Shown: piece after piece, positions 1-64,000 of the stretch
Position numbering within the stretch: position 1 is the first letter of the stretch
Layout of the letters: every line of letters starts with the position of its first letter
Source of the DNA: Halobacterium sp. CBA1132
GTDB lineage: Archaea > Halobacteriota > Halobacteria > Halobacteriales > Halobacteriaceae
Direction: 5' to 3'
Length of the DNA: 64,000 nt
Assembly (NCBI RefSeq): GCF_001485535.1
Contig: NZ_BCMZ01000001.1
Span: forward strand, 2,480,001-2,544,000
Translations under genes and position numbers: made by a program
The notes under the pieces: model-generated
What the model was told of the DNA's origin: nothing
The model's input: only the letters and a program-made list of their open reading frames with translations
The model's database searches: none

Positions 1-590
1 TCGCGGCGCTGGAGGGCTGGGGTGAGACGAGCGCGCGGAACGTCCACGATGAGTTAGCCGAGGCGCGCCACCCGCCGCTGAGCGAGTTCCTCGCGGCCAT
101 CGGCATCCCCGAGGTCGGCCCGACGGTCGCGCGGGACGTCGCGGAGAAATTCGGGACGCTGGACGCGTTCTTGGACGCCGACGAGGACGAGCTGCGCGAG
201 GTCCCGGGCGTCGGCGACGTGGTCGCGGGCCACGTCCGGGAGTTCCTCGACAACGACCGTAACCGCCGCGTCGTCGAGCGCCTGCGTGAAGAGAACCGCC
301 TCGGCGAACCCCAGTCCCCGGAGAGTGCGAGCAGCGACGAACTCGCGGACCTCACCGTCGTGTTCACGGGCAGCGTCGACGAGTGGACGCGCGGCGACCT
401 GCAGGACCTCGTGGAGCGCCACGGCGGCCACGCCACGTCGTCGGTGTCGGGGAACACCGACTACCTCGTCGTCGGCGACAATCCGGGCGCGAGCAAGCGG
501 GAGGACGCCGACGAACACGGCGTCCCGGAGCTATCTCCCGGAGAGTTCTTCGCGCTGCTCGACGAGCGCGGCGTCGACGTCGAACAGTAG
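1..590 (+). CDS. ligA: NAD-dependent DNA ligase, C-terminal part (5' end outside window)
   Basis: The reading frame is open from base 3 to the TAG at 588-590, giving about 195 C-terminal residues. They contain helix-hairpin-helix turns (IPEVGPTVA, VPGVGDVVAGHV) followed by a BRCT domain that begins at LADLTVVFTGSVDEW and includes the GGHATSSVSGNTDYLV strand-turn. This HhH plus BRCT order is the C-terminus of LigA, the NAD-dependent nick-sealing ligase of replication and repair. LigA is a bacterial-type enzyme that haloarchaea acquired and keep beside an ATP-dependent ligase (family knowledge). The adenylation, OB and zinc regions lie upstream of the window, so catalytic residues cannot be checked here. 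Confidence 0.9.
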   Translation, partial: AALEGWGETSARNVHDELAEARHPPLSEFLAAIGIPEVGPTVARDVAEKFGTLDAFLDADEDELREVPGVGDVVAGHVREFLDNDRNRRVVERLREENRLGEPQSPESASSDELADLTVVFTGSVDEWTRGDLQDLVERHGGHATSSVSGNTDYLVVGDNPGASKREDADEHGVPELSPGEFFALLDERGVDVEQ

Positions 591-659
591 GTCGCTCCCG
601 TGCGCGTCGCTGTGCGGCGTGGAAAGCGGAGAATCCGCAGTTAGTTCTGAATTCGGGAG

Positions 660-854
660 TTACGCGCGGATGACGTTCTTCGCGCGGGGGCCCTTGGGGG
701 CCTGCTCGATGTCGAACTCGATCTCGGTGCCCTCGGTGAGGTCCTCGCCGCCCACATCTTCCATGTGGAAGAACACGTCGTCGTCCTCGTCGTCAGTCGT
801 GATGAAACCGTAGCCGCCAGTCTGGTTGAAGAAGTCAACCTTGCCTTCTGCCAT
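660..854 (-). CDS. cspA: Cold-shock domain protein CspA
   Basis: This 64-residue protein is a single cold-shock domain, a five-strand OB fold binding single-stranded RNA or DNA. RNP1-like (GGYGFITT, residues 13-20) and RNP2-like (DVFFHMED, 26-33) motifs are visible, and the C-terminal AKNVIRA is typical. I chose the ATG at 852-854 because the length matches the family. A TATA-like TTATACG lies at 880-886 on the minus strand, centred about 29 bases upstream, which fits a leaderless or nearly leaderless transcript. The charged DDEDDD loop is a usual halophilic adaptation. Confidence 0.95.
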   Translation of the reverse strand: MAEGKVDFFNQTGGYGFITTDDEDDDVFFHMEDVGGEDLTEGTEIEFDIEQAPKGPRAKNVIRA

Positions 855-879
855 TACGTACAGATAGAGGCCCCATTCA

Positions 880-886
880 CGTATAA
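880..886 (-). promoter_or_regulatory. TATA box for cspA
   Basis: TTATACG on the minus strand is centred about 29 bases before the cspA ATG at 854. That is the usual position for a haloarchaeal promoter with little or no leader. Confidence 0.55.
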
Positions 887-970
887 CCATTCCGAGAGGA
901 AGGGTAGCACGGGGGTCGGCCGGACGAACGTCCAAAATCGACCACGGAGAGTGGCGGTGACACGCATCCG

Positions 971-1240
971 CGAGCCTCGCGGCTCGACAGATCCCGAGGC
1001 GAGCGGTTCACCGAGCGCGAACAGCGTGAGCGCTCGGGCCGACGACTGAGTGGAGTGAAACGAAGTCGTTCGAAAGAGCGCGTCGCGCTCTTTCGTGATG
1101 ACGAGAGAGCTTCGCTCTCTCGAACCACGAAGGAGGAGTGCTTTTAGTGCAGGTTTTGCCGAGTTGAGCGGGACCGAAGGTCCCGCTAACCATGTGAACG
1201 GGCGCAAAGCGCCCGTGAGCAGAGGCCGCCGCAGGCGGCC
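971..1240. repeat. Array of short perfect hairpins (array 1)
   Basis: The roughly 400 bases between cspA and the alanine dehydrogenase gene hold no convincing gene but a row of perfect inverted repeats. The stems pair 971-976/981-986 (6 bp), 1071-1080/1086-1095 (10 bp), 1102-1110/1114-1122 (9 bp, loop ttc), 1067-type copy at 1167-1175/1179-1187 (9 bp, loop gaa), 1199-1205/1209-1215 (7 bp, loop aaa) and 1224-1230/1234-1240 (7 bp, loop gca). The last stem ends about 20 bases after the stop of the gene at 1261-2247, so part of the array may end or protect that transcript. Similar arrays occur at 2373-2574 and 20054-20106. Confidence 0.7.
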
Positions 1241-1260
1241 CGCAGCGCAAAACGTGCGTT

Positions 1261-2247
1261 CTAGACGCCGAGCAGGTCGAACTCGTAGCCGTTGTCGTGC
1301 TCGTCGGCGTGCTCGTAGGCGACGTGGGCGGCGGCGACGTCCTGAATCGCGAGGCCCGTCGAGTCGAAGACGGTGACGCCGTCCTCGGGCGTGCGGCCGT
1401 CCTTGAGGCCGGTGACGAGTTCGCCGACTTGGCCGTAGATGTCGTCGTCGCCGAGCACGCCCGCGTTGTAGGGGACGTTGATTTCCCCGGAGTGGGTGGT
1501 CTGGGCGTGGTCGTCGATGACGAGCTTGCTGTCGAGGAGGAGGTCGTCGGCGAGTTCGTGTTTGCCTTCGGCGTCGGCGCCCATCGCGTTGATGTGCGTG
1601 TGGTCGGCGACGTCCTCGCGGGAGACGATGGGGTCCTCGACGGGGGTGACCGTCGAGAGCACGTCGCAGTGGCCGGCGTCGCTAATCGACCCCTCGCGGA
1701 CGTCGAAGCTGTCCTCGAAGTGCTCGACGAACGCGCGCACGGCGTCCTCGTTGACATCGCTGACGACGACCTCCTCGATGTCACGGACCGTCGAGATGGC
1801 CTCCAACTGAGTGTACGACTGGACGCCCGCGCCGACGACGCCGAAACTGGAGGCGTCCTCGACGGCGAGGTAGTCCGTGGCGACGGCGGCGGCGGCGCCC
1901 GTGCGCTGCATCGTGAGCTCCGTGCCGTCCATGATGGCAAGCGGGTACGCGTTCTCGGGGTCGGAGTAGACCATCGTCCCCATCACCGTCGGGAGGTCGT
2001 AGCGGTCGGGGTTGTCCGGGTGGACGTTCACCCACTTGATGCCCGCGGCGTCCCAGTCGCCGGCGTCCAGATAGGCGGGCATCGAGCGGAAGTCACCGTT
2101 GTACTCCGGCAGGTCGATGTACGACTTCGACGGCATCTGCGCGTCGCCGCGCTGGTAGGCGGCGAACGCGTCCTCGACGGCGGGGATGAGGTCCCCCATC
2201 TGGACGTTCTCGGCGACGTCGTCCTTGTTGAGCAGCAGTGTCTCCAT
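1261..2247 (-). CDS. Alanine dehydrogenase / ornithine cyclodeaminase family protein
   Basis: This 328-residue protein belongs to the ornithine cyclodeaminase / mu-crystallin family. The substrate part holds KWVNVHPDNP, and a Rossmann NAD(P) motif FGVVGAGVQSYTQ is followed by VVVSDVNEDA, where the acidic residue favours NAD. An archaeal member of the family is an NAD-dependent alanine dehydrogenase (pyruvate plus ammonia to alanine), and many haloarchaeal copies carry that name. From sequence alone the substrate (alanine, ornithine or another imino acid) cannot be decided. The gene stands alone between two hairpin arrays. The ATG at 2245-2247 gives the usual family length. Confidence 0.85.
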   Translation of the reverse strand: METLLLNKDDVAENVQMGDLIPAVEDAFAAYQRGDAQMPSKSYIDLPEYNGDFRSMPAYLDAGDWDAAGIKWVNVHPDNPDRYDLPTVMGTMVYSDPENAYPLAIMDGTELTMQRTGAAAAVATDYLAVEDASSFGVVGAGVQSYTQLEAISTVRDIEEVVVSDVNEDAVRAFVEHFEDSFDVREGSISDAGHCDVLSTVTPVEDPIVSREDVADHTHINAMGADAEGKHELADDLLLDSKLVIDDHAQTTHSGEINVPYNAGVLGDDDIYGQVGELVTGLKDGRTPEDGVTVFDSTGLAIQDVAAAHVAYEHADEHDNGYEFDLLGV

Positions 2248-2372
2248 GCCGCAAAAATTGCAGGCACCGCACTTAGAACCTCCCTTGTGTCGAGAGGCGC
2301 CGCTGTCCGGCAGTTCCGAAAGAAAGACGCGAGTCGGTGAGCGAGCGGTGCAGCGCGGCGAAACGGGAGCAT

Positions 2373-2574
2373 CCGGCGACCGGAGGTCGCCGGTTCACAG
2401 CGCGCGGAGCGCGCTGGCGCCGAACCCACCGAAGGTGGGTGACGGCGCTTTTTCCCCAAGTTTTTGCGAACGAGGACGGCGAAGCCGTCCGAGTGTAGCA
2501 AAAAGTGGGTTTACATCATTCCGACTGAGCGGAGCTCCGTCGGCTGCTGTAAAATCGGCTCCTGCCGATTTTAC
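2373..2574. repeat. Array of short perfect hairpins (array 2)
   Basis: The 323-base gap between the alanine dehydrogenase start and the thermosome stop has no gene. It holds perfect inverted repeats at 2373-2381/2385-2393 (9 bp, loop gga), 2398-2405/2409-2416 (8 bp, gga), 2424-2430/2434-2440 (7 bp, gaa), 2474-2480/2484-2490 (7 bp, gaa) and 2549-2559/2564-2574 (11 bp, loop tcct). The last covers the thermosome stop codon region. The design (stem of 7-11 bp, loop of 3-4) matches array 1. Confidence 0.7.
2549..2574 (-). terminator. Hairpin at the thermosome stop codon, possible terminator
   Basis: An 11-bp perfect stem, gtaaaatcggc paired with gccgattttac, has a 4-nt loop and contains the thermosome stop codon. 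On the minus strand the stem ends in an A/T-rich part. It could mark or protect the 3' end of the mRNA; archaeal termination does not require a hairpin, so the role is an inference. Confidence 0.4.
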
Positions 2575-4265
2575 ATCATCCCGCCCATGCCGCCGCCCAT
2601 ACCGCCGCCCATGCCGCCGGCGCCGCCGGGGCCGCCAGCGGGCGGGCCTTCGTCGCCGCCGTCGTCGCCGTCGACCTGACCGCCGGCGAGGTCGCCGGCG
2701 GCGATGACGTCGTCGATGCGGAGAATCATCGTCGCCGCTTCGGTAGCGGAGTCGATGGCTTGGGTCTTCACGCGGAGCGGCTCGACGACGCCTTCGGCGT
2801 CCATGTCGATGACTTCGCCGGTGTAGGCGTCGAGGCCGGCCGCGGAGCCGCCGGCGTCGTGCTGACTGCGGAGGTCCACGAGGGAGTCGATGGGGTCGTG
2901 GCCCGCGTTCTCGGCGAGGGTGCGCGGGATGACTTCCAGCGCGTCCGCGAACGCTTCGACGGCGAGCTGCTCGCGGCCGCCGACGGAGTCGGCGAACTGG
3001 CGCAGCTCCATCGCGAGTTCGGTCTCGGGGGCGCCGCCGCCGGGCAGCACCTTGCCGTCTTCGAGCGTGACGCGAACGACGCCGAGGGCGTCGTCGATGG
3101 CGCGCTCGACTTCGTCGACGACGTGCTCGGTGCCGCCGCGGAGGATGAGCGTGACGGACTTCGCCTCTTCGACGTCCTCGACGAAGATGCGCTCGTCGCC
3201 GCCGATGTCCTTCTGGGCGACGCTGCCGGCTTCACCGAGGTCGCTGGCTTCGATGTCCTTGACGTTCGAGACCGGCGTCGCGCCGGTCGAGCGGGACAGA
3301 CGGGTGAAGTCGTCGGATTTCACGCGACGCACGGCGAGGATGCCCTCCTGTGCGAGGTAGTGCTGGGCCATGTCGTCGATGCCGCCGTCCACGAAGACGA
3401 CGTTCGCGCCGGCTGCCGAGAGCGCGTCGACCATCTCCTTGAGCTGCTCCTCTTCCTGGTCGAGGAACTCCTGAAGCTGGTCGGGGTCGGTGACGTTGAC
3501 CTCGGTGTCGATCTCGGTCTCCTTGATTTCGAGGCCGTCGTCGACGAGCGCGATCTTGGCGTCCTCGACGCCGAAGGGCATGTTCTCGCTGACGCGCTCC
3601 TTGTCGACGATGACGCCCTCGATGAGTTCCGAGTTCTCGATGGCGCCGCCGGTGACTTTCTCGACTTTGACGTTGTCGGTGTCGACGCTGTCCTCGTCCG
3701 CGACGGACTGGACGGCGCGCACGACGAGACTGGAGAGGACGTCTTTGGCGTTCTCCGCGCCCTTGCCGGTCATGGAGGTCGCGGCGAGCTTCTCGAGTTC
3801 CTCGGTGTCGTCCGGGGAGATGTCGACGGCTTTCTCCTCGAGGAGTTCGCTGGCCTGCTCTGCTGCCTGTCGGTACCCCTGCGCGAGCGTGGTCGCGTGG
3901 ATGTCCTGTTCGAGGAGGTTCTCGGCCTCGGAGAGGAGTTCACCGGCGACGACGACGGCGGACGTGGTGCCGTCGCCGACTTCGGTCTCCTGGGTCTCGG
4001 CGACCTCGACGATCATGTTGGCCGCCGGGTGCTCGATGTCCATCTCCTTGAGGATGGTGACGCCGTCGTTCGTGACGACGACGTTACCCGTGGAGTCCAC
4101 GAGCATCTTGTCCATGCCTTTCGGGCCGAGTGTCGTCCGAACGGCCTCGGAGACGGCTTTCCCGGCGGTGATGTTCATCGACTGTGCGTCCTCTCCGGAG
4201 GTGCGCTGGCTGTCCTCGGAGAGTACAATAAGGGGCTGATTGCCCATCTGCTGCGCCATACTCAT
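2571..4265 (-). CDS. Thermosome (group II chaperonin) subunit
   Basis: This 564-residue protein is a CCT/thermosome subunit that assembles into the double-ring ATP-driven folding chaperone of the cytoplasm. Conserved nucleotide-site motifs are LGPKGMDKM (46-54), NDGVTIL (66-72) and GDGTTS (97-102), and LPGGGAPE occurs in the equatorial domain. The C-terminus is the GGM-rich tail usual in haloarchaeal subunits. Two starts are possible, ATG at 4263-4265 (MSMAQQ) or at 4257-4259 (MAQQ). The TATA box at 4281-4290 is centred about 27 bases from the second, so MAQQ may be the true leaderless start. Haloarchaea carry up to three paralogues; I cannot tell which this is. Confidence 0.97.
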
Positions 4266-4280
4266 TGATTGAATGCGATT

Positions 4281-4290
4281 CTATTTAAAA
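4281..4290 (-). promoter_or_regulatory. TATA box of the thermosome gene
   Basis: TTTTAAATAG on the minus strand is an excellent archaeal TATA box. Its centre is about 27 bases from the ATG at 4259 and 21 bases from the ATG at 4265, so the spacing favours the downstream start if the mRNA is leaderless. Chaperonin genes are heat-inducible in haloarchaea (established for the group). Confidence 0.65.
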
Positions 4291-4461
4291 CTTGTGCGTA
4301 AAGGAGTACCACACCTGGGGAGACGCGCTGAGACGCCAGTCAGCGCCAAATCCACGATTCCGGAATTCGGTATTTATGCTTACTCTGTCGAAGCTCACGT
4401 GATGGAGCGCCCGCTGTCGGGTGAGGAAAACGAGAGCCGCAGAAGTGCGGATAGAACCGCG

Positions 4462-5013
4462 TCAGCCCGAGAACTCGTGGTACTCCATGCCCTGCTGTTT
4501 GAGTTCCTCGGCGCGCTTGCGCTCGAGGAACGAGTAGACGGAGCCGTGGGGCGCGCCGTCCAGCAGCATCTCGGCGGCCGAGCGCGCGACGTCGACCTCG
4601 TTCGGCTGACCGATGACACCGAACGTCGACCCGTAGATGACGACGTTCGCGCCCGTGAGTTCCTCCATCAGTTCGCGCGTGCGGCCGTTCTCGCCGATGA
4701 GCCGGCCCTTCTTGCGGCGGAGGTCGTTGTCGTTGCGGGCGGCGCGCTCGATGTCGACAGTCTCGAACATCCGCATCTCGTCGTCGAGGAGGCTGAGCGC
4801 GGCGTCCGGGTCGAACCCGCGACCGATGGCGCGGACGATTTCCGGCGCCTGCATCCCCCGAATCGGGTCGCCGGTGCGCTCGATGGCGACCGACCCGTCC
4901 TCGGAGTCGACGTCGAGACGGACCTCGGCGGCCTGCTCGATGCGGCGCAGGGTCTCCCCACCCTCGCCGATGAGCGCGCCGATTCGGTCCTGCGGAATCT
5001 TCACGTGCTTCAT
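4462..5013 (-). CDS. KH-domain RNA-processing protein (archaeal Dim2/Pno1-type)
   Basis: This 183-residue protein carries two KH domains with GxxG turns: IGEGGETLRRI near residues 15-25 and IGENGRTRELM near 105-115. This is the pattern of the archaeal Dim2/Pno1 homologue, which binds the 3' end of pre-16S rRNA during small-subunit maturation. I chose the ATG at 5011-5013 because MKHVKIPQDRIG is the conserved N-terminus; upstream in-frame sequence is not family-like. It lies in a block with trpS, rio1 and eif1A. Dim2, Rio1 and eIF1A all act on the small subunit, and the grouping is widely kept in archaea. Confidence 0.9.
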   Translation of the reverse strand: MKHVKIPQDRIGALIGEGGETLRRIEQAAEVRLDVDSEDGSVAIERTGDPIRGMQAPEIVRAIGRGFDPDAALSLLDDEMRMFETVDIERAARNDNDLRRKKGRLIGENGRTRELMEELTGANVVIYGSTFGVIGQPNEVDVARSAAEMLLDGAPHGSVYSFLERKRAEELKQQGMEYHEFSG

Positions 5014-5162
5014 GATACCCCAGAATACTCGGTGGGACCGTAAAAGCCTTCTCTCACGGCGTGTGAGCGGTTCACGGCCGTTCCGGCTCTCCAACGACAG
5101 CGACTCGTCGCCGTCAGACAGCACGGCCGATTCGGATGGGAAGTCAGCCGCGAGTGCGCCAG

Positions 5163-6329
5163 TTATCCTCGCTGGAAGCCGACTACCGCACGCGCACGCT
5201 CGCGCTCGTCCTCGGTGAGTCGGTACGCTGCGAGTTCCTCGTGGACGTCGCCGAGCGCGTCGCGGCGGCGCTGGTGGTCGGCGAGGAACGCCGCGATGCG
5301 GTCGGCGGCGAGTTCCTTCAGTTCGCCCGAGAGCAGGTCGCCGCGCCGGTAGTCGCGCTCGATTCGCGCGAGTTCACGGTCGTCGGGCTCGAAGAACGCC
5401 GCGAGATACTGGAACGGGACATCCACTTCGGGGTCGCCGCCGTGCTCGCGGTGCTCCTCGACGCTCGCGCGACCGCCAGTGTAGGCGTGCTCGCGGACGT
5501 TCCGCCGCACCGTCTCGGCGTCGTCGGTGAGCCGAATCGCGACGCCCTCGGAACTGCTCATCTTCCCGGGGCCGCCAAGCGACGGCAGGAACTGCATCAG
5601 GAGTGCGCCCGGCTTCCGGACGGGGTAGCGGGCTTTCGCGGCGACGTCCCGGCTCACGCGAACGTGGGGGTCTTGGTCGACGGCGATGGGGACGAGCGTC
5701 TCGTGGGCGCCGTGGACCAGTTGCGGGAGCACCAAGTGCGCGGTCTGGACCGCCGGGTAGAACCCCTGTCCGGCGTTTTCGGGCGTCCCGTAGACGGCTT
5801 CGAGCGTCGAGTTCGTGATGTCCCGGGCGAACGCCGTCGCGAGCGGGTAGATTACGTCGGCGTCCTCGGTGTCGACGACGATTCGCGTCAACTCGGGGTC
5901 GAAGCCGACGGCGAGCAGGTCGCGAAGGTTCTCGTCGAGGTAGTCGCTGGTCTCGTCGGCGGTCTGGTCTTTGAACCAGAGTTTCTCGTCGTCGGAAACG
6001 GGGACGTAGACGCGCGCTCCGAACGTTTCCTGCAGGCGCTTCGCGAAGTAGAACACCATCGCGTGCCCGAGGTGCATCGGCCCGGACGGCCCGATGCCGG
6101 TGACGATGGACTGCGTTTCGCCGTCGAGGAACGCGTCGACATCCCGGCCCGCGTAGAACGACCCGCGGCGCACGATCGGGTGGTCGGGGAAGCGGCGTCG
6201 TTGGTCGTCTGTCAGCGCGTCCGCGCCGAACCGGGCGAGCAGTTTCTCGTAGTCGACGTCGCCCGCGACGCTGTACGGCGTGACCGAATCGGTGCTGTCC
6301 TGCTGGGTGGTCTCGGAGTCGGCTGGCAT
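5163..6329 (-). CDS. trpS: Tryptophanyl-tRNA synthetase
   Basis: This 388-residue class I aminoacyl-tRNA synthetase charges tRNA-Trp. The adenylate site shows GIGPSGPMHLGHA with the HIGH-like HLGH at 86-89, and the second signature is the KMSSS loop at 256-260. AVDQDPHVRVSRD is typical of archaeal/eukaryal TrpRS and separates it from TyrRS. The ATG at 6327-6329 gives an extension of about 25 residues rich in S/T/D before the conserved core. A 10-bp inverted repeat (6437-6479) lies about 110 bases upstream. The gene sits between rio1 and the KH gene, on the same strand. Confidence 0.95.
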   Translation of the reverse strand: MPADSETTQQDSTDSVTPYSVAGDVDYEKLLARFGADALTDDQRRRFPDHPIVRRGSFYAGRDVDAFLDGETQSIVTGIGPSGPMHLGHAMVFYFAKRLQETFGARVYVPVSDDEKLWFKDQTADETSDYLDENLRDLLAVGFDPELTRIVVDTEDADVIYPLATAFARDITNSTLEAVYGTPENAGQGFYPAVQTAHLVLPQLVHGAHETLVPIAVDQDPHVRVSRDVAAKARYPVRKPGALLMQFLPSLGGPGKMSSSEGVAIRLTDDAETVRRNVREHAYTGGRASVEEHREHGGDPEVDVPFQYLAAFFEPDDRELARIERDYRRGDLLSGELKELAADRIAAFLADHQRRRDALGDVHEELAAYRLTEDERERARAVVGFQRG

Positions 6330-6436
6330 TTTGTGTGGATGTGGCTGGTGCTCGGCGAAGCGGTGCGCGAGAGAAGCGAGGGAGCCACGCCCCCGACCCG
6401 ACCGAGTGACGCCCGTCAGGCCGCGGCGACGAGACT

Positions 6437-6479
6437 GTCCGCTCCCGGAGCACGCCAACGCCAGCCAGTGGGAGCGGAC
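6437..6479 (-). repeat. 10-bp inverted repeat between rio1 and trpS
   Basis: gtccgctccc (6437-6446) pairs perfectly with gggagcggac (6470-6479) around a 23-nt loop. It lies in the 194-base gap after the rio1 stop and before the trpS start. It could be a 3' end signal of rio1 or a leader structure of trpS; nothing in the sequence decides this. Confidence 0.45.
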
Positions 6480-6523
6480 TGCATACTCGCGAGTAGCTCG
6501 ACGGCCGCAAAAACGATTCCGGT

Positions 6524-7411
6524 CTACCCGTCGTCGGGCCGCTCTGTCTCCTCCGCGGAGCGCGGGGACGCGTTCTCCACGACGTAGTCGTACAGCGACT
6601 CGGGGTCGACATCCGCCCCTTGCCGCGCGAAGAAGTTCGCGACGTTCCGGCAGTCCCGCTGCAGGAACTCGCCGTGCTTGTTGTGGTGGATGGTGACCGC
6701 CTGCCCCACGTCGATGACGACGAGTTCGCCGTCGTACACCACGAGATTGTACTCCGAGAGGTCGCCGTGGACCAGTCCCGCGTCGTACAGCCGACGGATG
6801 TACTCGCGGACCACCTCGTAGGCCGTCTCGGGGTTGTCCACGTCGACGTCGTTCAGCGTCGGCGCGGGGTCGCCCTCCTGCCCGATGAGTTCCATCACGA
6901 GCACGTTCCGCTGGACAGCGATGGGTTCGGGGACGCGAACGCCCGCCTCGCGGGCGCGCTGGAGATTCGCGAACTCCTTTCGCGTCCACGAGAGCACGAC
7001 CGCCTTCTTGTCGCCGCGAATCCCCTCGAAGCGCGGGTCGCCCTCCAGGTAGTCCCGCATCTGCGTGAAGTTCGACGCGTTGATGCGGTAGACCTTCACC
7101 GCGACGTCGCCGCCGTCGTGGTCGAGGGCCTCGTAGACGTTGGCCTCCTTCCCGGTCGAAATCGGGCCGCCGAACGCGCCCACGTAGCCGTCCTCGACCA
7201 GTTTGTAGATTGCCGCGTACGTCGCGTCGTCGAACGCCCCGTCGTCGAGTTTGAACCGCTCGTTGTCCTTCAGGCGCTTCCGGAACTCCGCGAACTCGCG
7301 GTCCTGCCGGCGCGCGATGCGGTCGGCTTCCGTGTCCGAGACGTCGATCTCCTCGAACTCGTCTCCGGACGCCCCCTCGGTGTCCTCGGCGAGTCCGAAG
7401 TCGTCGGTCAC
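6524..7411 (-). CDS. rio1: RIO1-type atypical serine protein kinase
   Basis: This 295-residue protein is a Rio1 kinase/ATPase, involved in late 40S/30S maturation. It has the glycine-poor P-loop STGKEANVY (85-93), the ATP-anchoring lysine in VAVKVYR (about 106), the catalytic loop HGDLSEYN (215-222) with D217, and the metal-binding DVGQAV (D234). The acidic first 45 residues are not conserved. No ATG fits, so I start at the GTG at 7409-7411, 13 bases after the eif1A stop. The eif1A-rio1 order is conserved in archaea, and the short gap implies co-transcription. Confidence 0.93.
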   Translation of the reverse strand: MTDDFGLAEDTEGASGDEFEEIDVSDTEADRIARRQDREFAEFRKRLKDNERFKLDDGAFDDATYAAIYKLVEDGYVGAFGGPISTGKEANVYEALDHDGGDVAVKVYRINASNFTQMRDYLEGDPRFEGIRGDKKAVVLSWTRKEFANLQRAREAGVRVPEPIAVQRNVLVMELIGQEGDPAPTLNDVDVDNPETAYEVVREYIRRLYDAGLVHGDLSEYNLVVYDGELVVIDVGQAVTIHHNKHGEFLQRDCRNVANFFARQGADVDPESLYDYVVENASPRSAEETERPDDG

Positions 7412-7424
7412 CGCCGCGCCACCG

Positions 7425-7712
7425 TCATTGGATGTGGCCTTCCTCTCGGAGCTGGTCGGCTTCGGACTTCTCGTACCGCCACGCCACGTCGGCCTTCTCG
7501 TCCTGCCAGTCCCACGGCTCGACGAGCACCACGTCGCCCTCCCGAATCCAGATGCGTTTCTGCATCCGGCCGGGGATGCGGGCGGTCCGCTCCTCCCCGT
7601 CCGCGCAACGAACCCGGACGCGGTTCGCGCCGAGCATGTCTGTGACTTCCGCGAACACCTCGTCGTCCTCGGGCATCCGAAGGTTCGTGCGTCCACCTTC
7701 GTCGTCGCTCAT
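7425..7712 (-). CDS. eif1A: Translation initiation factor aIF1A
   Basis: This 95-residue protein is a single OB fold of the S1/IF1A family that binds the A site of the small subunit during initiation. Conserved features are [17 protein letters not shown] and [27 protein letters not shown]. An acidic N-terminus (MSDDEGG) and a charged helix at the C-terminus match archaeal length. It is the first gene of the eif1A-rio1 pair. The sequence just upstream (7728-7745) is AT-rich with a TTTAAA-type element, a likely promoter. Confidence 0.97.
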
Positions 7713-7829
7713 AGCGTCGAATACGACAGCGAGCGGTTTAAACCCTGTACAATCAGGGGTGCAGACGACCCCGCGAACGCGCTCCCCGCGACCAATACGC
7801 TTACCCCCGTGGTGGCGCTGGTCGGAGAT

Positions 7830-8006
7830 ATGCTCGACAAACTCGGGATCTCCGGCGTCGTCGGCGTCCTGTTGGTTCTCGCCGGCATCGGCGTCGTCGC
7901 GTGGAACGCCCCAATCGTCGCCGCCGGCCTCGTCCTCGTCCTCCTCGGCCTCGCGTTGCTCGTGCGCCGGGCCGCGAAATCAGTGATGGGCGTGTTCGGA
8001 ATGTGA
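7830..8006 (+). CDS. Small two-helix membrane protein, function unknown
   Basis: This 58-residue protein is almost wholly hydrophobic. It has two predicted transmembrane segments (about residues 7-24 and 27-45) and a basic end, RRAAKSVMG, so the C-terminus is probably cytoplasmic. It lies divergent from eif1A and opposite the zinc-finger gene at 8184-8360. I chose the ATG at 7830-7832; a weak TATA-like tacgcttac lies about 30 bases upstream. Such tiny membrane proteins are common in haloarchaea, and no function can be assigned. Confidence 0.7.
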
Positions 8007-8183
8007 ATCGCCTCGGGCCAAGTGGTTCGAGAGAGCAGAGCCGTCTCGGACGACCCCGTGGCTTCCTGATTCAACGACGCGCTTTGCAGACACCTGAGTG
8101 AACCCGCGTTTTTGCGCTATCGCCGAAAGCGTCTCTCGCAGCGCGTGGCGCCACACACTGCGCTCCTGGTGGCGTGGCTTCGG

Positions 8184-8360
8184 TCACTCCTCGACGACGG
8201 ACTTCGTCTCCAGCCACTCCTCGAACTCGAAAAAGCAGTCCGAGCAGAGTCGCCCGGTCACCGTCTCCGTGTCGTCGCTCGCCGCCTCGAAGACGTACCG
8301 CTGGTGACGGGGCTGTTCCGGGTCGAGAGCCGTACCGCACCTGTCACAGTATTCCACCAT
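8184..8360 (-). CDS. Small zinc-finger protein (58 residues)
   Basis: Reading the minus strand from the ATG at 8358-8360 gives 58 residues ending in TGA at 8184-8186. Two knuckles, CDRCG (residues 5-9) and CSDC (39-42), are spaced to form one zinc site. The rest is acidic, with an aromatic C-terminal helix (FFEFEEWLE). This is the pattern of the haloarchaeal zinc-finger micro-proteins, several of which are known to affect motility, biofilm or stress responses; this one's role is unknown. It lies 98 bases upstream of the tyrS stop side and is short enough to be missed by length cut-offs. Confidence 0.8.
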   Translation of the reverse strand: MVEYCDRCGTALDPEQPRHQRYVFEAASDDTETVTGRLCSDCFFEFEEWLETKSVVEE

Positions 8361-8458
8361 GGGGCCGGTAGTTGCCGAGTCAGACGGAAAAGCCGGGTGG
8401 CCGCGACGCCGCGTCGGCGGCGACGGCCCGAGCGAACTCGCCGCGATTCAGACGCCGA

Positions 8459-9442
8459 CTACTCGCCGCGAATCTCGCGGAGGCGCTCGCGACCGGGCGC
8501 GATGAGTTCGTCGAGGTAGTCCGCGAGCGCGCCCTTCGCGTCGGCGGGGTGGAGTTCGCCGGATTCGAGGTCGCTGGCGAGCGCCTCGTAGTCGTCGTAC
8601 TCCAGATTGCCGCCGTACTCGTCGGGGCGCTCGACGACGACGCCCTCGAAGCGCGGGAAGACGTGGTACTGGAACAGCTCCAGCACGGGGTTGACGAGGT
8701 CGCCCTCGGGGTCGCGGGTCGGCGGGCAGAACGCCGAATTCACCTTCTCGTCGAGGTCTTCGGTGGAGTCCTCCATGGAGATGGTGATGCCCTCGCTGGA
8801 GGACATCTTCCCCTCGCCGGTTTCGAGGTCGCCGACGATGGGCGTGTGGATGGCGGGGCGCTTCTCGTAGCCGAGGCTCGGCAGTTCCTCGCGGGCGAGC
8901 ATGTGGACTTTCCGCTGGTCCATGCCGCCGACCGCGACGTCGACATCGAGGTACTCGATGTCCAGCGCCTGCATCAGCGGGTAGACGAGGTGGCTGACCT
9001 TCGCGGTCTCGCCGCTCTGAATCTCGGCCATCGCGCGCTGGGCGCGCTTCAGCGATGTCTCCAGTTCGAGTTCGTGGACGTCGAGCTGGTAGTCGTCGTC
9101 CATCTGGTAGTCGCTGCCGAACACGAACTCCGTGCTGTCCTCGTCGAGGCCGTAGGCGAGGAACTGCGCTTTCATCTGCTCGGCGGTGGCGCGAATCTCC
9201 TCGAAGGAGCCCTTCCCGTTGAGGTAGGCGTGGACGTCCGCGAGCAGCACGACGACGTCGAGGCCGGCGTCCTGCAGGTCGATGAGTTTGTTCGCGGTGA
9301 GGAGGTGGCCGAGGTGGAGCACGCCCGAGGGCTCGTAGCCGACGTACGCTCGCTTCCCGTCGGGGTCGTCGGCGAGCGCTTCGAGTTCCTCCTCGGTCAC
9401 GACTTCCGCCGCGTTCCGCGAGAGGAGTTCGTAGGTGTCCAT
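8459..9442 (-). CDS. tyrS: Tyrosyl-tRNA synthetase
   Basis: This 327-residue class I synthetase charges tRNA-Tyr. The HIGH-like HLGH is at 43-46 within YEPSGVLHLGHLL, and the KMSSS loop is at 212-216 within GKMSSSEG. The tyrosine-pocket features YVGYEPSG and the archaeal/eukaryal motif VGGMDQRKVHMLARE (171-185) separate it from TrpRS. The length and the lack of a C-terminal S4 domain are normal for the archaeal form. The start is the ATG at 9440-9442. Its downstream neighbour on the same strand is the small zinc-finger gene. Confidence 0.96.
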   Translation of the reverse strand: MDTYELLSRNAAEVVTEEELEALADDPDGKRAYVGYEPSGVLHLGHLLTANKLIDLQDAGLDVVVLLADVHAYLNGKGSFEEIRATAEQMKAQFLAYGLDEDSTEFVFGSDYQMDDDYQLDVHELELETSLKRAQRAMAEIQSGETAKVSHLVYPLMQALDIEYLDVDVAVGGMDQRKVHMLAREELPSLGYEKRPAIHTPIVGDLETGEGKMSSSEGITISMEDSTEDLDEKVNSAFCPPTRDPEGDLVNPVLELFQYHVFPRFEGVVVERPDEYGGNLEYDDYEALASDLESGELHPADAKGALADYLDELIAPGRERLREIRGE

Positions 9443-9504
9443 ACGACTGCGGAGTCAGCGCTCGGGGTTAAGCGGTTTGGAAGTGTGTGAACGCTTCCGC
9501 CGGC

Positions 9505-9897
9505 TCAGGGGATGACCGTGACGGGCACGCGGTCAGCGCGCAGAACCGTCTCGGCGGCGCTCCCGAGGAGCGCGCGTTCGAGCGCGCCGGCGCCGTGGTG
9601 GCCCATCACGACGTGGTCGTAGCCCCGTTCTTCGACGAGTTCGAGGACGTCGTCGCCGACGCTGTCACTGGGCCGGAACTCCACGTCGATGTCCGTGTTG
9701 ACCTCGGGTTCCGTGTCGACGCCTTGCGCGTCGAGGACGCGGTCGACGCGGTCGACGACGGCGTCGGTGCTCTCCGATTCGGAGTCGGCGAAATGAACGA
9801 CGTCGATGTCGCCGTCGTAGCGGCCCGCCATCTCCGCGGCGAACCCGAGCGCGCGGAAGCTACAGTCGGAGCCGTCGACGGGCACGAGAATATCCAT
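9505..9897 (-). CDS. Universal stress protein UspA family
   Basis: This 130-residue protein is one UspA domain. The N-terminal strand MDILVPVDGS and the ATP-binding signature GHHGAGALERALLGS (G-2x-G-9x-G-S type) are both present, so it probably binds ATP. Such proteins act in stress signalling in the cytoplasm, but no specific role is visible. It lies 24 bases downstream of the autoantigen-like gene at 9922-10554 on the same strand, so the two may be co-transcribed. A second uspA gene is at 31307-31741. Confidence 0.93.
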   Translation of the reverse strand: MDILVPVDGSDCSFRALGFAAEMAGRYDGDIDVVHFADSESESTDAVVDRVDRVLDAQGVDTEPEVNTDIDVEFRPSDSVGDDVLELVEERGYDHVVMGHHGAGALERALLGSAAETVLRADRVPVTVIP

Positions 9898-9921
9898 GTG
9901 TGGAGGTGTGTGGCCGCCGTG

Positions 9922-10554
9922 TTACGAGTTGCGGCGGAGCGCGTCGAGAGCTTCGGCGCCCTCGCGGGCGGCTTCGAGGAACTCGCGGGCGCGACGCGGG
10001 TCGTCGGCGCCGGCGGCGCGGCGCGCGAGCGCGGCAATCGAGGCGTCGAGCGCGTCCGCGCCCTCCCCGGACTGCGTGGGGGAAGCCGGCTCGGTTCCGG
10101 CGGGTGGCTGCTGACTGTCGGCCGGCGACTGCTCGGGCGTCGCGGGCTGCGCCGGCGGTTGCTCGCGAGTGGGCTGAGCGGACTGCTGGCGTTCGACCGA
10201 ACGAGACGGCTGCCGGCCCGCGGACTGCTGGTCGGCGGGCTGTCCGTCGGCAGACTGCCGGTCGGCGGACTGCTGGCCCTCGGCAGGCTGGGCCTCCGCC
10301 TGCGCTCGCGTGTCGGCCGGCTGGCTCGCGGCCTGCTGCTCGCCGCCGGACTGCTGGCAGTTCGGGCAGAACGACTGGCCCTCGTAGCGGAAAATCGGGT
10401 TCCCGCAGCGGTCGCAGTGCTTGTTGGTCATCGTCGCGCCCTGCAGGAGGAGTTCGCTCATGCGCTCGGTCTCCCCGCGGTCGTCGTCGTCGTACTTCTC
10501 CCGGAGTTCCTCGCGCACGGCCTCCTCGTCGAAGCCGTCGTCAGTGTCGCTCAT
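9922..10554 (-). CDS. Sjogren's autoantigen 1 (SSSCA1/p27)-like zinc-finger protein
   Basis: This 210-residue protein begins with a helical, acidic stretch and the conserved [17 protein letters not shown], followed by a zinc ribbon CDRCG...CPNCQ (about residues 44-65). This is the archaeal/eukaryal autoantigen p27 domain, whose function is unresolved. A long low-complexity linker rich in Q, S, P and A (about 68-150, with repeats such as [17 protein letters not shown]) leads to a C-terminal helical region. The ATG at 10552-10554 gives [13 protein letters not shown]; in-frame sequence further upstream is not protein-like. The linker is probably disordered. Confidence 0.85.
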
Positions 10555-10717
10555 GGGTGTGCACAGGACGCGACGCCTCGAAAACCCTGCGGAGGCGACC
10601 CCCGCTTCGAGCACTCCGGCGCGCGTCGACGGTCGTCGCCGTCCGTGCAGGCGAATTTCCCGCGCGCTGGGTGCCACCGAAGCGCTTAACGGATTCCCAA
10701 AGGTTGGTACACGTGAT

Positions 10718-11632
10718 ATGTCGAAAGTCAGCATCGTGGGGGCCGCCGGCACGGTCGGCGCCGCCGCAGGCTACAACCTCGCGCTCCGCGACATCGCCGA
10801 CGAACTCGTGTTCGTGGACATCCCGGACAAGGAAGACGAGACCGTCGGGCAGGCCGCTGACGCGAACCACGGCGTCGCCTACGACTCCAACACGGAGGTC
10901 TATCAGGGGACGTACGAGGACACCGCTGGCTCCGACGTCGTCGTCATCACCGCCGGGATTCCTCGCCAGCCCGGACAGACGCGAATCGACCTCGCGGGCG
11001 ACAACGCGCCCATCATGGAGGACATCGGCTCCTCCATCGCCGAGCACAACGACGACTTCGTGACGGTCACGACGTCGAACCCCGTCGACCTCCTGAACCG
11101 CCACCTCTACGAGGCCGGTGACCGCGACCGCCACAAGGTCGTCGGGTTCGGCGGCCGCCTCGACAGCGCGCGGTTCCGCTACGTGCTCGGGCAGCGCTTC
11201 GACGCGCCGGTGCAGAACGTCGAAGCGACTATCCTCGGTGAGCACGGCGACGCGCAGGTGCCCGTGTTCTCGAAGGTGCGCGTGGACGGCGCCGACCCCG
11301 AGTTCTCGGACAAGGAACGCGAGGAGATTCTCGAGGAACTCCAGCAGTCCGCGATGAACGTCATCGAGAAGAAGGGCGCGACCCAGTGGGGGCCGGCGAC
11401 GGGCGTCGCCCACATGGTCGAGGCCATCCTCCGCGACACGGGCGAAGTCCTCCCCGGCAGCGTCGTGCTGGACGGCGAGTACGGGCTGGACGACGTCGGT
11501 CTCGGCGTCCCCGTGAAACTCGGCTCGAACGGCGTCGAGGAGGTCGTGGAGTGGGACCTCACGGAGTACGAGCGCGACCAGCTCGGCGAGGCCGCCGAGA
11601 AGCTCTCCGACCAGTACGAGAAAATCGCGTAA
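10718..11632 (+). CDS. mdh: Malate dehydrogenase (LDH-like type)
   Basis: This 304-residue NAD-dependent dehydrogenase interconverts malate and oxaloacetate in the citric acid cycle. The Rossmann motif GAAGTVG is at 8-14, and an Asp in VFVDIPD favours NAD. The active-site arginines fall in the [13 protein letters not shown] loop, where the R at the substrate-specificity position fits malate rather than lactate, and the proton-relay His is in GEHGDAQ. Haloarchaeal MDH is a well-studied salt-dependent tetramer. The start is the ATG at 10718; TATA-like gcttaac is at 10684-10690, about 31 bases upstream. Confidence 0.96.
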
Positions 11633-11641
11633 ACGAGCGCT

Positions 11642-11749
11642 CTACGCGGGCGCGACTTCTTTGGCTACGTCGTCGGGTTCCTCGCCGTCGACGGACTCCG
11701 CCTCGGGGTCGAGTTCCCGAATCGGTACCTCCTCCCAGTGGTGGCACAT
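11642..11749 (-). CDS. Very small protein of 35 residues, unknown function
   Basis: Reading from the ATG at 11747-11749 gives MCHHWEEVPIRELDPE and then an acidic stretch to EVAPA and a TAG at 11642-11644. A TATA box, TTATGCTAA at 11773-11781 on the minus strand, is centred 28 bases before the ATG, exactly where a leaderless gene should have it. The CHH cluster at the N-terminus could bind metal (inference). It is convergent with mdh and downstream of the ferredoxin gene. Confidence 0.6.
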   Translation of the reverse strand: MCHHWEEVPIRELDPEAESVDGEEPDDVAKEVAPA

Positions 11750-11772
11750 CACAGTCGCTAGTGTGTTGTGAG

Positions 11773-11781
11773 TTAGCATAA
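11773..11781 (-). promoter_or_regulatory. TATA box for the 35-residue gene
   Basis: TTATGCTAA on the minus strand is centred 28 bases from the ATG at 11749. No other gene lies where this element could serve it. Confidence 0.55.
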
Positions 11782-11815
11782 GCCTTGCCCGCGTCGGAAA
11801 CGCGGAAACGAGACC

Positions 11816-12058
11816 TCAGACGACCTGTTCGCCGTCGTCGTCGTAGACGGTGATGGCGTCGACGGGGCACGAGCGCGCCGCGAACTTCGCGTCCAACTCC
11901 GCGTCCTCGGGAATCTCGCGCGCGAACACGCCGTCCTCGACCTCCTCGCTGTCCTGCAGGACTGCTTTGCCGGCGTCGGTGTCCTTCTCGAAGGCGTCCC
12001 ACTCCGCGACACACTGGAACATCCCGATGCAGACGTCGCGGTCGAACTCGACTCGCAT
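11816..12058 (-). CDS. Ferredoxin, single-cluster (3Fe-4S/4Fe-4S) type
   Basis: This 80-residue acidic protein has cysteines in DVCIGMFQCVAEW (C10, C16) and SCPVDAITVYDDDG (about C65). The C-x5-C ... CP arrangement leaves only three obvious ligands, as in monocluster ferredoxins with a 3Fe-4S or incomplete 4Fe-4S centre that serve cytochrome P450s and similar enzymes. It is distinct from the 2Fe-2S halophilic ferredoxin. A TATA box CCTATAACT (12079-12087, minus) is centred about 25 bases upstream of the ATG at 12056-12058. The AT-rich island begins immediately upstream. Confidence 0.85.
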   Translation of the reverse strand: MRVEFDRDVCIGMFQCVAEWDAFEKDTDAGKAVLQDSEEVEDGVFAREIPEDAELDAKFAARSCPVDAITVYDDDGEQVV

Positions 12059-12117
12059 ACCAGTATTACAAAATTAGTAGTTATAGGCGTGCCGCTATTG
12101 GGCGAAAATCTGGATGG

Positions 12118-12723
12118 TTACAGTATCGTTCTTTCAACGGCAACATTGAAGTCGCCGCTATCTTCAGAAAACTGATTTATTAGTCGGCATTTATCATTTT
12201 TATCATGTATTCCTTTATCAATGCCAACTGCCTCCTCCATTTTTTGTTTGAATGCTATTAGGTTGAACTCGTCAACCGAATTTCCCCCAATAAATATAGA
12301 GCAAGAATGACAGCACAAAATATTGCAGTCGTATATCTGGGATGTAGTGTCGATTCGAACATCTTTCGTGTAATCAAATCGCTCGTTTACATCCCCTAGC
12401 CATTCATCAACGGACCTGTGATCTAAATCTGCTAATATTCTTAAGTGTAAATCGCCATCCACTAAATCATTAATAGAACTTGCTATAGTGCGCTTAAGGA
12501 AAGTCCGACCACCCTCAGCCTTAATCAAAACATCTCCTGGGTAGTCCGGTCTTTTTAACCAATCAATTTTTCTTGTTTCTTCTCCTCGTCTCGGTCCGTC
12601 ATACTCTTCTAAATTAAACTCTCGGACATCAAGATGAGAGTCAAGCCTTTCAAACACCTGTCTTAATAGGTGCATGTCCCACTTGCCTTCACAAAGAATA
12701 AGACTCCGGCTCATCTGACTCAT
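12118..12723 (-). CDS. TOPRIM-like protein, second gene of candidate ATPase-nuclease defence pair
   Basis: This 201-residue protein has the layout of a TOPRIM fold: a first strand ending in an acid (SLILCEGKWD, E12) and a DxD motif (LADLDH, D99 and D101). TOPRIM domains with these acids hydrolyse or cleave nucleic acids. In ATPase-TOPRIM systems such as PARIS (AriA/AriB), OLD and Gabija they act as the effector nuclease. A compact cysteine cluster (C133, C137, C138, C141) is unusual. The start ATG overlaps the ATPase stop by ATGA (12720-12723), so translation is coupled. Codon use is AT-rich, unlike neighbours. RloB-like Abi proteins are an alternative. Confidence 0.7.
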   Translation of the reverse strand: MSQMSRSLILCEGKWDMHLLRQVFERLDSHLDVREFNLEEYDGPRRGEETRKIDWLKRPDYPGDVLIKAEGGRTFLKRTIASSINDLVDGDLHLRILADLDHRSVDEWLGDVNERFDYTKDVRIDTTSQIYDCNILCCHSCSIFIGGNSVDEFNLIAFKQKMEEAVGIDKGIHDKNDKCRLINQFSEDSGDFNVAVERTIL

Positions 12724-13997
12724 CCACCCCTAAGATCAAGGTGAAGTTCTTCCAACTCACTCTTCGCCTGTTCATAGTTAAGCACCTTTGACGCGTGTTC
12801 CCTTACTTGTATAATTTGGAAACTTTCGCGAAGGTAAGGTCGCATATTTTCACCAGGGTATTCAAGAAATTCACGTATAAAGTCCATATTATGTGTGGTG
12901 ATAAAGATTTGTGTATCTTCTTGTGTCGTAAACTCGGTTAGAAATCCGACGAGATCCCGGATATACCCTGGATGCATGTGATTTTCCGGCTCCTCGAGGA
13001 GGAGAGCGTAATTCTGCTCTTCACTAACCCGAAGCTCCCACAGGAGCCCAACCATCGCCTTAAATCCGTCACCCATGAAATCATATGGGATAGAGTATCT
13101 ATCGCCGTTCTCGTCAAAAACTAGTTCGTCCAGACTAAAATCATGCAGATTCTCAACTAGACCATAATTACGTAGATCGTCCTCAATTCGACTGAGTATA
13201 ACAGAATAATCATTATGAGACCGGATATCTTTCTCAGATATATCAAATGACTTTACAAATTTGACTTCGGATGAGTCTTCAATTCTTCCAAGGTAGTTAC
13301 TCCTACCATGCCGACCAATTATTAGGCCGCGGAATATCCGCTCGATTGCCCATTCAACGCCAGAGTATTCTGTAGAGTCCGATGATTCAATATCTATCTC
13401 GTACGCCAGTATTTCCGATACATCAGACACAAATTCTTCGAGATTTTTTGAGATGTAGACAAAGGGTACTTTCGACTGTTCCCGTTCTAGAATAATAGCT
13501 GAGTTAAAAAGCCGATCGAAGTCATCATTTGCCAGATAATCACTAATTACCCGTTCAACCGAATCGCGGAGGGTAGTCTCAATTTCATTTGAGTGATCAA
13601 TTGATTCCTTTAGCTCGCTGAGGACTCTTTCTTCACCACTTATTTGTCGGTCAATAAGTGTGTTAAAGAAATCTATTTTTTCCTCCTCAGTGGCAAGCCG
13701 AATAGTTAGTTTCTGCCTTTCGCCTTCACTCGTAAATTCCGCAAGCCCAGCCTGTCCGCTACTTCCCGAGTAAGTGCAAAGAATTTCAGCTTGGTCAGTT
13801 TTTGCGTTTACCAGTTTATCAGCGTTGCTAGCGTAGTCACGGACATTGGTTGGATTAAAGTCTAAGTCAATAGCTTCCAGAATAGAAGTCTTACCAACGT
13901 TATTCCTACCAGTGATGATGTTGATATCCTTCGCTTGGAAGGCGAAATCAGAGTGACCCTTGAAATTTTTAACCGAAATTCGTTCTATATCTACCAT
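12720..13997 (-). CDS. AAA/ABC-type ATPase (AAA_15/21, SMC-like), candidate defence sensor
   Basis: This 425-residue ATPase has the N-terminal RISVKNFKGHSDF strand typical of RecF/SMC/OLD-type ATPases and Walker A GRNNVGKTS (30-38). Its ABC-like signature region is FMGDGFKAM (308-316), Walker B is ALLLEEPENHMHP (331-343), and the switch histidine lies in FITTHN (365-370). The middle is a short coiled or helical insertion. This matches the ATPases of OLD, PARIS (AriA) and related anti-phage systems, which clamp or sense DNA and activate a TOPRIM partner; that partner follows with a 4-base overlap. The gene is markedly AT-rich (17 G/C of 60 at 13201-13260), which indicates transfer from another source. 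Confidence 0.85.
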   Translation of the reverse strand: MVDIERISVKNFKGHSDFAFQAKDINIITGRNNVGKTSILEAIDLDFNPTNVRDYASNADKLVNAKTDQAEILCTYSGSSGQAGLAEFTSEGERQKLTIRLATEEEKIDFFNTLIDRQISGEERVLSELKESIDHSNEIETTLRDSVERVISDYLANDDFDRLFNSAIILEREQSKVPFVYISKNLEEFVSDVSEILAYEIDIESSDSTEYSGVEWAIERIFRGLIIGRHGRSNYLGRIEDSSEVKFVKSFDISEKDIRSHNDYSVILSRIEDDLRNYGLVENLHDFSLDELVFDENGDRYSIPYDFMGDGFKAMVGLLWELRVSEEQNYALLLEEPENHMHPGYIRDLVGFLTEFTTQEDTQIFITTHNMDFIREFLEYPGENMRPYLRESFQIIQVREHASKVLNYEQAKSELEELHLDLRGG

Positions 13998-14090
13998 TTT
14001 AACTAATCCATGATTGGGGAACAGCGAACTTTCCAGATACTCTTAGATTGAGACAGGTCAACGTATATATTTGGTGTTGCCCGGCCCGAC

Positions 14091-14098
14091 AGTTTAAA
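14091..14098 (+). promoter_or_regulatory. TATA box for hel308
   Basis: gtttaaac is centred about 30 bases before the hel308 ATG at 14125. It is palindromic, so it could also be read on the other strand, but it is too far (about 95 bases) from the ATPase start at 13997. Confidence 0.4.
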
Positions 14099-14124
14099 CC
14101 GCGAGACGAGCCTATTCCGGGGTA

Positions 14125-16488
14125 ATGAAAGTCGCGGACGTACCCGGTCTCCCCGAGGGGGTCGCCGACCACCTCGAATCGGGGGGCATCGAGGAGCTGT
14201 ACCCGCCGCAGGCCGAGGCCGTGGAGGCGGGCGTCGCGGAGGGCGAGAGCGTCGTCGCGAGCGTGCCGACCGCCAGCGGGAAGACCCTGATTGCGCAGTT
14301 GGCGATGCTGTCGGCCATCGAGGACGGCGGCACCGCCCTCTACATCGTGCCGCTGCGCGCGCTCGCCGGCGAGAAGGCCACCGAGTTCGAGGCGTTCGAG
14401 CAGTTCGGGCTGTCCGTGGGCGTCTCCACGGGGAACTACGAGGACGACGGCTCGCGGCTGTCGGACAACGACATCATCGTCGCGACCTCCGAGAAGGTCG
14501 ACTCGCTCGTACGCAACGGTGCTGGCTGGATCGACGACCTCTCGTGTGTGGTCGCGGACGAGGTCCACCTCGTCGACGACGACCACCGCGGCCCGACGCT
14601 GGAAGTGACGCTCGCGAAACTCCGCCAGCGCGTGCAGGACCTCCAGGTGGTGGCGCTGTCGGCGACGGTCGGGAACGCCGACGAGATAGCTGACTGGCTG
14701 GACGCCGAACTCGTGGACTCGGAGTGGCGGCCAATCGACCTGCGGACGGGCGTCCACTACGGGCAGGCGGTCCACTACGACGACGGCACGCAGGAGGAAC
14801 TCGCGACCGGCGGCAGCGACAGTCAGACCGCTGCCATCGTGGAGGACACGCTCGCGGACGACGGCTCGACGCTCGTGTTCGTGAACTCCCGGCGGAACGC
14901 GGAGGCAGCGGCGCGCCGGCTCGCGGACGTCACCAAGCAGGGCATCAGCGACGACGACCGCGAGCGCCTCCGGAAGGTCGCCGACGAAATCAGGGGCGTC
15001 AGCGACACGGAGACCAGCACCGACCTCGCGGACGCCGTGGAGAAGGGCGCGGCGTTCCACCACGCGGGATTGTCGAGAGAGCAAAGAGAGCTCGTCGAGG
15101 ACGCGTTCCGCGACCGCGCCATCAAAGTCGTCTCCGCGACGCCGACGCTCGCGGCGGGCGTGAACACGCCGAGCCGCCGAGTCGTCGTGCGGGACTGGCA
15201 GCGCTACGACGGCACTGCGGGCGGCATGCAGCCGCTGTCCGTGCTGGAGGTCCACCAGATGTTCGGGCGCGCGGGCCGCCCCGGTCGAGACCCGTACGGC
15301 GAAGCGGTGCTGCTCGCGAACGACCACGACGAGCTAGAGGAGCTGTTCGACCGGTACATCTACGCGGAGCCCGAGCCCGTGCGCTCGAAACTCGCGGCGG
15401 AGCCCGCGCTCCGCACGCACGTCCTCGCGGCCGTCGCGACGGGATTCACGACAACGGAGGACGCACTCCACGAGTTCCTCGGGGAGACGCTGTACGCCAC
15501 GCAGACCGACGACCCCGGGCGGCTGAAGAGCGTCACGCGGGACGTGCTGGCGTACCTCGACCGGAACGAGTTCGTGGAGCGCGAGGACGGCACGCTGCGC
15601 GCGACCAGCACGGGCCACCTCGTGAGCCAACTGTACGTCGACCCGATGAGCGCGGCGACGCTGGTCGACGGACTGCGGGCGGCAGAACGCAGCGAGACGG
15701 CCAGCGGTGGCCGCCAGCGAGCGAGTGGCGACCCCGAGGACGCCGGCTTCCAGACCGCCAGCGAGATGCAGGAACCAGCGCCAGAGGCGGACGGTGACAC
15801 CGGCGAGGGGGGCGCGAGTCCGACGCCGTTCGGGCTGTTCCACCTCGTGAGCCGGACGCCGGACATGTACGAACTCTACCTGCGGTCGGGGGACCGCGAG
15901 CAGTACACGGAGCTCGCCTACGAGCGCGAGGACGAACTGCTCGGGTCTGCACCCCGCGAGGAGGAGGCGGCCTTCGAGGACTGGCTGTCGGCGTTGAAGA
16001 CCGCGAAGCTCCTCGAAGACTGGGCCTCGGAGTTGGACGAGGACCGCATCGCGGAGCGCTACGGGGTCGGCCCCGGGGACATCCGCGGGAAGGTCGAGAC
16101 CGCAGAGTGGCTGCTGCACGCCGCCGAGCGCCTCGCCGGCGACCTCGACGACGTGGAGTCGGCGGCCGCTGTGCGCGAGGCGCGCAAGCGCGTGGAGTAC
16201 GGCGTCCGCGAGGAACTCCTCGATTTGGCGGGCGTGCGGAACGTCGGCCGGAAGCGCGCTCGCCGCCTCTACAACGCGGGCGTCGAGTCGCGCGCCGACC
16301 TCCGGGACGCCGAGAAGAGCCTCGTGCTGGGGGCGGTGCGCGGCCGCGAGAAGACCGCCGAGCGCATCCTGGAGAACGTCGGGCACTCGAACCCCGAGAT
16401 GGACAGCGTGGACGCCGACGCGGACGCGGTGGCGGCCGCCGAGGAGGCCGACCGTGGCGGGCAGGCGAATCTGGGGGACTTCTCGTGA
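14125..16488 (+). CDS. hel308: Hel308/Ski2-type DNA helicase
   Basis: This 787-residue superfamily 2 helicase unwinds forked DNA at stalled replication forks. Visible motifs in order are the Q-like YPPQAEAV, Walker [10 protein letters not shown], motif Ib-like [14 protein letters not shown] box ([11 protein letters not shown]), motif III LSATVGN, motif [11 protein letters not shown], motif [10 protein letters not shown] and motif [13 protein letters not shown]-terminal HhH elements ([19 protein letters not shown]) follow. A hydrophilic insertion around residues 525-560 (rich in A, E, G, S) is unusual relative to crenarchaeal enzymes. The stop overlaps the next gene (GTGA), so it is probably co-transcribed with cgi121. 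Confidence 0.95.
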
Positions 16489-16994
16489 AGCTGGTCGCGG
16501 GCAGCGTGGTCGTCGAGGACGTCGAGGTGTTCGTCGCGGCCCTGCCGGAGGGCGGCCCCGAGACCGTCGTGCAGGCGTTCGACGCGGCGTACGTCGCGGA
16601 CCGCGAGCATCTCGCGGCGGCGGTCGAGCACGCCGACCGCGCGTTCGACCGCGGCGAGAACGTCGCCAGCGACCGGTCGGTCGAAGTCCTGCTGTACGCG
16701 GCGGGCCGCCGGCAGATTCGGGAGGCGCTCGAAATGGGCGTCGACGAGGGCGAGCAGGCGGTCGTGGTCGTTGTCGCGGGCGGCGACGAGGACAGCGCGG
16801 CGGCGGCAGTCGCGGCGTTCCTCGACGGCGGGCGAGTGCTGGCGGCCGACGAGCCGAGCGGAGCGGGCGTCTACGGCGACCGCGAGACGATTCGGGAGTT
16901 CTTCGACGTGAGCGACGCCGAACTGGACGCGGCCGCGGGCGACCTCGCGGGCGTCGTGCGGGAGCGCGTGACGCTGCTGGACGTCGAGAAGTAG
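16485..16994 (+). CDS. cgi121: KEOPS complex subunit Cgi121
   Basis: This 169-residue protein resembles Cgi121, the KEOPS subunit that recruits tRNA for formation of N6-threonylcarbamoyladenosine at position 37. The start is a GTG at 16485-16487 that overlaps the helicase stop. The two-lobed alpha/beta pattern and the region [13 protein letters not shown] ... [27 protein letters not shown] are the family core, although no catalytic residues exist to check. Placement right after hel308 is a known haloarchaeal arrangement. The overlap argues for translational coupling. Confidence 0.85.
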
Positions 16995-17036
16995 GCGGCC
17001 AGCACGCATTTGCCGGGCGCGTCGAACCACCTAGGT

Positions 17037-17414
17037 ATGAGCGACGACAGCGACGACTTCGTGCCCGAGGAGTCGACCGAGGAGTTCCCCAGCGAGCACG
17101 AGCGCCCGCAGGCCGAGCACGTCGAGGAGACGCTGACGGCGATGGAGGCCGCGGTGCAGGGGTCGAGCTATCCGACGAACGCCAGCGACCTGCGCGCGGC
17201 GTACGCGACCGAGCGCGACGAGGTCGTCAACGAGACGGAGGCGCTGGCGGACGTCTTCGACCGGCTGGTGCCCGAGGAGTACGACACCCCGGAGGACGCC
17301 CGCGAGGCGATTCTCGGGGAGTTGACGGGGCGCGCGGGCATCGAACGCGGCGACCTCGCCGAATACAACCCCGAGCGCGAACTCGACGCGATGGACCTCG
17401 TCGAGGACGAGTGA
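17037..17414 (+). CDS. Acidic haloarchaeal protein of unknown function (DUF5789-like)
   Basis: This 125-residue, strongly acidic protein starts MSDDSDDFVPEEST. Its core is mainly helical, with VEETLTAMEAAVQGSSYPTNASDL and LVPEEYDTPEDAREAILGEL. The YPTNASDL turn resembles small haloarchaeal DUF5789 proteins, but I cannot confirm the family without a search. It follows cgi121 after 42 bases on the same strand. No membrane segment, signal or metal site is visible. Confidence 0.75.
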   Translation: MSDDSDDFVPEESTEEFPSEHERPQAEHVEETLTAMEAAVQGSSYPTNASDLRAAYATERDEVVNETEALADVFDRLVPEEYDTPEDAREAILGELTGRAGIERGDLAEYNPERELDAMDLVEDE

Positions 17415-17430
17415 GACGGTACCACACCCC

Positions 17431-17461
17431 GTTCCAGTCGAAACGGAGGGGTCGGGGGTGG
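17431..17461 (+). promoter_or_regulatory. ORB-like sequence (origin recognition box) outside the origin
   Basis: gttccagtcgaaacggaggg followed by gtcgggggtgg closely matches the boxes of the origin at 43179-43206 and 43398-43426, including the G-tract after the core. It lies in a gap with no gene on the plus side (17415-17588). A shortened copy, tttccagtcgaaacg, lies at 17532-17546 in the same orientation. Either may bind an Orc1/Cdc6 protein. Confidence 0.55.
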
Positions 17462-17531
17462 CCGCTGCCCCGCGATTATCCCGTCGAGAAGGTGGTATCG
17501 GGGTCGTCGCGGGTGGAAGTTGTCAGTCGGT

Positions 17532-17546
17532 TTTCCAGTCGAAACG
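17532..17546 (+). promoter_or_regulatory. Half ORB-like site
   Basis: tttccagtcgaaacg repeats the first half of the ORB-like box about 100 bases upstream but lacks the following G-tract. Confidence 0.35.
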
Positions 17547-17588
17547 TCGCCCGCGAGGAGCATGCGCTCGTCAGACGCACGGCGGTCG

Positions 17589-17723
17589 TCACTGCCGCAG
17601 GTCGCGTCTGTCGTAGTGGCGCTGGCAACTCCGACAGTAGTAGCGGCCGTCGCGCTGCCGGCGCAGTCGCGTGTGGCCGCGCGGGCACTTGACGCGCCAG
17701 CCAGCGTCCGAGGGATGGTCCAT
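17589..17723 (-). CDS. Small zinc-finger protein (44 residues)
   Basis: Reading from the ATG at 17721-17723 gives 44 residues with KCPRGHTRL and YYCRSCQRHYD, i.e. one CxxxH plus one CxxC half-site able to hold one zinc ion. It ends in TGA at 17589-17591. The protein is basic (many R), rare for a halophile, which suggests nucleic-acid binding (inference). Similar zinc-ribbon micro-proteins are frequent in haloarchaea. It is the next gene after the Yip1-like membrane protein on the same strand. Confidence 0.7.
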   Translation of the reverse strand: MDHPSDAGWRVKCPRGHTRLRRQRDGRYYCRSCQRHYDRRDLRQ

Positions 17724-17789
17724 CTACCGGCGTCAGACGAACGTCGCACACAAGAACGGGATCCTGCCGCACAGTGAAACTGAAAGTGG

Positions 17790-18536
17790 CTACGCGAGCG
17801 AGACGACGAACAGCAACACGGCGACGAGCGCGGACGCAGCGGCCGCGCTGCCCAGCGAGGTATCGTGGCCCTCGCGGAGGCCGTGCGTCCAGATGTACGC
17901 CTGCCACGCGGTGCCGACGAGCGCGCCGAGGACGCCGATTGCGCTGCCGGTCGTGTTGGTGAGCCGGCGGAGTTGGTCGGCCAGCAGCTCGGGGTCGCTG
18001 GCGAGGTCGACGCCCGAGAACAGGACGACGATTCCGACGATGCCGAAGGCGGACTGGACGAGCTGCGCGGGCATCGCCCAGCCGGTGACTGAGAGCGTCG
18101 CGGTGAACGAGCCGCGGCTGCCGGTGAACGCGCCGACCGCGTGCAGCGCGACGGCGACCAGCACCCAGCCGAGCAGCGTCGCGAAGAAGAGCACGGGAAC
18201 GCGCCGGTATATGGCGTCGCGGAGCTTCGCGCCGACCGAGACCTGCTTCGTCTGCGGTTCGTCGATGGTACACGGCTCGGGCGTCGAGACGTTCATCTCG
18301 GCGAAGCTCGCGCACTGCGACTGGGGCCACGGCTCCATCGTCGTGACCGTGACGGTGGCGTCGATTTGGCTGGCCATGTACTCGCCGACGGCGACGAACG
18401 CGATGGTCGTGAGAAAAGCGACAACGATAACGACGACTGCGGCGCCGCCGAGGGACCGCTCGGGCGGGTGCGTCTCGAAGAACGAGCCCGGGTGGAACAG
18501 CAGCGTCCGCAGGCCGTGGAGGGCGTCCCGAAGCAT
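17790..18536 (-). CDS. Yip1-family membrane protein
   Basis: This 248-residue integral membrane protein has about five hydrophobic segments (near residues 33-53, 121-143, 153-178, 199-217 and 226-245). An extracytoplasmic loop after the first segment contains three cysteines (QCASF, PCTID). The N-terminal LLFHPGSFFE motif and the overall pattern match the Yip1/YIP domain family, whose archaeal role is unknown. I chose the ATG at 18534-18536 (MLRDALHGLRTLLFHP). It is transcribed in the same direction as the permease at 18586-19803, 49 bases downstream of it. Confidence 0.75.
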   Translation of the reverse strand: MLRDALHGLRTLLFHPGSFFETHPPERSLGGAAVVVIVVAFLTTIAFVAVGEYMASQIDATVTVTTMEPWPQSQCASFAEMNVSTPEPCTIDEPQTKQVSVGAKLRDAIYRRVPVLFFATLLGWVLVAVALHAVGAFTGSRGSFTATLSVTGWAMPAQLVQSAFGIVGIVVLFSGVDLASDPELLADQLRRLTNTTGSAIGVLGALVGTAWQAYIWTHGLREGHDTSLGSAAAASALVAVLLFVVSLA

Positions 18537-18585
18537 GGGAGCGGATGGTTCGCCCACGGCGCGTTTCAACGTACCGGCTGTTCTC

Positions 18586-19803
18586 TCAGTGCGCGTGCGC
18601 GCTCTCCGCTTCGTCGGCGTCAGCGCCGTACATCAAGTACAGTTCCGCGAGGAACACGAGCGCGAACGCGGCGTTCAGGTACGTCGTGTACCCCGAGGGC
18701 GCGGTGCCGCCGACCTCGCCCTGCGCCGGCACGAGCCCGAGGCCGTGCCAGACGTAGTGGATAGTGATGCCGGAGACGACGGCGGTGACGAAGATGCCGA
18801 CGAACAGCACCGCCGCCATCCGCAGCCCGTAGTACCGCCGGTAGGCGTCGGTGATGGTCGGGACGATGAGGTCAGCGAAGATGAACGACATGACGCCGCC
18901 GAACGCGATGCCGTTGCTCCAGAGGATGACCGCGAACGGCACGTTCCCCACCGAGCAGACGAACGTCACGACGCCCACCGTGACGCCGATTATCGCGCTC
19001 GCGGCGACCCACGAGAACGACCCCTGCGCGCCGACGTCGAACAGCGTCGTCCACCACGCGCGCGGCACGAACGCGCCGATGAGCCCCGCGACGAGGAAGC
19101 CCGCGACGATGTCCGTCCACAGCATCTGCCACTCCCCGACCGCGTTCTTCGCGGCGAGGCGCCACCCGCGCTTCGTCGCGAGACTCGGGTGGCGCGACTC
19201 GCCGTGCTGTTCGTCTTCGTACGTGCGCTTGCAGGACTCCGAGCAGAAGTACTCGGTCCCGGAGTCGGTCTCCAGCGCGACGATGTCGTCGCTGGCCGGG
19301 TCGACGTCCATCCCGCAAACCGGGTCGCGCACGCCCTCCGCGGACTGGACGTGCTCGCGGGCGGCGGCGAACCACTCTCCCGGCACGACGTACTGGAAGA
19401 CGGCGGCGAGCAGGACGATGAGCAACAGGCCGGCGACGTAGTCCGCGAGCACGAACTCCCAGCCGAGCAGAATCCACATCACGAGCCCGAGTTCGATGAC
19501 GAGGTTCGTGGACGCGAACTGGAACGCCGCTAGACTCGCTATCGGTGACGCGCCCTTCTTGAAGAGGCTCTTCGTCGTCGCGACGGCGCCGAACGAGCAC
19601 GACGACGACGCCGCGCCGAACAGCGTGCCGAGCCCGAGTTCGCGCAGCCCGGACCCGCCGAGCACGCGGGACATCCGCTCCTCGCTGACGAACGTCTCGA
19701 CGGCGCCCGCGATGGTGAACCCCAGCACGAGCGCCCACCACGTCTCCCAGAACATCTCCCCGCCGAGTCGGAGTCCCTCCGCGAGCGTGTCGACGACGCT
19801 CAT
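18586..19803 (-). CDS. DUF318/UPF0718 permease with internal YHS metal-binding domain
   Basis: This 405-residue membrane protein has two halves, each about four transmembrane helices, with the repeated motif GTLFGAASSSCSFGA and FVCSVGNVPFA. Such Cys-containing repeats are typical of the DUF318 permeases linked to arsenic or heavy-metal efflux. Between the halves (about residues 157-196) is a YHS domain, VRDPVCGMDVDP ... YFCSESCKRTYED, which binds metal ions. A His/Glu-rich end, ESAHAH, follows. Its substrate is probably a transition metal or metalloid, by inference. The start is the ATG at 19801-19803. Confidence 0.85.
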   Translation of the reverse strand: MSVVDTLAEGLRLGGEMFWETWWALVLGFTIAGAVETFVSEERMSRVLGGSGLRELGLGTLFGAASSSCSFGAVATTKSLFKKGASPIASLAAFQFASTNLVIELGLVMWILLGWEFVLADYVAGLLLIVLLAAVFQYVVPGEWFAAAREHVQSAEGVRDPVCGMDVDPASDDIVALETDSGTEYFCSESCKRTYEDEQHGESRHPSLATKRGWRLAAKNAVGEWQMLWTDIVAGFLVAGLIGAFVPRAWWTTLFDVGAQGSFSWVAASAIIGVTVGVVTFVCSVGNVPFAVILWSNGIAFGGVMSFIFADLIVPTITDAYRRYYGLRMAAVLFVGIFVTAVVSGITIHYVWHGLGLVPAQGEVGGTAPSGYTTYLNAAFALVFLAELYLMYGADADEAESAHAH

Positions 19804-19923
19804 GTGTACGCGTACGGGCGCCCCGTTTAGTGGCGTTGTGGTTGGGTTCGTTCGGCTGGCTGGTGGCGAGAGTTTGGAACGTGAAGCAGACGCGCCGCTG
19901 CGAAGTCGAGTGTCGAAGGAGAA

Positions 19924-19944
19924 TAGTCCATCCTGGATTCGAAC
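19924..19944. repeat. Direct repeat of the tRNA-Gln 3' end (distal copy)
   Basis: tagtccatcctggattcgaa plus c is identical over 21 bases to 20138-20158, the 3' end of the tRNA-Gln gene (T-arm and acceptor). The copy is followed by tgga instead of the tRNA's cagg, so it is not a working tRNA. A tRNA 3' end repeated downstream of the gene is the mark left by integration of an element at the tRNA. Confidence 0.8.
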
Positions 19945-20053
19945 TGGAGGAAGACGTGCTCGCTACGCTGCGCGCGACTTCCAGAGGACGAATCCCGACG
20001 ATTCACTGCTCACGGTGCTCACGGCGCTGCCGTTCGCACGGGCCGAGACGTCC

Positions 20054-20106
20054 TCAGAACCGCAACGCGGTTCTGATGGGCTGCGAAAATCGCTCCGCGA
20101 TTTTCG
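20054..20106. repeat. Pair of perfect triloop hairpins (array 3)
   Basis: Two 10-bp perfect stems occur in tandem: 20054-20063/20067-20076 with loop aac, and 20084-20093/20097-20106 with loop tcc. They are of the same make as arrays 1 and 2. The 19804-20137 gap contains no gene I can support, only this structure and the distal tRNA repeat. Confidence 0.7.
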
Positions 20107-20137
20107 AACGCTACGCGTCTCGCGTTCGCAGTAGAAG

Positions 20138-20210
20138 TAGTCCATCCTGGATTCGAACCAGGGTCGAAGCCCCCAGAAGGCTTCAGGATTGGCCGCTACC
20201 CCAATGGACT
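20138..20210 (-). tRNA. tRNA-Gln (anticodon CTG)
   Basis: On the minus strand, acceptor arms AGTCCAT and ATGGACT pair perfectly and are followed by discriminator A. The T-arm CCTGG-TTCGAAT-CCAGG and an anticodon stem AAGCC/GGCTT enclose loop TTCTGGG, reading CTG (glutamine). The D-arm is GGGT...ATCC. The gene is 73 bases, has no intron, and does not encode CCA. In haloarchaea this tRNA is charged first with glutamate and then amidated (established). Confidence 0.9.
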
Positions 20211-20347
20211 GCTCGCACACGGTAGAAGGCGATTGTGGCTTATGAGTGTTGCGAACCCCGACGACGGAGGCACCGCGAGCGCTCCGGCGACCGCTCAAAC
20301 GTGTGTAGTTCGACGCCTATTTGCCGTCCGAGAATGCACGTTCGCGT

Positions 20348-20932
20348 ATGTACGTCGGACGGTTCGTCGTCGTCGGTCCGGACGTGGCAGCGTACCGAGT
20401 GTCCTCGCGGTCGTTCCCGAACCGCCGAGCGGTCCAGCGGGAGGACGCGGTGACCGTCGCGCCAACGCCGGACGCGCCGGAGACGGACAACCCCTACGTG
20501 TCGTACAACTGCTACCGGACGGCGGCGGGCCACGCCGTCGTCGGGAACGGCAGCCACGTCGACCCGATTACGGAGAAGCTCGGCCTCGGCTATCCGGCGC
20601 GGGACGCGCTCGCGGAGAGCCTGCTCGCGCTCGACTACGAGAAAGACGACTACGACACGCCCCGCATCGCCGGCGTGTTGACGCCCGAAGGGGACGCGTA
20701 CATCGGAACAGTGCGGAAGGACGCGCTGCTCGTGGAAGCAGTCGATGAGCCGACGCTCGTCGCGACCTACGAGAAGGACAGCCCCGAACCAATCGGCTTC
20801 GAGGCCGAGAGCGCAAGCGAGGCCGCGGCGGAAGCGTACAGCGCGGCGTTCGAGCACGCAGTCTGTTCGGTCGGCGTGGTGCGGGACGGCGACGGCTACG
20901 CGACGGCCATCGAGAACGGACCGGAGAACTAA
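20348..20932 (+). CDS. purO: Archaeal IMP cyclohydrolase PurO
   Basis: This 194-residue protein starts [11 protein letters not shown] and has [23 protein letters not shown] and GNGSHVDPI, hallmarks of PurO. PurO closes the ring of FAICAR to make IMP, the last step of purine synthesis. It is unrelated to bacterial PurH. I chose the ATG at 20348 because a TATA-like cctatttg lies at 20316-20323, about 28 bases upstream. The phosphoesterase gene starts 25 bases after the stop, which suggests an operon. Confidence 0.95.
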
Positions 20933-20957
20933 GGCCGCGGGCGACGCAGTCCTGCGT

Positions 20958-21617
20958 ATGCAGGTCGCCGTCCTCTCCGACATCCACTCGAATCTCGTGG
21001 CACTGGAGACTGTTTTCGACGACCTCCCGGCCGTGGACGCGCTCGTCTGCGCCGGCGACGTGGTCGGCTACAACGCGTGGCCCGCGGAGTGCGTGGACGC
21101 GCTCCGCGAGCGCGACGTGCCGACGGTGATGGGGAACCACGACCGGATGGTGGCGACCGACCGGAACTTCGGCGGGAACGGGATGGCCCAAGCGGGCGTG
21201 CGGCACGCGAAAGCCGAGTTGAACGACGTCCAGCGCGGGTGGGTCGAGCGCCTGCCGCGCGAGCGGACGCTGTTCGACGGCCGCGTGAAGGTCGTCCACG
21301 ACCACCCCGAGGTGCAGGACCGCTACACGTACCCGGAGTCGTTCGGCCCGCACCTGCTCGGCGACGAGGACGTCCTGATTCTCGGGCACACGCACGTCCA
21401 ACACCACGAGGTCTACGACGACGGCGTGGTGCTGAATCCGGGGAGTGTCGGGCAGCCACGGGACCGCGACCCGCGCGCGGCGTACGCCGTCTTGGACCTC
21501 GACGACCTGACTGTCGAGGAGCGTCGCGTCGAGTACGACATCGACCGGGTCGCGGACGCCGTGCGGGACGCGGGGCTGCCGGACGCGACCGCAGAGCGAC
21601 TCGCGGACGGCCGGTGA
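20958..21617 (+). CDS. Calcineurin-type phosphoesterase (MJ0936/YfcE-like)
   Basis: This 219-residue protein carries the metallophosphoesterase motifs in order: LSDIHSN (D8, H10), CAGDVVGY, MGNHD, VVHDHP and GHTHVQHH. These ligands hold two metal ions. Archaeal members of this group show phosphodiesterase activity; the natural substrate is unknown. Start at ATG 20958 gives MQVAVLSDIHSN. It lies 25 bases downstream of purO on the same strand. Confidence 0.9.
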   Translation: MQVAVLSDIHSNLVALETVFDDLPAVDALVCAGDVVGYNAWPAECVDALRERDVPTVMGNHDRMVATDRNFGGNGMAQAGVRHAKAELNDVQRGWVERLPRERTLFDGRVKVVHDHPEVQDRYTYPESFGPHLLGDEDVLILGHTHVQHHEVYDDGVVLNPGSVGQPRDRDPRAAYAVLDLDDLTVEERRVEYDIDRVADAVRDAGLPDATAERLADGR

Positions 21618-21630
21618 CGGTTCGCGCGCG

Positions 21631-22709
21631 CTACGGGGAGGACGCGTGCGTCTCCTCGTCGACCGGCCGGAGTTCCGCGGAGAAGTGCCGGAGTTCCGCC
21701 ATCTCGGGCTCGGAGACGACCTCGTAGCCGGTGACGTCGCTGCCCTTCTCGCAGACCGCGGCGGCCGTGTCCGCGACGTGTTCGAGGTGGTCCGGGCCGT
21801 ACGTGCGTCGCGGCACCGCGAGCCGCACGAGGTCGTCGCGCTCGGTTCCGGGGAACGCGAACCGCCCGAGCTCCACGGCGCGGACGCCGCCCTCGCGGTA
21901 GAGTTCGCAGACGAACGCCTGCCCGGGGTACGCCTCCCGTGGGATGTGCGGGAGCGCGTCGTTGGCGTTGACGTAGACGGCGTGGCCGCCGGCCGGCTGG
22001 TAGACGGGGACGCCGCGGTCGCCGAGGGCCTCGCAGAGCGCCTCGACCTGCGCGACGCGCTCGCCGACGTACGGCGGGTCGACGGCTTCGCGGAGGCCGA
22101 CGGCGAACGCCGCGAGGTCGCGGCCGCTCATCCCGCCGTACGTCGAGAACCCCTCGTAGAGGATGCCGCGCTGGCGGCACGCCTCGAAGAGGTCCCCCTT
22201 CTCCCGGAGGCCGACGAACCCGCCGACGTTCACGAGGCCGTCTTTCTTCCCGCTCATCACGCACGCGTCGGCGTACGAGAGCTGTTCGCGGGCGACGCTG
22301 GCGACGGAGTCGCCGGCGAACTCGTCCTCGCGGCGCGTCACGAAGTGGGCGTTCTCCGCGAACCGACAGGCGTCGACGACGAACGTCGCGTCGATTTCTT
22401 CGGCGAACGCGGCGGCCTCGCGAGTGTTCGCGACGCTGACCGGCTGGCCGGCCATCGAGTTGTTCGTGACAGTGAGCACGATTAGCGGGACGTTCTCCGC
22501 GCCGACGTCGTCGACGACCTCGCGGGCCGTGTCCACGTCGAAGTTCCCCTTGAACGGGTGGTCGCTGTCGCCGTCGCGGGCTTCCGGAACCGGGCAGTCC
22601 ACAGGGTCGCCGCCGTTCGCGGCGATGTGGGCGCGCGTCGTATCGAAGTGCGCGTTGTTCAGCACGACGTCGCCCTCGGAGACGAGCGCGCCGTAGAGGA
22701 CGTTCTCCG
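21631..22709 (-). pseudogene. tnaA: Tryptophanase, C-terminal fragment cut by an IS element
   Basis: This open frame of about 356 residues has no start of its own. It contains the PLP-enzyme core, with SGKKDGLVNVGGFV carrying the Schiff-base lysine region and FVVDACRFAENAHF. Tryptophanase (or a tyrosine phenol-lyase of the same family) splits tryptophan to indole, pyruvate and ammonia. The fragment begins at base 22701, directly after one copy of the 8-bp target duplication. Joining it to the N-terminal piece at 23406-23705 restores an uninterrupted 456-residue frame, so the insertion is the sole lesion I see. Confidence 0.9.
22702..22709. repeat. Target-site duplication of the IS element, left copy
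   Basis: gttctccg at 22702-22709 is identical to 23406-23413. Eight bases is the duplication length of IS6-family elements. Confidence 0.9.
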
Positions 22710-23405
22710 GGTCGTGTTTAGTTAAGGCTGAAAAGTGAGGCGAGAGTGATTTCTGCTGTCTATGGCTGAAACCACTCGCCTCAGTGGCTGTAGCGACTGG
22801 ATCGAGTTAGATTTTGTGGAGCGCGAGCGGACACCGAGCGAGCTGATGCAGCTTGGTATTCGACTTCATTTGGCTGGTCTCTCACTTTCGAATACAGTAA
22901 AAGAACTTGAGAAGTTCGGTGTCCAACGCTCGCGGAAAGCGGTCCATGATTGGGTACAGAAAGCTGATCTACAGCCCGCCAGCGACGCCAGCCCGGATCA
23001 GGTTGCGGTTGACGAAACGGTGATCCGTATCGACGGCCAGCAGTACTGGCTGTACGCTGCCGTCAATCCAGACTCGAACAAATTCCTGCACGTACGGCTG
23101 TTTCCGACGACAACAACGGCGTTGACTGAACGATTTCTGCAGGAATTACGCGAGAAACACGACGTCGAAGATGCCGTGTTTCTAGTTGATCACGCCCAGC
23201 ACCTCAAAACAGCACTCCAGCGAGTCGGGCTCCGATTCCAAACCGTTCGTCATGGGAATCGGAATGCTGTCGAACGTGTTTTTCGAGAGATAAAACGACG
23301 GACTTCCTCGTTCAGTAATAGTTTCAGCCACGTCGAGCCAACAACAGCGGAATCGTGGTTGCAAGCCTTCGCCGTCTGGTGGAACTCGCTAAACTAAACA
23401 CGATG
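22710..23405 (+). mobile_element. IS6-family insertion sequence (696 bp) within tnaA
   Basis: The element is bounded by terminal inverted repeats, ggtcgtgtttagttaag at the left and, read inward, catcgtgtttagtttagc at the right. They share cgtgtttagtt. It is flanked by an 8-bp target duplication and carries one transposase gene. Length, duplication and transposase type all fit the IS6 family, to which small haloarchaeal ISH elements such as ISH14 and ISH15 belong. The element is complete, so it may still be active. Confidence 0.9.
22762..23397 (+). CDS. IS6-family DDE transposase
   Basis: This 211-residue transposase has an N-terminal helix-turn-helix region (about 30-68), then D84 in [13 protein letters not shown]143 in FLVDHAQ and E171 in the N-x-x-E-R motif [13 protein letters not shown], the DDE triad of the IS6 family. 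All three catalytic residues are present. The start ATG is 52 bases inside the element, and the stop is 8 bases from its right end. The codon use is less GC-rich than the interrupted gene. Confidence 0.93.
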
Positions 23406-23705
23406 GTTCTCCGCGCCCCGCCCCTGATGGGCGGGAACGATATGTTCGAAGCCCATGACCTCGCGGACGGCGTCGCGGAGGTCGCGGAAGCTATCGCTGC
23501 CGGCGTAGGCCTCGTCGCCGCCCATCAGGGCGGCCCACTGGCTGGTGCTCATCGTGCCGGTGCCGGAGTCGGTGAGGAGGTCGACGAAGACGTCCGCGCT
23601 GTCGAGATTGAAGACGTTGTAGCCCGCGTCCCGGAGCGCGGCCTCGCGGTCCTCGCGGTCGAGCAGCCGAATCGGTTCGACCATCGCGGCCTTGTACGAG
23701 CGCAT
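23406..23705 (-). pseudogene. tnaA: Tryptophanase, N-terminal fragment
   Basis: Exactly 100 codons run from the ATG at 23703-23705 ([15 protein letters not shown]) to GAEN at the IS boundary, then three codons inside the IS and a stop. The segment has [16 protein letters not shown] and [15 protein letters not shown], which belong to the N-terminal arm and PLP-phosphate region of tryptophanase. A TATA element GTTTATC (23729-23735, minus) is centred 27 bases from the ATG, so this end is probably still transcribed. Without the rest it cannot form an enzyme. Confidence 0.9.
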
Positions 23706-23728
23706 ACCCGAGAGACGCGCGAAATCGC

Positions 23729-23735
23729 GATAAAC
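23729..23735 (-). promoter_or_regulatory. TATA box of disrupted tnaA
   Basis: GTTTATC on the minus strand is centred 27 bases from the tnaA ATG at 23705. Confidence 0.5.
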
Positions 23736-23814
23736 CCGGCGAGCCAGCCGTGTACGGCAGTGTACAGGGATGTACGCTCGCCGCCGTGACTGTGCGAAAA
23801 ACGAAGGGCGCCGG

Positions 23815-24999
23815 TTAGGAACTGAAGCGGCCCTGAACGATTTCCAGCGTCTCCTCGCGGTCGTCCCAGTCGACGAAGACGGCGACCGACGTCGCACTGG
23901 AGATGATGTCGATGACGTTGATGCCCGCGTCCGCGATGGGGTCGACGATGCGCCGGAGGATGCCCGGCTGATTCGGGAGTTCGCCGCCGAGCACGCGGAT
24001 AACGGCGACCTCGTCGCGGACGGTGACCGAGGAGAGTTCGCCGACCTCGATGACCTCGCTGTGGAGGACGTTCTCGGCGCGCTCGGCGAGGTCCTCGTCG
24101 ACGTAGAACGTCATCGAGTCCATGCCGGACGCGACCGCGTCGACGTTGATATCCGAGTCGTCGAGCGCGGTCGACAGCGTCGACATGATGCCGGGGCGGT
24201 TGCGGATGGCGCGCCCGGCGACGGTGAGACACGCCAGCGGCGAGTCCCGCATGTCGATCATGTTCTCAAACTGGCCCTCGATTTTGGTGCCGCCGGAGAG
24301 CAGGTCGCCGTGCTGGTAGTGGATGACGCGGACGTCGAGTTCGTCGTCCTTGAACGAGAGCGCGGAGGGAGCGACGACTTCCGCGCCGCGGAAGGACAGG
24401 TTCCGGAGTTCGTCGACGGTGATTTCGCCGACGTTGCGTGCGCCCTCGACGACGTGGGGGTCGCCGGTCATGACGCCCTCGACGTCGGTGACGATGACCA
24501 CTTCGTCGGCGTCGGCGTACCGGCCGAGCATCACGGCCGTGGTGTCGCTGCCGCCCCGTCCAAGCGTGGTGACGTTGCCGTCGAGGTCCTCCGCGAGGAA
24601 GCCCGTGATGACGGGGACGACGTCGCCGAGGTCCGCGGCGAGCGCTTCCACGCGCTCGCGGGTCTCCTCGACGTCGACTTCGCCGCGGTCGTTGGCGACG
24701 ACCGGCCAGTCGGGGTGGCCGGGTTCGAGGAACACCGCGTTCACGCCGCGGGCGGCCAACGCCGCCTTCAGCATCCGCACGGACGTGCGCTCGCCCATCG
24801 AGACGATTTCCGCGCGGTCGGCGTCGTCGGCCTCGAACGTGATGTCGTCGAGCAGTTCGTCGGTCGTGTTCCCCATCGCCGACGCGACCACCGCGATTTC
24901 GTGGCCGGCTGCGACGGCGTCAGCGACGGAGTCCGCGGCCCGCTCGATGCGGTCGCCGCTCCCGAGACTGGTGCCGCCGAACTTCGCGACTACGCGCAT
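23815..24999 (-). CDS. lysC: Aspartate kinase
   Basis: This 394-residue protein starts with [10 protein letters not shown], the kinase signature, and continues with [21 protein letters not shown] and [12 protein letters not shown], the ATP/aspartate site. Two ACT domains follow (about residues 265-325 and 335-390, with [10 protein letters not shown] and [20 protein letters not shown]), which usually bind lysine or threonine for feedback control. It makes aspartyl phosphate for lysine, threonine and methionine synthesis. The start is the ATG at 24997-24999. The gene stands alone. Confidence 0.95.
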
Positions 25000-25135
25000 C
25001 GCTTCCCACCGGACCTCGAAGCCGTACTCATTGCCGGGTCGTAGGGACGCGGGTGGTGATAACTGCTTGCATGCACGAAACGGTTGCCTCCCGTCCGCCC
25101 GCGGCGTTAAGTTCGTCGCTGGTGTACTTGAAGCC

Positions 25136-25513
25136 ATGAACGTTCGTGACGCGACGGGCGACGACGCGGACGCGATGGACCGCGTCGCCGACGACGACAT
25201 CGACGCGGCGCGCCTCGTCAGGGACCGAACGGTGCGCGTCGCCGACGACAACGGCGACATCGCGGGGTTCGTGGCGTTCGACGCGTGGCGCGGCGCCGTC
25301 CACGTCACGCGACTGGCGGGCGACGCAGAGACGGTCGGCGCGTTGCTCGACGGCCCGCGGGAGTTCGCGGCCAACGAGGGCCTCTCGGTGGAGGCGGTGC
25401 TGAACGAGGACGACGCGCTGGGCGACGTGTTGGAAGCGGAAGGATTCGAAGACGTGGGCGCGGGACCGCGCTTCGACGGCGCGCCGACACGGCGGTACCG
25501 CTGGGAGCCGTAG
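25136..25513 (+). CDS. GNAT-like N-acetyltransferase domain protein
   Basis: This 125-residue protein begins MNVRDATGDDADAMDRVA, the usual first strand and helix of GNAT folds, and has GFVAFDAW (strand 4) and a C-terminal EAEGFEDVGAGPRF matching the late GNAT motif. The acetyl-CoA pyrophosphate loop (R/Q-x-x-G-x-G/A) is not recognisable, so it may be inactive or divergent. TATA-like cgttaag at 25105-25111 is 28 bases upstream of the ATG. It is convergent with the ABC permease; the two stops almost touch at 25513/25514. Confidence 0.65.
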   Translation: MNVRDATGDDADAMDRVADDDIDAARLVRDRTVRVADDNGDIAGFVAFDAWRGAVHVTRLAGDAETVGALLDGPREFAANEGLSVEAVLNEDDALGDVLEAEGFEDVGAGPRFDGAPTRRYRWEP

Positions 25514-26374
25514 TTAGAGGTCCATACGCTCGAAGCGGTAGTAGCCGAGCGCGGGGGCGACGACGAGCCATGCGAACAGAATCGCCAGCGACGCCCACCC
25601 GGAGAGGTAGACGGGGACGGGGTCGAAGGCGGGCAGGAACGTCGCGCTGCTGTTCGCGAACCACTGGACGGCGGACGCGAACGCCTCACTCGGGGAGAGC
25701 CGCTGCACGAAGAAGTACCATCCGGGGGCGTCGAGGAACAGCGAGCCGTCGGCGGCCTGTCCTACCGGCGGCGTGAGCGACCCTTCGAGGAGGTAGTAGA
25801 TGGCGTTCGGGACGAACCCCCAGACGACTTCGAAGAGGATGAAGAAGCCCGCGGCGAGGACGGTGGTGCGCCCGGAGTCTTTCGTCGTCGCGGAGATGCC
25901 GACGCCGATGGCGGTGTAGACGACGCCGAGCAGGAGCGTGAGTACCGCGAATATCACGAAGACGATGGGGTCGAAGGCGTCGTACGTCGCGAGGATGACG
26001 ACGAGCGCCGACGCCAGCCCGACGAGGATGGACACCGCGAGCACGCCGCCGCGGCCGACAACTTTCCCGACGACGGCGTCGCGTCGGGTGTGGGGCAGCG
26101 ACAGCAGGAACTTCGCGCTCCCGGATTCGAGTTCGCCCGCGATGGCCTTGTGCGTCACCACGAGCGCGGTAATCGGGATGAGGAACGCGGCCGAACCCAA
26201 CAGGAACGTGACGTAGTCCAGGCTAGAGAGCGTAGCGTCGCCCGTGCCCGCGATGAGCGTGTAGATGTACGCCATGCCCGCCATGAACACCACGAACAGC
26301 GCGGTGAGCGCCCACAGCGCCTTCGAGCGCGAGGCGTCCTTGAAGTCCTTGCGCGCAATCGCGGACCAGCTCAT
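25514..26374 (-). CDS. ABC-2 type transporter permease
   Basis: This 286-residue membrane protein has six hydrophobic segments after a cytoplasmic start (MSWSAIARKDFKDASRSKALW), the standard ABC-2 export permease layout. Motifs GELESGSAKFLLSLPHTRRDAVVGKVVGR form the coupling region. The start overlaps the stop of the ATPase gene (26371-26374, ATGA), so the two are translated together. The substrate is unknown; in halophiles such exporters handle drugs, lipids or copper-related NosFY substrates. Confidence 0.9.
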   Translation of the reverse strand: MSWSAIARKDFKDASRSKALWALTALFVVFMAGMAYIYTLIAGTGDATLSSLDYVTFLLGSAAFLIPITALVVTHKAIAGELESGSAKFLLSLPHTRRDAVVGKVVGRGGVLAVSILVGLASALVVILATYDAFDPIVFVIFAVLTLLLGVVYTAIGVGISATTKDSGRTTVLAAGFFILFEVVWGFVPNAIYYLLEGSLTPPVGQAADGSLFLDAPGWYFFVQRLSPSEAFASAVQWFANSSATFLPAFDPVPVYLSGWASLAILFAWLVVAPALGYYRFERMDL

Positions 26375-27294
26375 GCCGACACCTCCTCGTCGTGGCCGTT
26401 GGTGTACGCGGCGAACACGTCGTCGAGCGAGGCCTCCTGCGTGGCGAAGTCGGTGACCTCGCCGCCGGCGGCCTCGACGGCGTCGAGGACGTCGGTCTTG
26501 GAGGCGCCCTCGGTGGTCACGGTGAGGACGTCGCGGTCGGCGTCCACGCTCGTGACCCCGGGCACGCCCTCGACGGCTTCGAGGACGTCTGGCGTGAGTT
26601 CCCCGACGGTCACCGTCAGGGTCGAGCCCGTGCCCGCGGCCTCGCGGAGCCCGCGGATGGTGTCCTGCGCGACGAGTTCGCCCGCTTGGAGGATGCCGAC
26701 GCGGTCACAGACGGCTTCGACCTGTTCGAGGATGTGGCTGGAGAAGAAGACGGTCGCGCCCCGTTCGGCCTCCTCCGTGATGATTTCGCGCATCTCGCGG
26801 GCGCCGTTCGGGTCCAGTCCCGTCGACGGTTCGTCCAGAATCAGGAGGTCGGGGTCGCCGACGAGCGCGATGGCGAGCGCGAGGCGCTGTTGCATCCCCT
26901 TCGAGAAGCCGCCGGCCTTCCGGTCGGCGGCGTCCGGGATGCCGACGCGGTCGAGGAGTGCGTCGGGGTCGTCGTCGGCGCCTTTGGACTCGATGGCGAA
27001 CTGGAGGTGTTGGCGCGCGGTGAGGCGCTCGTAGACGTGGAACCCCTCGGGGAGGACGCCGATGCGCTGGCGGATGGCCAGCGACTCGTCGTGGGCGTCG
27101 AGACCGAGCACGGTCGCGGTGCCGGCGGTCGGCCGCACGAAGTCCAAGAGGATGTCGATGGTCGTGGACTTCCCCGCGCCGTTTGGTCCGAGGAAGCCGT
27201 ATATCTCCCCGGACTGGACTTCGAGGTCGAGGTCGTGGAGGGCGGTGACGTCACCGTATTGCTTGGTGACGCCGGCGAGTTCGATTGCTGCCAT
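26371..27294 (-). CDS. ABC transporter ATP-binding protein
   Basis: This 307-residue ATPase has Walker A GPNGAGKS (36-43), Q-loop PEGF (82-85), signature FSKGMQQR (130-137), Walker B LLILDEP (150-156) and switch H187 in FFSSHI. After the nucleotide domain comes a C-terminal extension (about 215-307) typical of ABC-2 drug-exporter ATPases (DrrA/CcmA type). It is the middle gene of a three-gene operon between two ABC-2 permeases at 25514-26374 and 27367-28146, which probably work as a heterodimer or two alternatives. Confidence 0.93.
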   Translation of the reverse strand: MAAIELAGVTKQYGDVTALHDLDLEVQSGEIYGFLGPNGAGKSTTIDILLDFVRPTAGTATVLGLDAHDESLAIRQRIGVLPEGFHVYERLTARQHLQFAIESKGADDDPDALLDRVGIPDAADRKAGGFSKGMQQRLALAIALVGDPDLLILDEPSTGLDPNGAREMREIITEEAERGATVFFSSHILEQVEAVCDRVGILQAGELVAQDTIRGLREAAGTGSTLTVTVGELTPDVLEAVEGVPGVTSVDADRDVLTVTTEGASKTDVLDAVEAAGGEVTDFATQEASLDDVFAAYTNGHDEEVSA

Positions 27295-27366
27295 GCGGGA
27301 GAAATCTCACCGCCCTCGTAAATCTATTGGGGGTGTTCGCAGCGCGAGCAACCGCACGGCGGCGCC

Positions 27367-28146
27367 TCAGAGTTCGAGGCGGCCGAATCGTCGCGCGGCG
27401 AGCGCGAACCCAACGGCGGTCCACGCGAGCAGCACGGCGGCGCCGGCACCGTCGGGGACAGACGCGACTGACGCCACCGGCTCGACGCCGACGACAGTGA
27501 GAGCGCTCGCGTACGCGTACGTCGGGCTGGCGACGACGAGCGTGTCGATGAGACTGCTGGAGACGTTCACGCCGAACGTGCCGGAGAGAACGGTGCGACC
27601 GATGGCGAGGAGTATCGGCCAGAAGAACGCGAGGAGGAAGAAGCCGAACGTGGTGGCGGCGGACAGCGTCGTGCTCGTCGAGCGCGCGGTGAACGCGAGC
27701 GTCGCGGCGACGAACGCGGCGGCCAGCAGCGCGGCGAGCGCGAGCACGGCGAGCACACGGACCGCAGGCACGGATGCGCCGCGGACCGCGTAGACGACGG
27801 TGGCGACGACGATTGCCGCGACGACGGAGACGAGCGTCGTCGCGAGGCGGGCGGCGCCCGCGCCGGCGAGGAACGCCGACCGCGAGTGCGGCAGCGAGAG
27901 CGTGAGGCGGACGCGGCCGCTGGCGACGGCGCTCGGCACGGCCTCGTGGGTGAGCGTGCCGGCGGTCAGTGGCACTGCGAACATGAACAGCAACGCGAGC
28001 GTAGTGGGCAGCGGCGTCACGCCGGCGTTCGTGGCGCCGTACGCGAACCCGAACGCCAGCAGCGCGAAGAGACCACCGAAGATGCGCAGGGAGTTGTCGG
28101 CGCGGAGGGTGCGGAGGTCGCGGCGCGCGACGACCGGCCACATCAC
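27367..28146 (-). CDS. ABC-2 type transporter permease, second
   Basis: This 259-residue membrane protein resembles the permease at 25514-26374: start MMWPVVARRDLRTLRADNSLR, a coupling loop VPSAVASGRVRLTLSLPHSRSAFLAGAGAAR and six hydrophobic segments. The ATPase gene follows after 72 bases on the same strand. The shared SLPHxRxA motif shows the two permeases are paralogues, probably co-assembling. I see no cargo clue. Confidence 0.9.
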   Translation of the reverse strand: MMWPVVARRDLRTLRADNSLRIFGGLFALLAFGFAYGATNAGVTPLPTTLALLFMFAVPLTAGTLTHEAVPSAVASGRVRLTLSLPHSRSAFLAGAGAARLATTLVSVVAAIVVATVVYAVRGASVPAVRVLAVLALAALLAAAFVAATLAFTARSTSTTLSAATTFGFFLLAFFWPILLAIGRTVLSGTFGVNVSSSLIDTLVVASPTYAYASALTVVGVEPVASVASVPDGAGAAVLLAWTAVGFALAARRFGRLEL

Positions 28147-28235
28147 GCTACCACCACCGGGAGGACAGTCTGCATGGTCGGGCGGTCGCGGTACGTAGTG
28201 AAGTGTCTTGCTGGTGCCTGCAGCCGCTGCGAACG

Positions 28236-28490
28236 CTACACGCGGTCGTCGGGGTCGTGGGAGTCCCGCATCCGGCTGGCTTCCTGTCCGTACCGCTCGC
28301 GGTCCTCGGGGTCCTCGACGGGTTCGAGGTCGCCGACGTCGGCGTCGACGGCGGCGGTGGGGTCGCCGGCGTTCAGCGAGCGCTGCTTGCGGAGCACGCG
28401 CTCGCCGTCGGCGGTCGCGTACACGAGGTTCAGCAGCCCCTTGTCGGTGTACTCGCGGAAGACGAGCCAGACGCGCTCGGTTTCGGGCAT
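28236..28490 (-). CDS. Small acidic haloarchaeal protein, unknown
   Basis: This 84-residue protein starts MPETERVWLVFREYTDKGLLNLVYATADGERVL, a short beta-rich part with aromatic residues, and ends in an acidic DPEDRERYGQEASRMRDSHDPDDRV. No known motif is visible. It lies on the same strand between the ABC operon and the membrane protein at 28542-29207. The initial 35 residues look structured and the remainder disordered. Confidence 0.65.
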   Translation of the reverse strand: MPETERVWLVFREYTDKGLLNLVYATADGERVLRKQRSLNAGDPTAAVDADVGDLEPVEDPEDRERYGQEASRMRDSHDPDDRV

Positions 28491-28541
28491 ACGCGGAACT
28501 TCGACGGCCCGTGGTTCAAGTGTGGCGGTTCGGGCACCCGA

Positions 28542-29207
28542 CTACGCGAGGAAGCCGCCGAGCAGCCCGCCGATTGCGGCGACGACGACGTCGGCGACGA
28601 CGGTCACGAGCGCGACGACGAGGACGAGGACGGCCACCGTCGGGACGCCGGCGACGACCGCGCCGACGGCGACCGCGCCCCAGAAGACGTACGCGGGCGC
28701 GCCGAACAGCACGCCGACCAGCGCGCCGGCGAGCAGCGAACTGCGGTCGGTGAGGTAGCCCGCGACGGCGCCGCCGCCGGCTTGCGCGAACGGGACGAAC
28801 GCGAGCGCGGTCGCGAGCACGGCGCCGAGCAGGGTCGCGTGCCAGCGCGGCGGTCGCAGGTCGGCGGCGACGCGCTGGCGGACGCGGCCGCGGTACCGGT
28901 AGAACCACGCGCCGGCGACGACCAGGAGGACGCCGGTCGCGACGAGGCCGCCGCCGGCCCACGTCGCAATCCCGTGGACGGCATCCACGAGCGCGGGTTC
29001 GGAGAGGCCGAACGGCTGGTCGCCGTTCGCGACGGCTTCGGCGGCGAACTCCTCGGCGAACGTTCGGTCGATGGTCGCGACAATCACGCCGAGCCACGCG
29101 ATTACGAGGCCTTCGACGGCGAGGAGGGCGACGAGCAGGTAGTCGAGTAGCTGGTCGTAGAACACCGAGGATTCGGGGTCCGAGGTGGATTCGGAGGGCG
29201 TCGTCAT
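28542..29207 (-). CDS. Membrane protein, function unknown
   Basis: This 221-residue protein has an acidic cytoplasmic start and about five or six hydrophobic segments (near 23-45, 85-105, 125-150, 165-185 and 190-221). A long extramembrane stretch holding ANGDQPFGLSEPALVDAVHG lies after the first. I chose the ATG at 29205-29207 because TTAA-type promoter sequence at 29235-29239 is about 30 bases upstream; an in-frame ATG four codons earlier is possible. It is divergent from uvrC. No family is recognised with confidence. Confidence 0.7.
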   Translation of the reverse strand: MTTPSESTSDPESSVFYDQLLDYLLVALLAVEGLVIAWLGVIVATIDRTFAEEFAAEAVANGDQPFGLSEPALVDAVHGIATWAGGGLVATGVLLVVAGAWFYRYRGRVRQRVAADLRPPRWHATLLGAVLATALAFVPFAQAGGGAVAGYLTDRSSLLAGALVGVLFGAPAYVFWGAVAVGAVVAGVPTVAVLVLVVALVTVVADVVVAAIGGLLGGFLA

Positions 29208-29313
29208 CGTCGGAGACAACTCGGCCGGCGTGGGTTAAGTTCGCCGGTGGTTCGCACGCCGAGCGACGCCGGGACCGCGCAGTTGAAAGTCGCCGCGGCC
29301 GTAGCGCGGACCG

Positions 29314-31077
29314 ATGAACGCGGAGGCTGTCCGGGCGCGCGCCGGCGAGCTGCCGACGGAGCCCGGGGTCTACCAGTTCCTCGAACGGCGGGACGGGGAC
29401 GACGTCGTGCTCTACGTCGGGAAGGCCGTCGACCTGCGGGACCGCGTGCGGTCGTACGCGGACCCGAGGAGCCGGCGCATCGGCCGGATGGTCGAACGCG
29501 CGGACGCAATCGACTTCGCGGTGACGGACACGGAGACGCAGGCGCTGCTGTTGGAGGCGAACCTCGTGAAGCGCCACCAGCCGCGGTACAACGTCCGCCT
29601 CAAAGACGACAAATCCTACCCGCTCGTGCAGTTCACGGGCCACGCCGCCCCCCGAATCGAGGTGACCCGCGACCCCGAGGAGGGCGCGGCGGCGTACGGC
29701 CCGTACACGGACAAGGGCGAGGTGGAGACGGTGGTGAAAGCGATTCGGGAGGTGTACGGACTGCGGGGGTGCTCGGACCACAAGTACCGGGGCCGCGACC
29801 GGCCGTGTCTGGACTACGAGATGGGGCTGTGTTCGGCGCCCTGCACGGGCGAAATCAGCGAGGGCGAGTACGCGGCGGACGTGGAGGCGGCCGAGCGCTT
29901 CTTCGAGGGGGAGACGGGCGCGCTCGCGGACCCCATCGAGCGCGAGATGGAGCGGGCCGCCCAGTCCCGGAACTTCGAGCGCGCGGCGAACCTGCGGGAC
30001 CGACTGGACGTCGTGGAGGGGTTCCACGGCGGCGCTGGCGCGGCGGTCGCGAACAGCGACGACACAGCGACGACAGACGTGCTGGGCGTGGCCGTGGAGG
30101 GCGAGGACGCCACAGTCGCGCGCCTGCACGCCGAGCGCGGGCAGCTCGTGGAGCGCGACCAGCACCATCTGGACGCGCCCGACAACGAGGACCCGGCGGA
30201 CGTGCTGGCGGCGTTCCTCGTGCAGTTCTACGCGGAGCGTGACCTCCCGGACCGCCTGCTGTTGCCCGAGCGCCACGGCGACGACGACGTGTCCGCGTGG
30301 CTCGACGAGGCGGGCGTCGAGGTCACGGTGCCGGGCGCGGGCCGGGACGCGACGCTCGTGGACTTGGCGCTGAAGAACGCCCACCGACGTTCGGGGGATA
30401 GCGACGAACTCGGCGCGCTCGCGGACGCGCTCGGCATCGACCGGCCGACCCGCATCGAGGGATTCGACGTGAGCCACGCGCAGGGGAGGGCTGTGGTCGG
30501 CAGCGACATCTGCTTCGTCGACGGGAGCGCCGAGAAGGCCGACTACCGCCGGAAGAAACTCGACGACGAGAACGACGACTACGCGAACATGTACCGGCTG
30601 CTGCGGTGGCGCGCCGACCGCGCGGTCGAAGCTGAACGTGCCGGCGGGGACGCTGGCGACGACCGCCCGGACCCCGACCTGCTGCTCGTCGACGGCGGGG
30701 AGGGGCAACTTGGGGCGGCCCGGAAGGCGCTCGACGACGCCGGCTGGGACGTGCCGGTGGTCGCGCTGGCGAAAGACGAGGAACTCGTGGTGACCGAGTC
30801 CCGGACGTACGACTGGGACGACGACGCCCCGCAGTTGCACGTCCTCCAGCGCGTGCGCGACGAAGCCCACCGGTTCGCGGTGGCGTACCACCAGACGCTG
30901 CGCGACGACGTGGAGACGACGCTGGACAACGTCGACGGCGTCGGCCCCGAGTTGCGCAAGCGGCTGCTGCGGCGGTTCGGCAGCGTCGAGAGCGTGCGCG
31001 AGGCGTCCGTCGAGGACTTGCGGGACATCGAGGGCGTCGGGGCGGCGACCGCGGAGACCATTGCGAGTCGGCTGTAA
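29314..31077 (+). CDS. uvrC: Excinuclease ABC subunit C
   Basis: This 587-residue protein makes both incisions in nucleotide excision repair. Visible domains are the GIY-YIG nuclease (PGVYQFLE ... [10 protein letters not shown], residues 15-45), cysteines CSDHKYRG ... CLDY and CSAPC, UVR helix ([17 protein letters not shown], about 222-240), the RNase H-like endonuclease ([18 protein letters not shown]) and two HhH turns at the end ([25 protein letters not shown]). Length is usual. uvrB lies at 33002-35065 on the opposite strand, so two of three uvr genes are within 6 kb. Confidence 0.96.
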
Positions 31078-31135
31078 CTAACCTTCGAGAACGTCCATGA
31101 CATTTATTGACGTGGGGAGAGTACGTCCGCGTGTG

Positions 31136-31306
31136 ATGAGCTACGACGACGGACGTCGAGGGCGCATCGAGGAGGAAACGGACCGCGCCAGCGACGGGAC
31201 ACCCCCTACAGGGCTACTCCGATCCGTCGTCGCGCGGTTCACCCGACACGTACGAGAGTGGCCGAGTCGGTACGTCGACCAGCAGGCGGCCGTGTACGAG
31301 CGGTAG
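31136..31306 (+). CDS. Small protein of 56 residues, unknown
   Basis: The protein is MSYDDGRRGRIEEETDRAS followed by GLLRSVVARFTRHVREWPSRYVDQQAAVYER, a charged start and an amphipathic helix. A possible TATA, catttattg at 31099-31107, lies about 33 bases upstream of the ATG at 31136. An in-frame ATG at 31097 would overlap that element and is less likely. It converges on the uspA gene, with adjoining stops (31306/31307). It is small but has a plausible promoter; function unknown. Confidence 0.5.
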   Translation: MSYDDGRRGRIEEETDRASDGTPPTGLLRSVVARFTRHVREWPSRYVDQQAAVYER

Positions 31307-31741
31307 CTACGACTCGATTCGGACGGTCATCACCGGCGCCGGCGACGTGCGAACGACTTTCTCCGTGACGCTGCCGACGAGGTAGTGGTCGATACCCGTG
31401 CGGCCGTGAGTCCCCATCACGACCACGTCGACGTCCTCGGCTTCGACGTAGTCGACGATGGCTTCGTGAGGAACACCCTCGACGACGGCGCACTCGACGG
31501 CGATATCGTCGGGGAGAGAGGCGACAGTCTCGTCAGCGTCGGTCTCCGCTCGGTCGCGCTCGCCTTCCGCCCACGCGTCGGCTGCGAGGCCCGCGCTCGG
31601 CGTCTCGAAGCGGTTGCGCTCGTCAGCGACGGCGAGCACGTGGACGGTGGCGTCGTACGCTCGCGCGAGCGTCGCGGCGTGCTCTGCAGCCGCCGCGGTC
31701 CCCTCGCTGCCGTCGGTCGGGAGGAGGATGCGCTCGTACAT
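31307..31741 (-). CDS. Universal stress protein UspA family
   Basis: This 144-residue UspA domain begins MYERILLPTDGSEGT and ends with the ATP-binding signature GTHGRTGIDHYLVGS (about 111-125). It probably binds ATP. The gene follows the TauE/SafE gene with just one base between stop and start (31743/31741), a strong sign of one mRNA. UspA proteins often sit beside anion transporters, where they are thought to regulate transport (inference). Confidence 0.93.
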   Translation of the reverse strand: MYERILLPTDGSEGTAAAAEHAATLARAYDATVHVLAVADERNRFETPSAGLAADAWAEGERDRAETDADETVASLPDDIAVECAVVEGVPHEAIVDYVEAEDVDVVVMGTHGRTGIDHYLVGSVTEKVVRTSPAPVMTVRIES

Positions 31742-31742
31742 C

Positions 31743-32885
31743 TCAGAACCCCCCCGTGGCCATCAGGAACAGCGCGATAGAGATGATGGCGAACAGGCTG
31801 CCGACGCCCTTCTTGATGGTCTCCGTGTCCAGCGCGGCGGAGACGTACGGCGCAATCTGACCGCCGAGGGTCGCTGCGGGTACCGTCCAGACGACCATGT
31901 TCCACGGCGTCGTCGAAAGGTCCATGGCGTGCCCGCCGACCAAGCCGCCGCCGAAGACGTGGACGAGCGACGCGATGATGGCCGTGGTCGCGACGACGAT
32001 GTGGTTGGTGCCGATGGCGACCCGGACGGGAATCTTCGAGGAGAGCATCGAGATGATACCCAGTTCGCCGATGCCGAATCCGGCGAGCCCCTGGAAGGTG
32101 CCGCCGACGCTGTAGTTGGCGAACCGCCGGAGGTAGCCCGAGCGGTCGTACTCGTAGGTGTTGCCGTCGCGGTCGACGCGCGTGACGGCGCCGTCCTCGG
32201 TGCGGACGCCGGCGGGCCCGAGCTTGTCGGCGTCGTCGGGGAGGTTCGAGCCGCCGTCCGCGGCTGCTGCGGCGTCGCTGTCCTCGTCGGCGCTGTCACC
32301 GTGCCCGAGATCGGCCTTGAACAGGAGGTACGACGCCGCCAGCAGCGCGACCCCGAGCAGCGCGTGGAACACCGGCTCCGGGATGAAGAACGACAGCAGC
32401 GCGCCGCCGACGACGAACGGCAGGCCGCCGAGCACCAGCGACAGCGCGAGTTTGCGGTCGACGAGCCCGTACTGGACGAACGCGATGGAGGAACTGGAGA
32501 GCCCGAAGGACTCGCTGATGAGCCCGATTTTCACGAGCGTCTCCGCCTCCAGCGGCGCGGCGAACAGCGGGTAGACGAAGATGAGGAACGGCACGAAGAT
32601 GGCCGACCCGCTGATGCCGACGGTGTTGACGATGGTCGCCCCGGTGAGGAACGCGGGGAACAGCCACCAGTAGTTCGTCCAGTAGCCGGGCGCGGGGTCT
32701 GCGGGCGCGAACGGCCCGAAGTAGACGCCCGCGACGAACAACACGGGTGCGAGGAAGACGAAGACGTGCTGGTACTTGAGGAACGTCTTGGTGACGCGCG
32801 CAGTCGAGGACCCGTCGGCGTCGGACACGTCAGCTTGCACCCCGCGTCGGCGGCTGAATCGGGTGTCCGGGCTGAACGCGTCCAC
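31743..32885 (-). CDS. TauE/SafE-family sulfite/anion exporter
   Basis: This protein of up to 380 residues is an eight-helix TauE/SafE permease. The duplicated motif region appears as VNTVGISGSAIFVPFL in the first half and FQGLAGFGIGELGIISM...PVRVAIGTNHIVV in the second. A hydrophilic acidic loop (about 200-250) separates the halves. No ATG fits; GTG at 32883-32885 is the longest choice, with later GTGs (before SDADGSS) equally possible. It probably moves sulfite, sulfoacetate or another small anion. The uspA gene follows. Confidence 0.85.
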   Translation of the reverse strand: MDAFSPDTRFSRRRGVQADVSDADGSSTARVTKTFLKYQHVFVFLAPVLFVAGVYFGPFAPADPAPGYWTNYWWLFPAFLTGATIVNTVGISGSAIFVPFLIFVYPLFAAPLEAETLVKIGLISESFGLSSSSIAFVQYGLVDRKLALSLVLGGLPFVVGGALLSFFIPEPVFHALLGVALLAASYLLFKADLGHGDSADEDSDAAAAADGGSNLPDDADKLGPAGVRTEDGAVTRVDRDGNTYEYDRSGYLRRFANYSVGGTFQGLAGFGIGELGIISMLSSKIPVRVAIGTNHIVVATTAIIASLVHVFGGGLVGGHAMDLSTTPWNMVVWTVPAATLGGQIAPYVSAALDTETIKKGVGSLFAIISIALFLMATGGF

Positions 32886-33001
32886 TGACGCTCTGTGACA
32901 TCATTGCCCCGCTCTATCCGGCCAGTGACGGAAAAAGGTTCGCGTACGCGAGAGAAACGCGTACTCGCTGGCCCGTCAGGCGGGGGTGCGAAGCGGTCCG
33001 C

Positions 33002-35065
<2,064 letters not shown>

Positions 35066-35171
35066 TATCTGATAGTAGGCGTGTAGCCACTTCAGGGGCT
35101 CGCCCCTGCACCACTGCAGCGCGTGTGACCCGTCACCAGACACTTGGGAGCGCCGTGCGAAGCGGGCGCGT

Positions 35172-36359
35172 ATGCCCTCCAGACGCGACGTCCTGAAGGC
35201 CGGCGGATTAGCCACCGCTGGCGTGCTCGCGGGCGGTGCGGCGCGGTACGGCGCGTGGTCGCCCGCGCCGCTGTCGGCGCCCGCGGGGACGTGGCTGCAG
35301 CCGCGGTACGACTACGAGAACACCGGTCACAATCCGGAGGCGACGCCGCCGACGGACAGCCCAGACGTGGCGAGAATGTACGACGCTCCGGGCGAGGCGT
35401 TCTCGCTCGCGGCGGGCGTGGGGAATCTCTACGTCGGCAGCGAACACAGCGTCGCCGCGTTCGAGTACGGGAGCGAGACGCCGCGCTGGGAGCGCACCGC
35501 TGGCGGCCGCTGGCTCGCCGTCGGGAGCGACGTGGTAGTCGCCGCCGGAGAGGGGGAAGCGGCGGCGTTCGCGGCGACGAACGGCGAGCGGCTGTGGCGG
35601 CGGAACCGGGACGCGTACGCCTACGACGTGCTCGTGGACCGCCGGACCGCGTACGTCGGCTGGAACGACGCGCTGGCCGCGTACGACATCGGTTCGGGCG
35701 AGCCGCGGTGGCGGCTGTCGGCCAGCGACGCCGCGTTCGCGGGGTTCGACGGCGGCCGGCTGCTCGTCGCGGAGTCCGGTCTCGACGCGTACGAGCCGCG
35801 GGGCGCACTGCGCGGGGTTCTCGCCGACGGTCCGCGTCGCGCGTGGGCGTCCCGCGGCTTCTACGACGCCGACTACCCGGTGGTCGCGGGCGGCTACGCG
35901 CTGGTCGGGAGCGGCGGCGGCCCGCCGGGCGCGACCAGCACCGTCACCGCGGTGACGTCGGGCGGCGATCAGGAGTGGCGGACCGAACTCGGGAACAACG
36001 CCGGGAACATCGCGAGCGACGGCGAGCGCGCGTACGCCGTCTCGATGCGGTACGGCGACTCCGAGGGCGGCGTCCAGTACGCGGACACGACGACGCTGCA
36101 CGCGCTCAGCGTCGACTCCGGCGACGAGCAGTGGTCGTTCCAGCGGACGGGGTGGTTCGTCGCCCCCGTCGTCGCCGACGGCACGGTCTTCGTGGGTGAG
36201 CGCGGCGGTCCGAACGGGAACGGGAACCTCCACGCGCTCGACGCGGCGACCGGGGAGCACCGGTGGACCGACGAGTCGACCGACGGCGTGAACGTGCTCG
36301 TCGCCGTCGGGGAGACGCTGTACGCTGGGACGGGACGCGGCGTGCTGGCGTTCGAATAG
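35172..36359 (+). CDS. Tat-exported PQQ-like beta-propeller protein
   Basis: This 395-residue protein starts with a twin-arginine signal, [19 protein letters not shown], followed by ALA-rich h-region, so it is exported folded. The rest is a beta-propeller of repeated blades with W and G spacing ([33 protein letters not shown]), the PQQ/pyrrolo-quinoline-like repeat. No PQQ-binding or metal residues are clear, so it may be a BamB-like structural or binding protein on the outer face. A small helical protein gene follows after 75 bases. Confidence 0.85.
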
Positions 36360-36434
36360 CGGACGCCCCCAGCGTGGTCGGCGAGTTCGCGCGGTAGCCA
36401 CACCTATTTCTCGGGCGCGTCCCACACTCCAGGT

Positions 36435-36710
36435 ATGGTACGCGAAGACCTACGCGCGGCGAGCGACCACCTGCGGGCGGCCGCGGTCGCCGCCGCCGAC
36501 GCGGAACAGGAGGAACGGCTCTACGACCAATCCGACTCGCTTGCGGAACTGGCGACGGCCGATGACGGCCCCGATCACGGCCGCCTCGCGCGCATCACGC
36601 ACACGCTCGACGACCTCGCGAGCGCCGTCGAGGACGACGACGCCCGAGAGAGCATCGCGGACGCGAAAACCAGCGTCGAAGCCTACCGGGAGACCGTCGA
36701 CGGCGTCTGA
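36435..36710 (+). CDS. Small helical acidic protein, unknown
   Basis: This 91-residue protein is predicted to be all helical: VREDLRAASDHLRAAAVAAADAEQEERLYDQSDSL and IADAKTSVEAYRETVDGV. It looks like a bundle protein with heptad-like A/L spacing. Such haloarchaeal DUFs are common; no function is assigned. It converges on the polymerase gene 54 bases away. Confidence 0.7.
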   Translation: MVREDLRAASDHLRAAAVAAADAEQEERLYDQSDSLAELATADDGPDHGRLARITHTLDDLASAVEDDDARESIADAKTSVEAYRETVDGV

Positions 36711-36764
36711 GCCGGCGGTTTTTCTGGATGGCGCGCGTTCGCGGAGGCGGCGTGAAAACTACGA

Positions 36765-38420
36765 CTACGAGAACTTCCGGACCGTCACGTCAAGCGTGTC
36801 CAAGTCGAGGATGGGCGCGGTGGCGACGTCGGGGTCGATGTTGACCGACTTCTGGAACTCCGTCTGGTGTTGCCAGCACCCGGAGTTGACCATTCGGACG
36901 TTGTGGTAGCCGCCGACGCCGAGCTTGTGGACGTGGCCGGTGTGGAAGACGTCCGGGGCCTCGTCGATGACGAGGAAGTCCTCTTTCTCGGGGGCGACCC
37001 GGGTGCGGCCGCCGAACTGGGGGGCGACGTGGCGTTTCTTCAGGAGTTGCTCCATCGCCCGGTGGGGCGCGTCGTAGGAGATGTCGTCGCCGGGGTACTC
37101 GGCGATGATTTCGTCGATGGAGACGCCGTGGTACATGAGCACGTCGACGCCTTCGAGCGTGACCGTGGAGGGGTTGCCCGTGAACCGGGCGTCGTGAGCG
37201 CTCATGATGTCCCTGAGTTCCTCGTCGAAGGCCGGCTGGGGTTCCGCGAGGCGGACGGCGTCGTGGTTCCCGGGAATCATCACGATCTCCATGTCCCCGG
37301 GGACGTCTTTGAGATGTTCGGCGAACGTCTCGTACTGGTCGTAGATGTCGACGATGTCCAGTTCCTCGTCCTGGTCGGGGTAGACGCCGACGCCCTCGAC
37401 CATGTCGCCAGCGATGAGGAGGTACTCCACGGAGTCGGCTTCCTCGGTGTGGAGCCAGTCTGCGAACGCGCTCCACGCGTCGGCGGCGAACTCCTGGCTG
37501 CCGACGTGGACATCGGAGACGAGCGCGGCCTGCACGTGGCGGTCCGCCGTCGACGGGCGGTGCGTGCGCGGAATGTCCGGGAAGTGGAGGTCGTCCGCGA
37601 ACAGGATGCCGCCGTCGTCGGAGATGGTGCCCTCGACGGCGATGACTTCGTCCGTGAGGAGTTCGTCGACGTGGGCGGCGATGTCGCGGTCTTTCATCAC
37701 GAGCGTCGGGAAGACGCCGTTCGTGTCCTCGACTTCGACGAGCCAGTGGCCGCTGGCGGTCGAGCGGATGTCGTTGACCATGCCGACGACGGCGGCCTCG
37801 CTGCCGCCGGGCATCGAGTCGAGGGCGTCCGTCGGGCGGTGGTTGACACGCCCACGGAGCTTTTTCGAGAGGCGGTCGTAGCGGTCGCGGAACGTCGCGA
37901 CGAAGTCGGCGTACTCGCCGGTTCCGGTCGACTCGCCGGTGATGTCACCGTCGATTTCGACGCTTCGTTGAGAGTCGTCGCGGGCCTCGCGGCCGTCCCG
38001 TCGCCCCGCCGCATTCCGCCCTTCGTCCACCCCCATTGTTTCAACTGGAGGGGATGTCTCCGTCTGTGGAATATCGCGAGAAGAGTCTCCAGTCGAATTG
38101 TTGGTGGAGGTGGTCGGGTCGGTCCGGTCAGTCGTCTCGGCAGTGGTCGACGCGTTCGAGGTCTCCGCCGCATCCGTGGGAGCGGTCGGGTCCTGGGAAT
38201 CTGCCCCGTCCGCAGGAGTACTCGGCGCCGCGCCGTCGAGCACCCCGCGAACGTGGTCAGTGGTTAGCGTCAGCGCGTCGTCGGGCGCGGCGTCGACCGC
38301 GCGCTCGACCGCGGCAGCGGGGTCGCTCGCCCGCGCGAGCAGCGTCACGGCCTCGCGCTCCGCGTTGTACCCCCGGCTGGTGAGCTCGCGGACGACCCGG
38401 ACCGGAGGTTCTCGTGGCAC
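36765..38420 (-). CDS. polB: DNA polymerase D small subunit (DP1), 3'-5' exonuclease
   Basis: This 551-residue protein is the exonuclease subunit of the archaeal replicative polymerase PolD. The start is a GTG (38418-38420) giving the conserved PREPPVRVVRELTSRGYNAEREAV. After an OB fold come the calcineurin-like nuclease motifs: LVSDVHVGSQ, IAGDMVEGVG, IPGNHDAVR, LMYHGVSIDE and FHTGHVHKLG, with all metal ligands present. A long S/T/D/E linker (about 65-170) precedes the core. The gene lies 4 kb from the orc1/oriC region. Confidence 0.96.
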   Translation of the reverse strand: MPREPPVRVVRELTSRGYNAEREAVTLLARASDPAAAVERAVDAAPDDALTLTTDHVRGVLDGAAPSTPADGADSQDPTAPTDAAETSNASTTAETTDRTDPTTSTNNSTGDSSRDIPQTETSPPVETMGVDEGRNAAGRRDGREARDDSQRSVEIDGDITGESTGTGEYADFVATFRDRYDRLSKKLRGRVNHRPTDALDSMPGGSEAAVVGMVNDIRSTASGHWLVEVEDTNGVFPTLVMKDRDIAAHVDELLTDEVIAVEGTISDDGGILFADDLHFPDIPRTHRPSTADRHVQAALVSDVHVGSQEFAADAWSAFADWLHTEEADSVEYLLIAGDMVEGVGVYPDQDEELDIVDIYDQYETFAEHLKDVPGDMEIVMIPGNHDAVRLAEPQPAFDEELRDIMSAHDARFTGNPSTVTLEGVDVLMYHGVSIDEIIAEYPGDDISYDAPHRAMEQLLKKRHVAPQFGGRTRVAPEKEDFLVIDEAPDVFHTGHVHKLGVGGYHNVRMVNSGCWQHQTEFQKSVNIDPDVATAPILDLDTLDVTVRKFS

Positions 38421-38505
38421 ACCACGTCAGCACGGCGAGCGCGAGCAAAAGCATGGCGGTCCGCGAGGGGAAAGTTGAAACACCGGACCAGCGAACTCCG
38501 AGTAG

Positions 38506-39285
38506 ATGACCAACGGCGACGACGTGCCCGACCCCCGCGGCGGCCCGCGGGCCGCGCTCGTCTGGTTCCTCCGCACCGACCACGGCGCCGTGATGTTCGT
38601 CCGCGAAGCCGCCAGCAGCGCGCTCACCGTCGCCATGGTCGGCCTGCTGTTGTTCTCGGTCAGCGGCGTCTGGCCGCCGCTGGTCGCCGTCGAGAGCGGC
38701 AGCATGCAGCCGAACATGGAGAAAGGCGACCTCGTGTTCGTGATGGAAGAACAGCGGTTCGCCCCCGAGTACGCCACCGGCGACACCGGCGTCGTCACTC
38801 ACGCTGACGCCACCGGCCACGACTACCGGCAGTTCGGCGGCTTCGGGGACGTCATCGTCTACAAGCCGTACGGGAACGCGCGGGAGACGCCGGTGATACA
38901 CCGCGCGCGCTTCTGGGTGGACGACGGCGAGAACTGGTACTCGAAGGCCGACCCAGAGTACGTCGACGCCAGCAGTTGCGACGAACTCCGGAACTGTCCC
39001 GCGCCCCACGCCGGCTTCATCACGAAGGGCGACAACTCGGTGACCAACGACTACTACGACCAGACGCGGGGCATCTCCAGCCCCGTCAAGCCCGCGTGGG
39101 TGAAAGGGACCGCCGAATATCGCGTTCCGTACCTCGGCTGGGTGCGGCTGACGTTTGCCGGTACTCTCACGCCGGGCACGGCGACTGCCGACACCGAAGC
39201 GGTGGGCGGAGTCGAACCGTCACCTGCGGACACGAATTCGACTTCGGGGAACGCGTCGGCCGTCGCGCTCACGCCGCTGACGTGA
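38506..39285 (+). CDS. Signal peptidase I (archaeal/ER type)
   Basis: This 259-residue membrane protease cleaves signal peptides from exported proteins. One N-terminal transmembrane segment (about 36-56) precedes the catalytic region. The serine is S66 in VESGSMQPN; the archaeal general-base histidine is H132 in PVIHRAR, replacing bacterial Lys; D176/D182 are in KGDNSVTND. The C-terminal tail is low-complexity T/S/A-rich. The gene is divergent from polB with 85 bases between. Haloarchaea have Sec11a and Sec11b paralogues; I cannot tell which this is. Confidence 0.9.
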   Translation: MTNGDDVPDPRGGPRAALVWFLRTDHGAVMFVREAASSALTVAMVGLLLFSVSGVWPPLVAVESGSMQPNMEKGDLVFVMEEQRFAPEYATGDTGVVTHADATGHDYRQFGGFGDVIVYKPYGNARETPVIHRARFWVDDGENWYSKADPEYVDASSCDELRNCPAPHAGFITKGDNSVTNDYYDQTRGISSPVKPAWVKGTAEYRVPYLGWVRLTFAGTLTPGTATADTEAVGGVEPSPADTNSTSGNASAVALTPLT

Positions 39286-39342
39286 GAGACAGTCCCGGTT
39301 CGCGAGGAAGAGAGGGTCGTCTTTTCGCGCGTGCATCATTCA

Positions 39343-39615
39343 CTAGTCGACGTACAGCGAGTAGACGATGACCGCGAATCCGACGGCCGTGAGTGCGCTC
39401 TCGGTCAACACCGCGAGCGTGCGCTCGACGGCGAGCACTTGGTCGGCGAGGCCCGCCAGCAGCGACCCGAGTGTCACGAACCCGAAACCGATTGCGAGCG
39501 ACCGCAGCGCCGGCGACCCGGTGCGCTTCCACGCCTTCAACGCGAAGTACGTGACCGCACCGCCGAGCGCGAGCGTGATTGTCTTCAGCGCAACGAGTGT
39601 CAAGTAGTGTGTCAT
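39343..39615 (-). CDS. Small three-helix membrane protein coupled to a HTH regulator (DUF7521-like)
   Basis: This 90-residue protein has three hydrophobic segments: 5-25, 41-60 and 66-87. It contains KTITLALGGAVTYFALKAWKRTG and ends VYSLYVD. Its start overlaps the stop of the regulator upstream (39612-39615, ATGA). Pairs of ArsR-like regulators and such membrane proteins recur in haloarchaea, and the membrane protein may act as a sensor or target (inference). Confidence 0.75.
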   Translation of the reverse strand: MTHYLTLVALKTITLALGGAVTYFALKAWKRTGSPALRSLAIGFGFVTLGSLLAGLADQVLAVERTLAVLTESALTAVGFAVIVYSLYVD

Positions 39616-39986
39616 GTCTCTTTGCTCACCTCCGCCCAGAGCGTTTCGAGGCGCTCGTCCGTGGACTGCGACGGCCGCGTGACGCCGACGTCGAGCGTGC
39701 GCTCCTCGTCGAGTTGGATGACGACCTCCTCGAAGACGAGGTCGTACTCCGTCGTGTGGTGGCCGTCCGGCTGGAGGACCGCCCGCTCCTCTAAGAGCGC
39801 GGCGTCAGTGAGGAGTTCGAGTTTCCGGTAGGTCGTCGACAGCGGGATGTCACACGCCTCCGAGAGGTCCTTGGCCGCCATCGGTTCGTCGAGCGCCTCG
39901 ATGATGCGTCTGCATCCCTCGTCGTCCAAGGCGTCGAGAACGGCCTGGAGTTCGGGAGCGTCGTCGGTCCCGAGCGGAGCACGCAT
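39612..39986 (-). CDS. ArsR-type winged helix-turn-helix regulator
   Basis: This 124-residue transcription regulator has a winged-HTH domain: LDDEGCRRIIEALDEPMAAKDLSEACDIPLSTTYRKLELLTDAALL, with the recognition helix PLSTTYRKLELL. I start at ATG 39984-39986; AGTTAAC at 40013-40019 on the minus strand is about 30 bases upstream. No metal-binding cysteines occur in the usual positions (only C26 and C46-type residues). Two direct repeats at 40033-40070 may be its operator. It is co-transcribed with the membrane protein at 39343-39615. Confidence 0.85.
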   Translation of the reverse strand: MRAPLGTDDAPELQAVLDALDDEGCRRIIEALDEPMAAKDLSEACDIPLSTTYRKLELLTDAALLEERAVLQPDGHHTTEYDLVFEEVVIQLDEERTLDVGVTRPSQSTDERLETLWAEVSKET

Positions 39987-40012
39987 CACTCCGTCTCTCG
40001 GCGGTACGGGGA

Positions 40013-40019
40013 GTTAACT
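40013..40019 (-). promoter_or_regulatory. TATA box of the regulator gene
   Basis: AGTTAAC on the minus strand is centred about 30 bases from the regulator ATG at 39986. Confidence 0.45.
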
Positions 40020-40032
40020 GGTCGTCCGATTT

Positions 40033-40070
40033 TCAGAGTCCGGGAACGTCGTTCTCAGATTCTGGGAACG
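40033..40070. promoter_or_regulatory. Direct-repeat operator candidate
   Basis: tcagagtccgggaacg (40033-40048) and tcagattctgggaacg (40055-40070) match in 13 of 16 bases, spaced by 22 bases (about two helical turns). They lie between the two divergent promoters of the ArsR-type regulator and doxX, and are the best candidate for a regulator binding site. Confidence 0.5.
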
Positions 40071-40100
40071 CGTTCCACGTCGCTGGAATCGGAGGCGCGG

Positions 40101-40107
40101 TTATACG
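40101..40107 (+). promoter_or_regulatory. TATA box of doxX
   Basis: ttatacg is centred about 40 bases before the ATG at 40144, leaving a short leader that carries a Shine-Dalgarno sequence. Confidence 0.5.
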
Positions 40108-40131
40108 GGTCGCGCGGCTACCTCCACACGT

Positions 40132-40139
40132 GAGGTGAT
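40132..40139 (+). promoter_or_regulatory. Shine-Dalgarno site of doxX
   Basis: gaggtgat, complementary to the 16S rRNA 3' end, sits 4 bases before the ATG at 40144. It decides the start MSYDAATPL over the ATG at 40138. Confidence 0.55.
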
Positions 40140-40143
40140 GGGA

Positions 40144-40662
40144 ATGTCATACGACGCGGCTACCCCCTTGAGGAACGACGTCAATTTCGAACTCTCGGGG
40201 CCGTGGGCGACGTACTGGGTCGCGATGCTTCGCGTGCTCACCGGCTGGTGGTTCTTCCACTCCGGGCTCGGAAAGCTCCTCGACAGCGGACTGAACTTCG
40301 GGGCGGCCGGCTATCTGCAGGGAATGAGCGGTACGACGCTCGGTCCCCTCGCGACGTTCCTCGCCGGATTCCCCGACCTCCTCGGCGCGCTCGTCCCGCT
40401 CGGAGAGACAGCCATCGGGCTCGGGCTCATGCTCGGCGTGCTCGTGCGCCTCGCGTCGTTCTTCGGCGTGTTCTTCATGAGCCTGTTCTTCGTCGGGAAC
40501 GGCAGTTTCGCGCACGGACTCGTCAACAGCGACCTGATGGGGATGCTGTTGTTCGTGACGATGATCGTGTTCGCGGCCGGCCGCTACTACGGTCTCGACG
40601 CCCTCATCGAGCGCACCGAGTTCGTCCAGAACCGCCCGCGGCTGAAGTACCTACTCGGCTAG
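40144..40662 (+). CDS. DoxX family membrane protein
   Basis: This 172-residue protein has four transmembrane helices: about 23-40, 62-86, 90-108 and 115-137. Conserved DoxX features are RVLTGWWFFHSGLGKLLDSG and GETAIGLGLMLGVLVRLASFFG. DoxX relates to the small subunit of a thiosulfate:quinone oxidoreductase in Acidianus, but most members act in unrelated ways, including redox stress. The start at 40144 is set by the Shine-Dalgarno sequence. The next gene also carries a strong one, a contrast with the leaderless genes around. Confidence 0.85.
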   Translation: MSYDAATPLRNDVNFELSGPWATYWVAMLRVLTGWWFFHSGLGKLLDSGLNFGAAGYLQGMSGTTLGPLATFLAGFPDLLGALVPLGETAIGLGLMLGVLVRLASFFGVFFMSLFFVGNGSFAHGLVNSDLMGMLLFVTMIVFAAGRYYGLDALIERTEFVQNRPRLKYLLG

Positions 40663-40669
40663 GAGGTGA
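40662..40669 (+). promoter_or_regulatory. Shine-Dalgarno site of the gene at 40676
   Basis: ggaggtga ends 6 bases before the ATG at 40676 and overlaps the stop region of doxX, so this gene is re-initiated in the same mRNA. Confidence 0.6.
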
Positions 40670-40675
40670 CATAAC

Positions 40676-40984
40676 ATGCAATCCAACGACGTCGACCTCG
40701 CGGACAGGCTCGCGATAGCGCTGAGCGGCGGCTTGCTGCTGCTCGGCGTCGTCGTCACCGGCCTGCTGGAATCGCTCGACGGCGCGCCCCGCGGCGCGGC
40801 GCCCGTGACCAACGACGCCGGCGAAGTGATAGCACAGCCGACCATCGACCCGAACATCCGGACGGCGCTGGTCGTCGCGGCGCTGCTCGTGTTGCTCGTG
40901 TACGCGCTCTACCGGGTCGCCGTCCCGCACGTGGGCACCACGAACTCCGGCGAGCCGACCACTGAGTCGTACCCGAGCGACTGA
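40676..40984 (+). CDS. Small two-helix membrane protein, partner of DoxX
   Basis: This 102-residue protein has hydrophobic segments at about 11-31 and 60-83 with a hydrophilic loop (ESLDGAPRGAAPVTND) between them. Its C-terminus is short and hydrophilic. It is 13 bases downstream of doxX, so the two are probably one unit. No family is recognised. Confidence 0.75.
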   Translation: MQSNDVDLADRLAIALSGGLLLLGVVVTGLLESLDGAPRGAAPVTNDAGEVIAQPTIDPNIRTALVVAALLVLLVYALYRVAVPHVGTTNSGEPTTESYPSD

Positions 40985-41150
40985 GAACAGAGAGCGGGAA
41001 CCGACCGTGCGACTCCCCTTTTGCGGGAAGCGTGACTGAGACTCCGCTTTTGCTGCTCGGTTCGAGAGTGTTTCGAGTGGACGGCCGTCGCTGCGCTATC
41101 GTCGTGTGTGGACGGGAAACGAAGGGGGTCGGAAACCGTGGAACGGGCGC

Positions 41151-42644
41151 TCAGTTGTCGAAGCGCGCCTGCACGAACGGCGTGACGTTCTCGATGTCGC
41201 TGAGCCGGGAGTCGGCTTCGAGGACGGCCTCGGTCTCCTCGACGGGCACCGACAGCGAGATTTCCTTCGTGCGGCCGTACCGGCCCTTCGAGACGACGAC
41301 GGCGTTCACGATGCCGAGCATGTCCAGTTCGCTGATGAGGTCGGTGACGCGGCGCTGCGTGAGCACGTCCGCGTCCAACTCGTCGCAGAGCGTCTTGTAG
41401 ATGTTGTAGACCTCGCCCGTGTTCACGTTGTGGACGCCGTTGTCTTCGAGGAGGAGGATGGCGTACAGGACGAGTTTGGACTGTGTGGGGAGCGTGCGCA
41501 CGACCTCGACCACGCGGTCGAGTTCGATCTTGTCCTGCGCGCGCCGCACGTTCGCCTCGGTGACCGAGTCAGACTGGTCGCGCTCGGCGAGTTCGCCGGC
41601 GGTCCGGAGGAGGTCGAGCGCGCGCCGTGCGTCCCCGTGCTCTTGGGCAGCGAACGCCGCGCACAGCGGAATGACGTCCTCGGAGAGCGCGTCCTGCTTG
41701 AACGCCACCTCCGAGCGGTGCTGGAGGATGTCGCGGAGTTGGTTGGCGTCGTACGGCGGGAAGACGATTTCCTCCTCGCCCAGCGAGGATTTGACGCGCG
41801 GGTCGAGGAAGTCCGTGAACTTCAGGTCGTTGCTGATGCCGATGATGGAGACGCGGGAGTTCTCCAACTCGGAGTTCATCCGTGAGAGATTGTAGAGCGT
41901 GTCGTCGCCGGACTTCTCGACGAGTTTGTCGATTTCGTCGAGCATGATGACCGCGACGCGCTCGACGTAGTCGACGGCCTCGAAGAAGCGCGCGTACACG
42001 CGGTCGGTCGGCCACCCAGTCATCGGGACGTCGTCCATTTCTGACTTCTCTTCGAGCAGCGCTTCGATGCGCTCGTCGACGGCTTCTACGGAGTCGAAGT
42101 CGAGGTGGTCGTCGTTGTCGTCGTCGGATTCGAGGGCGCTCGGGTTGTCCTCAGCGGCCTCCCGGAGTTCCTCCAGTTCCTCGACGCGCTGATCGATGAA
42201 CTCGCGGTTCTGCTCGATGAACGTGTTCGCGAGCTGCGCGAGCACGCGGTACTGGGTGTCCGTGACCTCGCAGTTGATGTACTCGACCTCGCAGGGGACG
42301 CTGTACTTCTGGGAGGTCTTCTCGAGTTCCTGGCTGACGAACTTCGCGCTCGCGGTCTTCCCAGTCCCAGTCTTCCCGTAGATGAGGATGTTCGACGGCG
42401 TCTCGCCGCGCAGCGCGGCGACGAGAATCGTCGCCATGTTGTTGATTTGGTCTTTGCGGTGGGGGAGTTCGTGCGGCGTGTACGACGGCCGCAGCACTTC
42501 CTTGTTCTCGAAGATGGGTTCGCCGCTGAGCAAGTCGTCGAACAGTCCCTCGTCGCCGTCCTCGTCTTCGAGGACGTCGTCGAGGTCCACCTCGAAGTCC
42601 CGGTCGGCGGTGCGTCGGCCGTCCGTCGTCGGTTCGTCAGACAT
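41151..42644 (-). CDS. orc1: Orc1/Cdc6 replication initiator
   Basis: This 497-residue AAA+ protein binds origin recognition boxes and loads the MCM helicase. Walker A GKTGTGKT is at 90-97 and Walker B VAVIMLDEID at 230-239. A long acidic insertion (about 150-205) and a winged-helix DNA-binding domain at the end (about 400-497, with LTQRRVTDLISELDMLGIVNAVVVSKGRYGRTK) complete it. I chose the ATG at 42642-42644 (MSDEPTTDGR). An ORB-like box at 42655-42675 starts just 11 bases upstream, so Orc1 probably controls its own gene. The origin lies upstream. Confidence 0.96.
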   Translation of the reverse strand: MSDEPTTDGRRTADRDFEVDLDDVLEDEDGDEGLFDDLLSGEPIFENKEVLRPSYTPHELPHRKDQINNMATILVAALRGETPSNILIYGKTGTGKTASAKFVSQELEKTSQKYSVPCEVEYINCEVTDTQYRVLAQLANTFIEQNREFIDQRVEELEELREAAEDNPSALESDDDNDDHLDFDSVEAVDERIEALLEEKSEMDDVPMTGWPTDRVYARFFEAVDYVERVAVIMLDEIDKLVEKSGDDTLYNLSRMNSELENSRVSIIGISNDLKFTDFLDPRVKSSLGEEEIVFPPYDANQLRDILQHRSEVAFKQDALSEDVIPLCAAFAAQEHGDARRALDLLRTAGELAERDQSDSVTEANVRRAQDKIELDRVVEVVRTLPTQSKLVLYAILLLEDNGVHNVNTGEVYNIYKTLCDELDADVLTQRRVTDLISELDMLGIVNAVVVSKGRYGRTKEISLSVPVEETEAVLEADSRLSDIENVTPFVQARFDN

Positions 42645-42654
42645 GATTTGCGGT

Positions 42655-42675
42655 GCCCCTTCGTTTCGTGTGGAG
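42655..42675 (-). promoter_or_regulatory. ORB-like box at the orc1 start
   Basis: On the minus strand the box reads ctccacacgaaacgaagggg, close to the main boxes except for one changed base in the first half. It lies immediately before the orc1 start codon. Confidence 0.6.
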
Positions 42676-43178
42676 AGCGCCGCGCGGAGAGAGGAAGCCA
42701 CAGACCGGCGCGAACGGGGCGTTCGAGGCGGTTCAGTGACCGGGCGCTCCAGTTGATGCAGATGAACTAATGGAAACGAGAGGGACTAATAAGTTTCGAT
42801 GGGGTCGAGCGAATGACGAAGTATCGAACACTGAATCGGTGGTGTCGAGCCCGAGAGTGAGAAAGTGACCGAGATGGTCGAATGGGAGGACACCACCGCT
42901 TGGAGATTGAAATTGGAGATTAGAGCTCGGAGATTGGGGTTCGCTCGGGCCACGTCGAGGAGAGTGTCGGAAACTCCTCGGACCGTGTTCGGGGACGAGG
43001 TCGGAGGTCGGGCATGGAGGTCCGGCATGGACGCCGCGGAGGGGAGTGTTTCGGGTGCGTGGTTCAGACTCACACTGAGTCTCGCGGGAGCGAACGAGCG
43101 GATCGAAGGGGTGGCTGAGGGGTGGTGGGAAGGAGTTGCATCCGAAACAGGGGGGTTGGGATGGGGGACAGGGGTCCG

Positions 43179-43206
43179 CCCCCCACCCCTTCGTTTCGAG
43201 TGGAAC
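43179..43206 (-). promoter_or_regulatory. Origin recognition box, minus orientation
   Basis: On the minus strand this box reads gttccactcgaaacgaaggg followed by gtgggggg. It is the inverted partner of the box at 43398-43426, and the two enclose the AT-rich core. Confidence 0.8.
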
Positions 43207-43235
43207 GGCAGAACAGCCCCGGGGGAGGGGCCACA

Positions 43236-43330
43236 ACGAGAGTTAGCTCTAGGGAAGAGAAAACACTAAGTGATATACTCAGAAACAGTAACCGCAATAT
43301 AGCCTAAACCGGATTTTGAGAGTGTGGTCT
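43236..43330. other. AT-rich duplex-unwinding element
   Basis: About 95 bases with clearly more A/T than the surroundings lie between the inverted ORBs, e.g. gaagagaaaacactaagtga and caatatagcc. They are the expected site of first strand opening. Confidence 0.6.
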
Positions 43331-43397
43331 GGTCTAGGACTAGTGACGTTCCCGCTGGAAACTCCCGTTCTGTCGCGGTCGTCCCACGGCGTCTCCT

Positions 43398-43426
43398 GTT
43401 TCCACTCGAAACGAAGGGGTGGGGGC
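43398..43426 (+). promoter_or_regulatory. Origin recognition box, plus orientation
   Basis: gtttccactcgaaacgaagg followed by ggtgggggc has the same core, tccactcgaaacgaaggggt, as the minus-strand box at 43179-43206. Confidence 0.8.
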
Positions 43427-43688
43427 CTGTCGACCTATCCTGCTAGCACACCTCACGGATCCTGGCCGACTATGGCCTGCTCCACACTCCTCACGAATCC
43501 CTCATCCCACTCCTCGTTCCCTGCTGACATTCCACCCCCTCCCTTCGCGTCGAACCGTCGTGGAGCGCACTCTCCTCTCTCGGGGGTGTGTCTGACGTAA
43601 GTTTAAGTCTACTCGGCGGTTCTACCGCAGCAACCGTTCGTATCCTGCGTCAAGCATACAAGGTGCGGGGTGCGTATGGAGGTTAAGG

Positions 43689-44333
43689 ATGGGACTGTTC
43701 GCAGAACTCAGAGACAGCATCTCACGGGTGTCGGCGAGCCTGTTTGCCGACGACTCGGAACCGAAACGAATCGGGATTTACGGCCCGCCGAACGCCGGCA
43801 AGACCACGCTCGCGAACCGCATCGCTCGCGACTGGACCGGCGACGCGGTCGGCCCGGAGAGCCACATCCCGCACGAGACGCGCCGCGCGCGCCGCAAGGA
43901 GAACGTCGAAATCAACCGCGACGGGAAGACCGTCAACATCGACATCGTCGACACGCCCGGCGTGACGACGAAAGTCGACTACTCGGAGTTCCTCGAGCAC
44001 GACATGGAGAAAGACGAGGCCGTGCGCCGCTCCCGCGAAGCCACCGAGGGCGTCGCGGAAGCGATGCACTGGCTGCGCGAGGACGTCGACGGCGTCATCT
44101 ACGTGCTGGACTCCACCGAGGACCCGTTCACGCAGGTGAACACGATGCTCATCGGCATCATCGAGAGCCGGGACCTGCCGGTGCTCATCCTCGCGAACAA
44201 GACCGACCTCGAGGGCTCGAACATCCAGCGCGTGTCGAACGCGTTCCCCCAACACGAGACGATTCCGCTCTCCGCGCTGGAGGGCGAGAACATGGACGAG
44301 GTCTACGAGAAGATCGCGGAGTACTTCGGGTGA
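43689..44333 (+). CDS. oapA: Origin-associated Era-like GTPase
   Basis: This 214-residue GTPase has G1 GPPNAGKT (32-39), G3 DTPG (88-91) and G4 NKTD (about 168-171). It resembles the small bacterial Era/Der-type GTPases. In haloarchaea this gene stays beside the orc1-linked origin with two partners, hence the Oap names (origin-associated proteins); a direct replication role is not proven. A Shine-Dalgarno ggaggt (43678-43683) precedes the ATG at 43689. The operon continues with oapB after 6 bases. Confidence 0.85.
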   Translation: MGLFAELRDSISRVSASLFADDSEPKRIGIYGPPNAGKTTLANRIARDWTGDAVGPESHIPHETRRARRKENVEINRDGKTVNIDIVDTPGVTTKVDYSEFLEHDMEKDEAVRRSREATEGVAEAMHWLREDVDGVIYVLDSTEDPFTQVNTMLIGIIESRDLPVLILANKTDLEGSNIQRVSNAFPQHETIPLSALEGENMDEVYEKIAEYFG

Positions 44334-44339
44334 CCCACG

Positions 44340-44732
44340 ATGCCTGAAACCACGAGCGAAGACGGACCCGGTGACGGCGTCCAAATCGACCTCATCAGCG
44401 CCGAACGGATGTCCGGGAAGACGTCCATGGAGAAGATTCGGATGATTCTGGACGGCGTCCGCGACGGCAAAATCGTCGTTCTGGAGGCCGGCCTCACGCC
44501 CGACGAGGAGTCGAAACTCATCGAGGTGACGATGAGCGAAATCAACCCGGACGGCTTCTCCGGCATCGAAATCGAGAGCTTCCCGCAGTCCGAGACCAGC
44601 AACACCGGCTTGCTCGGCCGCTTGATGGGCAAGCAGTCGACGTCGAAGCTCACGGTCGTCGGACCGGCGAACCAGATTCAGTCCCTCCACAAGGACGAGA
44701 CGCTCATCAGCGCGCTCGTGTCACGCAAGTAA
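44340..44732 (+). CDS. oapB: DUF2073 protein, origin-associated
   Basis: This 130-residue protein belongs to the archaeal DUF2073 group: core VQIDLISAERMSGKTSMEKIRMILDGVRDG and STSKLTVVGPANQIQSLHKDE. No enzyme motif is visible. It lies between the GTPase and the zinc-ribbon gene, a three-gene order kept in many euryarchaea; the GTPase probably uses it as partner. Its stop overlaps the next start (TAATG). Confidence 0.85.
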   Translation: MPETTSEDGPGDGVQIDLISAERMSGKTSMEKIRMILDGVRDGKIVVLEAGLTPDEESKLIEVTMSEINPDGFSGIEIESFPQSETSNTGLLGRLMGKQSTSKLTVVGPANQIQSLHKDETLISALVSRK

Positions 44733-45580
44733 TGCCGCACCAGTGTACGAACTGCGGGCACGTCTTCGCGGACGGCTCCAAGGAGATGCTGTCCGGGTGT
44801 CCCGACTGCGGCGGGAACAAGTTCCAGTACCACCCCGGCGAGGTCGAGGACTCCCAGCCAGCGGACCCGCCGGCGGACGCCGACTCGCCGGACCCGCCCG
44901 AACCCGAGGGCGGGTCGGTCGCGGGCGCGGTCGGCCGCGCGGCGAACAAAGTCCGGGACGCCGTGACCAGCGATCCCGACCCCGCAGCGCGTACGACGGG
45001 CGACGACGCCGACGCCGATACTGATGCTGTAGACGCTTCCGCGTCCCCCGACGCGGCGGATACTCCGAGCGCTGGTGAACCGTCGAACAGCGCCGACGCC
45101 GATGTCGACGCCCCTGCATCCGAACCGGAGGCGGCCGCGGACGACGCCGCTGCATCTGAATCGGAAGCACCGGCGGCCGTCGACGAGGCCAGTGCTGCCA
45201 GCCCCGACGCACCCGAAACGGGGGGCGAGTCGGCTGGCGCAGACTCTTCGGAAGCCATCGACGCGGACACCGCGACCGACAGCGAGGACGCCGCGCAGGC
45301 GGACGCGCGCAGTTCCGTCGTCGACACCGACTCGCTGCCAGACGCACCCTCCGAGGGGCGCGTCGTCAAGGAACCCGACGACTCCGAGGACCGTCCGGGC
45401 CTCGAAGACCTCCGGCAGGAACTCAACGACCAGTTCGAATCCATCCGCATCGTCGCGCCCGGACAGTACGAACTCAACCTCATGGAGCTGTACGACCGCC
45501 AAGAGTACATCATCGCGCTCCAAGAGGACGGCCAGTACGTCATCGAAGTGCCGGACGCGTGGGAGACCGAAGACGAGTAG
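44732..45580 (+). CDS. oapC: Zn-ribbon protein, origin-associated, with long acidic linker
   Basis: This 282-residue protein starts with a zinc ribbon, CTNCGHVFADGSKEMLSGCPDCGG (C5, C8, C23, C26), and ends with a conserved folded domain (RPGLEDLRQELNDQFESIRIVAPGQYELNLMELYDRQEYIIALQEDGQYVIEVPD, about 225-278). In between is a low-complexity stretch of about 180 residues rich in A, D, S, E and P. The two ends look like the archaeal OapC/Zn-ribbon proteins and the linker is the halophilic filler. It shares the GTPase operon. Confidence 0.8.
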   Translation: MPHQCTNCGHVFADGSKEMLSGCPDCGGNKFQYHPGEVEDSQPADPPADADSPDPPEPEGGSVAGAVGRAANKVRDAVTSDPDPAARTTGDDADADTDAVDASASPDAADTPSAGEPSNSADADVDAPASEPEAAADDAAASESEAPAAVDEASAASPDAPETGGESAGADSSEAIDADTATDSEDAAQADARSSVVDTDSLPDAPSEGRVVKEPDDSEDRPGLEDLRQELNDQFESIRIVAPGQYELNLMELYDRQEYIIALQEDGQYVIEVPDAWETEDE

Positions 45581-45595
45581 CTCCCGCGAGCAGTC

Positions 45596-45752
45596 CCGAC
45601 TCCATCCTCACTCGTTCTTCGGATCCTATTCTCCGACTCCATCCTCACTCGTTCTTCCGACCCCATCCTCACCCGCCCTTCCGACTCCATCCTCACTCGT
45701 TCTTCCGACCCCATCCTCACCTGCCCTTCCGACCCCATCCTCACCTGCCCTT
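45596..45752 (+). repeat. Tandem 24-nt repeat, six units
   Basis: Units at 45596-45619, 45633-45656, 45657-45680, 45681-45704, 45705-45728 and 45729-45752 begin ccga(c) and contain catcctcac. Two versions alternate, one ending cgttctt and the other cctgccctt or cccgccctt. A 13-nt interruption follows unit 1. The region sits between oapC and the MATE gene, with no gene of its own. Confidence 0.85.
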
Positions 45753-45845
45753 CTGACCCAACCTTTTCGACTCCGTTCTTTCGAACCCACGATAGGTTGC
45801 CGCCTGCCGAAGTTGTTTTCCGCGGCGACGAGACGCTCCGAGTAG

Positions 45846-47315
45846 ATGAGTCTGCGTCGCCGCGCGGAGGCCCTCGTCGCCGCGTTTCCCGCGCTGCTGG
45901 CTCGCCTCGGCCTCGTCGACCGCCGGAAAGGCGAGGAGGCGTTCAACCTCGCGCTTCCCGCGATGGTGACCGGCGGCCTGCGCACCGTGCTCCGGACGAC
46001 GGACTTCCTGATGGTGAGCATCGCCGCCGGCGACGTCGCCGTCGCCGCGCTGGAGTTCGGGTTCCAATACTACTTCATCCCGTTCGGCCTCGCGCTCGCG
46101 CTCACCAGCGGCACAATCAGCGTCGTCTCACGGCTGAAGGGAGCGGGCGAGGACGCGAAAGCGGACTTCGCCATCAAGCAGTCGCTGTGGCTCTCGCTGC
46201 TCGTGTCGGTCCCGCTCACGCTCGGCGCGTGGCTGTACGCCGACCCGCTCGTTGGACTGCTCGCCAGCGACGCGGAGACGGCGGCGCTGGGCGCGGACTA
46301 CCTCCGCGTGGTGATGCTGTCGGTCGTGTTCCGGTTCTGGAGCATGATCGCTGCGCGGGCGCTCGCGGGCGCCGGCGACACCCGCACGCCGATGTACGTG
46401 CGCCTCGTGACGCTACCGACGAACGTCGCGTTGAACGCGCTGCTCATCTTCGGGCTGTTCGGGTTCCCGAAACTCGACGTCGTCGGCGCGGCGTGGGGGA
46501 CCGCTGTTGCGAACGCGCTCGCGGGCGTCGTCTTCTTCGCCGTGTTGCTCTCCGGGCGGTGGAGCGTCACGCTGCGACTCCGCGGCAAGCAGTGGGACTG
46601 GGGCGTCGCCCGCGAAATCGTGCGCGTCGCGCTCCCGCTGGCGGGCACGCGCCTCTCGCGGACGTTCGGCCGGTTCCCATTCCTGTTCGTGCTCGGCGTG
46701 CTCGGCACGCCCGTGGTCGCGGCGTACGCCATCGGCCGGCGCGTGATGTTGCTGGCGCTGATGCCGGCGTGGGGGTACTCGACGGCGTCCAGCACGCTCG
46801 TCGGGCAGCGCCTCGGCGCGGGCGACCCCGACGAGGCCGCCGACTACGGCTGGCAGACGCTGCGCATCGCGCTCGTCACCCAGTTGCTCATCGGCGCGGG
46901 CATTTTTCTCGCGGCGACACCCATCGCGCAGGCGTTCGGGGCGACCGACGTGGGCCTCACGGTGACGTTCATCCGCGTCTTCGGGCTGAGCGTCGCCGGC
47001 TTCTCCGTGTCGCGCACGCTCCGCGGCGGCCTCCGCGGCGCTGGCGACACCCGCTGGCCGTTCTACGGCGCCGTCGCGGGCACGTACCTCGTTCGGCTCC
47101 CGCTGGCGTTCGCCGCGCTCCCCGCGAGTTTCGCTGTCGGGCCGTTCGCGCTCGGGCCGCTCTCGATTCCCGCCGTCTCGCCGGGCATGGGTCTCGGGCT
47201 GACGGCCATCTTCGCGGCCATCCTCGGGGACATGTACGTGCGCGCGGCCGTCAACTTCGTGCGCTTCAAGTCCGGGGCGTGGCGCGCGTACGGCGTGAAG
47301 ACGCCCGCGGAGTGA
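45846..47315 (+). CDS. MATE-family multidrug exporter
   Basis: This 489-residue membrane protein has twelve predicted helices in two related halves, the MATE fold, e.g. GLRTVLRTTDFLMVSIAAGDVAVAALEFGFQ and ALAGAGDTRTPMYVRLV, which recurs as GLRGAGDTRWPFYGAVA in the second half. It exports drugs or metabolites in exchange for Na+ or H+. The start ATG at 45846 gives the basic MSLRRRAEALVAAF. It stands alone between the tandem repeat and the small gene at 47375. Confidence 0.9.
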   Translation: MSLRRRAEALVAAFPALLARLGLVDRRKGEEAFNLALPAMVTGGLRTVLRTTDFLMVSIAAGDVAVAALEFGFQYYFIPFGLALALTSGTISVVSRLKGAGEDAKADFAIKQSLWLSLLVSVPLTLGAWLYADPLVGLLASDAETAALGADYLRVVMLSVVFRFWSMIAARALAGAGDTRTPMYVRLVTLPTNVALNALLIFGLFGFPKLDVVGAAWGTAVANALAGVVFFAVLLSGRWSVTLRLRGKQWDWGVAREIVRVALPLAGTRLSRTFGRFPFLFVLGVLGTPVVAAYAIGRRVMLLALMPAWGYSTASSTLVGQRLGAGDPDEAADYGWQTLRIALVTQLLIGAGIFLAATPIAQAFGATDVGLTVTFIRVFGLSVAGFSVSRTLRGGLRGAGDTRWPFYGAVAGTYLVRLPLAFAALPASFAVGPFALGPLSIPAVSPGMGLGLTAIFAAILGDMYVRAAVNFVRFKSGAWRAYGVKTPAE

Positions 47316-47343
47316 CCGACGGCTCGCGGCCGCGAACGCCCGC

Positions 47344-47351
47344 AATTTAAG
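47344..47351 (+). promoter_or_regulatory. TATA box for the 27-residue gene
   Basis: aatttaag is centred 28 bases before the ATG at 47375. Confidence 0.55.
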
Positions 47352-47374
47352 TCGCCGCGGGCGAACGCTCGGGT

Positions 47375-47458
47375 ATGAGCACTGCAACGAAGTACGTCGC
47401 TGCGACCGTCGGCCTCGCGGCCGTGCTGGGGCTGCTAATCGCCGTCAACGTCGCGTAG
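47375..47458 (+). CDS. Single-helix membrane peptide of 27 residues
   Basis: The frame reads MSTATKYVAATVGLAAVLGL plus LIAVNVA, one transmembrane helix. The TATA box at 47344-47351 is 28 bases upstream, and its stop TAG (47456-47458) is directly followed by the ATG of the next gene, TAGATG, so the two share an mRNA and coupled translation. A random frame in such a tight arrangement is unlikely, but the peptide is small. Confidence 0.55.
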   Translation: MSTATKYVAATVGLAAVLGLLIAVNVA

Positions 47459-48235
47459 ATGTTCTCTGAGCGCGACCTCTCGGGCGAGCTCGCGGCGGTC
47501 CGGGAGGCGTACGCGCCGGACGCACTCGTCCTCGACTGCGAGAAGGACTTCCAGACGCTGCCACCCGAGCACCGCGACGACCTCGCGATGCTCACCGAGT
47601 CGCTGTCGCCCAGCGAGTACGACGCCGAGTGGCTCCCCGAGGACGCCCCGGAGATTCTGTCCCGTCTCGCGTCGACAGACTTCGTCGTCGGCGCGCCCGG
47701 CGACGGCGCCGTCGCGTGGACCACACAGACCGACCCGCCGGTCGTCTTCGTGAAGGCGCGCATCGAGGGGACGCCCGAGGCGTTCGCGGAGTTCCTCATC
47801 GCGGAAGCCCTCGTGGAGGCGGGACTGGACCTCCCCGAGCAGTTCCTCGGCTTCTTCGGGGAGCGGTACCGCGCGTTCGACGACGCCGTCGACGCCGACC
47901 CGACCTCCGTCTACCAACTCGCGTCGGCGTGCTGCGACGCCTACTGTGGTCTCCACACGCGCGAGGAGTTCGAGACGTGGGCCGACGACTACCCCGGCCT
48001 CCACGAGGCGTGGGTGGACGCAGGCGAGCGCGTCACCGGCCGCATCGACGGCCTCCCGCAGGAGATTGCGCGCGGCGAGACGTCGTTCTCGGAGGCCGCG
48101 GAACTGGCGTGCAGCGCGGTCAAACACGATGTCGACCTGCCGGCGCCGTTCGCGGCGCTGGACACGCTCTCGTACCGCCGTCACGGCGCGAGCTACGCGG
48201 TGACGTGGGCACAGAAAGTCTTCGACGCGGAGTAG
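47459..48235 (+). CDS. Haloarchaeal protein of unknown function (258 residues)
   Basis: This 258-residue soluble, acidic protein has no membrane segment or signal. Its conserved-looking parts are RDLSGELAAVREAYAPDALVLDCEKDFQTLPPEH, FVVGAPGDGAVAWTTQTDPPVVFVKARIEG and DLPEQFLGFFGERYRAFD. It contains several aromatic/acidic patches and CCDAYCGLH, which could bind metal. I do not recognise the family with certainty. It is translated right after the 27-residue peptide. Confidence 0.75.
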   Translation: MFSERDLSGELAAVREAYAPDALVLDCEKDFQTLPPEHRDDLAMLTESLSPSEYDAEWLPEDAPEILSRLASTDFVVGAPGDGAVAWTTQTDPPVVFVKARIEGTPEAFAEFLIAEALVEAGLDLPEQFLGFFGERYRAFDDAVDADPTSVYQLASACCDAYCGLHTREEFETWADDYPGLHEAWVDAGERVTGRIDGLPQEIARGETSFSEAAELACSAVKHDVDLPAPFAALDTLSYRRHGASYAVTWAQKVFDAE

Positions 48236-48252
48236 CGCGGCTGTTCTGCGGC

Positions 48253-48831
48253 TCAGTAGTCGGCGGCGACGTCGCCGCTCTCGTCGAGTTCGACGACCAC
48301 GTCGCTCTCCGCGCGGAACGCGTCGAGCGTGTCGTCGTCGTGGACCTCCCGGGAGACGTGGACGAGCGCGACGGCGTCGTGTTCGTCCAGCAGGTCGCCG
48401 AGTCGCTGCAGGGCGTCGAGCGCGCGGTCCTCGTCGGCGTAGTACGCCAGTTCCGTCAGGGAGTCGAAGCTTACGCGGCGCTTGCCGGGGTTGTCGGTGA
48501 GGAACTGGTCGACGGCCGCGAGGATGCCGTCGACGTCGTCGGGCGCGGAGACGTAGTGGATGTGGCTGGCGCCGCGGCGCGAGTAGCCGCGGTCGACGGA
48601 GAGCGTGTCCAGAATCTCGGCGCTGTCCTCGTCGACGTCGTAGTACTCCAGTTTCTGCGTGACCTCGCGCGCGGTGGTTCGCGTGGAGACGACGAGGAAG
48701 TTGTCCGTGTCCGTCTTCAGGAAGTCGGTGTCCATGCGGTCGGTCTCGCCGGTGCTGGGGTGGAGCAGCAACACGACGGTACCGCCCGGGACGGAGTCGG
48801 GCGCTCCGTCGATGGCGAGGTCGTAGTCCAT
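48253..48831 (-). CDS. RecA/KaiC-like protein without a clear Walker A
   Basis: This 192-residue protein starts MDYDLAIDGAPDSVPGGTVVLLLHPSTGETDRMDTDFL. The segment HPSTGETDRM occupies the place of a P-loop but lacks the GKT/S ending, so ATP binding is doubtful. Later parts have the RecA-fold order: FLVVSTRTTAREV, KRRVSFDSLTELAYY and AVALVHVSREVHDD. It resembles haloarchaeal KaiC-like or HTR-like regulators with lost ATPase. It converges on the 258-residue gene 17 bases away. Confidence 0.65.
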   Translation of the reverse strand: MDYDLAIDGAPDSVPGGTVVLLLHPSTGETDRMDTDFLKTDTDNFLVVSTRTTAREVTQKLEYYDVDEDSAEILDTLSVDRGYSRRGASHIHYVSAPDDVDGILAAVDQFLTDNPGKRRVSFDSLTELAYYADEDRALDALQRLGDLLDEHDAVALVHVSREVHDDDTLDAFRAESDVVVELDESGDVAADY

Positions 48832-48884
48832 ACCGCAGGAAAGCGTCTACGCGGTCTTAACCTTCGGGGTCGGGGAGAGAAGTG

Positions 48885-49103
48885 GTGTTCAGGTGAGAAA
48901 CATCCAGCAGTAGCGTTGTGGGGAACCGCTGAAAGCCCTCGGCTGTCTCGGCTCCCGCGGCTCGCTGCGCGCGTTCGCTCGCGTTGCTCGCTCTCGTGCT
49001 TGCGTCGCCGGGGTTCGCCGAGACGCCTCGCCCTTTCAATCCACCAGGAGACCGGTTGATTCATCGGCTGATGCTGACTGGGAGTACACTTTCATCCGAA
49101 CAT
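48885..49103. mobile_element. MITE-like element, copy 1 (degenerate ends)
   Basis: A 219-bp element without a gene is similar along its full length to 49624-49843. Its ends are gtgttcaggtgag and ttcatccgaacat, an imperfect inverted repeat (9 of 13). A 20-nt stretch ctcgctgcgcgcgttcgctc lies at the same offset (76 bases from the left end) in both copies. It fills the gap between 48832 and 49134. Confidence 0.75.
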
Positions 49104-49134
49104 CGTGGAGGGAAGGACCAGCGCCGCTGGTGCT

Positions 49135-49572
49135 TCAGAACACGCTGTCGGCGGTCGCGGCGCCGACGACGCTGAAGATGGCGCCCACGCAGACGGCCTT
49201 CGCGGTGAGCGCCGCGATGTCCGGGAGCGCGGTCCCGAGTTCGAGCTGCCCGGCGAACGTCGTGGGCGCGGTGACTGCTATCGCGAGCACGAGCACCGAG
49301 CCGTAGGAGACGCCCATCAGGGAGACGAACCGAATCGGGACGCCGGCGACTTCGGCCTCGCGGTCGGGGTCGCGGTCGTCGTCGGCCTCGTAGAGCGCGC
49401 CGTAGCCGATGGCGAACACGACGACGACGGTCGCGAGCACGTGGAACCACTGCATCCGGCTGGCGAGCAGCCACACCTCCTCGGTGACGACGAACGGCCC
49501 CGCGAGCAGGAAGCCGCCGACGACCTGCTGGGCGGTGTCCGCGACCCGGTAGCGTTTGCTTCGGCCGACCAT
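49135..49572 (-). CDS. DUF2391 membrane protein
   Basis: This 145-residue protein has four hydrophobic segments (about 17-33, 43-60, 82-102, 121-142) and is probably a DUF2391 (TIGR02587) integral membrane protein. Start MVGRSKRYRVADTAQQVVGGF at the ATG 49570-49572. Both its flanks are MITE-like copies (48885-49103, 49624-49843), so its promoter lies in or beside copy 2. The role of the family is unknown. Confidence 0.8.
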   Translation of the reverse strand: MVGRSKRYRVADTAQQVVGGFLLAGPFVVTEEVWLLASRMQWFHVLATVVVVFAIGYGALYEADDDRDPDREAEVAGVPIRFVSLMGVSYGSVLVLAIAVTAPTTFAGQLELGTALPDIAALTAKAVCVGAIFSVVGAATADSVF

Positions 49573-49623
49573 ACCGGCCAGTCGTGGACGCCGGGGAAAA
49601 CGTCTGCGGGTCTCGGAGCGGCA

Positions 49624-49843
49624 GTGTTCAGATAAGCAGCGATAACTGGAGCTGTTGGCGTTGCCTTTTGAAAGCCCTCGGCGTTCTCGACTCCCGCGAC
49701 TCGCTGCGCGCGTTCGCTCCCGCTGGTCGCTCACGTGCTTGCATCGTCGGGGTTCGTCGAGAACGCCTCGCCCTTTCGATCCGCCAGGAAACCGGCTGGA
49801 GCGTCGGCTGGAACTGCGAACGGATGCGTCCTTATCTGAACAC
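49624..49843. mobile_element. MITE-like element, copy 2 with perfect 13-bp terminal inverted repeats
   Basis: gtgttcagataag (49624-49636) and cttatctgaacac (49831-49843) are perfect inverted repeats 220 bp apart. There is no gene inside. It is similar to copy 1, including acgcctcgccctttc near the right part. No target duplication is visible. It fills the gap between 49573 and 49897, so it also lies before the methyltransferase gene. Confidence 0.85.
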
Positions 49844-49897
49844 CACCCTCGGAGCCGTCCCAGCGGGTTTTTGCCCGGGCCGGTCGTCGCGTCCACC

Positions 49898-50575
49898 ATG
49901 AGCGTTCGCGAGGAGTTCGACGAGTGGGCGGCGTCGGGCCGCGACAAGGGAATGGAGGACCGCCACTGGCACACCGCCAAGCACGTGCTCGCGCGGATGC
50001 CCGTCGAGGCCGACGACTACGTGCTCGATTTGGGGACCGGGAGCGGGTACGCGCTGCGCGCGCTCCGCGAGCGGGGCATCGCTCGCGGCTACGGGCTCGA
50101 CGGCGCGCCGGAGATGGCGCGCAACGCCCGGTCGTACACCGACGACGACCGAATCGGCTACGTGGTCGGGGACTTCGGGAGTCTGCCGTTCGCCGACGAC
50201 AGCGTCGACCACGTGTTCTCGATGGAGGCGTTCTACTACGCCAGCGACCCCCACGAGACGCTCGAAGAGATTCGGCGCGTCCTCGCGCCCGGCGGGACGT
50301 TCTACTGCGCGGTGAACTACTACGAGGAGAACGTCCACAGCCACGACTGGCAGCAGAACATCACCGTGGAGATGACGCGCTGGGCCAAGGCCGAGTACCG
50401 CGAGGCGTTCCGGGACGCCGGCCTGCACGTCGCCGAGCAGGACAACGTCGCGGACCGCGACGTGGAAATTCCGACAGCCTCGGAGTTCCCCTACGAGGGC
50501 TTCGAGACGCGCGAGGACATGGTCGAACGCTATCGCACGTACGGGACGCTGCTGACCGTCGGCGTCGCGCCCTGA
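49898..50575 (+). CDS. SAM-dependent methyltransferase (UbiE-like)
   Basis: This 225-residue class I methyltransferase has motif I VLDLGTGSGYALR (about 43-55), motif II-like GYGLDGAPEMARNAR and motif IV FADDSVDHVFSMEAFYYA. The GTGSG loop binds SAM. C-terminal helices probably hold the substrate, which I cannot identify. Start ATG 49898 lies 55 bases after the MITE copy 2 end. It stands alone. Confidence 0.9.
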   Translation: MSVREEFDEWAASGRDKGMEDRHWHTAKHVLARMPVEADDYVLDLGTGSGYALRALRERGIARGYGLDGAPEMARNARSYTDDDRIGYVVGDFGSLPFADDSVDHVFSMEAFYYASDPHETLEEIRRVLAPGGTFYCAVNYYEENVHSHDWQQNITVEMTRWAKAEYREAFRDAGLHVAEQDNVADRDVEIPTASEFPYEGFETREDMVERYRTYGTLLTVGVAP

Positions 50576-50600
50576 CTCGGCGGAGCACGAATCCCGAGAC

Positions 50601-51620
50601 TCACAGTAGCGTTGCGTCTTCGGGGCGGAACCCGAGCACTGCGTCTCCCGTCGGCGGCTCGTCCCGGGTCTTCACGAGCACTTCCCTCCCGTCCCAGTCG
50701 CAGTGCGCGCGGTAGGCGTCGCCGAGGAACTCCACGCTCTGTACCCGCACCCCGAACTGATTCTGTTCGCAGTCGAAGTGGAGGGACTCTGGGCGGACAC
50801 AGACCGTCGCTCGTCCGTCGAAGCGTTTCCCAACGTCGAGCTCCGTCTCGCCCACGCGGACCGAACACCCCTCCGTTTCGACTGGAGGTTTCCCGTCGAA
50901 GACGTTGTTGTCGCCGACGAACTCCGCGACGAACCGCGACGCCGGCTCTCGGTAGACCTCTTCCGGCGTCCCCACTTGCTCGACGCGGCCCGCGTTCAAC
51001 ACGGCGACGCGGTCCGAAATCGCCAGCGCCTCACTCTGGTCGTGCGTGACGTAGACGGTCGTAATCGACAACTCCGACTGAATCTGTTTGACCTGCACGC
51101 GGAGGCGCTCCCGGAGGCGGGCGTCCAGCGCGCTCATCGGCTCGTCCAGCAGGAGGACGTCCGGCTCCGGCGCGAGCGCGCGAGCCAGCGCCACGCGTTG
51201 CTGTTGGCCGCCCGAAAGTTCCCCGGGGTCGCGGTCGCCGAACTCCGCCAAGTCCACGAGTTCCAGTAGCTCCGCGACGCGCTCGTCGGTCGTCTGCCCC
51301 GCGGGCGGGTCGCGGAACCGGAGGCCGTACGCGACGTTCTCCGCGACGGTCATGTGCGGGAACAGCGCGTAGCTCTGGAAGACGATGCCGACGTCGCGGT
51401 CCTCCGGCGGCGTGCCCGCCACGGAGTCGCCGCCGAAGCGCACGTCGCCGGCGTCCGGCTGCTCGAAGCCCGCAATCAGGCGCAGCGTCGTCGTCTTCCC
51501 GCACCCCGAGGGGCCGACGAGCGTGAAGAACTCGCCGTCCTCGACGGCCAGCGAGACGTCGTCGACGGCGGTCGTCGCGCCGAACTCGCGGGTCACGCCG
51601 TCCAGTTGGAGGCTCGTCAC
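50601..51620 (-). CDS. thiQ: ABC transporter ATPase, thiamine/spermidine/iron group
   Basis: This 339-residue ATPase has Walker A GPSGCGKTT (36-44), Q-loop FQSYALFPHMTVAENV, signature LSGGQQQR (135-142), Walker B LLLDEP (156-161) and a C-terminal TOBE domain (about 240-339), as in the MalK/PotA/ThiQ group. It is the last gene of a thiB-thiP-thiQ type operon. Its start overlaps the permease stop (ATGA, 51617-51620). An ORB-like sequence lies in its coding region at 50866-50887. Confidence 0.85.
   Translation of the reverse strand: MTSLQLDGVTREFGATTAVDDVSLAVEDGEFFTLVGPSGCGKTTTLRLIAGFEQPDAGDVRFGGDSVAGTPPEDRDVGIVFQSYALFPHMTVAENVAYGLRFRDPPAGQTTDERVAELLELVDLAEFGDRDPGELSGGQQQRVALARALAPEPDVLLLDEPMSALDARLRERLRVQVKQIQSELSITTVYVTHDQSEALAISDRVAVLNAGRVEQVGTPEEVYREPASRFVAEFVGDNNVFDGKPPVETEGCSVRVGETELDVGKRFDGRATVCVRPESLHFDCEQNQFGVRVQSVEFLGDAYRAHCDWDGREVLVKTRDEPPTGDAVLGFRPEDATLL
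50866..50887 (-). promoter_or_regulatory. ORB-like sequence inside the thiQ coding region
   Basis: On the minus strand it reads ctccagtcgaaacggagggg followed by tg; the 20-nt core tccagtcgaaacggaggggt is identical to the intergenic site at 17431-17461. The sequence encodes a loop in the TOBE domain, where codon choice is free, so a binding role is possible but chance cannot be excluded. Confidence 0.4.
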
Positions 51621-53461
51621 GGTCGGTACTTCCCCCCCACGCGGTCGATGACCACGAAACTGGCGGCTGTCACCGCGAGCAGAATCGTCCCCATCGCGGC
51701 TGCGGGCCCGACGCTCGGGCCCGCGGCGCGGTCGACGAGGTAGCGCTTCAGCGCCACGGGCATCGTGTACGCGTTCTCGCCCGCGAGCAGCACGGTGGCG
51801 TCGAACTCACCGATGCTGAGCGCGAACGCGAACGCCGCGCCCGCGAGCACGCCCGGCCACACGAGCGGCAGTTCCACGTCGTAGAGCGCCCGCGCTCGGC
51901 TCGCGCCCAGCGCCCGCGCGGACTCCACCAGTCGGTCGTCGACGGCCGAGAGCATCGGCGTGACGTTCCGCACCACGAACGGGTAGCCCGCGATGGCGTG
52001 CGCGGCGACGACGACCGCGCTCCCGACGACGCTGACGCGGTAGCCGAACAGCTCCACGCCGAACACCAGCGACTGCAGCATCCCGAACCCGACGACGATG
52101 CCGGAGACGGCGATGGGCGCCATCAACACCGCGTCGACGACCTTCCGGCCGCGGCCGCCGCGCGCGGAGAACGCCGCGATGACGACGCCCATCGGGAGCG
52201 CGAGCGCGAGCGCGCCGACGCCGAACAGCAGCGAGTTCCGCACCGCGACCGACGGCTGGGTGCGACTCCCGGCCTGCCGTTCGAGGAGGAACCGCCACCA
52301 CTCCAGCGTCGGATTCTCGAGGCCGCCGACGCTCGCCAGCACCATCGACGCCAGCGGCGCGAGGAACACGAGCGCGACGACGACGCCGTAGACGCCGATG
52401 CCGGCGCGCACGAGCGCGCCCCGCACGTCGACGTCCGCGAGCGCGAACAGCCGCTCCCGGGAGAGCGCGGTCCCCGAACCGCCGGCGGCGCGCTTGGACT
52501 CGTAGCGCAGGTAGACGTACGTCAGCGCCAGCGAGACAACCGTCTCCAGCGTCGCGAGCGCGGCGGCGGACTCCACGTCGAGTTGCTGGACGCGGGCGTA
52601 CAGCCACACCTCCACGGTCGCCAACTGGAGGCCGCCCAGCCCCAACACGATGGGAAACGTCATGAACGTGAACACGAACGTCAACACCGCGCTCGCCGCC
52701 AGCGCCGGCAGCAGTTGGGGCGCGACGATGTCGCGGAACGCCCGCAGCGGACTCGCACCCAGCGAGCGCGCCGTCTCGACGGCGCTGGCGTCGACGTTCT
52801 CCCAGGCCGACGTGACCATCCGCGTGACCAGCGGCGCGTTGTAGAACGCGTGCGCCAGCACCACGACTTTCAGCGTGTACAGTAGTTCGACCGTTCCCAG
52901 TCCGAGCGCCGTCAGGACGCCGTTGAGCGTGCCCTGCGTGCCGAACGTCGCGACGAACCCCACGACGACCATGATGGAGGGGAGCACGAACGGCAGGATG
53001 GTCAGCGACTGCAGCGTGCGCCGACCCGGGAACTCGAAGCGCGCGAGCACGTACGCCCCCGGCAGGCCGAGCGCGACGCTCGCCACCGTCGACAGGAACG
53101 CCTGCCACGCCGTGAACCCGAACAGCCCCTTCCGGACGTCCGGATAGCTCACCCACGCCTCGGGCAGCAGACCGGACCACTCAGCGTGGACGCGCACGCT
53201 CGCCAGCCACGCGAGCACGTCCCCGGGTACCTGCGCCGGGTGGGCGAACAGGCCGTGCGCGGCGCCCATGTAGAACTCGCTGGCGAGGACGTCCCGAATC
53301 GGCGCGGCGGCGTCCCCGAACGCCTCCACGAACACCGTCCACACGGGGTAGTAGAAGACGACGCCGAGCACGAGCAGCGTGCCGGCACCCACGACTGGCA
53401 ACACCAGTCTGCTCGCGTCGTCGGCGAGTCGGTCCGTCGCACTGGACAGCCGGTCGGTCAC
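51617..53461 (-). CDS. thiP: ABC transporter permease, two-domain, ThiP-like
   Basis: This 614-residue membrane protein is a fused pair of permease domains, each with about six helices. The two EAA-type loops are visible: ETARSLGASPLRAFRDIVAPQLL in the first half and ESARALGASRARALYDVELPLVW in the second. The ThiP/FbpB family has this duplication. It lies between thiB (53467) and thiQ, with only 5 bases to thiB. The cargo is set by the binding protein. Confidence 0.88.
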   Translation of the reverse strand: MTDRLSSATDRLADDASRLVLPVVGAGTLLVLGVVFYYPVWTVFVEAFGDAAAPIRDVLASEFYMGAAHGLFAHPAQVPGDVLAWLASVRVHAEWSGLLPEAWVSYPDVRKGLFGFTAWQAFLSTVASVALGLPGAYVLARFEFPGRRTLQSLTILPFVLPSIMVVVGFVATFGTQGTLNGVLTALGLGTVELLYTLKVVVLAHAFYNAPLVTRMVTSAWENVDASAVETARSLGASPLRAFRDIVAPQLLPALAASAVLTFVFTFMTFPIVLGLGGLQLATVEVWLYARVQQLDVESAAALATLETVVSLALTYVYLRYESKRAAGGSGTALSRERLFALADVDVRGALVRAGIGVYGVVVALVFLAPLASMVLASVGGLENPTLEWWRFLLERQAGSRTQPSVAVRNSLLFGVGALALALPMGVVIAAFSARGGRGRKVVDAVLMAPIAVSGIVVGFGMLQSLVFGVELFGYRVSVVGSAVVVAAHAIAGYPFVVRNVTPMLSAVDDRLVESARALGASRARALYDVELPLVWPGVLAGAAFAFALSIGEFDATVLLAGENAYTMPVALKRYLVDRAAGPSVGPAAAMGTILLAVTAASFVVIDRVGGKYRP

Positions 53462-53466
53462 GCGCG

Positions 53467-54594
53467 TCAGTTACTCGCGACCAACTGCGCCCACGACTCG
53501 GTCCACTCGTCGAGGTTCCCCGCGAGCTCCTCGTACGTGAACGTGACCGGCTCGGGCGGCTCCTTGGCGTACTCCGCGTACCCCTCGGGCAGCGACGCGG
53601 TGGTCGTCGCGGGAATCTGGACGTTCTTCTGGGCGACGTTCGCCTGCGCGTCGTCGGTGAGCACGAAGTCCACGAACTCGGCGGCGGTCTCGGGCCGGTC
53701 GCTGTCCGCGAACCGCCCGACCGTCTCGGGGTTGGCGTACCCTTGGTCGTTCAGGAAACTGACCTGGTGGTGGGGGAGTTGCTCCTCGCTGTGGTAGTAC
53801 ACCTGGTCGGTGGAGTAGGAGACGACCATCGGGCGCTCGTTCGCGAGGAACGCGTCGTAGGCGGGCTGCCAGTCGTCGAGCACGCGCACGTTGTTGTCGA
53901 GCAGTCCCTCCCAGTAGTCGAGATAGCCATCTGGGCCCTTCTCGTGAATCGTCCAGAGGAGGAACGCCAGTCCGGGGTCGCTGGACTGGGCGTTCTGCGC
54001 GAGCAGCGTCCCCTCGTAGGCGGGTTCGAGGAGCGCGTCGAACGTCTCCGGGTTGTCGATTTCGGTGCTGTCGTAGACCGGCGTGATGTACCCCGTGTCG
54101 TAGGCGACGACGCGGTTCTCCGGGTCGACCTCCAGGCTCTCCTTGACGTCGCCGTCGTTGTCGAGATCCGCGCGCAGGTCATCGAAGAGGTCGCTGTCCG
54201 GGAGTTGCTGGTCGACGCGCACGAGGTCGGGCGTGTTCAGGCCGACGAAGAGGTCGGCGTCGATGCCCGCGTTCTGGTCTTTGCGCCGGATGTACTCGCT
54301 GATGCCGTTGCTCGGCGCGGTGTACTCGATTTCGGTGTCGTGGTCGGCCTCCCACTGGTCTTTCAGCCAGCGACCCGCGGTCCCCTCGTCACCGAAGAAG
54401 GAGTCGTAGGTCGCGATTGTCAGCGGACCCGTCGGCTCGCTCGTCGTTTCGCTGGTCGTGCCGCTCGTCGTCCCGCCGGTCGTCGTGCCGCTGGTCGTGT
54501 TGTCCTGTTCGCCCTCCTCGACCTGCAGGCAGCCGGCGGTCAGTAGTCCCGCGACGCCGGCACCGGCCGTCTTGAGGTAGTCACGCCGTCTCAT
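53467..54594 (-). CDS. thiB: Thiamine-binding-type ABC substrate-binding lipoprotein
   Basis: This 375-residue protein starts MRRRDYLKTAGAGVAGLLTAGC, a Tat signal with lipobox cysteine C22, so it is an exported lipoprotein. A T/S/G-rich linker (about 25-55) is followed by a periplasmic-binding-like fold beginning PLTIATYDSFFGDEG, the ThiB/TbpA opening (TYDSF). Further matches are VRVDQQLPDSDLFDDL and GTLLAQNAQSSDPGLAFLLW. Thiamine is the likely cargo; a related compound is possible. No TPP riboswitch is visible in the short upstream region. Confidence 0.85.
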   Translation of the reverse strand: MRRRDYLKTAGAGVAGLLTAGCLQVEEGEQDNTTSGTTTGGTTSGTTSETTSEPTGPLTIATYDSFFGDEGTAGRWLKDQWEADHDTEIEYTAPSNGISEYIRRKDQNAGIDADLFVGLNTPDLVRVDQQLPDSDLFDDLRADLDNDGDVKESLEVDPENRVVAYDTGYITPVYDSTEIDNPETFDALLEPAYEGTLLAQNAQSSDPGLAFLLWTIHEKGPDGYLDYWEGLLDNNVRVLDDWQPAYDAFLANERPMVVSYSTDQVYYHSEEQLPHHQVSFLNDQGYANPETVGRFADSDRPETAAEFVDFVLTDDAQANVAQKNVQIPATTTASLPEGYAEYAKEPPEPVTFTYEELAGNLDEWTESWAQLVASN

Positions 54595-54651
54595 TACCCG
54601 GTTGTTTCTTGGTGTGGTAGAAAAGGCCGTCGTTTCCCGCGGTTCCGGCGG

Positions 54652-56841
54652 TTACTCCCGCAGCGCCAGCGCAGCGGCCGCGACGAGCACGAACAGCCCC
54701 GATACGACGCCGAAGCCCGGCGCCTCACCGGGACTCTGCGGCGGCGCGATGTCCGCACCCGGGTCCGCTGTCGTCGTCGACTCGGACGTCGTGGGCGCCG
54801 CCACCTCGGTGCTCGTCGCTGTCTCCGTCGCTCGCTCGGTGGTCGTCACCGTCCCGGTCGTGGTTTCGGTCGGTTCGGTCGTCTGCTCCGTTGTCGTGGT
54901 CGGCTCGGTCGTCGGCTCACTCGTCGTCAAGTCGTCGACGCCACCCGAACCGCCCGGGTCGTACGGGTCGCTGTCGCCGCTGTCGCCGTTGCCGTCGTCG
55001 CTCGTCGTGGTTGTGGAGCCCGTCGTCGCTCCCTCGATGGTCGTCTCGTCCGTCACCGTCACCGACATCGACGCGGTGTCCCTGTCGCCGGACCCGTCGT
55101 CGGCAGTCAGCGTCACCTCGTACGTTCCGTCGCCGGCGTAGGTGTGCGTGACCGTCTTCCCGGTGGCACTGCTTCCGTCACCGAACGTCCACTCGTAGTC
55201 AACGTCCCCGGTCGCGTCGGAGACGGACGACGGCGAGAGCTGTACGCTCTCGTCTTCCTCGACGGTCTCGGTGTCGTTGAGCGCTACTGAGAGGTCAGCG
55301 GTTTCGACGGTGAGCGCGTTCGTGTCCGTCGCGTCCTCGTTGCCCTGTCCGTCGCTGGCCGTGACCGTCGCGTTCCAGTCGCCCTCGCTGACGTTCTCCC
55401 CGACAGTCACGTTCGCGGCGTACTCGTCGCCGTCCTCGTGTGCGAGTTCGACAGTGCCCGCGTCGAAGCCCGCGAGGTCCGCAGTCACGGTGCCGACGTC
55501 GCCCGTGACCGTGGCGTTCACGCGCACCTCGTCACCGGGCGAGACGGTGCCGTTCCCGTCGGTCACGTCCGTGAGATTCGCGGCTTCCACGTTCGGCACC
55601 ACGTCGTCGACGCTCGCGGTGTCCTCAGTACCGGGTGACACGCTATCGCCAGCAGACGACGCGGACTCCAGCGTCGCCGTGTACTCGCCGTCCGTCGACC
55701 TGTTGTACGTCGCCGTGTACGCGTACGGGCTCGTGCCCGTCTCCGCGAAGTCCGAGAGCGTGAGCGTCGTGTTCTCCGGCCCCGACAGCGAGACATCCAG
55801 CGACGAGAGGTCGTGGTTCGTCGTGACGTTCACCGTCACGTTCTGCCCGCCGGTCGCATTCGCCTCGAACTCTTCGACCGACAGCGGGTCGGGGTAGCTG
55901 GAGACGCCCGCGACGCCGGCGCTCTTTTCGGCACTGACCGAGTCACCGCTCTCGTCCCTGATCTTCCTCGTTGTTCCGTTTATGTACGTGTATGCCAGGT
56001 CGCTGTTCTGCAGGTGGACAATTTCGAGGTCCCCGTCCCCTGCCCAGTCCACGCCCGCTATCGGGGTCTTTTTTGTGTTGTTGCTGGAGTCCCGGAACTG
56101 GTCGGTCGTTCCGTTGGCGTTCACGACTTCGGGGTATCCGCTGCCGTCGATTGCGGGCACCCAGTAGGATCCGTCCTGGTAGATATCCACCGGGGCGCCG
56201 GCCGCGCCCTTGTCGCCGAAGTTCTGGTACGACACCTCCGTCGCACCGCTGCTGTTGTAGTAGTGTAGCGTCTTCGAGGTTCCGATGTATACAATCTCGC
56301 GTTCGCCATGTCCGTCGAAGTCGACGGCGCCGAGGAGCCCCGATGCCTTCTCGTCGGAGATCTGTGCCGTACCGGATACGTTCGCGTACCGTAGGTGTTT
56401 GCTGTCGGCGTCCGCGTACAGCACTTCCGGGATTCCATCGCCCGTCCAGTCGTCGACGCCGAGACTGGTTTTCGAATACGGGACGTTATCCGCGAGGTCA
56501 TGCGTCTCGTTGTTCGCGTCGACCGCTTTGAGATCCCCGTTGCTGGTCACATACGGGGCTTCGAGCCGACCGTCGCTGTCCAGGTCAGCCATCGGGCCGA
56601 CGTGTTCGGCGTCCGCACCGCTGGTCCGGACGCTCGTCCCGTTAGCGAGCATGAACGTGACGTTGTCGTTGTCGACGTAGACAAACTTGACTACGTTCGA
56701 TTCCCCCGTCGGGTCGGTAGCCGCCGAGCTTCCCGCCACCGACCCGACGCCAGCCGCAGTCGCGGCCGCGACGAGTAGTAACGCGACTCCGACGGCCACC
56801 ACCCGCCGTAGGATCGCGTTGCCGCCCCCACTGTCAGTCAT
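54652..56841 (-). CDS. Large surface protein with PKD domain and PGF-CTERM
   Basis: This 729-residue exported protein has an N-terminal signal (about 1-45: MTDSGGGNAILRRVVAVGVALLL). It then shows a repeated region with DxDxDG-like acidic turns (ADLDSDGR, VDDWTGDGI, AVDFDGHG, GVDWAGDGD), similar to FG-GAP/calcium-binding propellers. Ig-like stretches follow, then a PKD domain (YEWTFGDGSSATGKTVTHTY, about 547-585), a T/S/E/P-rich stalk (about 610-705) and the PGF-CTERM signal (PGFGVVSG, 708-715) for archaeosortase lipid anchoring. Many NxS/T sites suggest glycosylation. The ligand is unknown. Confidence 0.85.
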   Translation of the reverse strand: MTDSGGGNAILRRVVAVGVALLLVAAATAAGVGSVAGSSAATDPTGESNVVKFVYVDNDNVTFMLANGTSVRTSGADAEHVGPMADLDSDGRLEAPYVTSNGDLKAVDANNETHDLADNVPYSKTSLGVDDWTGDGIPEVLYADADSKHLRYANVSGTAQISDEKASGLLGAVDFDGHGEREIVYIGTSKTLHYYNSSGATEVSYQNFGDKGAAGAPVDIYQDGSYWVPAIDGSGYPEVVNANGTTDQFRDSSNNTKKTPIAGVDWAGDGDLEIVHLQNSDLAYTYINGTTRKIRDESGDSVSAEKSAGVAGVSSYPDPLSVEEFEANATGGQNVTVNVTTNHDLSSLDVSLSGPENTTLTLSDFAETGTSPYAYTATYNRSTDGEYTATLESASSAGDSVSPGTEDTASVDDVVPNVEAANLTDVTDGNGTVSPGDEVRVNATVTGDVGTVTADLAGFDAGTVELAHEDGDEYAANVTVGENVSEGDWNATVTASDGQGNEDATDTNALTVETADLSVALNDTETVEEDESVQLSPSSVSDATGDVDYEWTFGDGSSATGKTVTHTYAGDGTYEVTLTADDGSGDRDTASMSVTVTDETTIEGATTGSTTTTSDDGNGDSGDSDPYDPGGSGGVDDLTTSEPTTEPTTTTEQTTEPTETTTGTVTTTERATETATSTEVAAPTTSESTTTADPGADIAPPQSPGEAPGFGVVSGLFVLVAAAALALRE

Positions 56842-56992
56842 ATTGAATACACGACGTTTCTCGCGGAAAGGGATTATTGCCAGATTTCTAGGACTGGGGC
56901 CTGAGACGGCCACTAAGACTAAAAGAGGGTGTGGGGTCTGGGCGGGACCGCCGCGCCGAACGCTTTTGCCAGCGCCCGCGGTAGTTCGTTGT

Positions 56993-58009
56993 GTGCCCCC
57001 GTCACGAACCACCACGCTAGCCACCGTCCTCGCCGTGCTCCTCGCCGCCGCCGCGCTGCTCCTCGGCGCCGTCTTCGGGACGGTGTTCTTCGCGGTCACG
57101 GTCGCGTACCTCCTCGTGCCGATTCACCGCCGCGTCCAGCGACTCGGCCTGCCGCCGTGGTGGTCGAGCGCGACCACTGCCGCGCTCGCGTCGCTGGCGG
57201 TCCTCCTCCCAGTCTCCGCCGGTCTCTACGTCCTCACGGACCGCGCCGGCGGCCTCATGGACGCCCTCGAAGGGCTGCCGGAGGTCGTGACGCTGGCGTT
57301 CTACGGCTACGAGTACCCAATCGAAGTTGGCACCGTCACCGACATCGCGCTGTCGTTCCTCGCGGAGTTCGCGGTCGACGCCGCCGTCGCGCTCCCGGAA
57401 CTCGCGCTGAAGTTCACGCTGTTCGGGATGGTGGTCTTCGGACTGTTGCTCGCCCACGAGGACGCCGAGCGCGCGCTCATCGCGACGGTTCCCGGCGCCT
57501 ACCACGACGTCGTGCGGTCGCTGGCTCGGCGCGCCAGCGCGACGCTGTACGCCATCTACGTGCTGCAGGCGGTGACCGCGCTCGCGACGACTGTCGTCGC
57601 GCTCCCGGTGTTCCTCGCGCTCGGCGTCCCCTACCCCGTCACGCTCGCCGCGCTCGCGGGCATCCTCCAGTTCATTCCCATCGTCGGCCCGTCGCTGGTC
57701 GTCGGCGCCGTCGCACTCTACTGGGCGAGCATCGGCAACGTGTCCGGCGCAATCCTCGTCGTCGTGGTCGCGGGCGTGCTGGTGGCGTGGCTGCCCGACG
57801 TCATCGTCCGCCCACGGCTCTCCCGGCGGACCGCCGACCTCCCGGGGAGCCTCTACTTCGTCGGGTTCACAGGCGGCCTGCTCACCGTCGGCCCCATCGG
57901 CATCATCGCGGGGCCGCTGGTCGTCGCGCTCGTCGTCGAGGCCGCGAGCCTGCTCGCGGACGAGCACCGCGGCACGCAGTCGTCGCTGCTCCCCGAGGAG
58001 TGGCCGTGA
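56993..58009 (+). CDS. AI-2E family membrane transporter
   Basis: This 338-residue membrane protein has about eight transmembrane segments and the AI-2E/PerM-type conserved end (ILQFIPIVGPSLVVG, VRPRLSRRTADLP, GPIGIIAGPLVVALVVEA). The start is a GTG at 56993-56995 (VPPSRTTTLATVL), since no ATG fits the frame. Archaeal members can be Na+/H+ antiporters or of unknown cargo; the quorum-sensing role does not apply in general. It is convergent with the rhodanese gene; the stops touch. Confidence 0.8.
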   Translation: MPPSRTTTLATVLAVLLAAAALLLGAVFGTVFFAVTVAYLLVPIHRRVQRLGLPPWWSSATTAALASLAVLLPVSAGLYVLTDRAGGLMDALEGLPEVVTLAFYGYEYPIEVGTVTDIALSFLAEFAVDAAVALPELALKFTLFGMVVFGLLLAHEDAERALIATVPGAYHDVVRSLARRASATLYAIYVLQAVTALATTVVALPVFLALGVPYPVTLAALAGILQFIPIVGPSLVVGAVALYWASIGNVSGAILVVVVAGVLVAWLPDVIVRPRLSRRTADLPGSLYFVGFTGGLLTVGPIGIIAGPLVVALVVEAASLLADEHRGTQSSLLPEEWP

Positions 58010-58837
58010 CTACTCGACTGGGTGGCCGCGCTCGGTCCAGTCCGTGAGGCTCCCCTCGTAGAACGCGACGTCCGGGAAGCCGAGCCAGCGCAACACGACG
58101 AACGTGTGGCTGATGCGGCGCGCAGTGTTGCAGTAGAGGACGACGCGCTCGTCGGGCGTGACGCCGCGCTCCGCGAGCAGACTCTCGATTTCCCCGCGGG
58201 GCTTCAGGCCGCGCGTCTCGTCGTCGACGACTTCCTTCCAGTCGAGGTTCACCGCGCCCGGGATGTGGCCCTCGGCGTACTCCTCGGGTTCGCGGGTGTC
58301 GACGACGACAGCGTCGGGGTCGTCCGTCGCCGCGAGCACGTCGTCGGCGTCCACGAACACGCTCTCGTCGGGGTCGCCCGGCTGGTAGTCGGTCGGCGTC
58401 ACGTCCGGCGCCTCGTCGGTAGTCTCGTGGTCACGCAGCCACGCGCTGTAGTCACCGTCGAACAACCGCAGGTCGTCGTGGCCGTAGTACAGCGCAGTGA
58501 CGAGGAACCGCGCCGCGAACACGCCGTGCGTGTCGTCGTACGCGACGATGGTGTCCCCGCGTTCGATACCGGCTTCGCTCAACAGCGCCGCCCAGTGGTC
58601 GCGCTCGGGCATCATTCCCTCGGGGTCTGCTCGCGGGTCGCTTCGCTCCCCGTTCGCACGTTCCGCGTCGCGTTGCGACGCGTGCCCATCGGCCCGGAAC
58701 TCGTCGAAGGGAACGTTGACCGCGTCCGGGAGGTGGCCGATACCGTCGTACTCCCACGCGTCGCGAACGTCCACGACGGCGACGTCGTCGATGTGTTCGG
58801 CGAGCCAGTCCGCGGACGCGACCCATTCCTCGCTCAT
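58010..58837 (-). CDS. Thiosulfate sulfurtransferase (two-domain rhodanese)
   Basis: This 275-residue protein has two rhodanese domains. The N-terminal one (VVDVRDAWEYDGIGHLPDAVN) has a loop VAYDDTHGVFAAR without a cysteine and is structural. The C-terminal one (VVDTREPEEYAEGHIPGAVN) has the active-site loop VLYCNTARRIS with the catalytic Cys. It transfers a sulfur atom from thiosulfate to cyanide or thiols. Start ATG 58835-58837 gives MSEEWVASAD; upstream in-frame sequence is not family-like. It is divergent from the second rhodanese at 59047-59901. Confidence 0.88.
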   Translation of the reverse strand: MSEEWVASADWLAEHIDDVAVVDVRDAWEYDGIGHLPDAVNVPFDEFRADGHASQRDAERANGERSDPRADPEGMMPERDHWAALLSEAGIERGDTIVAYDDTHGVFAARFLVTALYYGHDDLRLFDGDYSAWLRDHETTDEAPDVTPTDYQPGDPDESVFVDADDVLAATDDPDAVVVDTREPEEYAEGHIPGAVNLDWKEVVDDETRGLKPRGEIESLLAERGVTPDERVVLYCNTARRISHTFVVLRWLGFPDVAFYEGSLTDWTERGHPVE

Positions 58838-59046
58838 GACCACAGCGAGGAGTTCGCGCGCCTTAGCCTCCCTGCTGTCGCCGTCGCTCCTAGATACCAG
58901 AACTTCTTGCCGATTGATTGCCGGACTCGCGGCGAGGCACTCGGGTAGTGGCCACTCCACCGGAAACAATTGCTGGTAAACTCGATGCCCGGGGGAACCT
59001 GCCGGCGTAGCCGGTAGTTATGGGGCCGCGTGTTGTACGAACGTGT

Positions 59047-59901
59047 ATGGCAGAATACGCCAAAGACGTACTCGTCACTGCGGACTGGGTCGAGGAGCAC
59101 CTCGACGAGTTCGAGAGTGACGACCCCGAGTATCGACTCGTCGAAGTCGACGTCGACACGGAGGCGTACGACGACGAACACGCCCCCGGCGCAATCGGCT
59201 TCAACTGGGAGACCCAACTGCAGGACCAGACGCAGCGGGACATCCTCGAGCAGGACGACTTCGAGGACCTCCTCGGTAGCCACGGCATCACCGAGGACTC
59301 CACGGTCGTCCTCTACGGCGACAACTCCAACTGGTTCGCCGCCTACGCCTACTGGCAGTTCAAGTACTACGGCCACGACGACGTGCGCCTGCTTGACGGC
59401 GGCCGCGAGTTCTGGGTCGAACACGACTACCCGACCACGGACGAGGCCCCTGACTTCTCCGAGCAGACCTACGAAGCCGGCGGCCCGCGCGAGTCCATCC
59501 GCGCGTACCGCGACGACGTCGAGAAGGCCATCGACCGCGGCGTTCCGCTCGTCGACGTTCGCAGTCCCGAGGAGTTCAGCGGCGAAGTCCTCGCGCCGCC
59601 AGGACTCCAGGAGACCGCCCAGCGCGGCGGCCACATCCCGGGCGCGAAGAACATCTCGTGGGCGGCCGTCACGAACGACGACGGCACCTTCAAGACCAGC
59701 GACGAACTCGAAGCGCTCTACGCCGAGGAAGGCATCGACGGCGACGGCACCACCGTCGCGTACTGCCGCATCGGCGAGCGCTCGTCGGTCGCGTGGTTCG
59801 CGCTCCACGAACTGCTCGGGTACGACGACACCGTCAACTACGACGGGTCGTGGACCGAGTGGGGCAACCTCGTCGACGCCCCCATCGAGACGGGCGAGTA
59901 A
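59047..59901 (+). CDS. Thiosulfate sulfurtransferase (two-domain rhodanese)
   Basis: This 284-residue protein has an inactive N-terminal rhodanese domain (VEVDVDTEAYDDEHAPGAIGF, VVLYGDNSNWFAAYAYW) and an active C-terminal one (LVDVRSPEEFSGE, YCRIGERSS with catalytic Cys about 238). It resembles the neighbour at 58010-58837 in plan, so the divergent pair may arise from an old duplication. The start ATG at 59047 (MAEYAKDVLVTADW) is preceded by AT-rich DNA. Haloarchaea often have such tandem tssA/tssB genes. Confidence 0.9.
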   Translation: MAEYAKDVLVTADWVEEHLDEFESDDPEYRLVEVDVDTEAYDDEHAPGAIGFNWETQLQDQTQRDILEQDDFEDLLGSHGITEDSTVVLYGDNSNWFAAYAYWQFKYYGHDDVRLLDGGREFWVEHDYPTTDEAPDFSEQTYEAGGPRESIRAYRDDVEKAIDRGVPLVDVRSPEEFSGEVLAPPGLQETAQRGGHIPGAKNISWAAVTNDDGTFKTSDELEALYAEEGIDGDGTTVAYCRIGERSSVAWFALHELLGYDDTVNYDGSWTEWGNLVDAPIETGE

Positions 59902-60153
59902 GGTCACGAGCGAGACCGAAGGCGAGTAACCCGGACACCACTCACTTTTTCGCGACGCCCGCCGCGTAGCCGCTGCACTCCCCGAGAACGGCCACAAGGG
60001 GTTTTGCACGTCCTCCGTTAGCACCACTCGGGTGTCCCCTTCCCCCGGGTCCCCACCCGACTCCCCCTCGTCGGGCCGCACTCCCCCACCGCGGCCCGCA
60101 TTTCGTTCGCCGCGACGACAGCATACAAGCCACGGGAGCGCCTACGCCGTGGT

Positions 60154-60783
60154 ATGACCCCCAGCGAGTTCCTCGACGCCGTCCGCGACGACAACGAGAC
60201 CGCGCTCTCCCGACTCGGCTCCTCGAAGTCCCTGTACGCCGCTACCGGCGGCGAGATGGACGCCGGCCCCGTCCTCGAAGCCGCCGCCGACGCCGAGTAC
60301 GTCGCCGCGCAGACGTTCCACGCGTGGGCCGACAGCGAGGACCACGACGCCGCCCGCGACGCCTTCGAGACCACTGCCAGCGAGGAGGACGACCACACCG
60401 ACGCCGTCCTCGCCGAACTCGACGACTACCAGCCCGACGACGACGCCACCGGCATGCAGGCGTATCTCCGCGGCCTCGACGGTACCGTCGAGCGCGCCGG
60501 CGCCCTCCTCGGCCGTATTCTCGCGACGGAGAAGTCCAAAGAACAGCTCACGGGCTTCTTCGTCGGGCAGGCCGACCCCCAGACTGCCAGCGTCTTCCGC
60601 GGCCTCAAGGGCGACCTCGACGACCAGCGCGAGCGCGCGCTCGACCTCCTCGAAACCGTCTGCGAGGACGACGCCGACTGGGACGCCGCGAAGGACGCCG
60701 CCGACGGCGCCATTCAGGCAGCCTACGACGAGTACACCGAACAGCTCGAATCCATGGGCGTCAACCCCAAGCCCGTCTGCTGA
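60154..60783 (+). CDS. Rubrerythrin/ferritin-like four-helix protein
   Basis: This 209-residue protein is helical with Glu/His spacing of ferritin-like folds: ADAEYVAAQTFHAWADSEDHDAARDAF and EEDDHTDAVLAELDDYQP, which provide E and H ligand candidates in the first half. The second half has ILATEKSKEQLTGFFVGQADPQTASVF. It is not a canonical rubrerythrin (no rubredoxin domain), but haloarchaeal annotation puts such proteins in the rubrerythrin group. A role in oxidative stress or iron is inference. It precedes leuS on the same strand. Confidence 0.65.
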   Translation: MTPSEFLDAVRDDNETALSRLGSSKSLYAATGGEMDAGPVLEAAADAEYVAAQTFHAWADSEDHDAARDAFETTASEEDDHTDAVLAELDDYQPDDDATGMQAYLRGLDGTVERAGALLGRILATEKSKEQLTGFFVGQADPQTASVFRGLKGDLDDQRERALDLLETVCEDDADWDAAKDAADGAIQAAYDEYTEQLESMGVNPKPVC

Positions 60784-60902
60784 CGCGCGCTGTCGGTTCG
60801 CAAACGCCGACACTCCACTACATTTCCCTTCTCGCCGCCGCTCGCGTCGGTGCCCGGATGGAAAGGTATAGGGCGCCGACCCGCCGAAACACGCACAAGC
60901 AG

Positions 60903-63563
60903 ATGAGCGAAGAGAGTTACGACCACGAGGCCGTCGAGGCCCGCTGGCAGGCGGCTTGGGACGACGCGGACGTGTACCGCACGCCCGACGACGCCGAGGA
61001 CCCGACGTACGTCCTCGGAATGTACCCCTACCCGTCGGGGAAGCTCCACATGGGGCACGTGCGCAACTACACCATCACGGACGCGTACGCCCGGTTCCGC
61101 CGGATGCGCGGCGACGACGTCCTCCACCCGATGGGGTGGGACGCGTTCGGCCTGCCCGCGGAGAACGCGGCCAAAGAGCGCGACACCAACCCCCGCGACT
61201 GGACGCTGGACTGCATCGACACGATGCGGGACCAGATGGAGTCGATGGGCTTCGGCTACGACTGGGAGCGCGAAATCACCACGTGTACGCCCGAGTACTA
61301 CCAGTGGAACCAGTGGCTGTTCCGACGCTTCCACGAGGAGGGTCTCGTCGACCGCCGGGACGCGGACGTGAACTGGTGTCCGTCCTGCGAGACGGTGCTC
61401 GCCGACGAGCAAGTCGAGGGCGAGGCGGAACTGTGCTGGCGCTGTGACACGCCCGTCGAGCAGCGCGAACTCTCCCAGTGGTTCCTCGAAATCACGCAGT
61501 ACGCCGACGAACTCGTCGACGGCATCGACGAACTCGGCGGCTGGCCGGACTCCGTCCGGCAGATGCAGCGCAACTGGATCGGCCGCCAGCACGGCACTCG
61601 GCTCACCTTCGAAATCGAGGGGCGCGGCGAGGTGGAGGCGTTCACGACGCGCGCGGACACCGTCTACGGCGCGACGTTCTTCGCGCTGGCACCCGACCAC
61701 CCCATCAGCGAGGCGCTCGTCGAAGACGACGACGACATCCGCGAGTTCGTCGAGCAGGAGGCCGACCCGGACGGCGACGAACCGAACGGCGTCCGCACCG
61801 GCCTCACCGCGACCAACCCCGTGACCGGCGCGGAGATTCCCGTGTTCGTCGCGGACTTCGTGCTCTCGGACGTCGGCACGGGCGCGCTGATGGGCGTCCC
61901 CGGCCACGACGACCGCGACCACATCTTCGCCGAGAAGATGGGCGTCCCCATCGAACCCGTCGTCGCGCCCGAGCCCGACGACTGGGACGGCGAGACGGCG
62001 CCGGACGCGCCCGACGTACAGGAGTCGGCGTTCACCGAGGACGGCGTGGTCGTCAACTCCGGCGACTACTCGGGGCTGGACAGCGAGACCGCCCGCGAGC
62101 GCGTCACCGAAGACCACGCTGCCGCCGAGTTCGCGAAACAGTACCGCCTCCGCGACTGGGGCATCTCTCGGCAGCGCTACTGGGGGACGCCGATTCCGGT
62201 CGTCCACTGCGACGACTGCGGCCCCGTCCTGGTGCCCGAGGACGACTTGCCCGTGGAACTGCCGGAGTTCGTGAACACCACCGGCAACCCGCTGGACGCC
62301 GCCGACGAGTGGAAGCAGACCACCTGTCCCGAGTGTGGCGGCGACGCCACCCGCGAGACGGACACGATGGACACGTTCGTCGACTCCTCGTGGTACTTCC
62401 TGCGCTACGTCTCCCCCGGCTTCGAGGACGCGCCGTTCGACCTCGAACGCGCGAACGACTGGATGCCCGTCGACCAGTACGTCGGCGGCATCGAGCACGC
62501 CGTGATGCACCTGCTGTACTCGCGGTTCTTCACGAAGGTGCTGGCCGACGAGGAGGACCTCGAACACCGCGAACCGTTCACGAACCTGCTCGCGCAGGGA
62601 ATGGTCCAACTGGAGGGCGAGAAGATGTCCAAGTCGAAGGGCAACGTCGTCTCCCCGCAGGACATCGTCGACGAGTACGGCGCCGACACCGCGCGCCTGT
62701 TCATGATGCAGGCCGCCCAGCCCGAACGCGACTTCGACTGGAGCGAGGAGGGCGTCCGCTCGACGAACCGCTTCCTCGCCCGCGTCAAGGAACTCGTAGA
62801 GTCGTACGATAGCGAGGCTGGCGATGGCCCCGCCGACGGCGTCGCGCAGTACGTCGCCGCTGAAACCGACGCCGCCGTCGCCGTCGCCACGCCCGAGTAC
62901 GACGACCTCGCGTTCAACGTCGCGCTCCGCGAGGCTCAAGAACTCGTGGGGACGCTGCGCCAGTACCGCGACTACGCCGACGCCGTCCACGCGGAGACGT
63001 TCGAGCGCGGCCTGAACGTCGCCGTCCGCCTGCTCGCGCCCGTCACCCCGCACCTCGCGGAGGAACTGTTCGAGGAACTCGGCGGCGACGGCTTCGCCGC
63101 GGAGACCGAGTGGCCCGAGACCGACGTCGACCGCGACGCCGCGGAGACCCGGCGCAGTCTCGTGGAGAACACCCGCGAGGACGTCCGTCAGATTATCGAG
63201 GTGGCGGGCATCGAGAACCCCGAGCGCATCGACGTCGTCGTCACGCCCGAGTGGAAGTACGACGCCCTCGGCATCGCCGTCGAGAGCGACGCCGACAACC
63301 TCATCTCCGAGTTGATGCAGGAGTCCCACATTCGCGAGCAGGGCGACGACGCCGCCGACTACGGCCAAGAACTGCAGGCCGAGCGGGAGGCGCTGTCGCT
63401 GACGCTCGCGCCCGACGAGGAGTACGACGCGCTGTCCGCGGCCGCGTGGCTCGTCGAGCGCGAGTTCGACGCACCCGTCCGCGTCGTCCACGCCAGCGAC
63501 GCCGACGACGGCGTCGCGGCGAAGGCCGAACCCGGCCGCCCCGCCATCGACATCGAGGAGTAA
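60903..63563 (+). CDS. leuS: Leucyl-tRNA synthetase (bacterial type)
   Basis: This 886-residue class I synthetase charges tRNA-Leu. HMGH is at 49-52 in YPYPSGKLHMGHVRN and KMSKS at 574-578 in GEKMSKSKGNVV. The CP1 editing domain includes TRADTVYGATFFALAPDHP and GTGALMGVPGHDDRDH, so editing residues are present. Cys pairs CPSC...CWRC and CDDC...CPEC suggest zinc sites. The YPYPSGKLHMGH signature and length point to the bacterial-like LeuRS used by haloarchaea, rather than the archaeal/eukaryal type. Start ATG 60903. Confidence 0.97.
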   Translation: MSEESYDHEAVEARWQAAWDDADVYRTPDDAEDPTYVLGMYPYPSGKLHMGHVRNYTITDAYARFRRMRGDDVLHPMGWDAFGLPAENAAKERDTNPRDWTLDCIDTMRDQMESMGFGYDWEREITTCTPEYYQWNQWLFRRFHEEGLVDRRDADVNWCPSCETVLADEQVEGEAELCWRCDTPVEQRELSQWFLEITQYADELVDGIDELGGWPDSVRQMQRNWIGRQHGTRLTFEIEGRGEVEAFTTRADTVYGATFFALAPDHPISEALVEDDDDIREFVEQEADPDGDEPNGVRTGLTATNPVTGAEIPVFVADFVLSDVGTGALMGVPGHDDRDHIFAEKMGVPIEPVVAPEPDDWDGETAPDAPDVQESAFTEDGVVVNSGDYSGLDSETARERVTEDHAAAEFAKQYRLRDWGISRQRYWGTPIPVVHCDDCGPVLVPEDDLPVELPEFVNTTGNPLDAADEWKQTTCPECGGDATRETDTMDTFVDSSWYFLRYVSPGFEDAPFDLERANDWMPVDQYVGGIEHAVMHLLYSRFFTKVLADEEDLEHREPFTNLLAQGMVQLEGEKMSKSKGNVVSPQDIVDEYGADTARLFMMQAAQPERDFDWSEEGVRSTNRFLARVKELVESYDSEAGDGPADGVAQYVAAETDAAVAVATPEYDDLAFNVALREAQELVGTLRQYRDYADAVHAETFERGLNVAVRLLAPVTPHLAEELFEELGGDGFAAETEWPETDVDRDAAETRRSLVENTREDVRQIIEVAGIENPERIDVVVTPEWKYDALGIAVESDADNLISELMQESHIREQGDDAADYGQELQAEREALSLTLAPDEEYDALSAAAWLVEREFDAPVRVVHASDADDGVAAKAEPGRPAIDIEE

Positions 63564-63688
63564 CCGCGCTCCGCTTGCTCACGGCTCCCTGCGGTCGCCG
63601 TTCACTAACGCGGTTCTCGCTCACTGCGTTCGCTCTGAACCGCGCTTCGCTCGAACGCCGGTAGCGCCGCGGAAAACGAGCCTGCCAG

Positions 63689-64000
63689 CTACTCGATGTC
63701 GACGCGCGTGGACTCCTCGCTGGCGTGGGACTTCGGCAGTTCGACCGTCAGCACGCCGTTCTCGAAGCCCGCGGTCGCGCCCGATTCGTCGACCTCCTCG
63801 GGGAGCGTGACACTCCGGGAGAGCGAGCGCTTGCTGCGCTCCCGGCGCACGTAGTTGTCGTCGTCGACGGCGCTCTCATCCTCGTGGCGCGCGTCGATGC
63901 GAAGCGTCCGTTCGTGAACCTCCACGTCGATGTCGTCCTTCTCGTAGCCCGGGAGGTCAGCCGTCACGACGAACGCCTCCTCGTCGTCCCGAACGTCGAC
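63689..64000 (-). CDS. Hsp20/alpha-crystallin family small heat-shock protein (N-terminus outside window)
   Basis: The frame runs to the window edge on the 5' side. Visible residues are VRDDEEAFVVTADLPGYEKDDIDVEVHERTLRIDA... and the end FENGVLTVELPKSHASEESTRVDIE, an alpha-crystallin domain with its conserved GVLTVELPK strand. These chaperones hold unfolded proteins. The N-terminal arm and start are not in the window. Confidence 0.93.
   Translation of the reverse strand, partial: VDVRDDEEAFVVTADLPGYEKDDIDVEVHERTLRIDARHEDESAVDDDNYVRRERSKRSLSRSVTLPEEVDESGATAGFENGVLTVELPKSHASEESTRVDIE

What the first reader, a model, noticed from the sequence alone, without database searches (positions are those of the whole stretch)
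17431..17546. ORB-like boxes 26 kb from the origin
A near-complete ORB with G-tract (17431-17461) and a half box (17532-17546) stand in the same orientation 100 bases apart in a small intergenic gap. There is no orc gene nearby. They could be sinks for Orc1, a relic of another origin, or a regulatory site for the zinc-finger or membrane genes.
Basis: partly seen in the sequence, partly recalled or inferred. Interest (0 to 1): 0.6.

Follow-up and report, generated by a model that had tools for sequence, protein, structure and literature searches.

The report
Orc1-box satellites flanking haloarchaeal oriC1
The two boxes are a real, evolutionarily conserved pair of likely binding sites for the protein that starts DNA replication; similar sites sit around the main replication origin of many salt-loving archaea, even inside a DNA-polymerase gene, and probably act as sinks that limit how often replication starts.

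Summary
In the 3.0-Mb genome only seven places match the ORB core with up to 3 mismatches (control 0), and 17432 is one of three perfect ones, the other two being the oriC1 pair. The direct pair (starts 101 bp apart) is conserved in 11 of 13 species of the genus (Halobacterium). Box 1 is present in all 13 and is the most conserved 21 bp of the locus, although neighbouring genes change. It lies between convergent genes and has no AT-rich element beside it, so it is unlikely to be a promoter site or an origin relic.

It belongs to a wider, apparently undescribed set of "satellite" ORBs around oriC1. In 30 other haloarchaeal genera an inverted ORB pair, usually exactly 57 bp apart, lies inside the DNA polymerase D small-subunit gene (19 of 30). 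Codon choice there is constrained as if the DNA, not the peptide, were selected. Box sites also recur 3' of hel308-cgi121 (9 of 29), the locus of this finding. Satellites mostly lack the extended G-string that oriC1 needs to fire.

Best reading: Orc1-binding sites that titrate the initiator near oriC1. Binding and titration are inferred, not shown.

The parts
17432..17452 (+). Site A box 1: ORB core plus GGGGT
   Evidence: 17 of 21 columns invariant in 13 Halobacterium genomes, best 21-bp window of the 840 ranked
17453..17461 (+). G-rich extension after box 1 (not conserved in congeners)
17533..17546 (+). Site A box 2: ORB core without G-tract
   Evidence: strict pair pattern in 11 of 13 genus genomes and in none of 379 others
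17547..17556 (+). conserved 3' extension of box 2
   Evidence: mean pairwise identity 0.78 against 0.40-0.58 in the spacer stretches between the boxes
38030..38050 (-). Site D: ORB box inside the DNA polymerase D small subunit gene
38087..38100 (+). degenerate partner box of site D, 57 bp from it, inverted
   Evidence: CTCCAGTCGAATTG, 3 mismatches; same 57-bp geometry as intact pairs in other genera
36768..38426 (-). open frame of DNA polymerase D small subunit (DP1) that carries site D
   Evidence: PF04042 E 2.8e-14; solved DP1 chains align only from residue 175 or 209 on
50867..50887 (-). Site B: ORB box inside an ABC-transporter ATPase gene
50601..51620 (-). ABC-transporter ATPase gene carrying site B
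   Evidence: PF00005 E 4.2e-36
43185..43205 (-). oriC1 ORB (left)
43400..43420 (+). oriC1 ORB (right)
42655..42675 (-). ORB-like box just upstream of the likely orc1 start codon
41154..42644 (-). orc1 of oriC1, likely MSDEP start (open frame to 42785)
   Evidence: PF09079 E 1.2e-33; frame

Best explanation
Site A (17432-17452 with 17533-17556) is a conserved non-origin binding element for the oriC1 initiator Orc1. It belongs to a set of satellite ORBs that surround oriC1 in haloarchaea: here site A at -26 kb, site D inside the DP1 gene at -5 kb and site B inside an ABC gene at +7.5 kb. Shown: the sequence, its conservation, DNA-level constraint on the coding sites, origin-proximal clustering, absence of an AT-rich element, and absence of the extended G-string at most satellites. 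Inferred: that Orc1 binds them, and that they act by titration. Because satellites close to oriC1 are copied soon after initiation, each round would double the sinks, lower free Orc1 and delay re-initiation, while lacking the G-string and unwinding element needed to fire. I put about 0.85 on 'DNA-level selected Orc1 sites' and about 0.5 on titration as their main action.
For: Chance excluded. Box 1 in 13 of 13 Halobacterium species; pair pattern in 11 of 13 and in 0 of 379 other genomes. Box 1 mean pairwise identity 0.954 against about 0.4-0.6 in most of its surroundings, although the 125-aa neighbour ORF was detected in only 6 of 13. DP1 in 30 genera chosen without regard to boxes: inverted pair in 19 of 30, 16 at exactly 57 bp; of 443 codon columns the three most over-conserved, and six of the top eight, are box codons, e.g. 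ACT 22 of 23 at usage 0.11 and GTT 21 of 21 at 0.12. Site B: the two most over-conserved of 315 columns are box codons. hel308-side box in 9 of 29 genera. In 12 genomes of other families 29 of 33 non-core boxes lie within 160 kb of oriC1, 3.3 expected. Extended G-string: 5.97 G of 8 at 94 origin boxes, 2.81 at 80 DP1 boxes. In H. hispanica, mutating either oriC1 G-string abolishes autonomous replication, and the ORB-rich oriC2D lowers oriC2 activity, which its authors attribute to Cdc6E titration (PMC3936714).
Against: No binding data: Orc1 binding rests on identity with origin ORBs. Each satellite locus here has one or two boxes, against 11 in oriC2D, so titration capacity per locus is small. 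The hel308-side site is absent from 20 of 29 genera. Some boxes lie far away (244-736 kb; sites C, E and F). Sites C and E lie near gene starts, so some satellites may regulate promoters. The 160-kb limit was chosen after seeing the data. In this genome site A has 6 G of 8 after the core, so the G-string contrast is weak here.
Confidence: 0.5

Rival explanations
1. Architectural role: Orc1 on satellite boxes bridges to oriC1 or to other satellites and shapes or segregates the origin region (like origin handcuffing or parS-type clustering).
For: Clustering around oriC1; fixed geometry (57-bp inverted pair, about 101-bp direct pair). In Halobacterium the A, B, C, E and F boxes examined all point their G-tract toward the origin.
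Against: The orientation rule fails outside the genus: beyond 8 kb it is 13 toward, 6 away. No bridging partner is known.
Confidence: 0.25
2. Intragenic and intergenic transcription control: Orc1 at the boxes represses or roadblocks neighbouring genes (DP1, the ABC gene, hel308-side genes).
For: Sites C and E lie just upstream of gene starts; a box lies just upstream of the likely orc1 start.
Against: Site A lies in a convergent gap and its neighbours change; B and D are deep inside genes.
Confidence: 0.15
3. Dormant or relic origins.
For: Boxes match origin ORBs; the DP1 pair has the same divergent arrangement as an origin pair.
Against: AT content of the most AT-rich 60 bp within 500 bp is 0.47-0.50 at A, B and D, against 0.65 at oriC1 and a random median of 0.47; satellites mostly lack the G-string essential at oriC1; no orc gene at site A.
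Confidence: 0.04
4. Chance or protein-level conservation (a short peptide motif in DP1 and the ABC protein).
For: The boxes do encode similar peptides (P-V-E-T-x-G).
Against: Control counts are 0; rare synonymous codons are fixed at box codons; the same box occurs in non-coding DNA.
Confidence: 0.01

Closest known systems
oriC2D of Haloarcula hispanica (Wu et al., PMC3936714; read abstract, sections 18 and 19, and part 1 of 21)
   Same: Cluster of initiator boxes outside the origin, without origin activity; its authors propose Cdc6E titration.
   Different: 11 ORBs in one 722-bp intergenic region directly downstream of cdc6E and serving oriC2; here one or two boxes per locus, spread over tens of kb around oriC1, some inside coding genes.
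E. coli datA/DARS loci (PMC4585315, start of abstract only) and B. subtilis DnaA-box clusters (recalled)
   Same: Non-origin initiator-box loci at conserved chromosomal places that tune initiation.
   Different: Different initiator (DnaA), other accessory proteins; no archaeal equivalent of DnaA inactivation or reactivation shown here.
Haloarchaeal oriC1 ORBs (PMC3528665, passages; PMC3936714, section 18)
   Same: Same core TTCCANNNGAAACGNAGGGGT.
   Different: Origin ORBs carry an extended G-string and flank an AT-rich element beside orc1; satellites mostly do not.

Membership tests
Haloarchaeal ORB (Orc1/Cdc6 box) | ORB core with GGGGT | tested here: met
   0 mismatches to TTCCASTSGAAACGNAGGGGT at 17432
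Haloarchaeal ORB (Orc1/Cdc6 box) | extended halophile G-string | tested here: inconclusive
   6 G of 8 in this genome, mean 4.0 of 8 in 13 congeners
Haloarchaeal ORB (Orc1/Cdc6 box) | bound by Orc1 | not testable with these tools
   no binding data
[quoted passage not shown]
   direct pair; highest AT in any 60 bp within 500 bp is 0.47, the random median
Replication origin | adjacent orc/cdc6 gene | tested here: not met
   nearest orc gene about 24 kb away
Initiator-titration locus (oriC2D/datA-like) | non-origin initiator boxes conserved in place | tested here: met
Initiator-titration locus (oriC2D/datA-like) | loss raises initiation, extra copies lower it | not testable with these tools
   needs genetics
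Promoter-regulatory site | lies upstream of a gene it controls | tested here: not met
   convergent gap at site A; B and D inside genes

The most novel reading that the evidence does not exclude
Haloarchaea carry an ancient, distributed initiator-control system: satellite Orc1 boxes fixed around oriC1, written partly into the coding sequence of the replicative polymerase's small subunit as a 57-bp inverted pair and kept by synonymous selection across the order. They count origin copies by titrating Orc1 after each firing: an archaeal counterpart of datA and DnaA-box clusters that is not tied to an orc-adjacent intergenic region.
Probability: 0.4. Interest if true: 0.85.

Novelty: new variant of a known kind. 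Interest (0 to 1): 0.68.

Why it matters
How archaea prevent re-initiation is largely open. Conserved non-origin initiator boxes, some inside a replicative polymerase gene, give exact and synonymously recodable targets to test whether archaea use initiator titration. The passages seen of the main haloarchaeal origin survey (PMC3528665) state that only intergenic regions flanking orc genes were searched, which would explain why such sites were missed. They also warn origin-finding programs that a good ORB is not an origin.

Tried and rejected
Orientation rule: in Halobacterium every A, B, C, E and F box examined points its G-tract toward oriC1, which suggested a polar function. In 12 genomes of other families it is 13 toward and 6 away beyond 8 kb, and the hel308-side box differs in orientation between families. 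Rejected as a rule.

RNA element at site A: no Rfam family at gathering threshold in 16900-18600. tRNA: only one in the window, at 20137-20210.

The direct 101-bp pair as a haloarchaeal feature: found only in the genus; elsewhere the hel308-side site is a single box or a different arrangement.

The sites of genus g6 and other family members were fetched (L074-L083, L102-L109) but not analysed beyond synteny of the first group: of L074-L083, hel308 was found only in L074 (G153) and L083 (G088).

A first codon count defined boxes by DNA match and was circular; it was replaced by the column test. An earlier count gave 20/30, 17 and "7 of top 9"; recounting the outputs gives 19/30, 16 and six of the top eight, used here. 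In one search a tenth locus (L305, 3 mismatches, no G-tract) was not counted among the nine. The 120 named loci were chosen by a perfect box and are not used for prevalence.

Full report
1. Box 1 (17432-17452, +) is TTCCAGTCGAAACGGAGGGGT; box 2 (17533-17546, +) is TTCCAGTCGAAACG without a G-tract; the starts are 101 bp apart. The window lies at C1:2480001-2544000 of a 3.01-Mb genome in four contigs. With up to 3 mismatches to TTCCASTSGAAACGNAGGGGT the genome has 7 matches and the reversed-pattern control none; dinucleotide shuffles of the window give 0.00 against 5 observed. Three are perfect: box 1 and the two oriC1 ORBs. Two have one mismatch: site B (window 50867-50887, -) and site C (C1:138461, -). 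The only orc gene of the window belongs to oriC1 (ORF 41154-42785, -).

2. The genus is Halobacterium: contigs of G001 and G009 match in length H. bonnevillei PCN9 (L115) and Halobacterium sp. CBA1126 (L177). All 13 genus genomes have such boxes with controls 0. At the hel308-cgi121 locus box 1 is present in 13 of 13; the strict pair pattern is found in 11 of 13 and in none of the other 379 genomes of the 392 searched in the order. Box 2 is degenerate in G006 and lost in G007. Box 1 has mean pairwise identity 0.954 with 17 of 21 invariant columns and is the best of the 21-bp windows ranked; the stretches between it and the lead-in to box 2 score 0.40-0.58. The 125-aa ORF upstream was detected in 6 of 13 genomes only, and the downstream gene differs in several. 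The element is kept while its neighbours change. In this genome it lies between convergent genes.

3. The same box inside genes. Site B lies in an ABC-transporter ATPase gene, in 13 of 13 species, in an otherwise variable linker. Among 315 codon columns the two most over-conserved are box codons: CCA 13 of 13 (usage 0.11) and GAA 13 of 13 (0.21). These species are related, so the ranking matters more than the p-values. Site D (38030-38050, -) lies in the DNA polymerase D small subunit DP1 (PF04042), in the stretch before the solved core, which aligns from residue 175 (or 209) on.

4. DP1 across the order. I chose 30 genomes, one per genus, from the handles, without reference to boxes; DP1 was found in all 30. 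An inverted pair of boxes was found in 19 of 30 loci, with spacing 57 bp in 16, 54 bp in 2 and 69 bp in 1. 28 of 30 open frames hold at least one box at 3 mismatches or fewer; L253 and L254 hold none. To avoid selecting by DNA match, I aligned the proteins and tested every column with at least 12 identical residues for over-use of one codon: 443 columns. The top three and six of the top eight are box codons: ACT 22/23 (usage 0.11), GTT 21/21 (0.12), CCA 21/23 (0.11), GGA 20/20 (0.15), GGG 22/24 (0.25) and GAA 24/26 (0.33). The other two of the eight are a GTG at residue 3, probably the start codon, and a serine AGC at residue 209. This points to DNA-level selection for an ORB pair written into a polymerase gene. 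Halobacterium keeps one good box and a degenerate partner at the same 57-bp distance (38087-38100).

5. The locus of the finding across the order. Hel308 was found in 29 of the same 30 genomes. Within 4 kb 3' of hel308, 9 of 29 have a box with 2 or fewer mismatches to YTCCASYYGAAACRRAGGGGK (7 with none); 20 do not. Family f17 (L301, L302) has the Halobacterium order hel308-cgi121-P0001-like ORF-box, followed by IMP cyclohydrolase. A scan of named genomes for the perfect box stopped at 120 stretches; by title all are haloarchaea except one Methanoperedens MAG (L187) and one "Euryarchaeota archaeon" MAG (L209). Of the first 80, 51 have no orc1 homologue in the stretch held. Those with hel308 or cgi121 include Halorubrum, Halorussus, Natrinema, Halopiger, Haladaptatus, Halovivax and Halobellus. 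That set was selected for boxes and says nothing about prevalence.

6. Clustering and orientation. In 12 genomes of other families, boxes with up to 1 mismatch number 66 (controls 0): 33 within 1 kb of the inverted oriC1-type pair, 29 at 1-160 kb, 4 farther; 3.3 of the 33 non-core sites would be expected within 160 kb if uniform. The limit was set after seeing the data, and in G107 the DP1 gene is 153 kb from the pair taken as origin. G-tracts of Halobacterium A, B, C, E and F boxes point to the origin, but elsewhere beyond 8 kb it is 13 toward and 6 away.

7. Satellites differ from origin boxes. In the 8 bases after the 21-bp core, which the search pattern does not constrain, 94 oriC1-type boxes have 5.97 G on average, 80 DP1 boxes 2.81, site B 2.77, the nine hel308-side boxes 2.89 and Halobacterium site A 4.00. 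In H. hispanica mutating either oriC1 G-string abolished autonomous replication (PMC3936714 section 18). No AT-rich element lies near A, B or D. So the satellites look able to bind but not to fire.

8. Mechanism. Shown: conservation, DNA-level constraint, clustering, no unwinding element, reduced G-string. Inferred: Orc1 binding, from identity with the oriC1 ORBs; PMC3528665 states that S. solfataricus Cdc6-1 was shown to recognise the Halobacterium NRC-1 oriC1 ORBs. Inferred further: titration. The nearest experimental precedent is oriC2D, 11 ORBs downstream of cdc6E, which could not be deleted while oriC2 was present and which lowers oriC2 activity, according to its authors likely by titrating Cdc6E (PMC3936714 section 19). 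Architectural roles and local gene control remain open; sites C and E lie close to gene starts.

9. Novelty. PMC3528665 collected only intergenic regions flanking orc/cdc6 genes (passages). Searches for ORB with titration, coding region, DNA polymerase D, ChIP-seq, and sites outside origins returned listings in which I saw no report of conserved ORBs inside DP1 or beside hel308; I did not read those papers in full, and subscription journals are not held. I class it as a new variant of a known kind: non-origin initiator boxes.

Noticed in passing
window 42655-42675 (-): ORB-like box CTCCACACGAAACGAAGGGGC about 11 bp upstream of the likely orc1 start codon (MSDEP...), with similar boxes beside the origin in several congeners; it could be an Orc1 autoregulatory site.
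   Followed up: partly
G000 C1:138461 (L059 4462-4482, -), also L056, L057, L058: Site C: conserved box between an LVIVD-repeat protein gene and the start of a NifU-like gene, about 200 kb from oriC1 in this genome; the gene names are by eye, not from a family search.
   Followed up: partly
L094-L097 (site E) and L098-L101 (site F): Weaker ORB-like sites 400-490 kb (E) and about 690 kb (F) from the origin, in conserved DNA; E lies close upstream of a gene start.
   Followed up: partly
window 17547-17560 and 17485-17500: Box 2 carries a conserved 3' extension (CGCCCGCG followed by GAGC-like bases), and an AAGGTGGT-like stretch lies between the boxes in most congeners: possible sites for a second protein.
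   Followed up: no
L187, 4419-4439 (+): A perfect match to the box pattern in a Candidatus Methanoperedens MAG contig, outside haloarchaea.
   Followed up: no
L075-L082 (genera g5 and g6): Isolated boxes in sister genera at places with no hel308, P0001 or ABC homologue in the stretch held; loci not identified.
   Followed up: no

Follow-up and report, generated by a model that had tools for sequence, protein, structure and literature searches.

The window analysed here is a stretch of 64,000 nucleotides from Halobacterium sp. CBA1132 (contig NZ_BCMZ01000001.1, positions 2,480,001 to 2,544,000), in which three genes and two gene-free repeats make up the locus under study. A DUF7090 gene on the minus strand (48253-48831; PF23365, E = 7e-98) is followed by a DUF2391 membrane-protein gene, also on the minus strand (49135-49572), and by a methyltransferase gene on the plus strand (49898-50575; PF08241, E = 4e-24). 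The assignment of the middle gene to DUF2391, made in a preliminary description of this DNA, is borne out by a PF09622 match of 30 bits that covers the C-terminal half of the profile only. Two related elements in direct orientation flank this gene, copy 1 on the side of the DUF7090 gene and copy 2 on the side of the methyltransferase gene, and no convincing gene was seen within either, as had been described.

Copy 2 is an intact IS6-type MITE of 228 bp (49620-49847, plus strand) with the ends GGCAGTGTTCAGATAAG and CTTATCTGAACACCACC. The perfect 13-bp inverted pair GTGTTCAGATAAG previously noted in it is present at 49624-49636 and 49831-49843, but these terminal inverted repeats (TIRs) lie within 17-bp ends, and the element reaches 4 bp beyond the described limits at either end, its outermost 4 bp being GGCA on the left and CACC on the right. 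It is flanked by an 8-bp target duplication, CTCGGAGC, in which all eight positions are identical between the left (49612-49619) and right (49848-49855) sites, and this arrangement of ends and duplication is common to the family as a whole. The structured core of copy 2, a hairpin module at 49666-49786 (plus strand), scores 128.9 bits (E = 3e-31) with R1, a covariance model that was built from 20 cores of one of two core classes and whose training set includes the cores of both copies. Folding of this core as ssDNA gives z = -2.8.

Copy 1 (about 48883-49107, plus strand) is an older family member whose ends have decayed, and its insertion is common to a congener, G005, whose plasmid matches Halobacterium noricense JCM 15102. 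Its core (48927-49046, plus strand), likewise part of the training set, scores 118.1 bits with R1. The outer 13-mer at 48885-48897 has 2 mismatches and the right end at 49089-49103 is degenerate, while putative decayed target duplications recognised by eye, GAGAGAAG at 48875-48882 and GAGGGAAG at 49108-49115, agree at 7/8 positions if the left tail is assumed to be 2 bp shorter. With ends and duplication so degenerate, the probable origin of copy 1 rests on homology to intact copies. The similarity between the two copies was first described as a shared 20-nt stretch; the sharing is genuine but its amount was understated, as 94 nt align at 88% and 48 nt at 83%, with a mean column identity of 82% overall. 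The copy 1 orthologue of G005 (L073) has small palindromes such as GGGCGGTCGGCTGTGCCGACCGCC and GTGGCGGCTTCGCCGCCAC within its core, and palindromes are also inserted within the cores of some further copies (L014, L003 and L004).

Partner elements with the same ends are present in the genome. A genome-wide search with GTGTTCAGATAAG at up to one mismatch returned 11 matches, compared with 0 for the reversed control, so that these ends cannot be attributed to chance. Ten of the matches form five inverted pairs, belonging to three IS6 elements and two MITEs, and the eleventh is the end of a partial IS6 element. The three intact 689-bp IS6-family elements (C1:46575-47263, C1:2153666-2154354 and C2:235007-235695) have perfect GTGTTCAGATAAG ends, a 4-bp outer tail similar to that of the MITE and 8-bp duplications, two of them perfect and one shifted by 1 bp. 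Two distinct proteins from them match the IS6 transposase family NF033587 of NCBIfam (2e-59 and 5e-55) as well as PF13610, and 15 IS6-like transposase matches were found in the genome as a whole. The MITEs and these insertion sequences have their ends alone in common, their interiors being unrelated. The preliminary description, which suspected MITE-like elements and proposed a search for such inverted pairs, had let its case stand or fall with further copies and a transposon with matching ends; both are clearly present.

The window also contains an IS6-family element of a sister subgroup (22710-23405, plus strand; ends GTGTTTAGTTAAG, 8-bp duplication GTTCTCCG; NF033587 transpos_IS6, E = 6e-59), which splits a beta-eliminating lyase gene (window 21631-23897, minus strand) into halves that match PF01212 profile positions 80-287 and 1-61. 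The family name of these elements may change, since Harmer and Hall have argued for separating the archaeal members from the IS6/IS26 family (PMC6807381).

Copies of the MITE extend well beyond this locus. The host genome yields 16 blastn matches to the element; a further full copy, with a 7/8 duplication, is found at C1:1482655-1482939, and the region near C1:1402.8-1403.1 kb contains a decayed copy. In G005, 66 matches were obtained, many of full length, and ten of those examined have perfect 8-bp duplications. A scan of GTDB with the left end and GAAAGCCC retrieved 103 stretches; among the matches listed nearly all are haloarchaeal and come from many genera, and a single bacterial match was taken as chance. 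Hosts include Halorussus, Halomicrobium, Halonotius, Halolamina, Halovenus, Halomicrococcus, Salinarchaeum and Halobellus, together with MAGs. Among 36 elements with two TIRs, read at a fixed 4-bp offset, 16 have perfect duplications and 7 more have 7/8 duplications (23/36), whereas shuffled flanks reach 7/8 or better in 0.6%. The three IS6 elements with identical TIRs in the same genome and the many congener copies with perfect duplications thus identify a real IS6-type MITE family, multicopy, without a transposase gene, with an 8-bp duplication and with an interior unrelated to that of the IS6 elements. Double-core versions, measuring 312-395 bp between TIR edges, occur in Halomicrobium katesii, and 4 of 8 checked have perfect duplications; in L115, L136, L152 and L175 of this species two inverted cores lie between ends of IS6 type, with perfect 8-bp duplications outside them. 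L009, L010, L264, L284 and L285 likewise contain inverted double cores, in these cases without visible IS6 ends. An exact-pattern search gave no match in viral contigs and no phage record matched, which lends no support to viral spread.

This family is either new or possibly already listed. ISfinder includes under the IS6 family a MITE named MITEHarch3, presumably after a haloarchaeal host (PMC6807381), and lists two IS6 MITEs of 227 and 336 bp (PMC7986276), lengths that may be set beside 227-228 bp for the single-core and ~320 bp for the double-core elements described here. Judged by name, family and lengths, which are compatible although the papers assign neither length to MITEHarch3 in particular, the present family may be the same as MITEHarch3. 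MITEHsal2 of Halobacterium salinarum 91-R6 (411-413 bp, 8-bp and in one case 6-bp duplication; PMC10264941) is likewise a Halobacterium MITE with an 8-bp duplication but, compared by description only, is longer. Other transposase-free haloarchaeal repeats are ISH2, which follows ISH8, and the Haloquadratum MITEs, PATEs, which follow IS605-type elements, and SMRs, which lack duplications (PMC3119063, PMC10264941). As here, Haloquadratum MITEs have only their ends in common with the helper transposon (PMC3119063, PMC10264941). Unlike ISH2, PATEs and SMRs, the elements described here have IS6-type ends and 8-bp duplications, and the SMR pattern of no target duplication and ends unrelated to any transposon does not apply to them.

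Comparison with congeners bears on how the two copies arrived. The DUF7090, DUF2391 and methyltransferase genes occur together in this order in 12/12 congeners searched, and in at least four of them (G002, G009, G010 and G011) neither MITE is present and only ~10-50 bp separate the genes at each site. G005 has the copy 1 insertion and lacks copy 2, and in G004 the copy 2 interval holds an older copy consisting of the core only, apparently inserted on a separate occasion. Since gene order is kept in congeners without MITEs and G005 has copy 1 only, the copies were inserted separately beside a DUF2391 gene that is resident rather than cargo. The idea that copy 2 may carry the promoter of this gene is not supported, as the TATA-like boxes lie outside copy 2, between it and the respective start codons, and are seen again in congeners that lack the MITE. 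The putative box of the DUF2391 gene (49596-49601, minus strand; GTTTTC, about -24 to -29) is also present in several congeners that lack copy 2, and in that of the methyltransferase gene (49867-49873, plus strand; GTTTTTG, -25 to -31) the TTTT is kept in all aligned congeners.

We consider with high confidence that both copies are non-autonomous MITEs with haloarchaeal IS6-family ends, inserted separately and carrying a ~115-bp hairpin module common across Halobacteria. The ends, duplications, partner elements, separate insertions and covariation can be read directly from the DNA, and from them we infer mobilisation in trans by IS6 transposase and a DNA-level role of the hairpin. A resident full-length IS6 copy would supply the transposase, which, acting in trans, would bind the ~17-bp ends common to both kinds of element and insert the MITE with an 8-bp target duplication. 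Two separate insertions took place in short intergenic regions beside the DUF2391 gene, copy 1 before copy 2, and each element brought a module predicted to form a single long hairpin whose internal mismatches and loops are conserved. This module recurs across the class, often without recognisable IS6 ends, and some core copies may have arrived by another route, given that about two thirds of the copies not selected by their ends have no recognisable IS6 end.

The class-wide hairpin core is what lifts this MITE family above the ordinary. R1 finds 30 matches in the host genome, 25 of them strong, and in the class Halobacteria it matches at least 245 of 294 species genomes and at least 66 of 78 genera (E <= 1e-6), these counts being minima because no more than 12 candidates were scored per genome. 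In a sample of the phylum, 38 genomes have matches, all of them haloarchaeal, among ~43 haloarchaea, and no match was obtained in ~204 non-haloarchaeal genomes. No annotated feature underlies most of the plasmid matches, and a literature search found no paper describing the core, the RepRanger archaeal set being without haloarchaea. Integron attC sites, REP/REPIN, ERIC and Correia elements are intergenic imperfect palindromes, and attC sites conserve fold more than sequence; the core resembles them in being palindromic, and attC sites in the way its fold is conserved, with no sequence relation shown.

The fold is supported by two largely independent alignment sets, A4 and A6, with 90.3% and 91.3% paired cells and changes on both sides in 29/33 and 24/33 pairs, respectively. 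Covariation scores reach 0.491 versus 0.131 shuffled in A4 and 0.406 versus 0.106 shuffled in A6; both alignments were fitted to R1, which favours the model, but slid controls nevertheless collapse to at most 0.117. At well-paired positions, G-U accounts for ~1% and A-C for ~2% of cells in two sets (22 v 47 and 26 v 48), and a third, A4, gives 77 v 72. Because G-U and A-C are both rare and show no consistent RNA-strand bias, the core looks like a fold at the DNA level rather than in an RNA of either strand. In another species, a core in the copy 2 intergenic interval (L074:2035-2167) has the basal stem GCAAG/CTTGC in place of the usual GAAAG/CTTTC, a compensatory change in an otherwise nearly invariant helix.

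The ends of the element appear to decay sooner than the core. A set of 212 copies was gathered without regard to their ends: in 24 of these both TIRs are recognisable with no more than 2 mismatches, and in 71 at least one TIR survives at the expected place with no more than 4, against control rates of 3.4% and 2.4% per side. For genes on the 5' side of the core, the median distance is 92 bp when the start codon faces it and 59 bp when the stop codon does, which is consistent with a ~50-bp arm retained even in old copies; the ~90-bp spacing between core and gene is accounted for by such an arm plus ~40 bp of retained promoter. An early bias in orientation, with 44 of 61 left genes divergent, was non-significant in a larger sample (tandem context 31 v 20, p = 0.16), and targeting of promoters or of an orientation was rejected.

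In the best old orthologous pairs with homologous genes on both sides, chosen from 30 after the values were seen, core identity is 0.89-0.98 and arm identity 0.66-0.85: 0.97 v 0.66 in L240/L275, 0.94 v 0.73 in L261/L263, 0.98 v 0.85 in L348/L350, 0.97 v 0.83 in L257/L258, 0.93 v 0.83 in L059/L060, 0.91 v 0.72 in L069/L351, 0.89 v 0.72 in L210/L352 and 0.89 v 0.67 in L129/L365. As the same method gives 0.72 for unrelated arms and 0.80 for unrelated cores, several arms are saturated and core pairs below about 0.88 are uninformative; some pairs at one and the same locus probably stem from independent insertions. Taken together, these values give moderate support to slower evolution of the core than of the remaining element, through selection or a conversion process. 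We tentatively propose, at somewhat below even confidence, that the core is a class-wide DNA-hairpin module that is spread at least partly by IS6 transposases and kept by the host after the ends decay, its cruciform or ssDNA structure being recognised by a conserved haloarchaeal protein.

It is also possible, if on balance doubtful, that mobility or function resides primarily in the ~115-bp core itself, which would then be a haloarchaeal palindromic repeat in its own right that has taken up IS6 ends as a vehicle on more than one occasion. Such an origin would fit the presence of the core in at least 66/78 genera, the recognisable IS6 ends seen for only 4 of the 25 strong matches in the host genome, the 141/212 copies without an end remnant at the threshold used, and the inverted double cores, some within IS6 ends and perfect duplications and some without IS6 ends seen. 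It is harder to reconcile with the remnants that 71/212 copies keep at the expected place, where roughly 6% would be expected, and with the ~50-bp left-arm spacing retained in old copies, and for no core without IS6 ends has a duplication or an empty site been demonstrated.

A purely mutational process, in which template switching between the hairpin arms keeps them complementary without selection, is unlikely. The complementarity is near perfect and roughly strand-symmetric, as arm correction would give, but a C-rich internal mismatch loop and the loop sequences are unpaired and yet conserved across genera, and the core is more conserved than the arms in several orthologous pairs. We regard as quite improbable a structured RNA, either a small RNA or an untranslated leader, made from these intergenic regions: the strong covariation (29/33 pairs and 0.49 versus 0.13 in A4; 24/33 and 0.41 versus 0.11 in A6) and the conserved loops would suit one, but G-U lies far below the wobble use expected on the given strand, the other strand being only weakly compatible, the tandem-context orientation is without significant bias, and the core has no match in Rfam at the gathering threshold. 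The earlier proposal of a 0.96-kb composite able to move the membrane gene, taken here as an IS6 pseudo-compound unit of both copies and DUF2391 that brought the gene to this site, can practically be discarded, for although one gene does lie between direct-orientation copies, as in IS6 pseudo-compound transposons (PMC7986276), the gene did not arrive with such a unit, its order with both neighbours being unchanged in congeners, at least four of them without either copy, while G005 has copy 1 only, copy 2 owns a perfect duplication, the right end of copy 1 is degenerate, and the sequences on the two outer sides of the pair differ, with no target duplication in common.

As IS6-type MITEs are barely documented, with two entries in ISfinder (PMC7986276), the family of separately inserted MITEs described here ties a known transposase family to a widespread, fold-conserved intergenic haloarchaeal element that has no Rfam match. 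Should selection maintain the core, most of an archaeal class would share a domesticated module of DNA structure, testable in tractable haloarchaea. Elsewhere in the window, a tandem array of a 24-bp unit (~5 copies) occupies 45632-45764, directly downstream of an acidic-protein gene.
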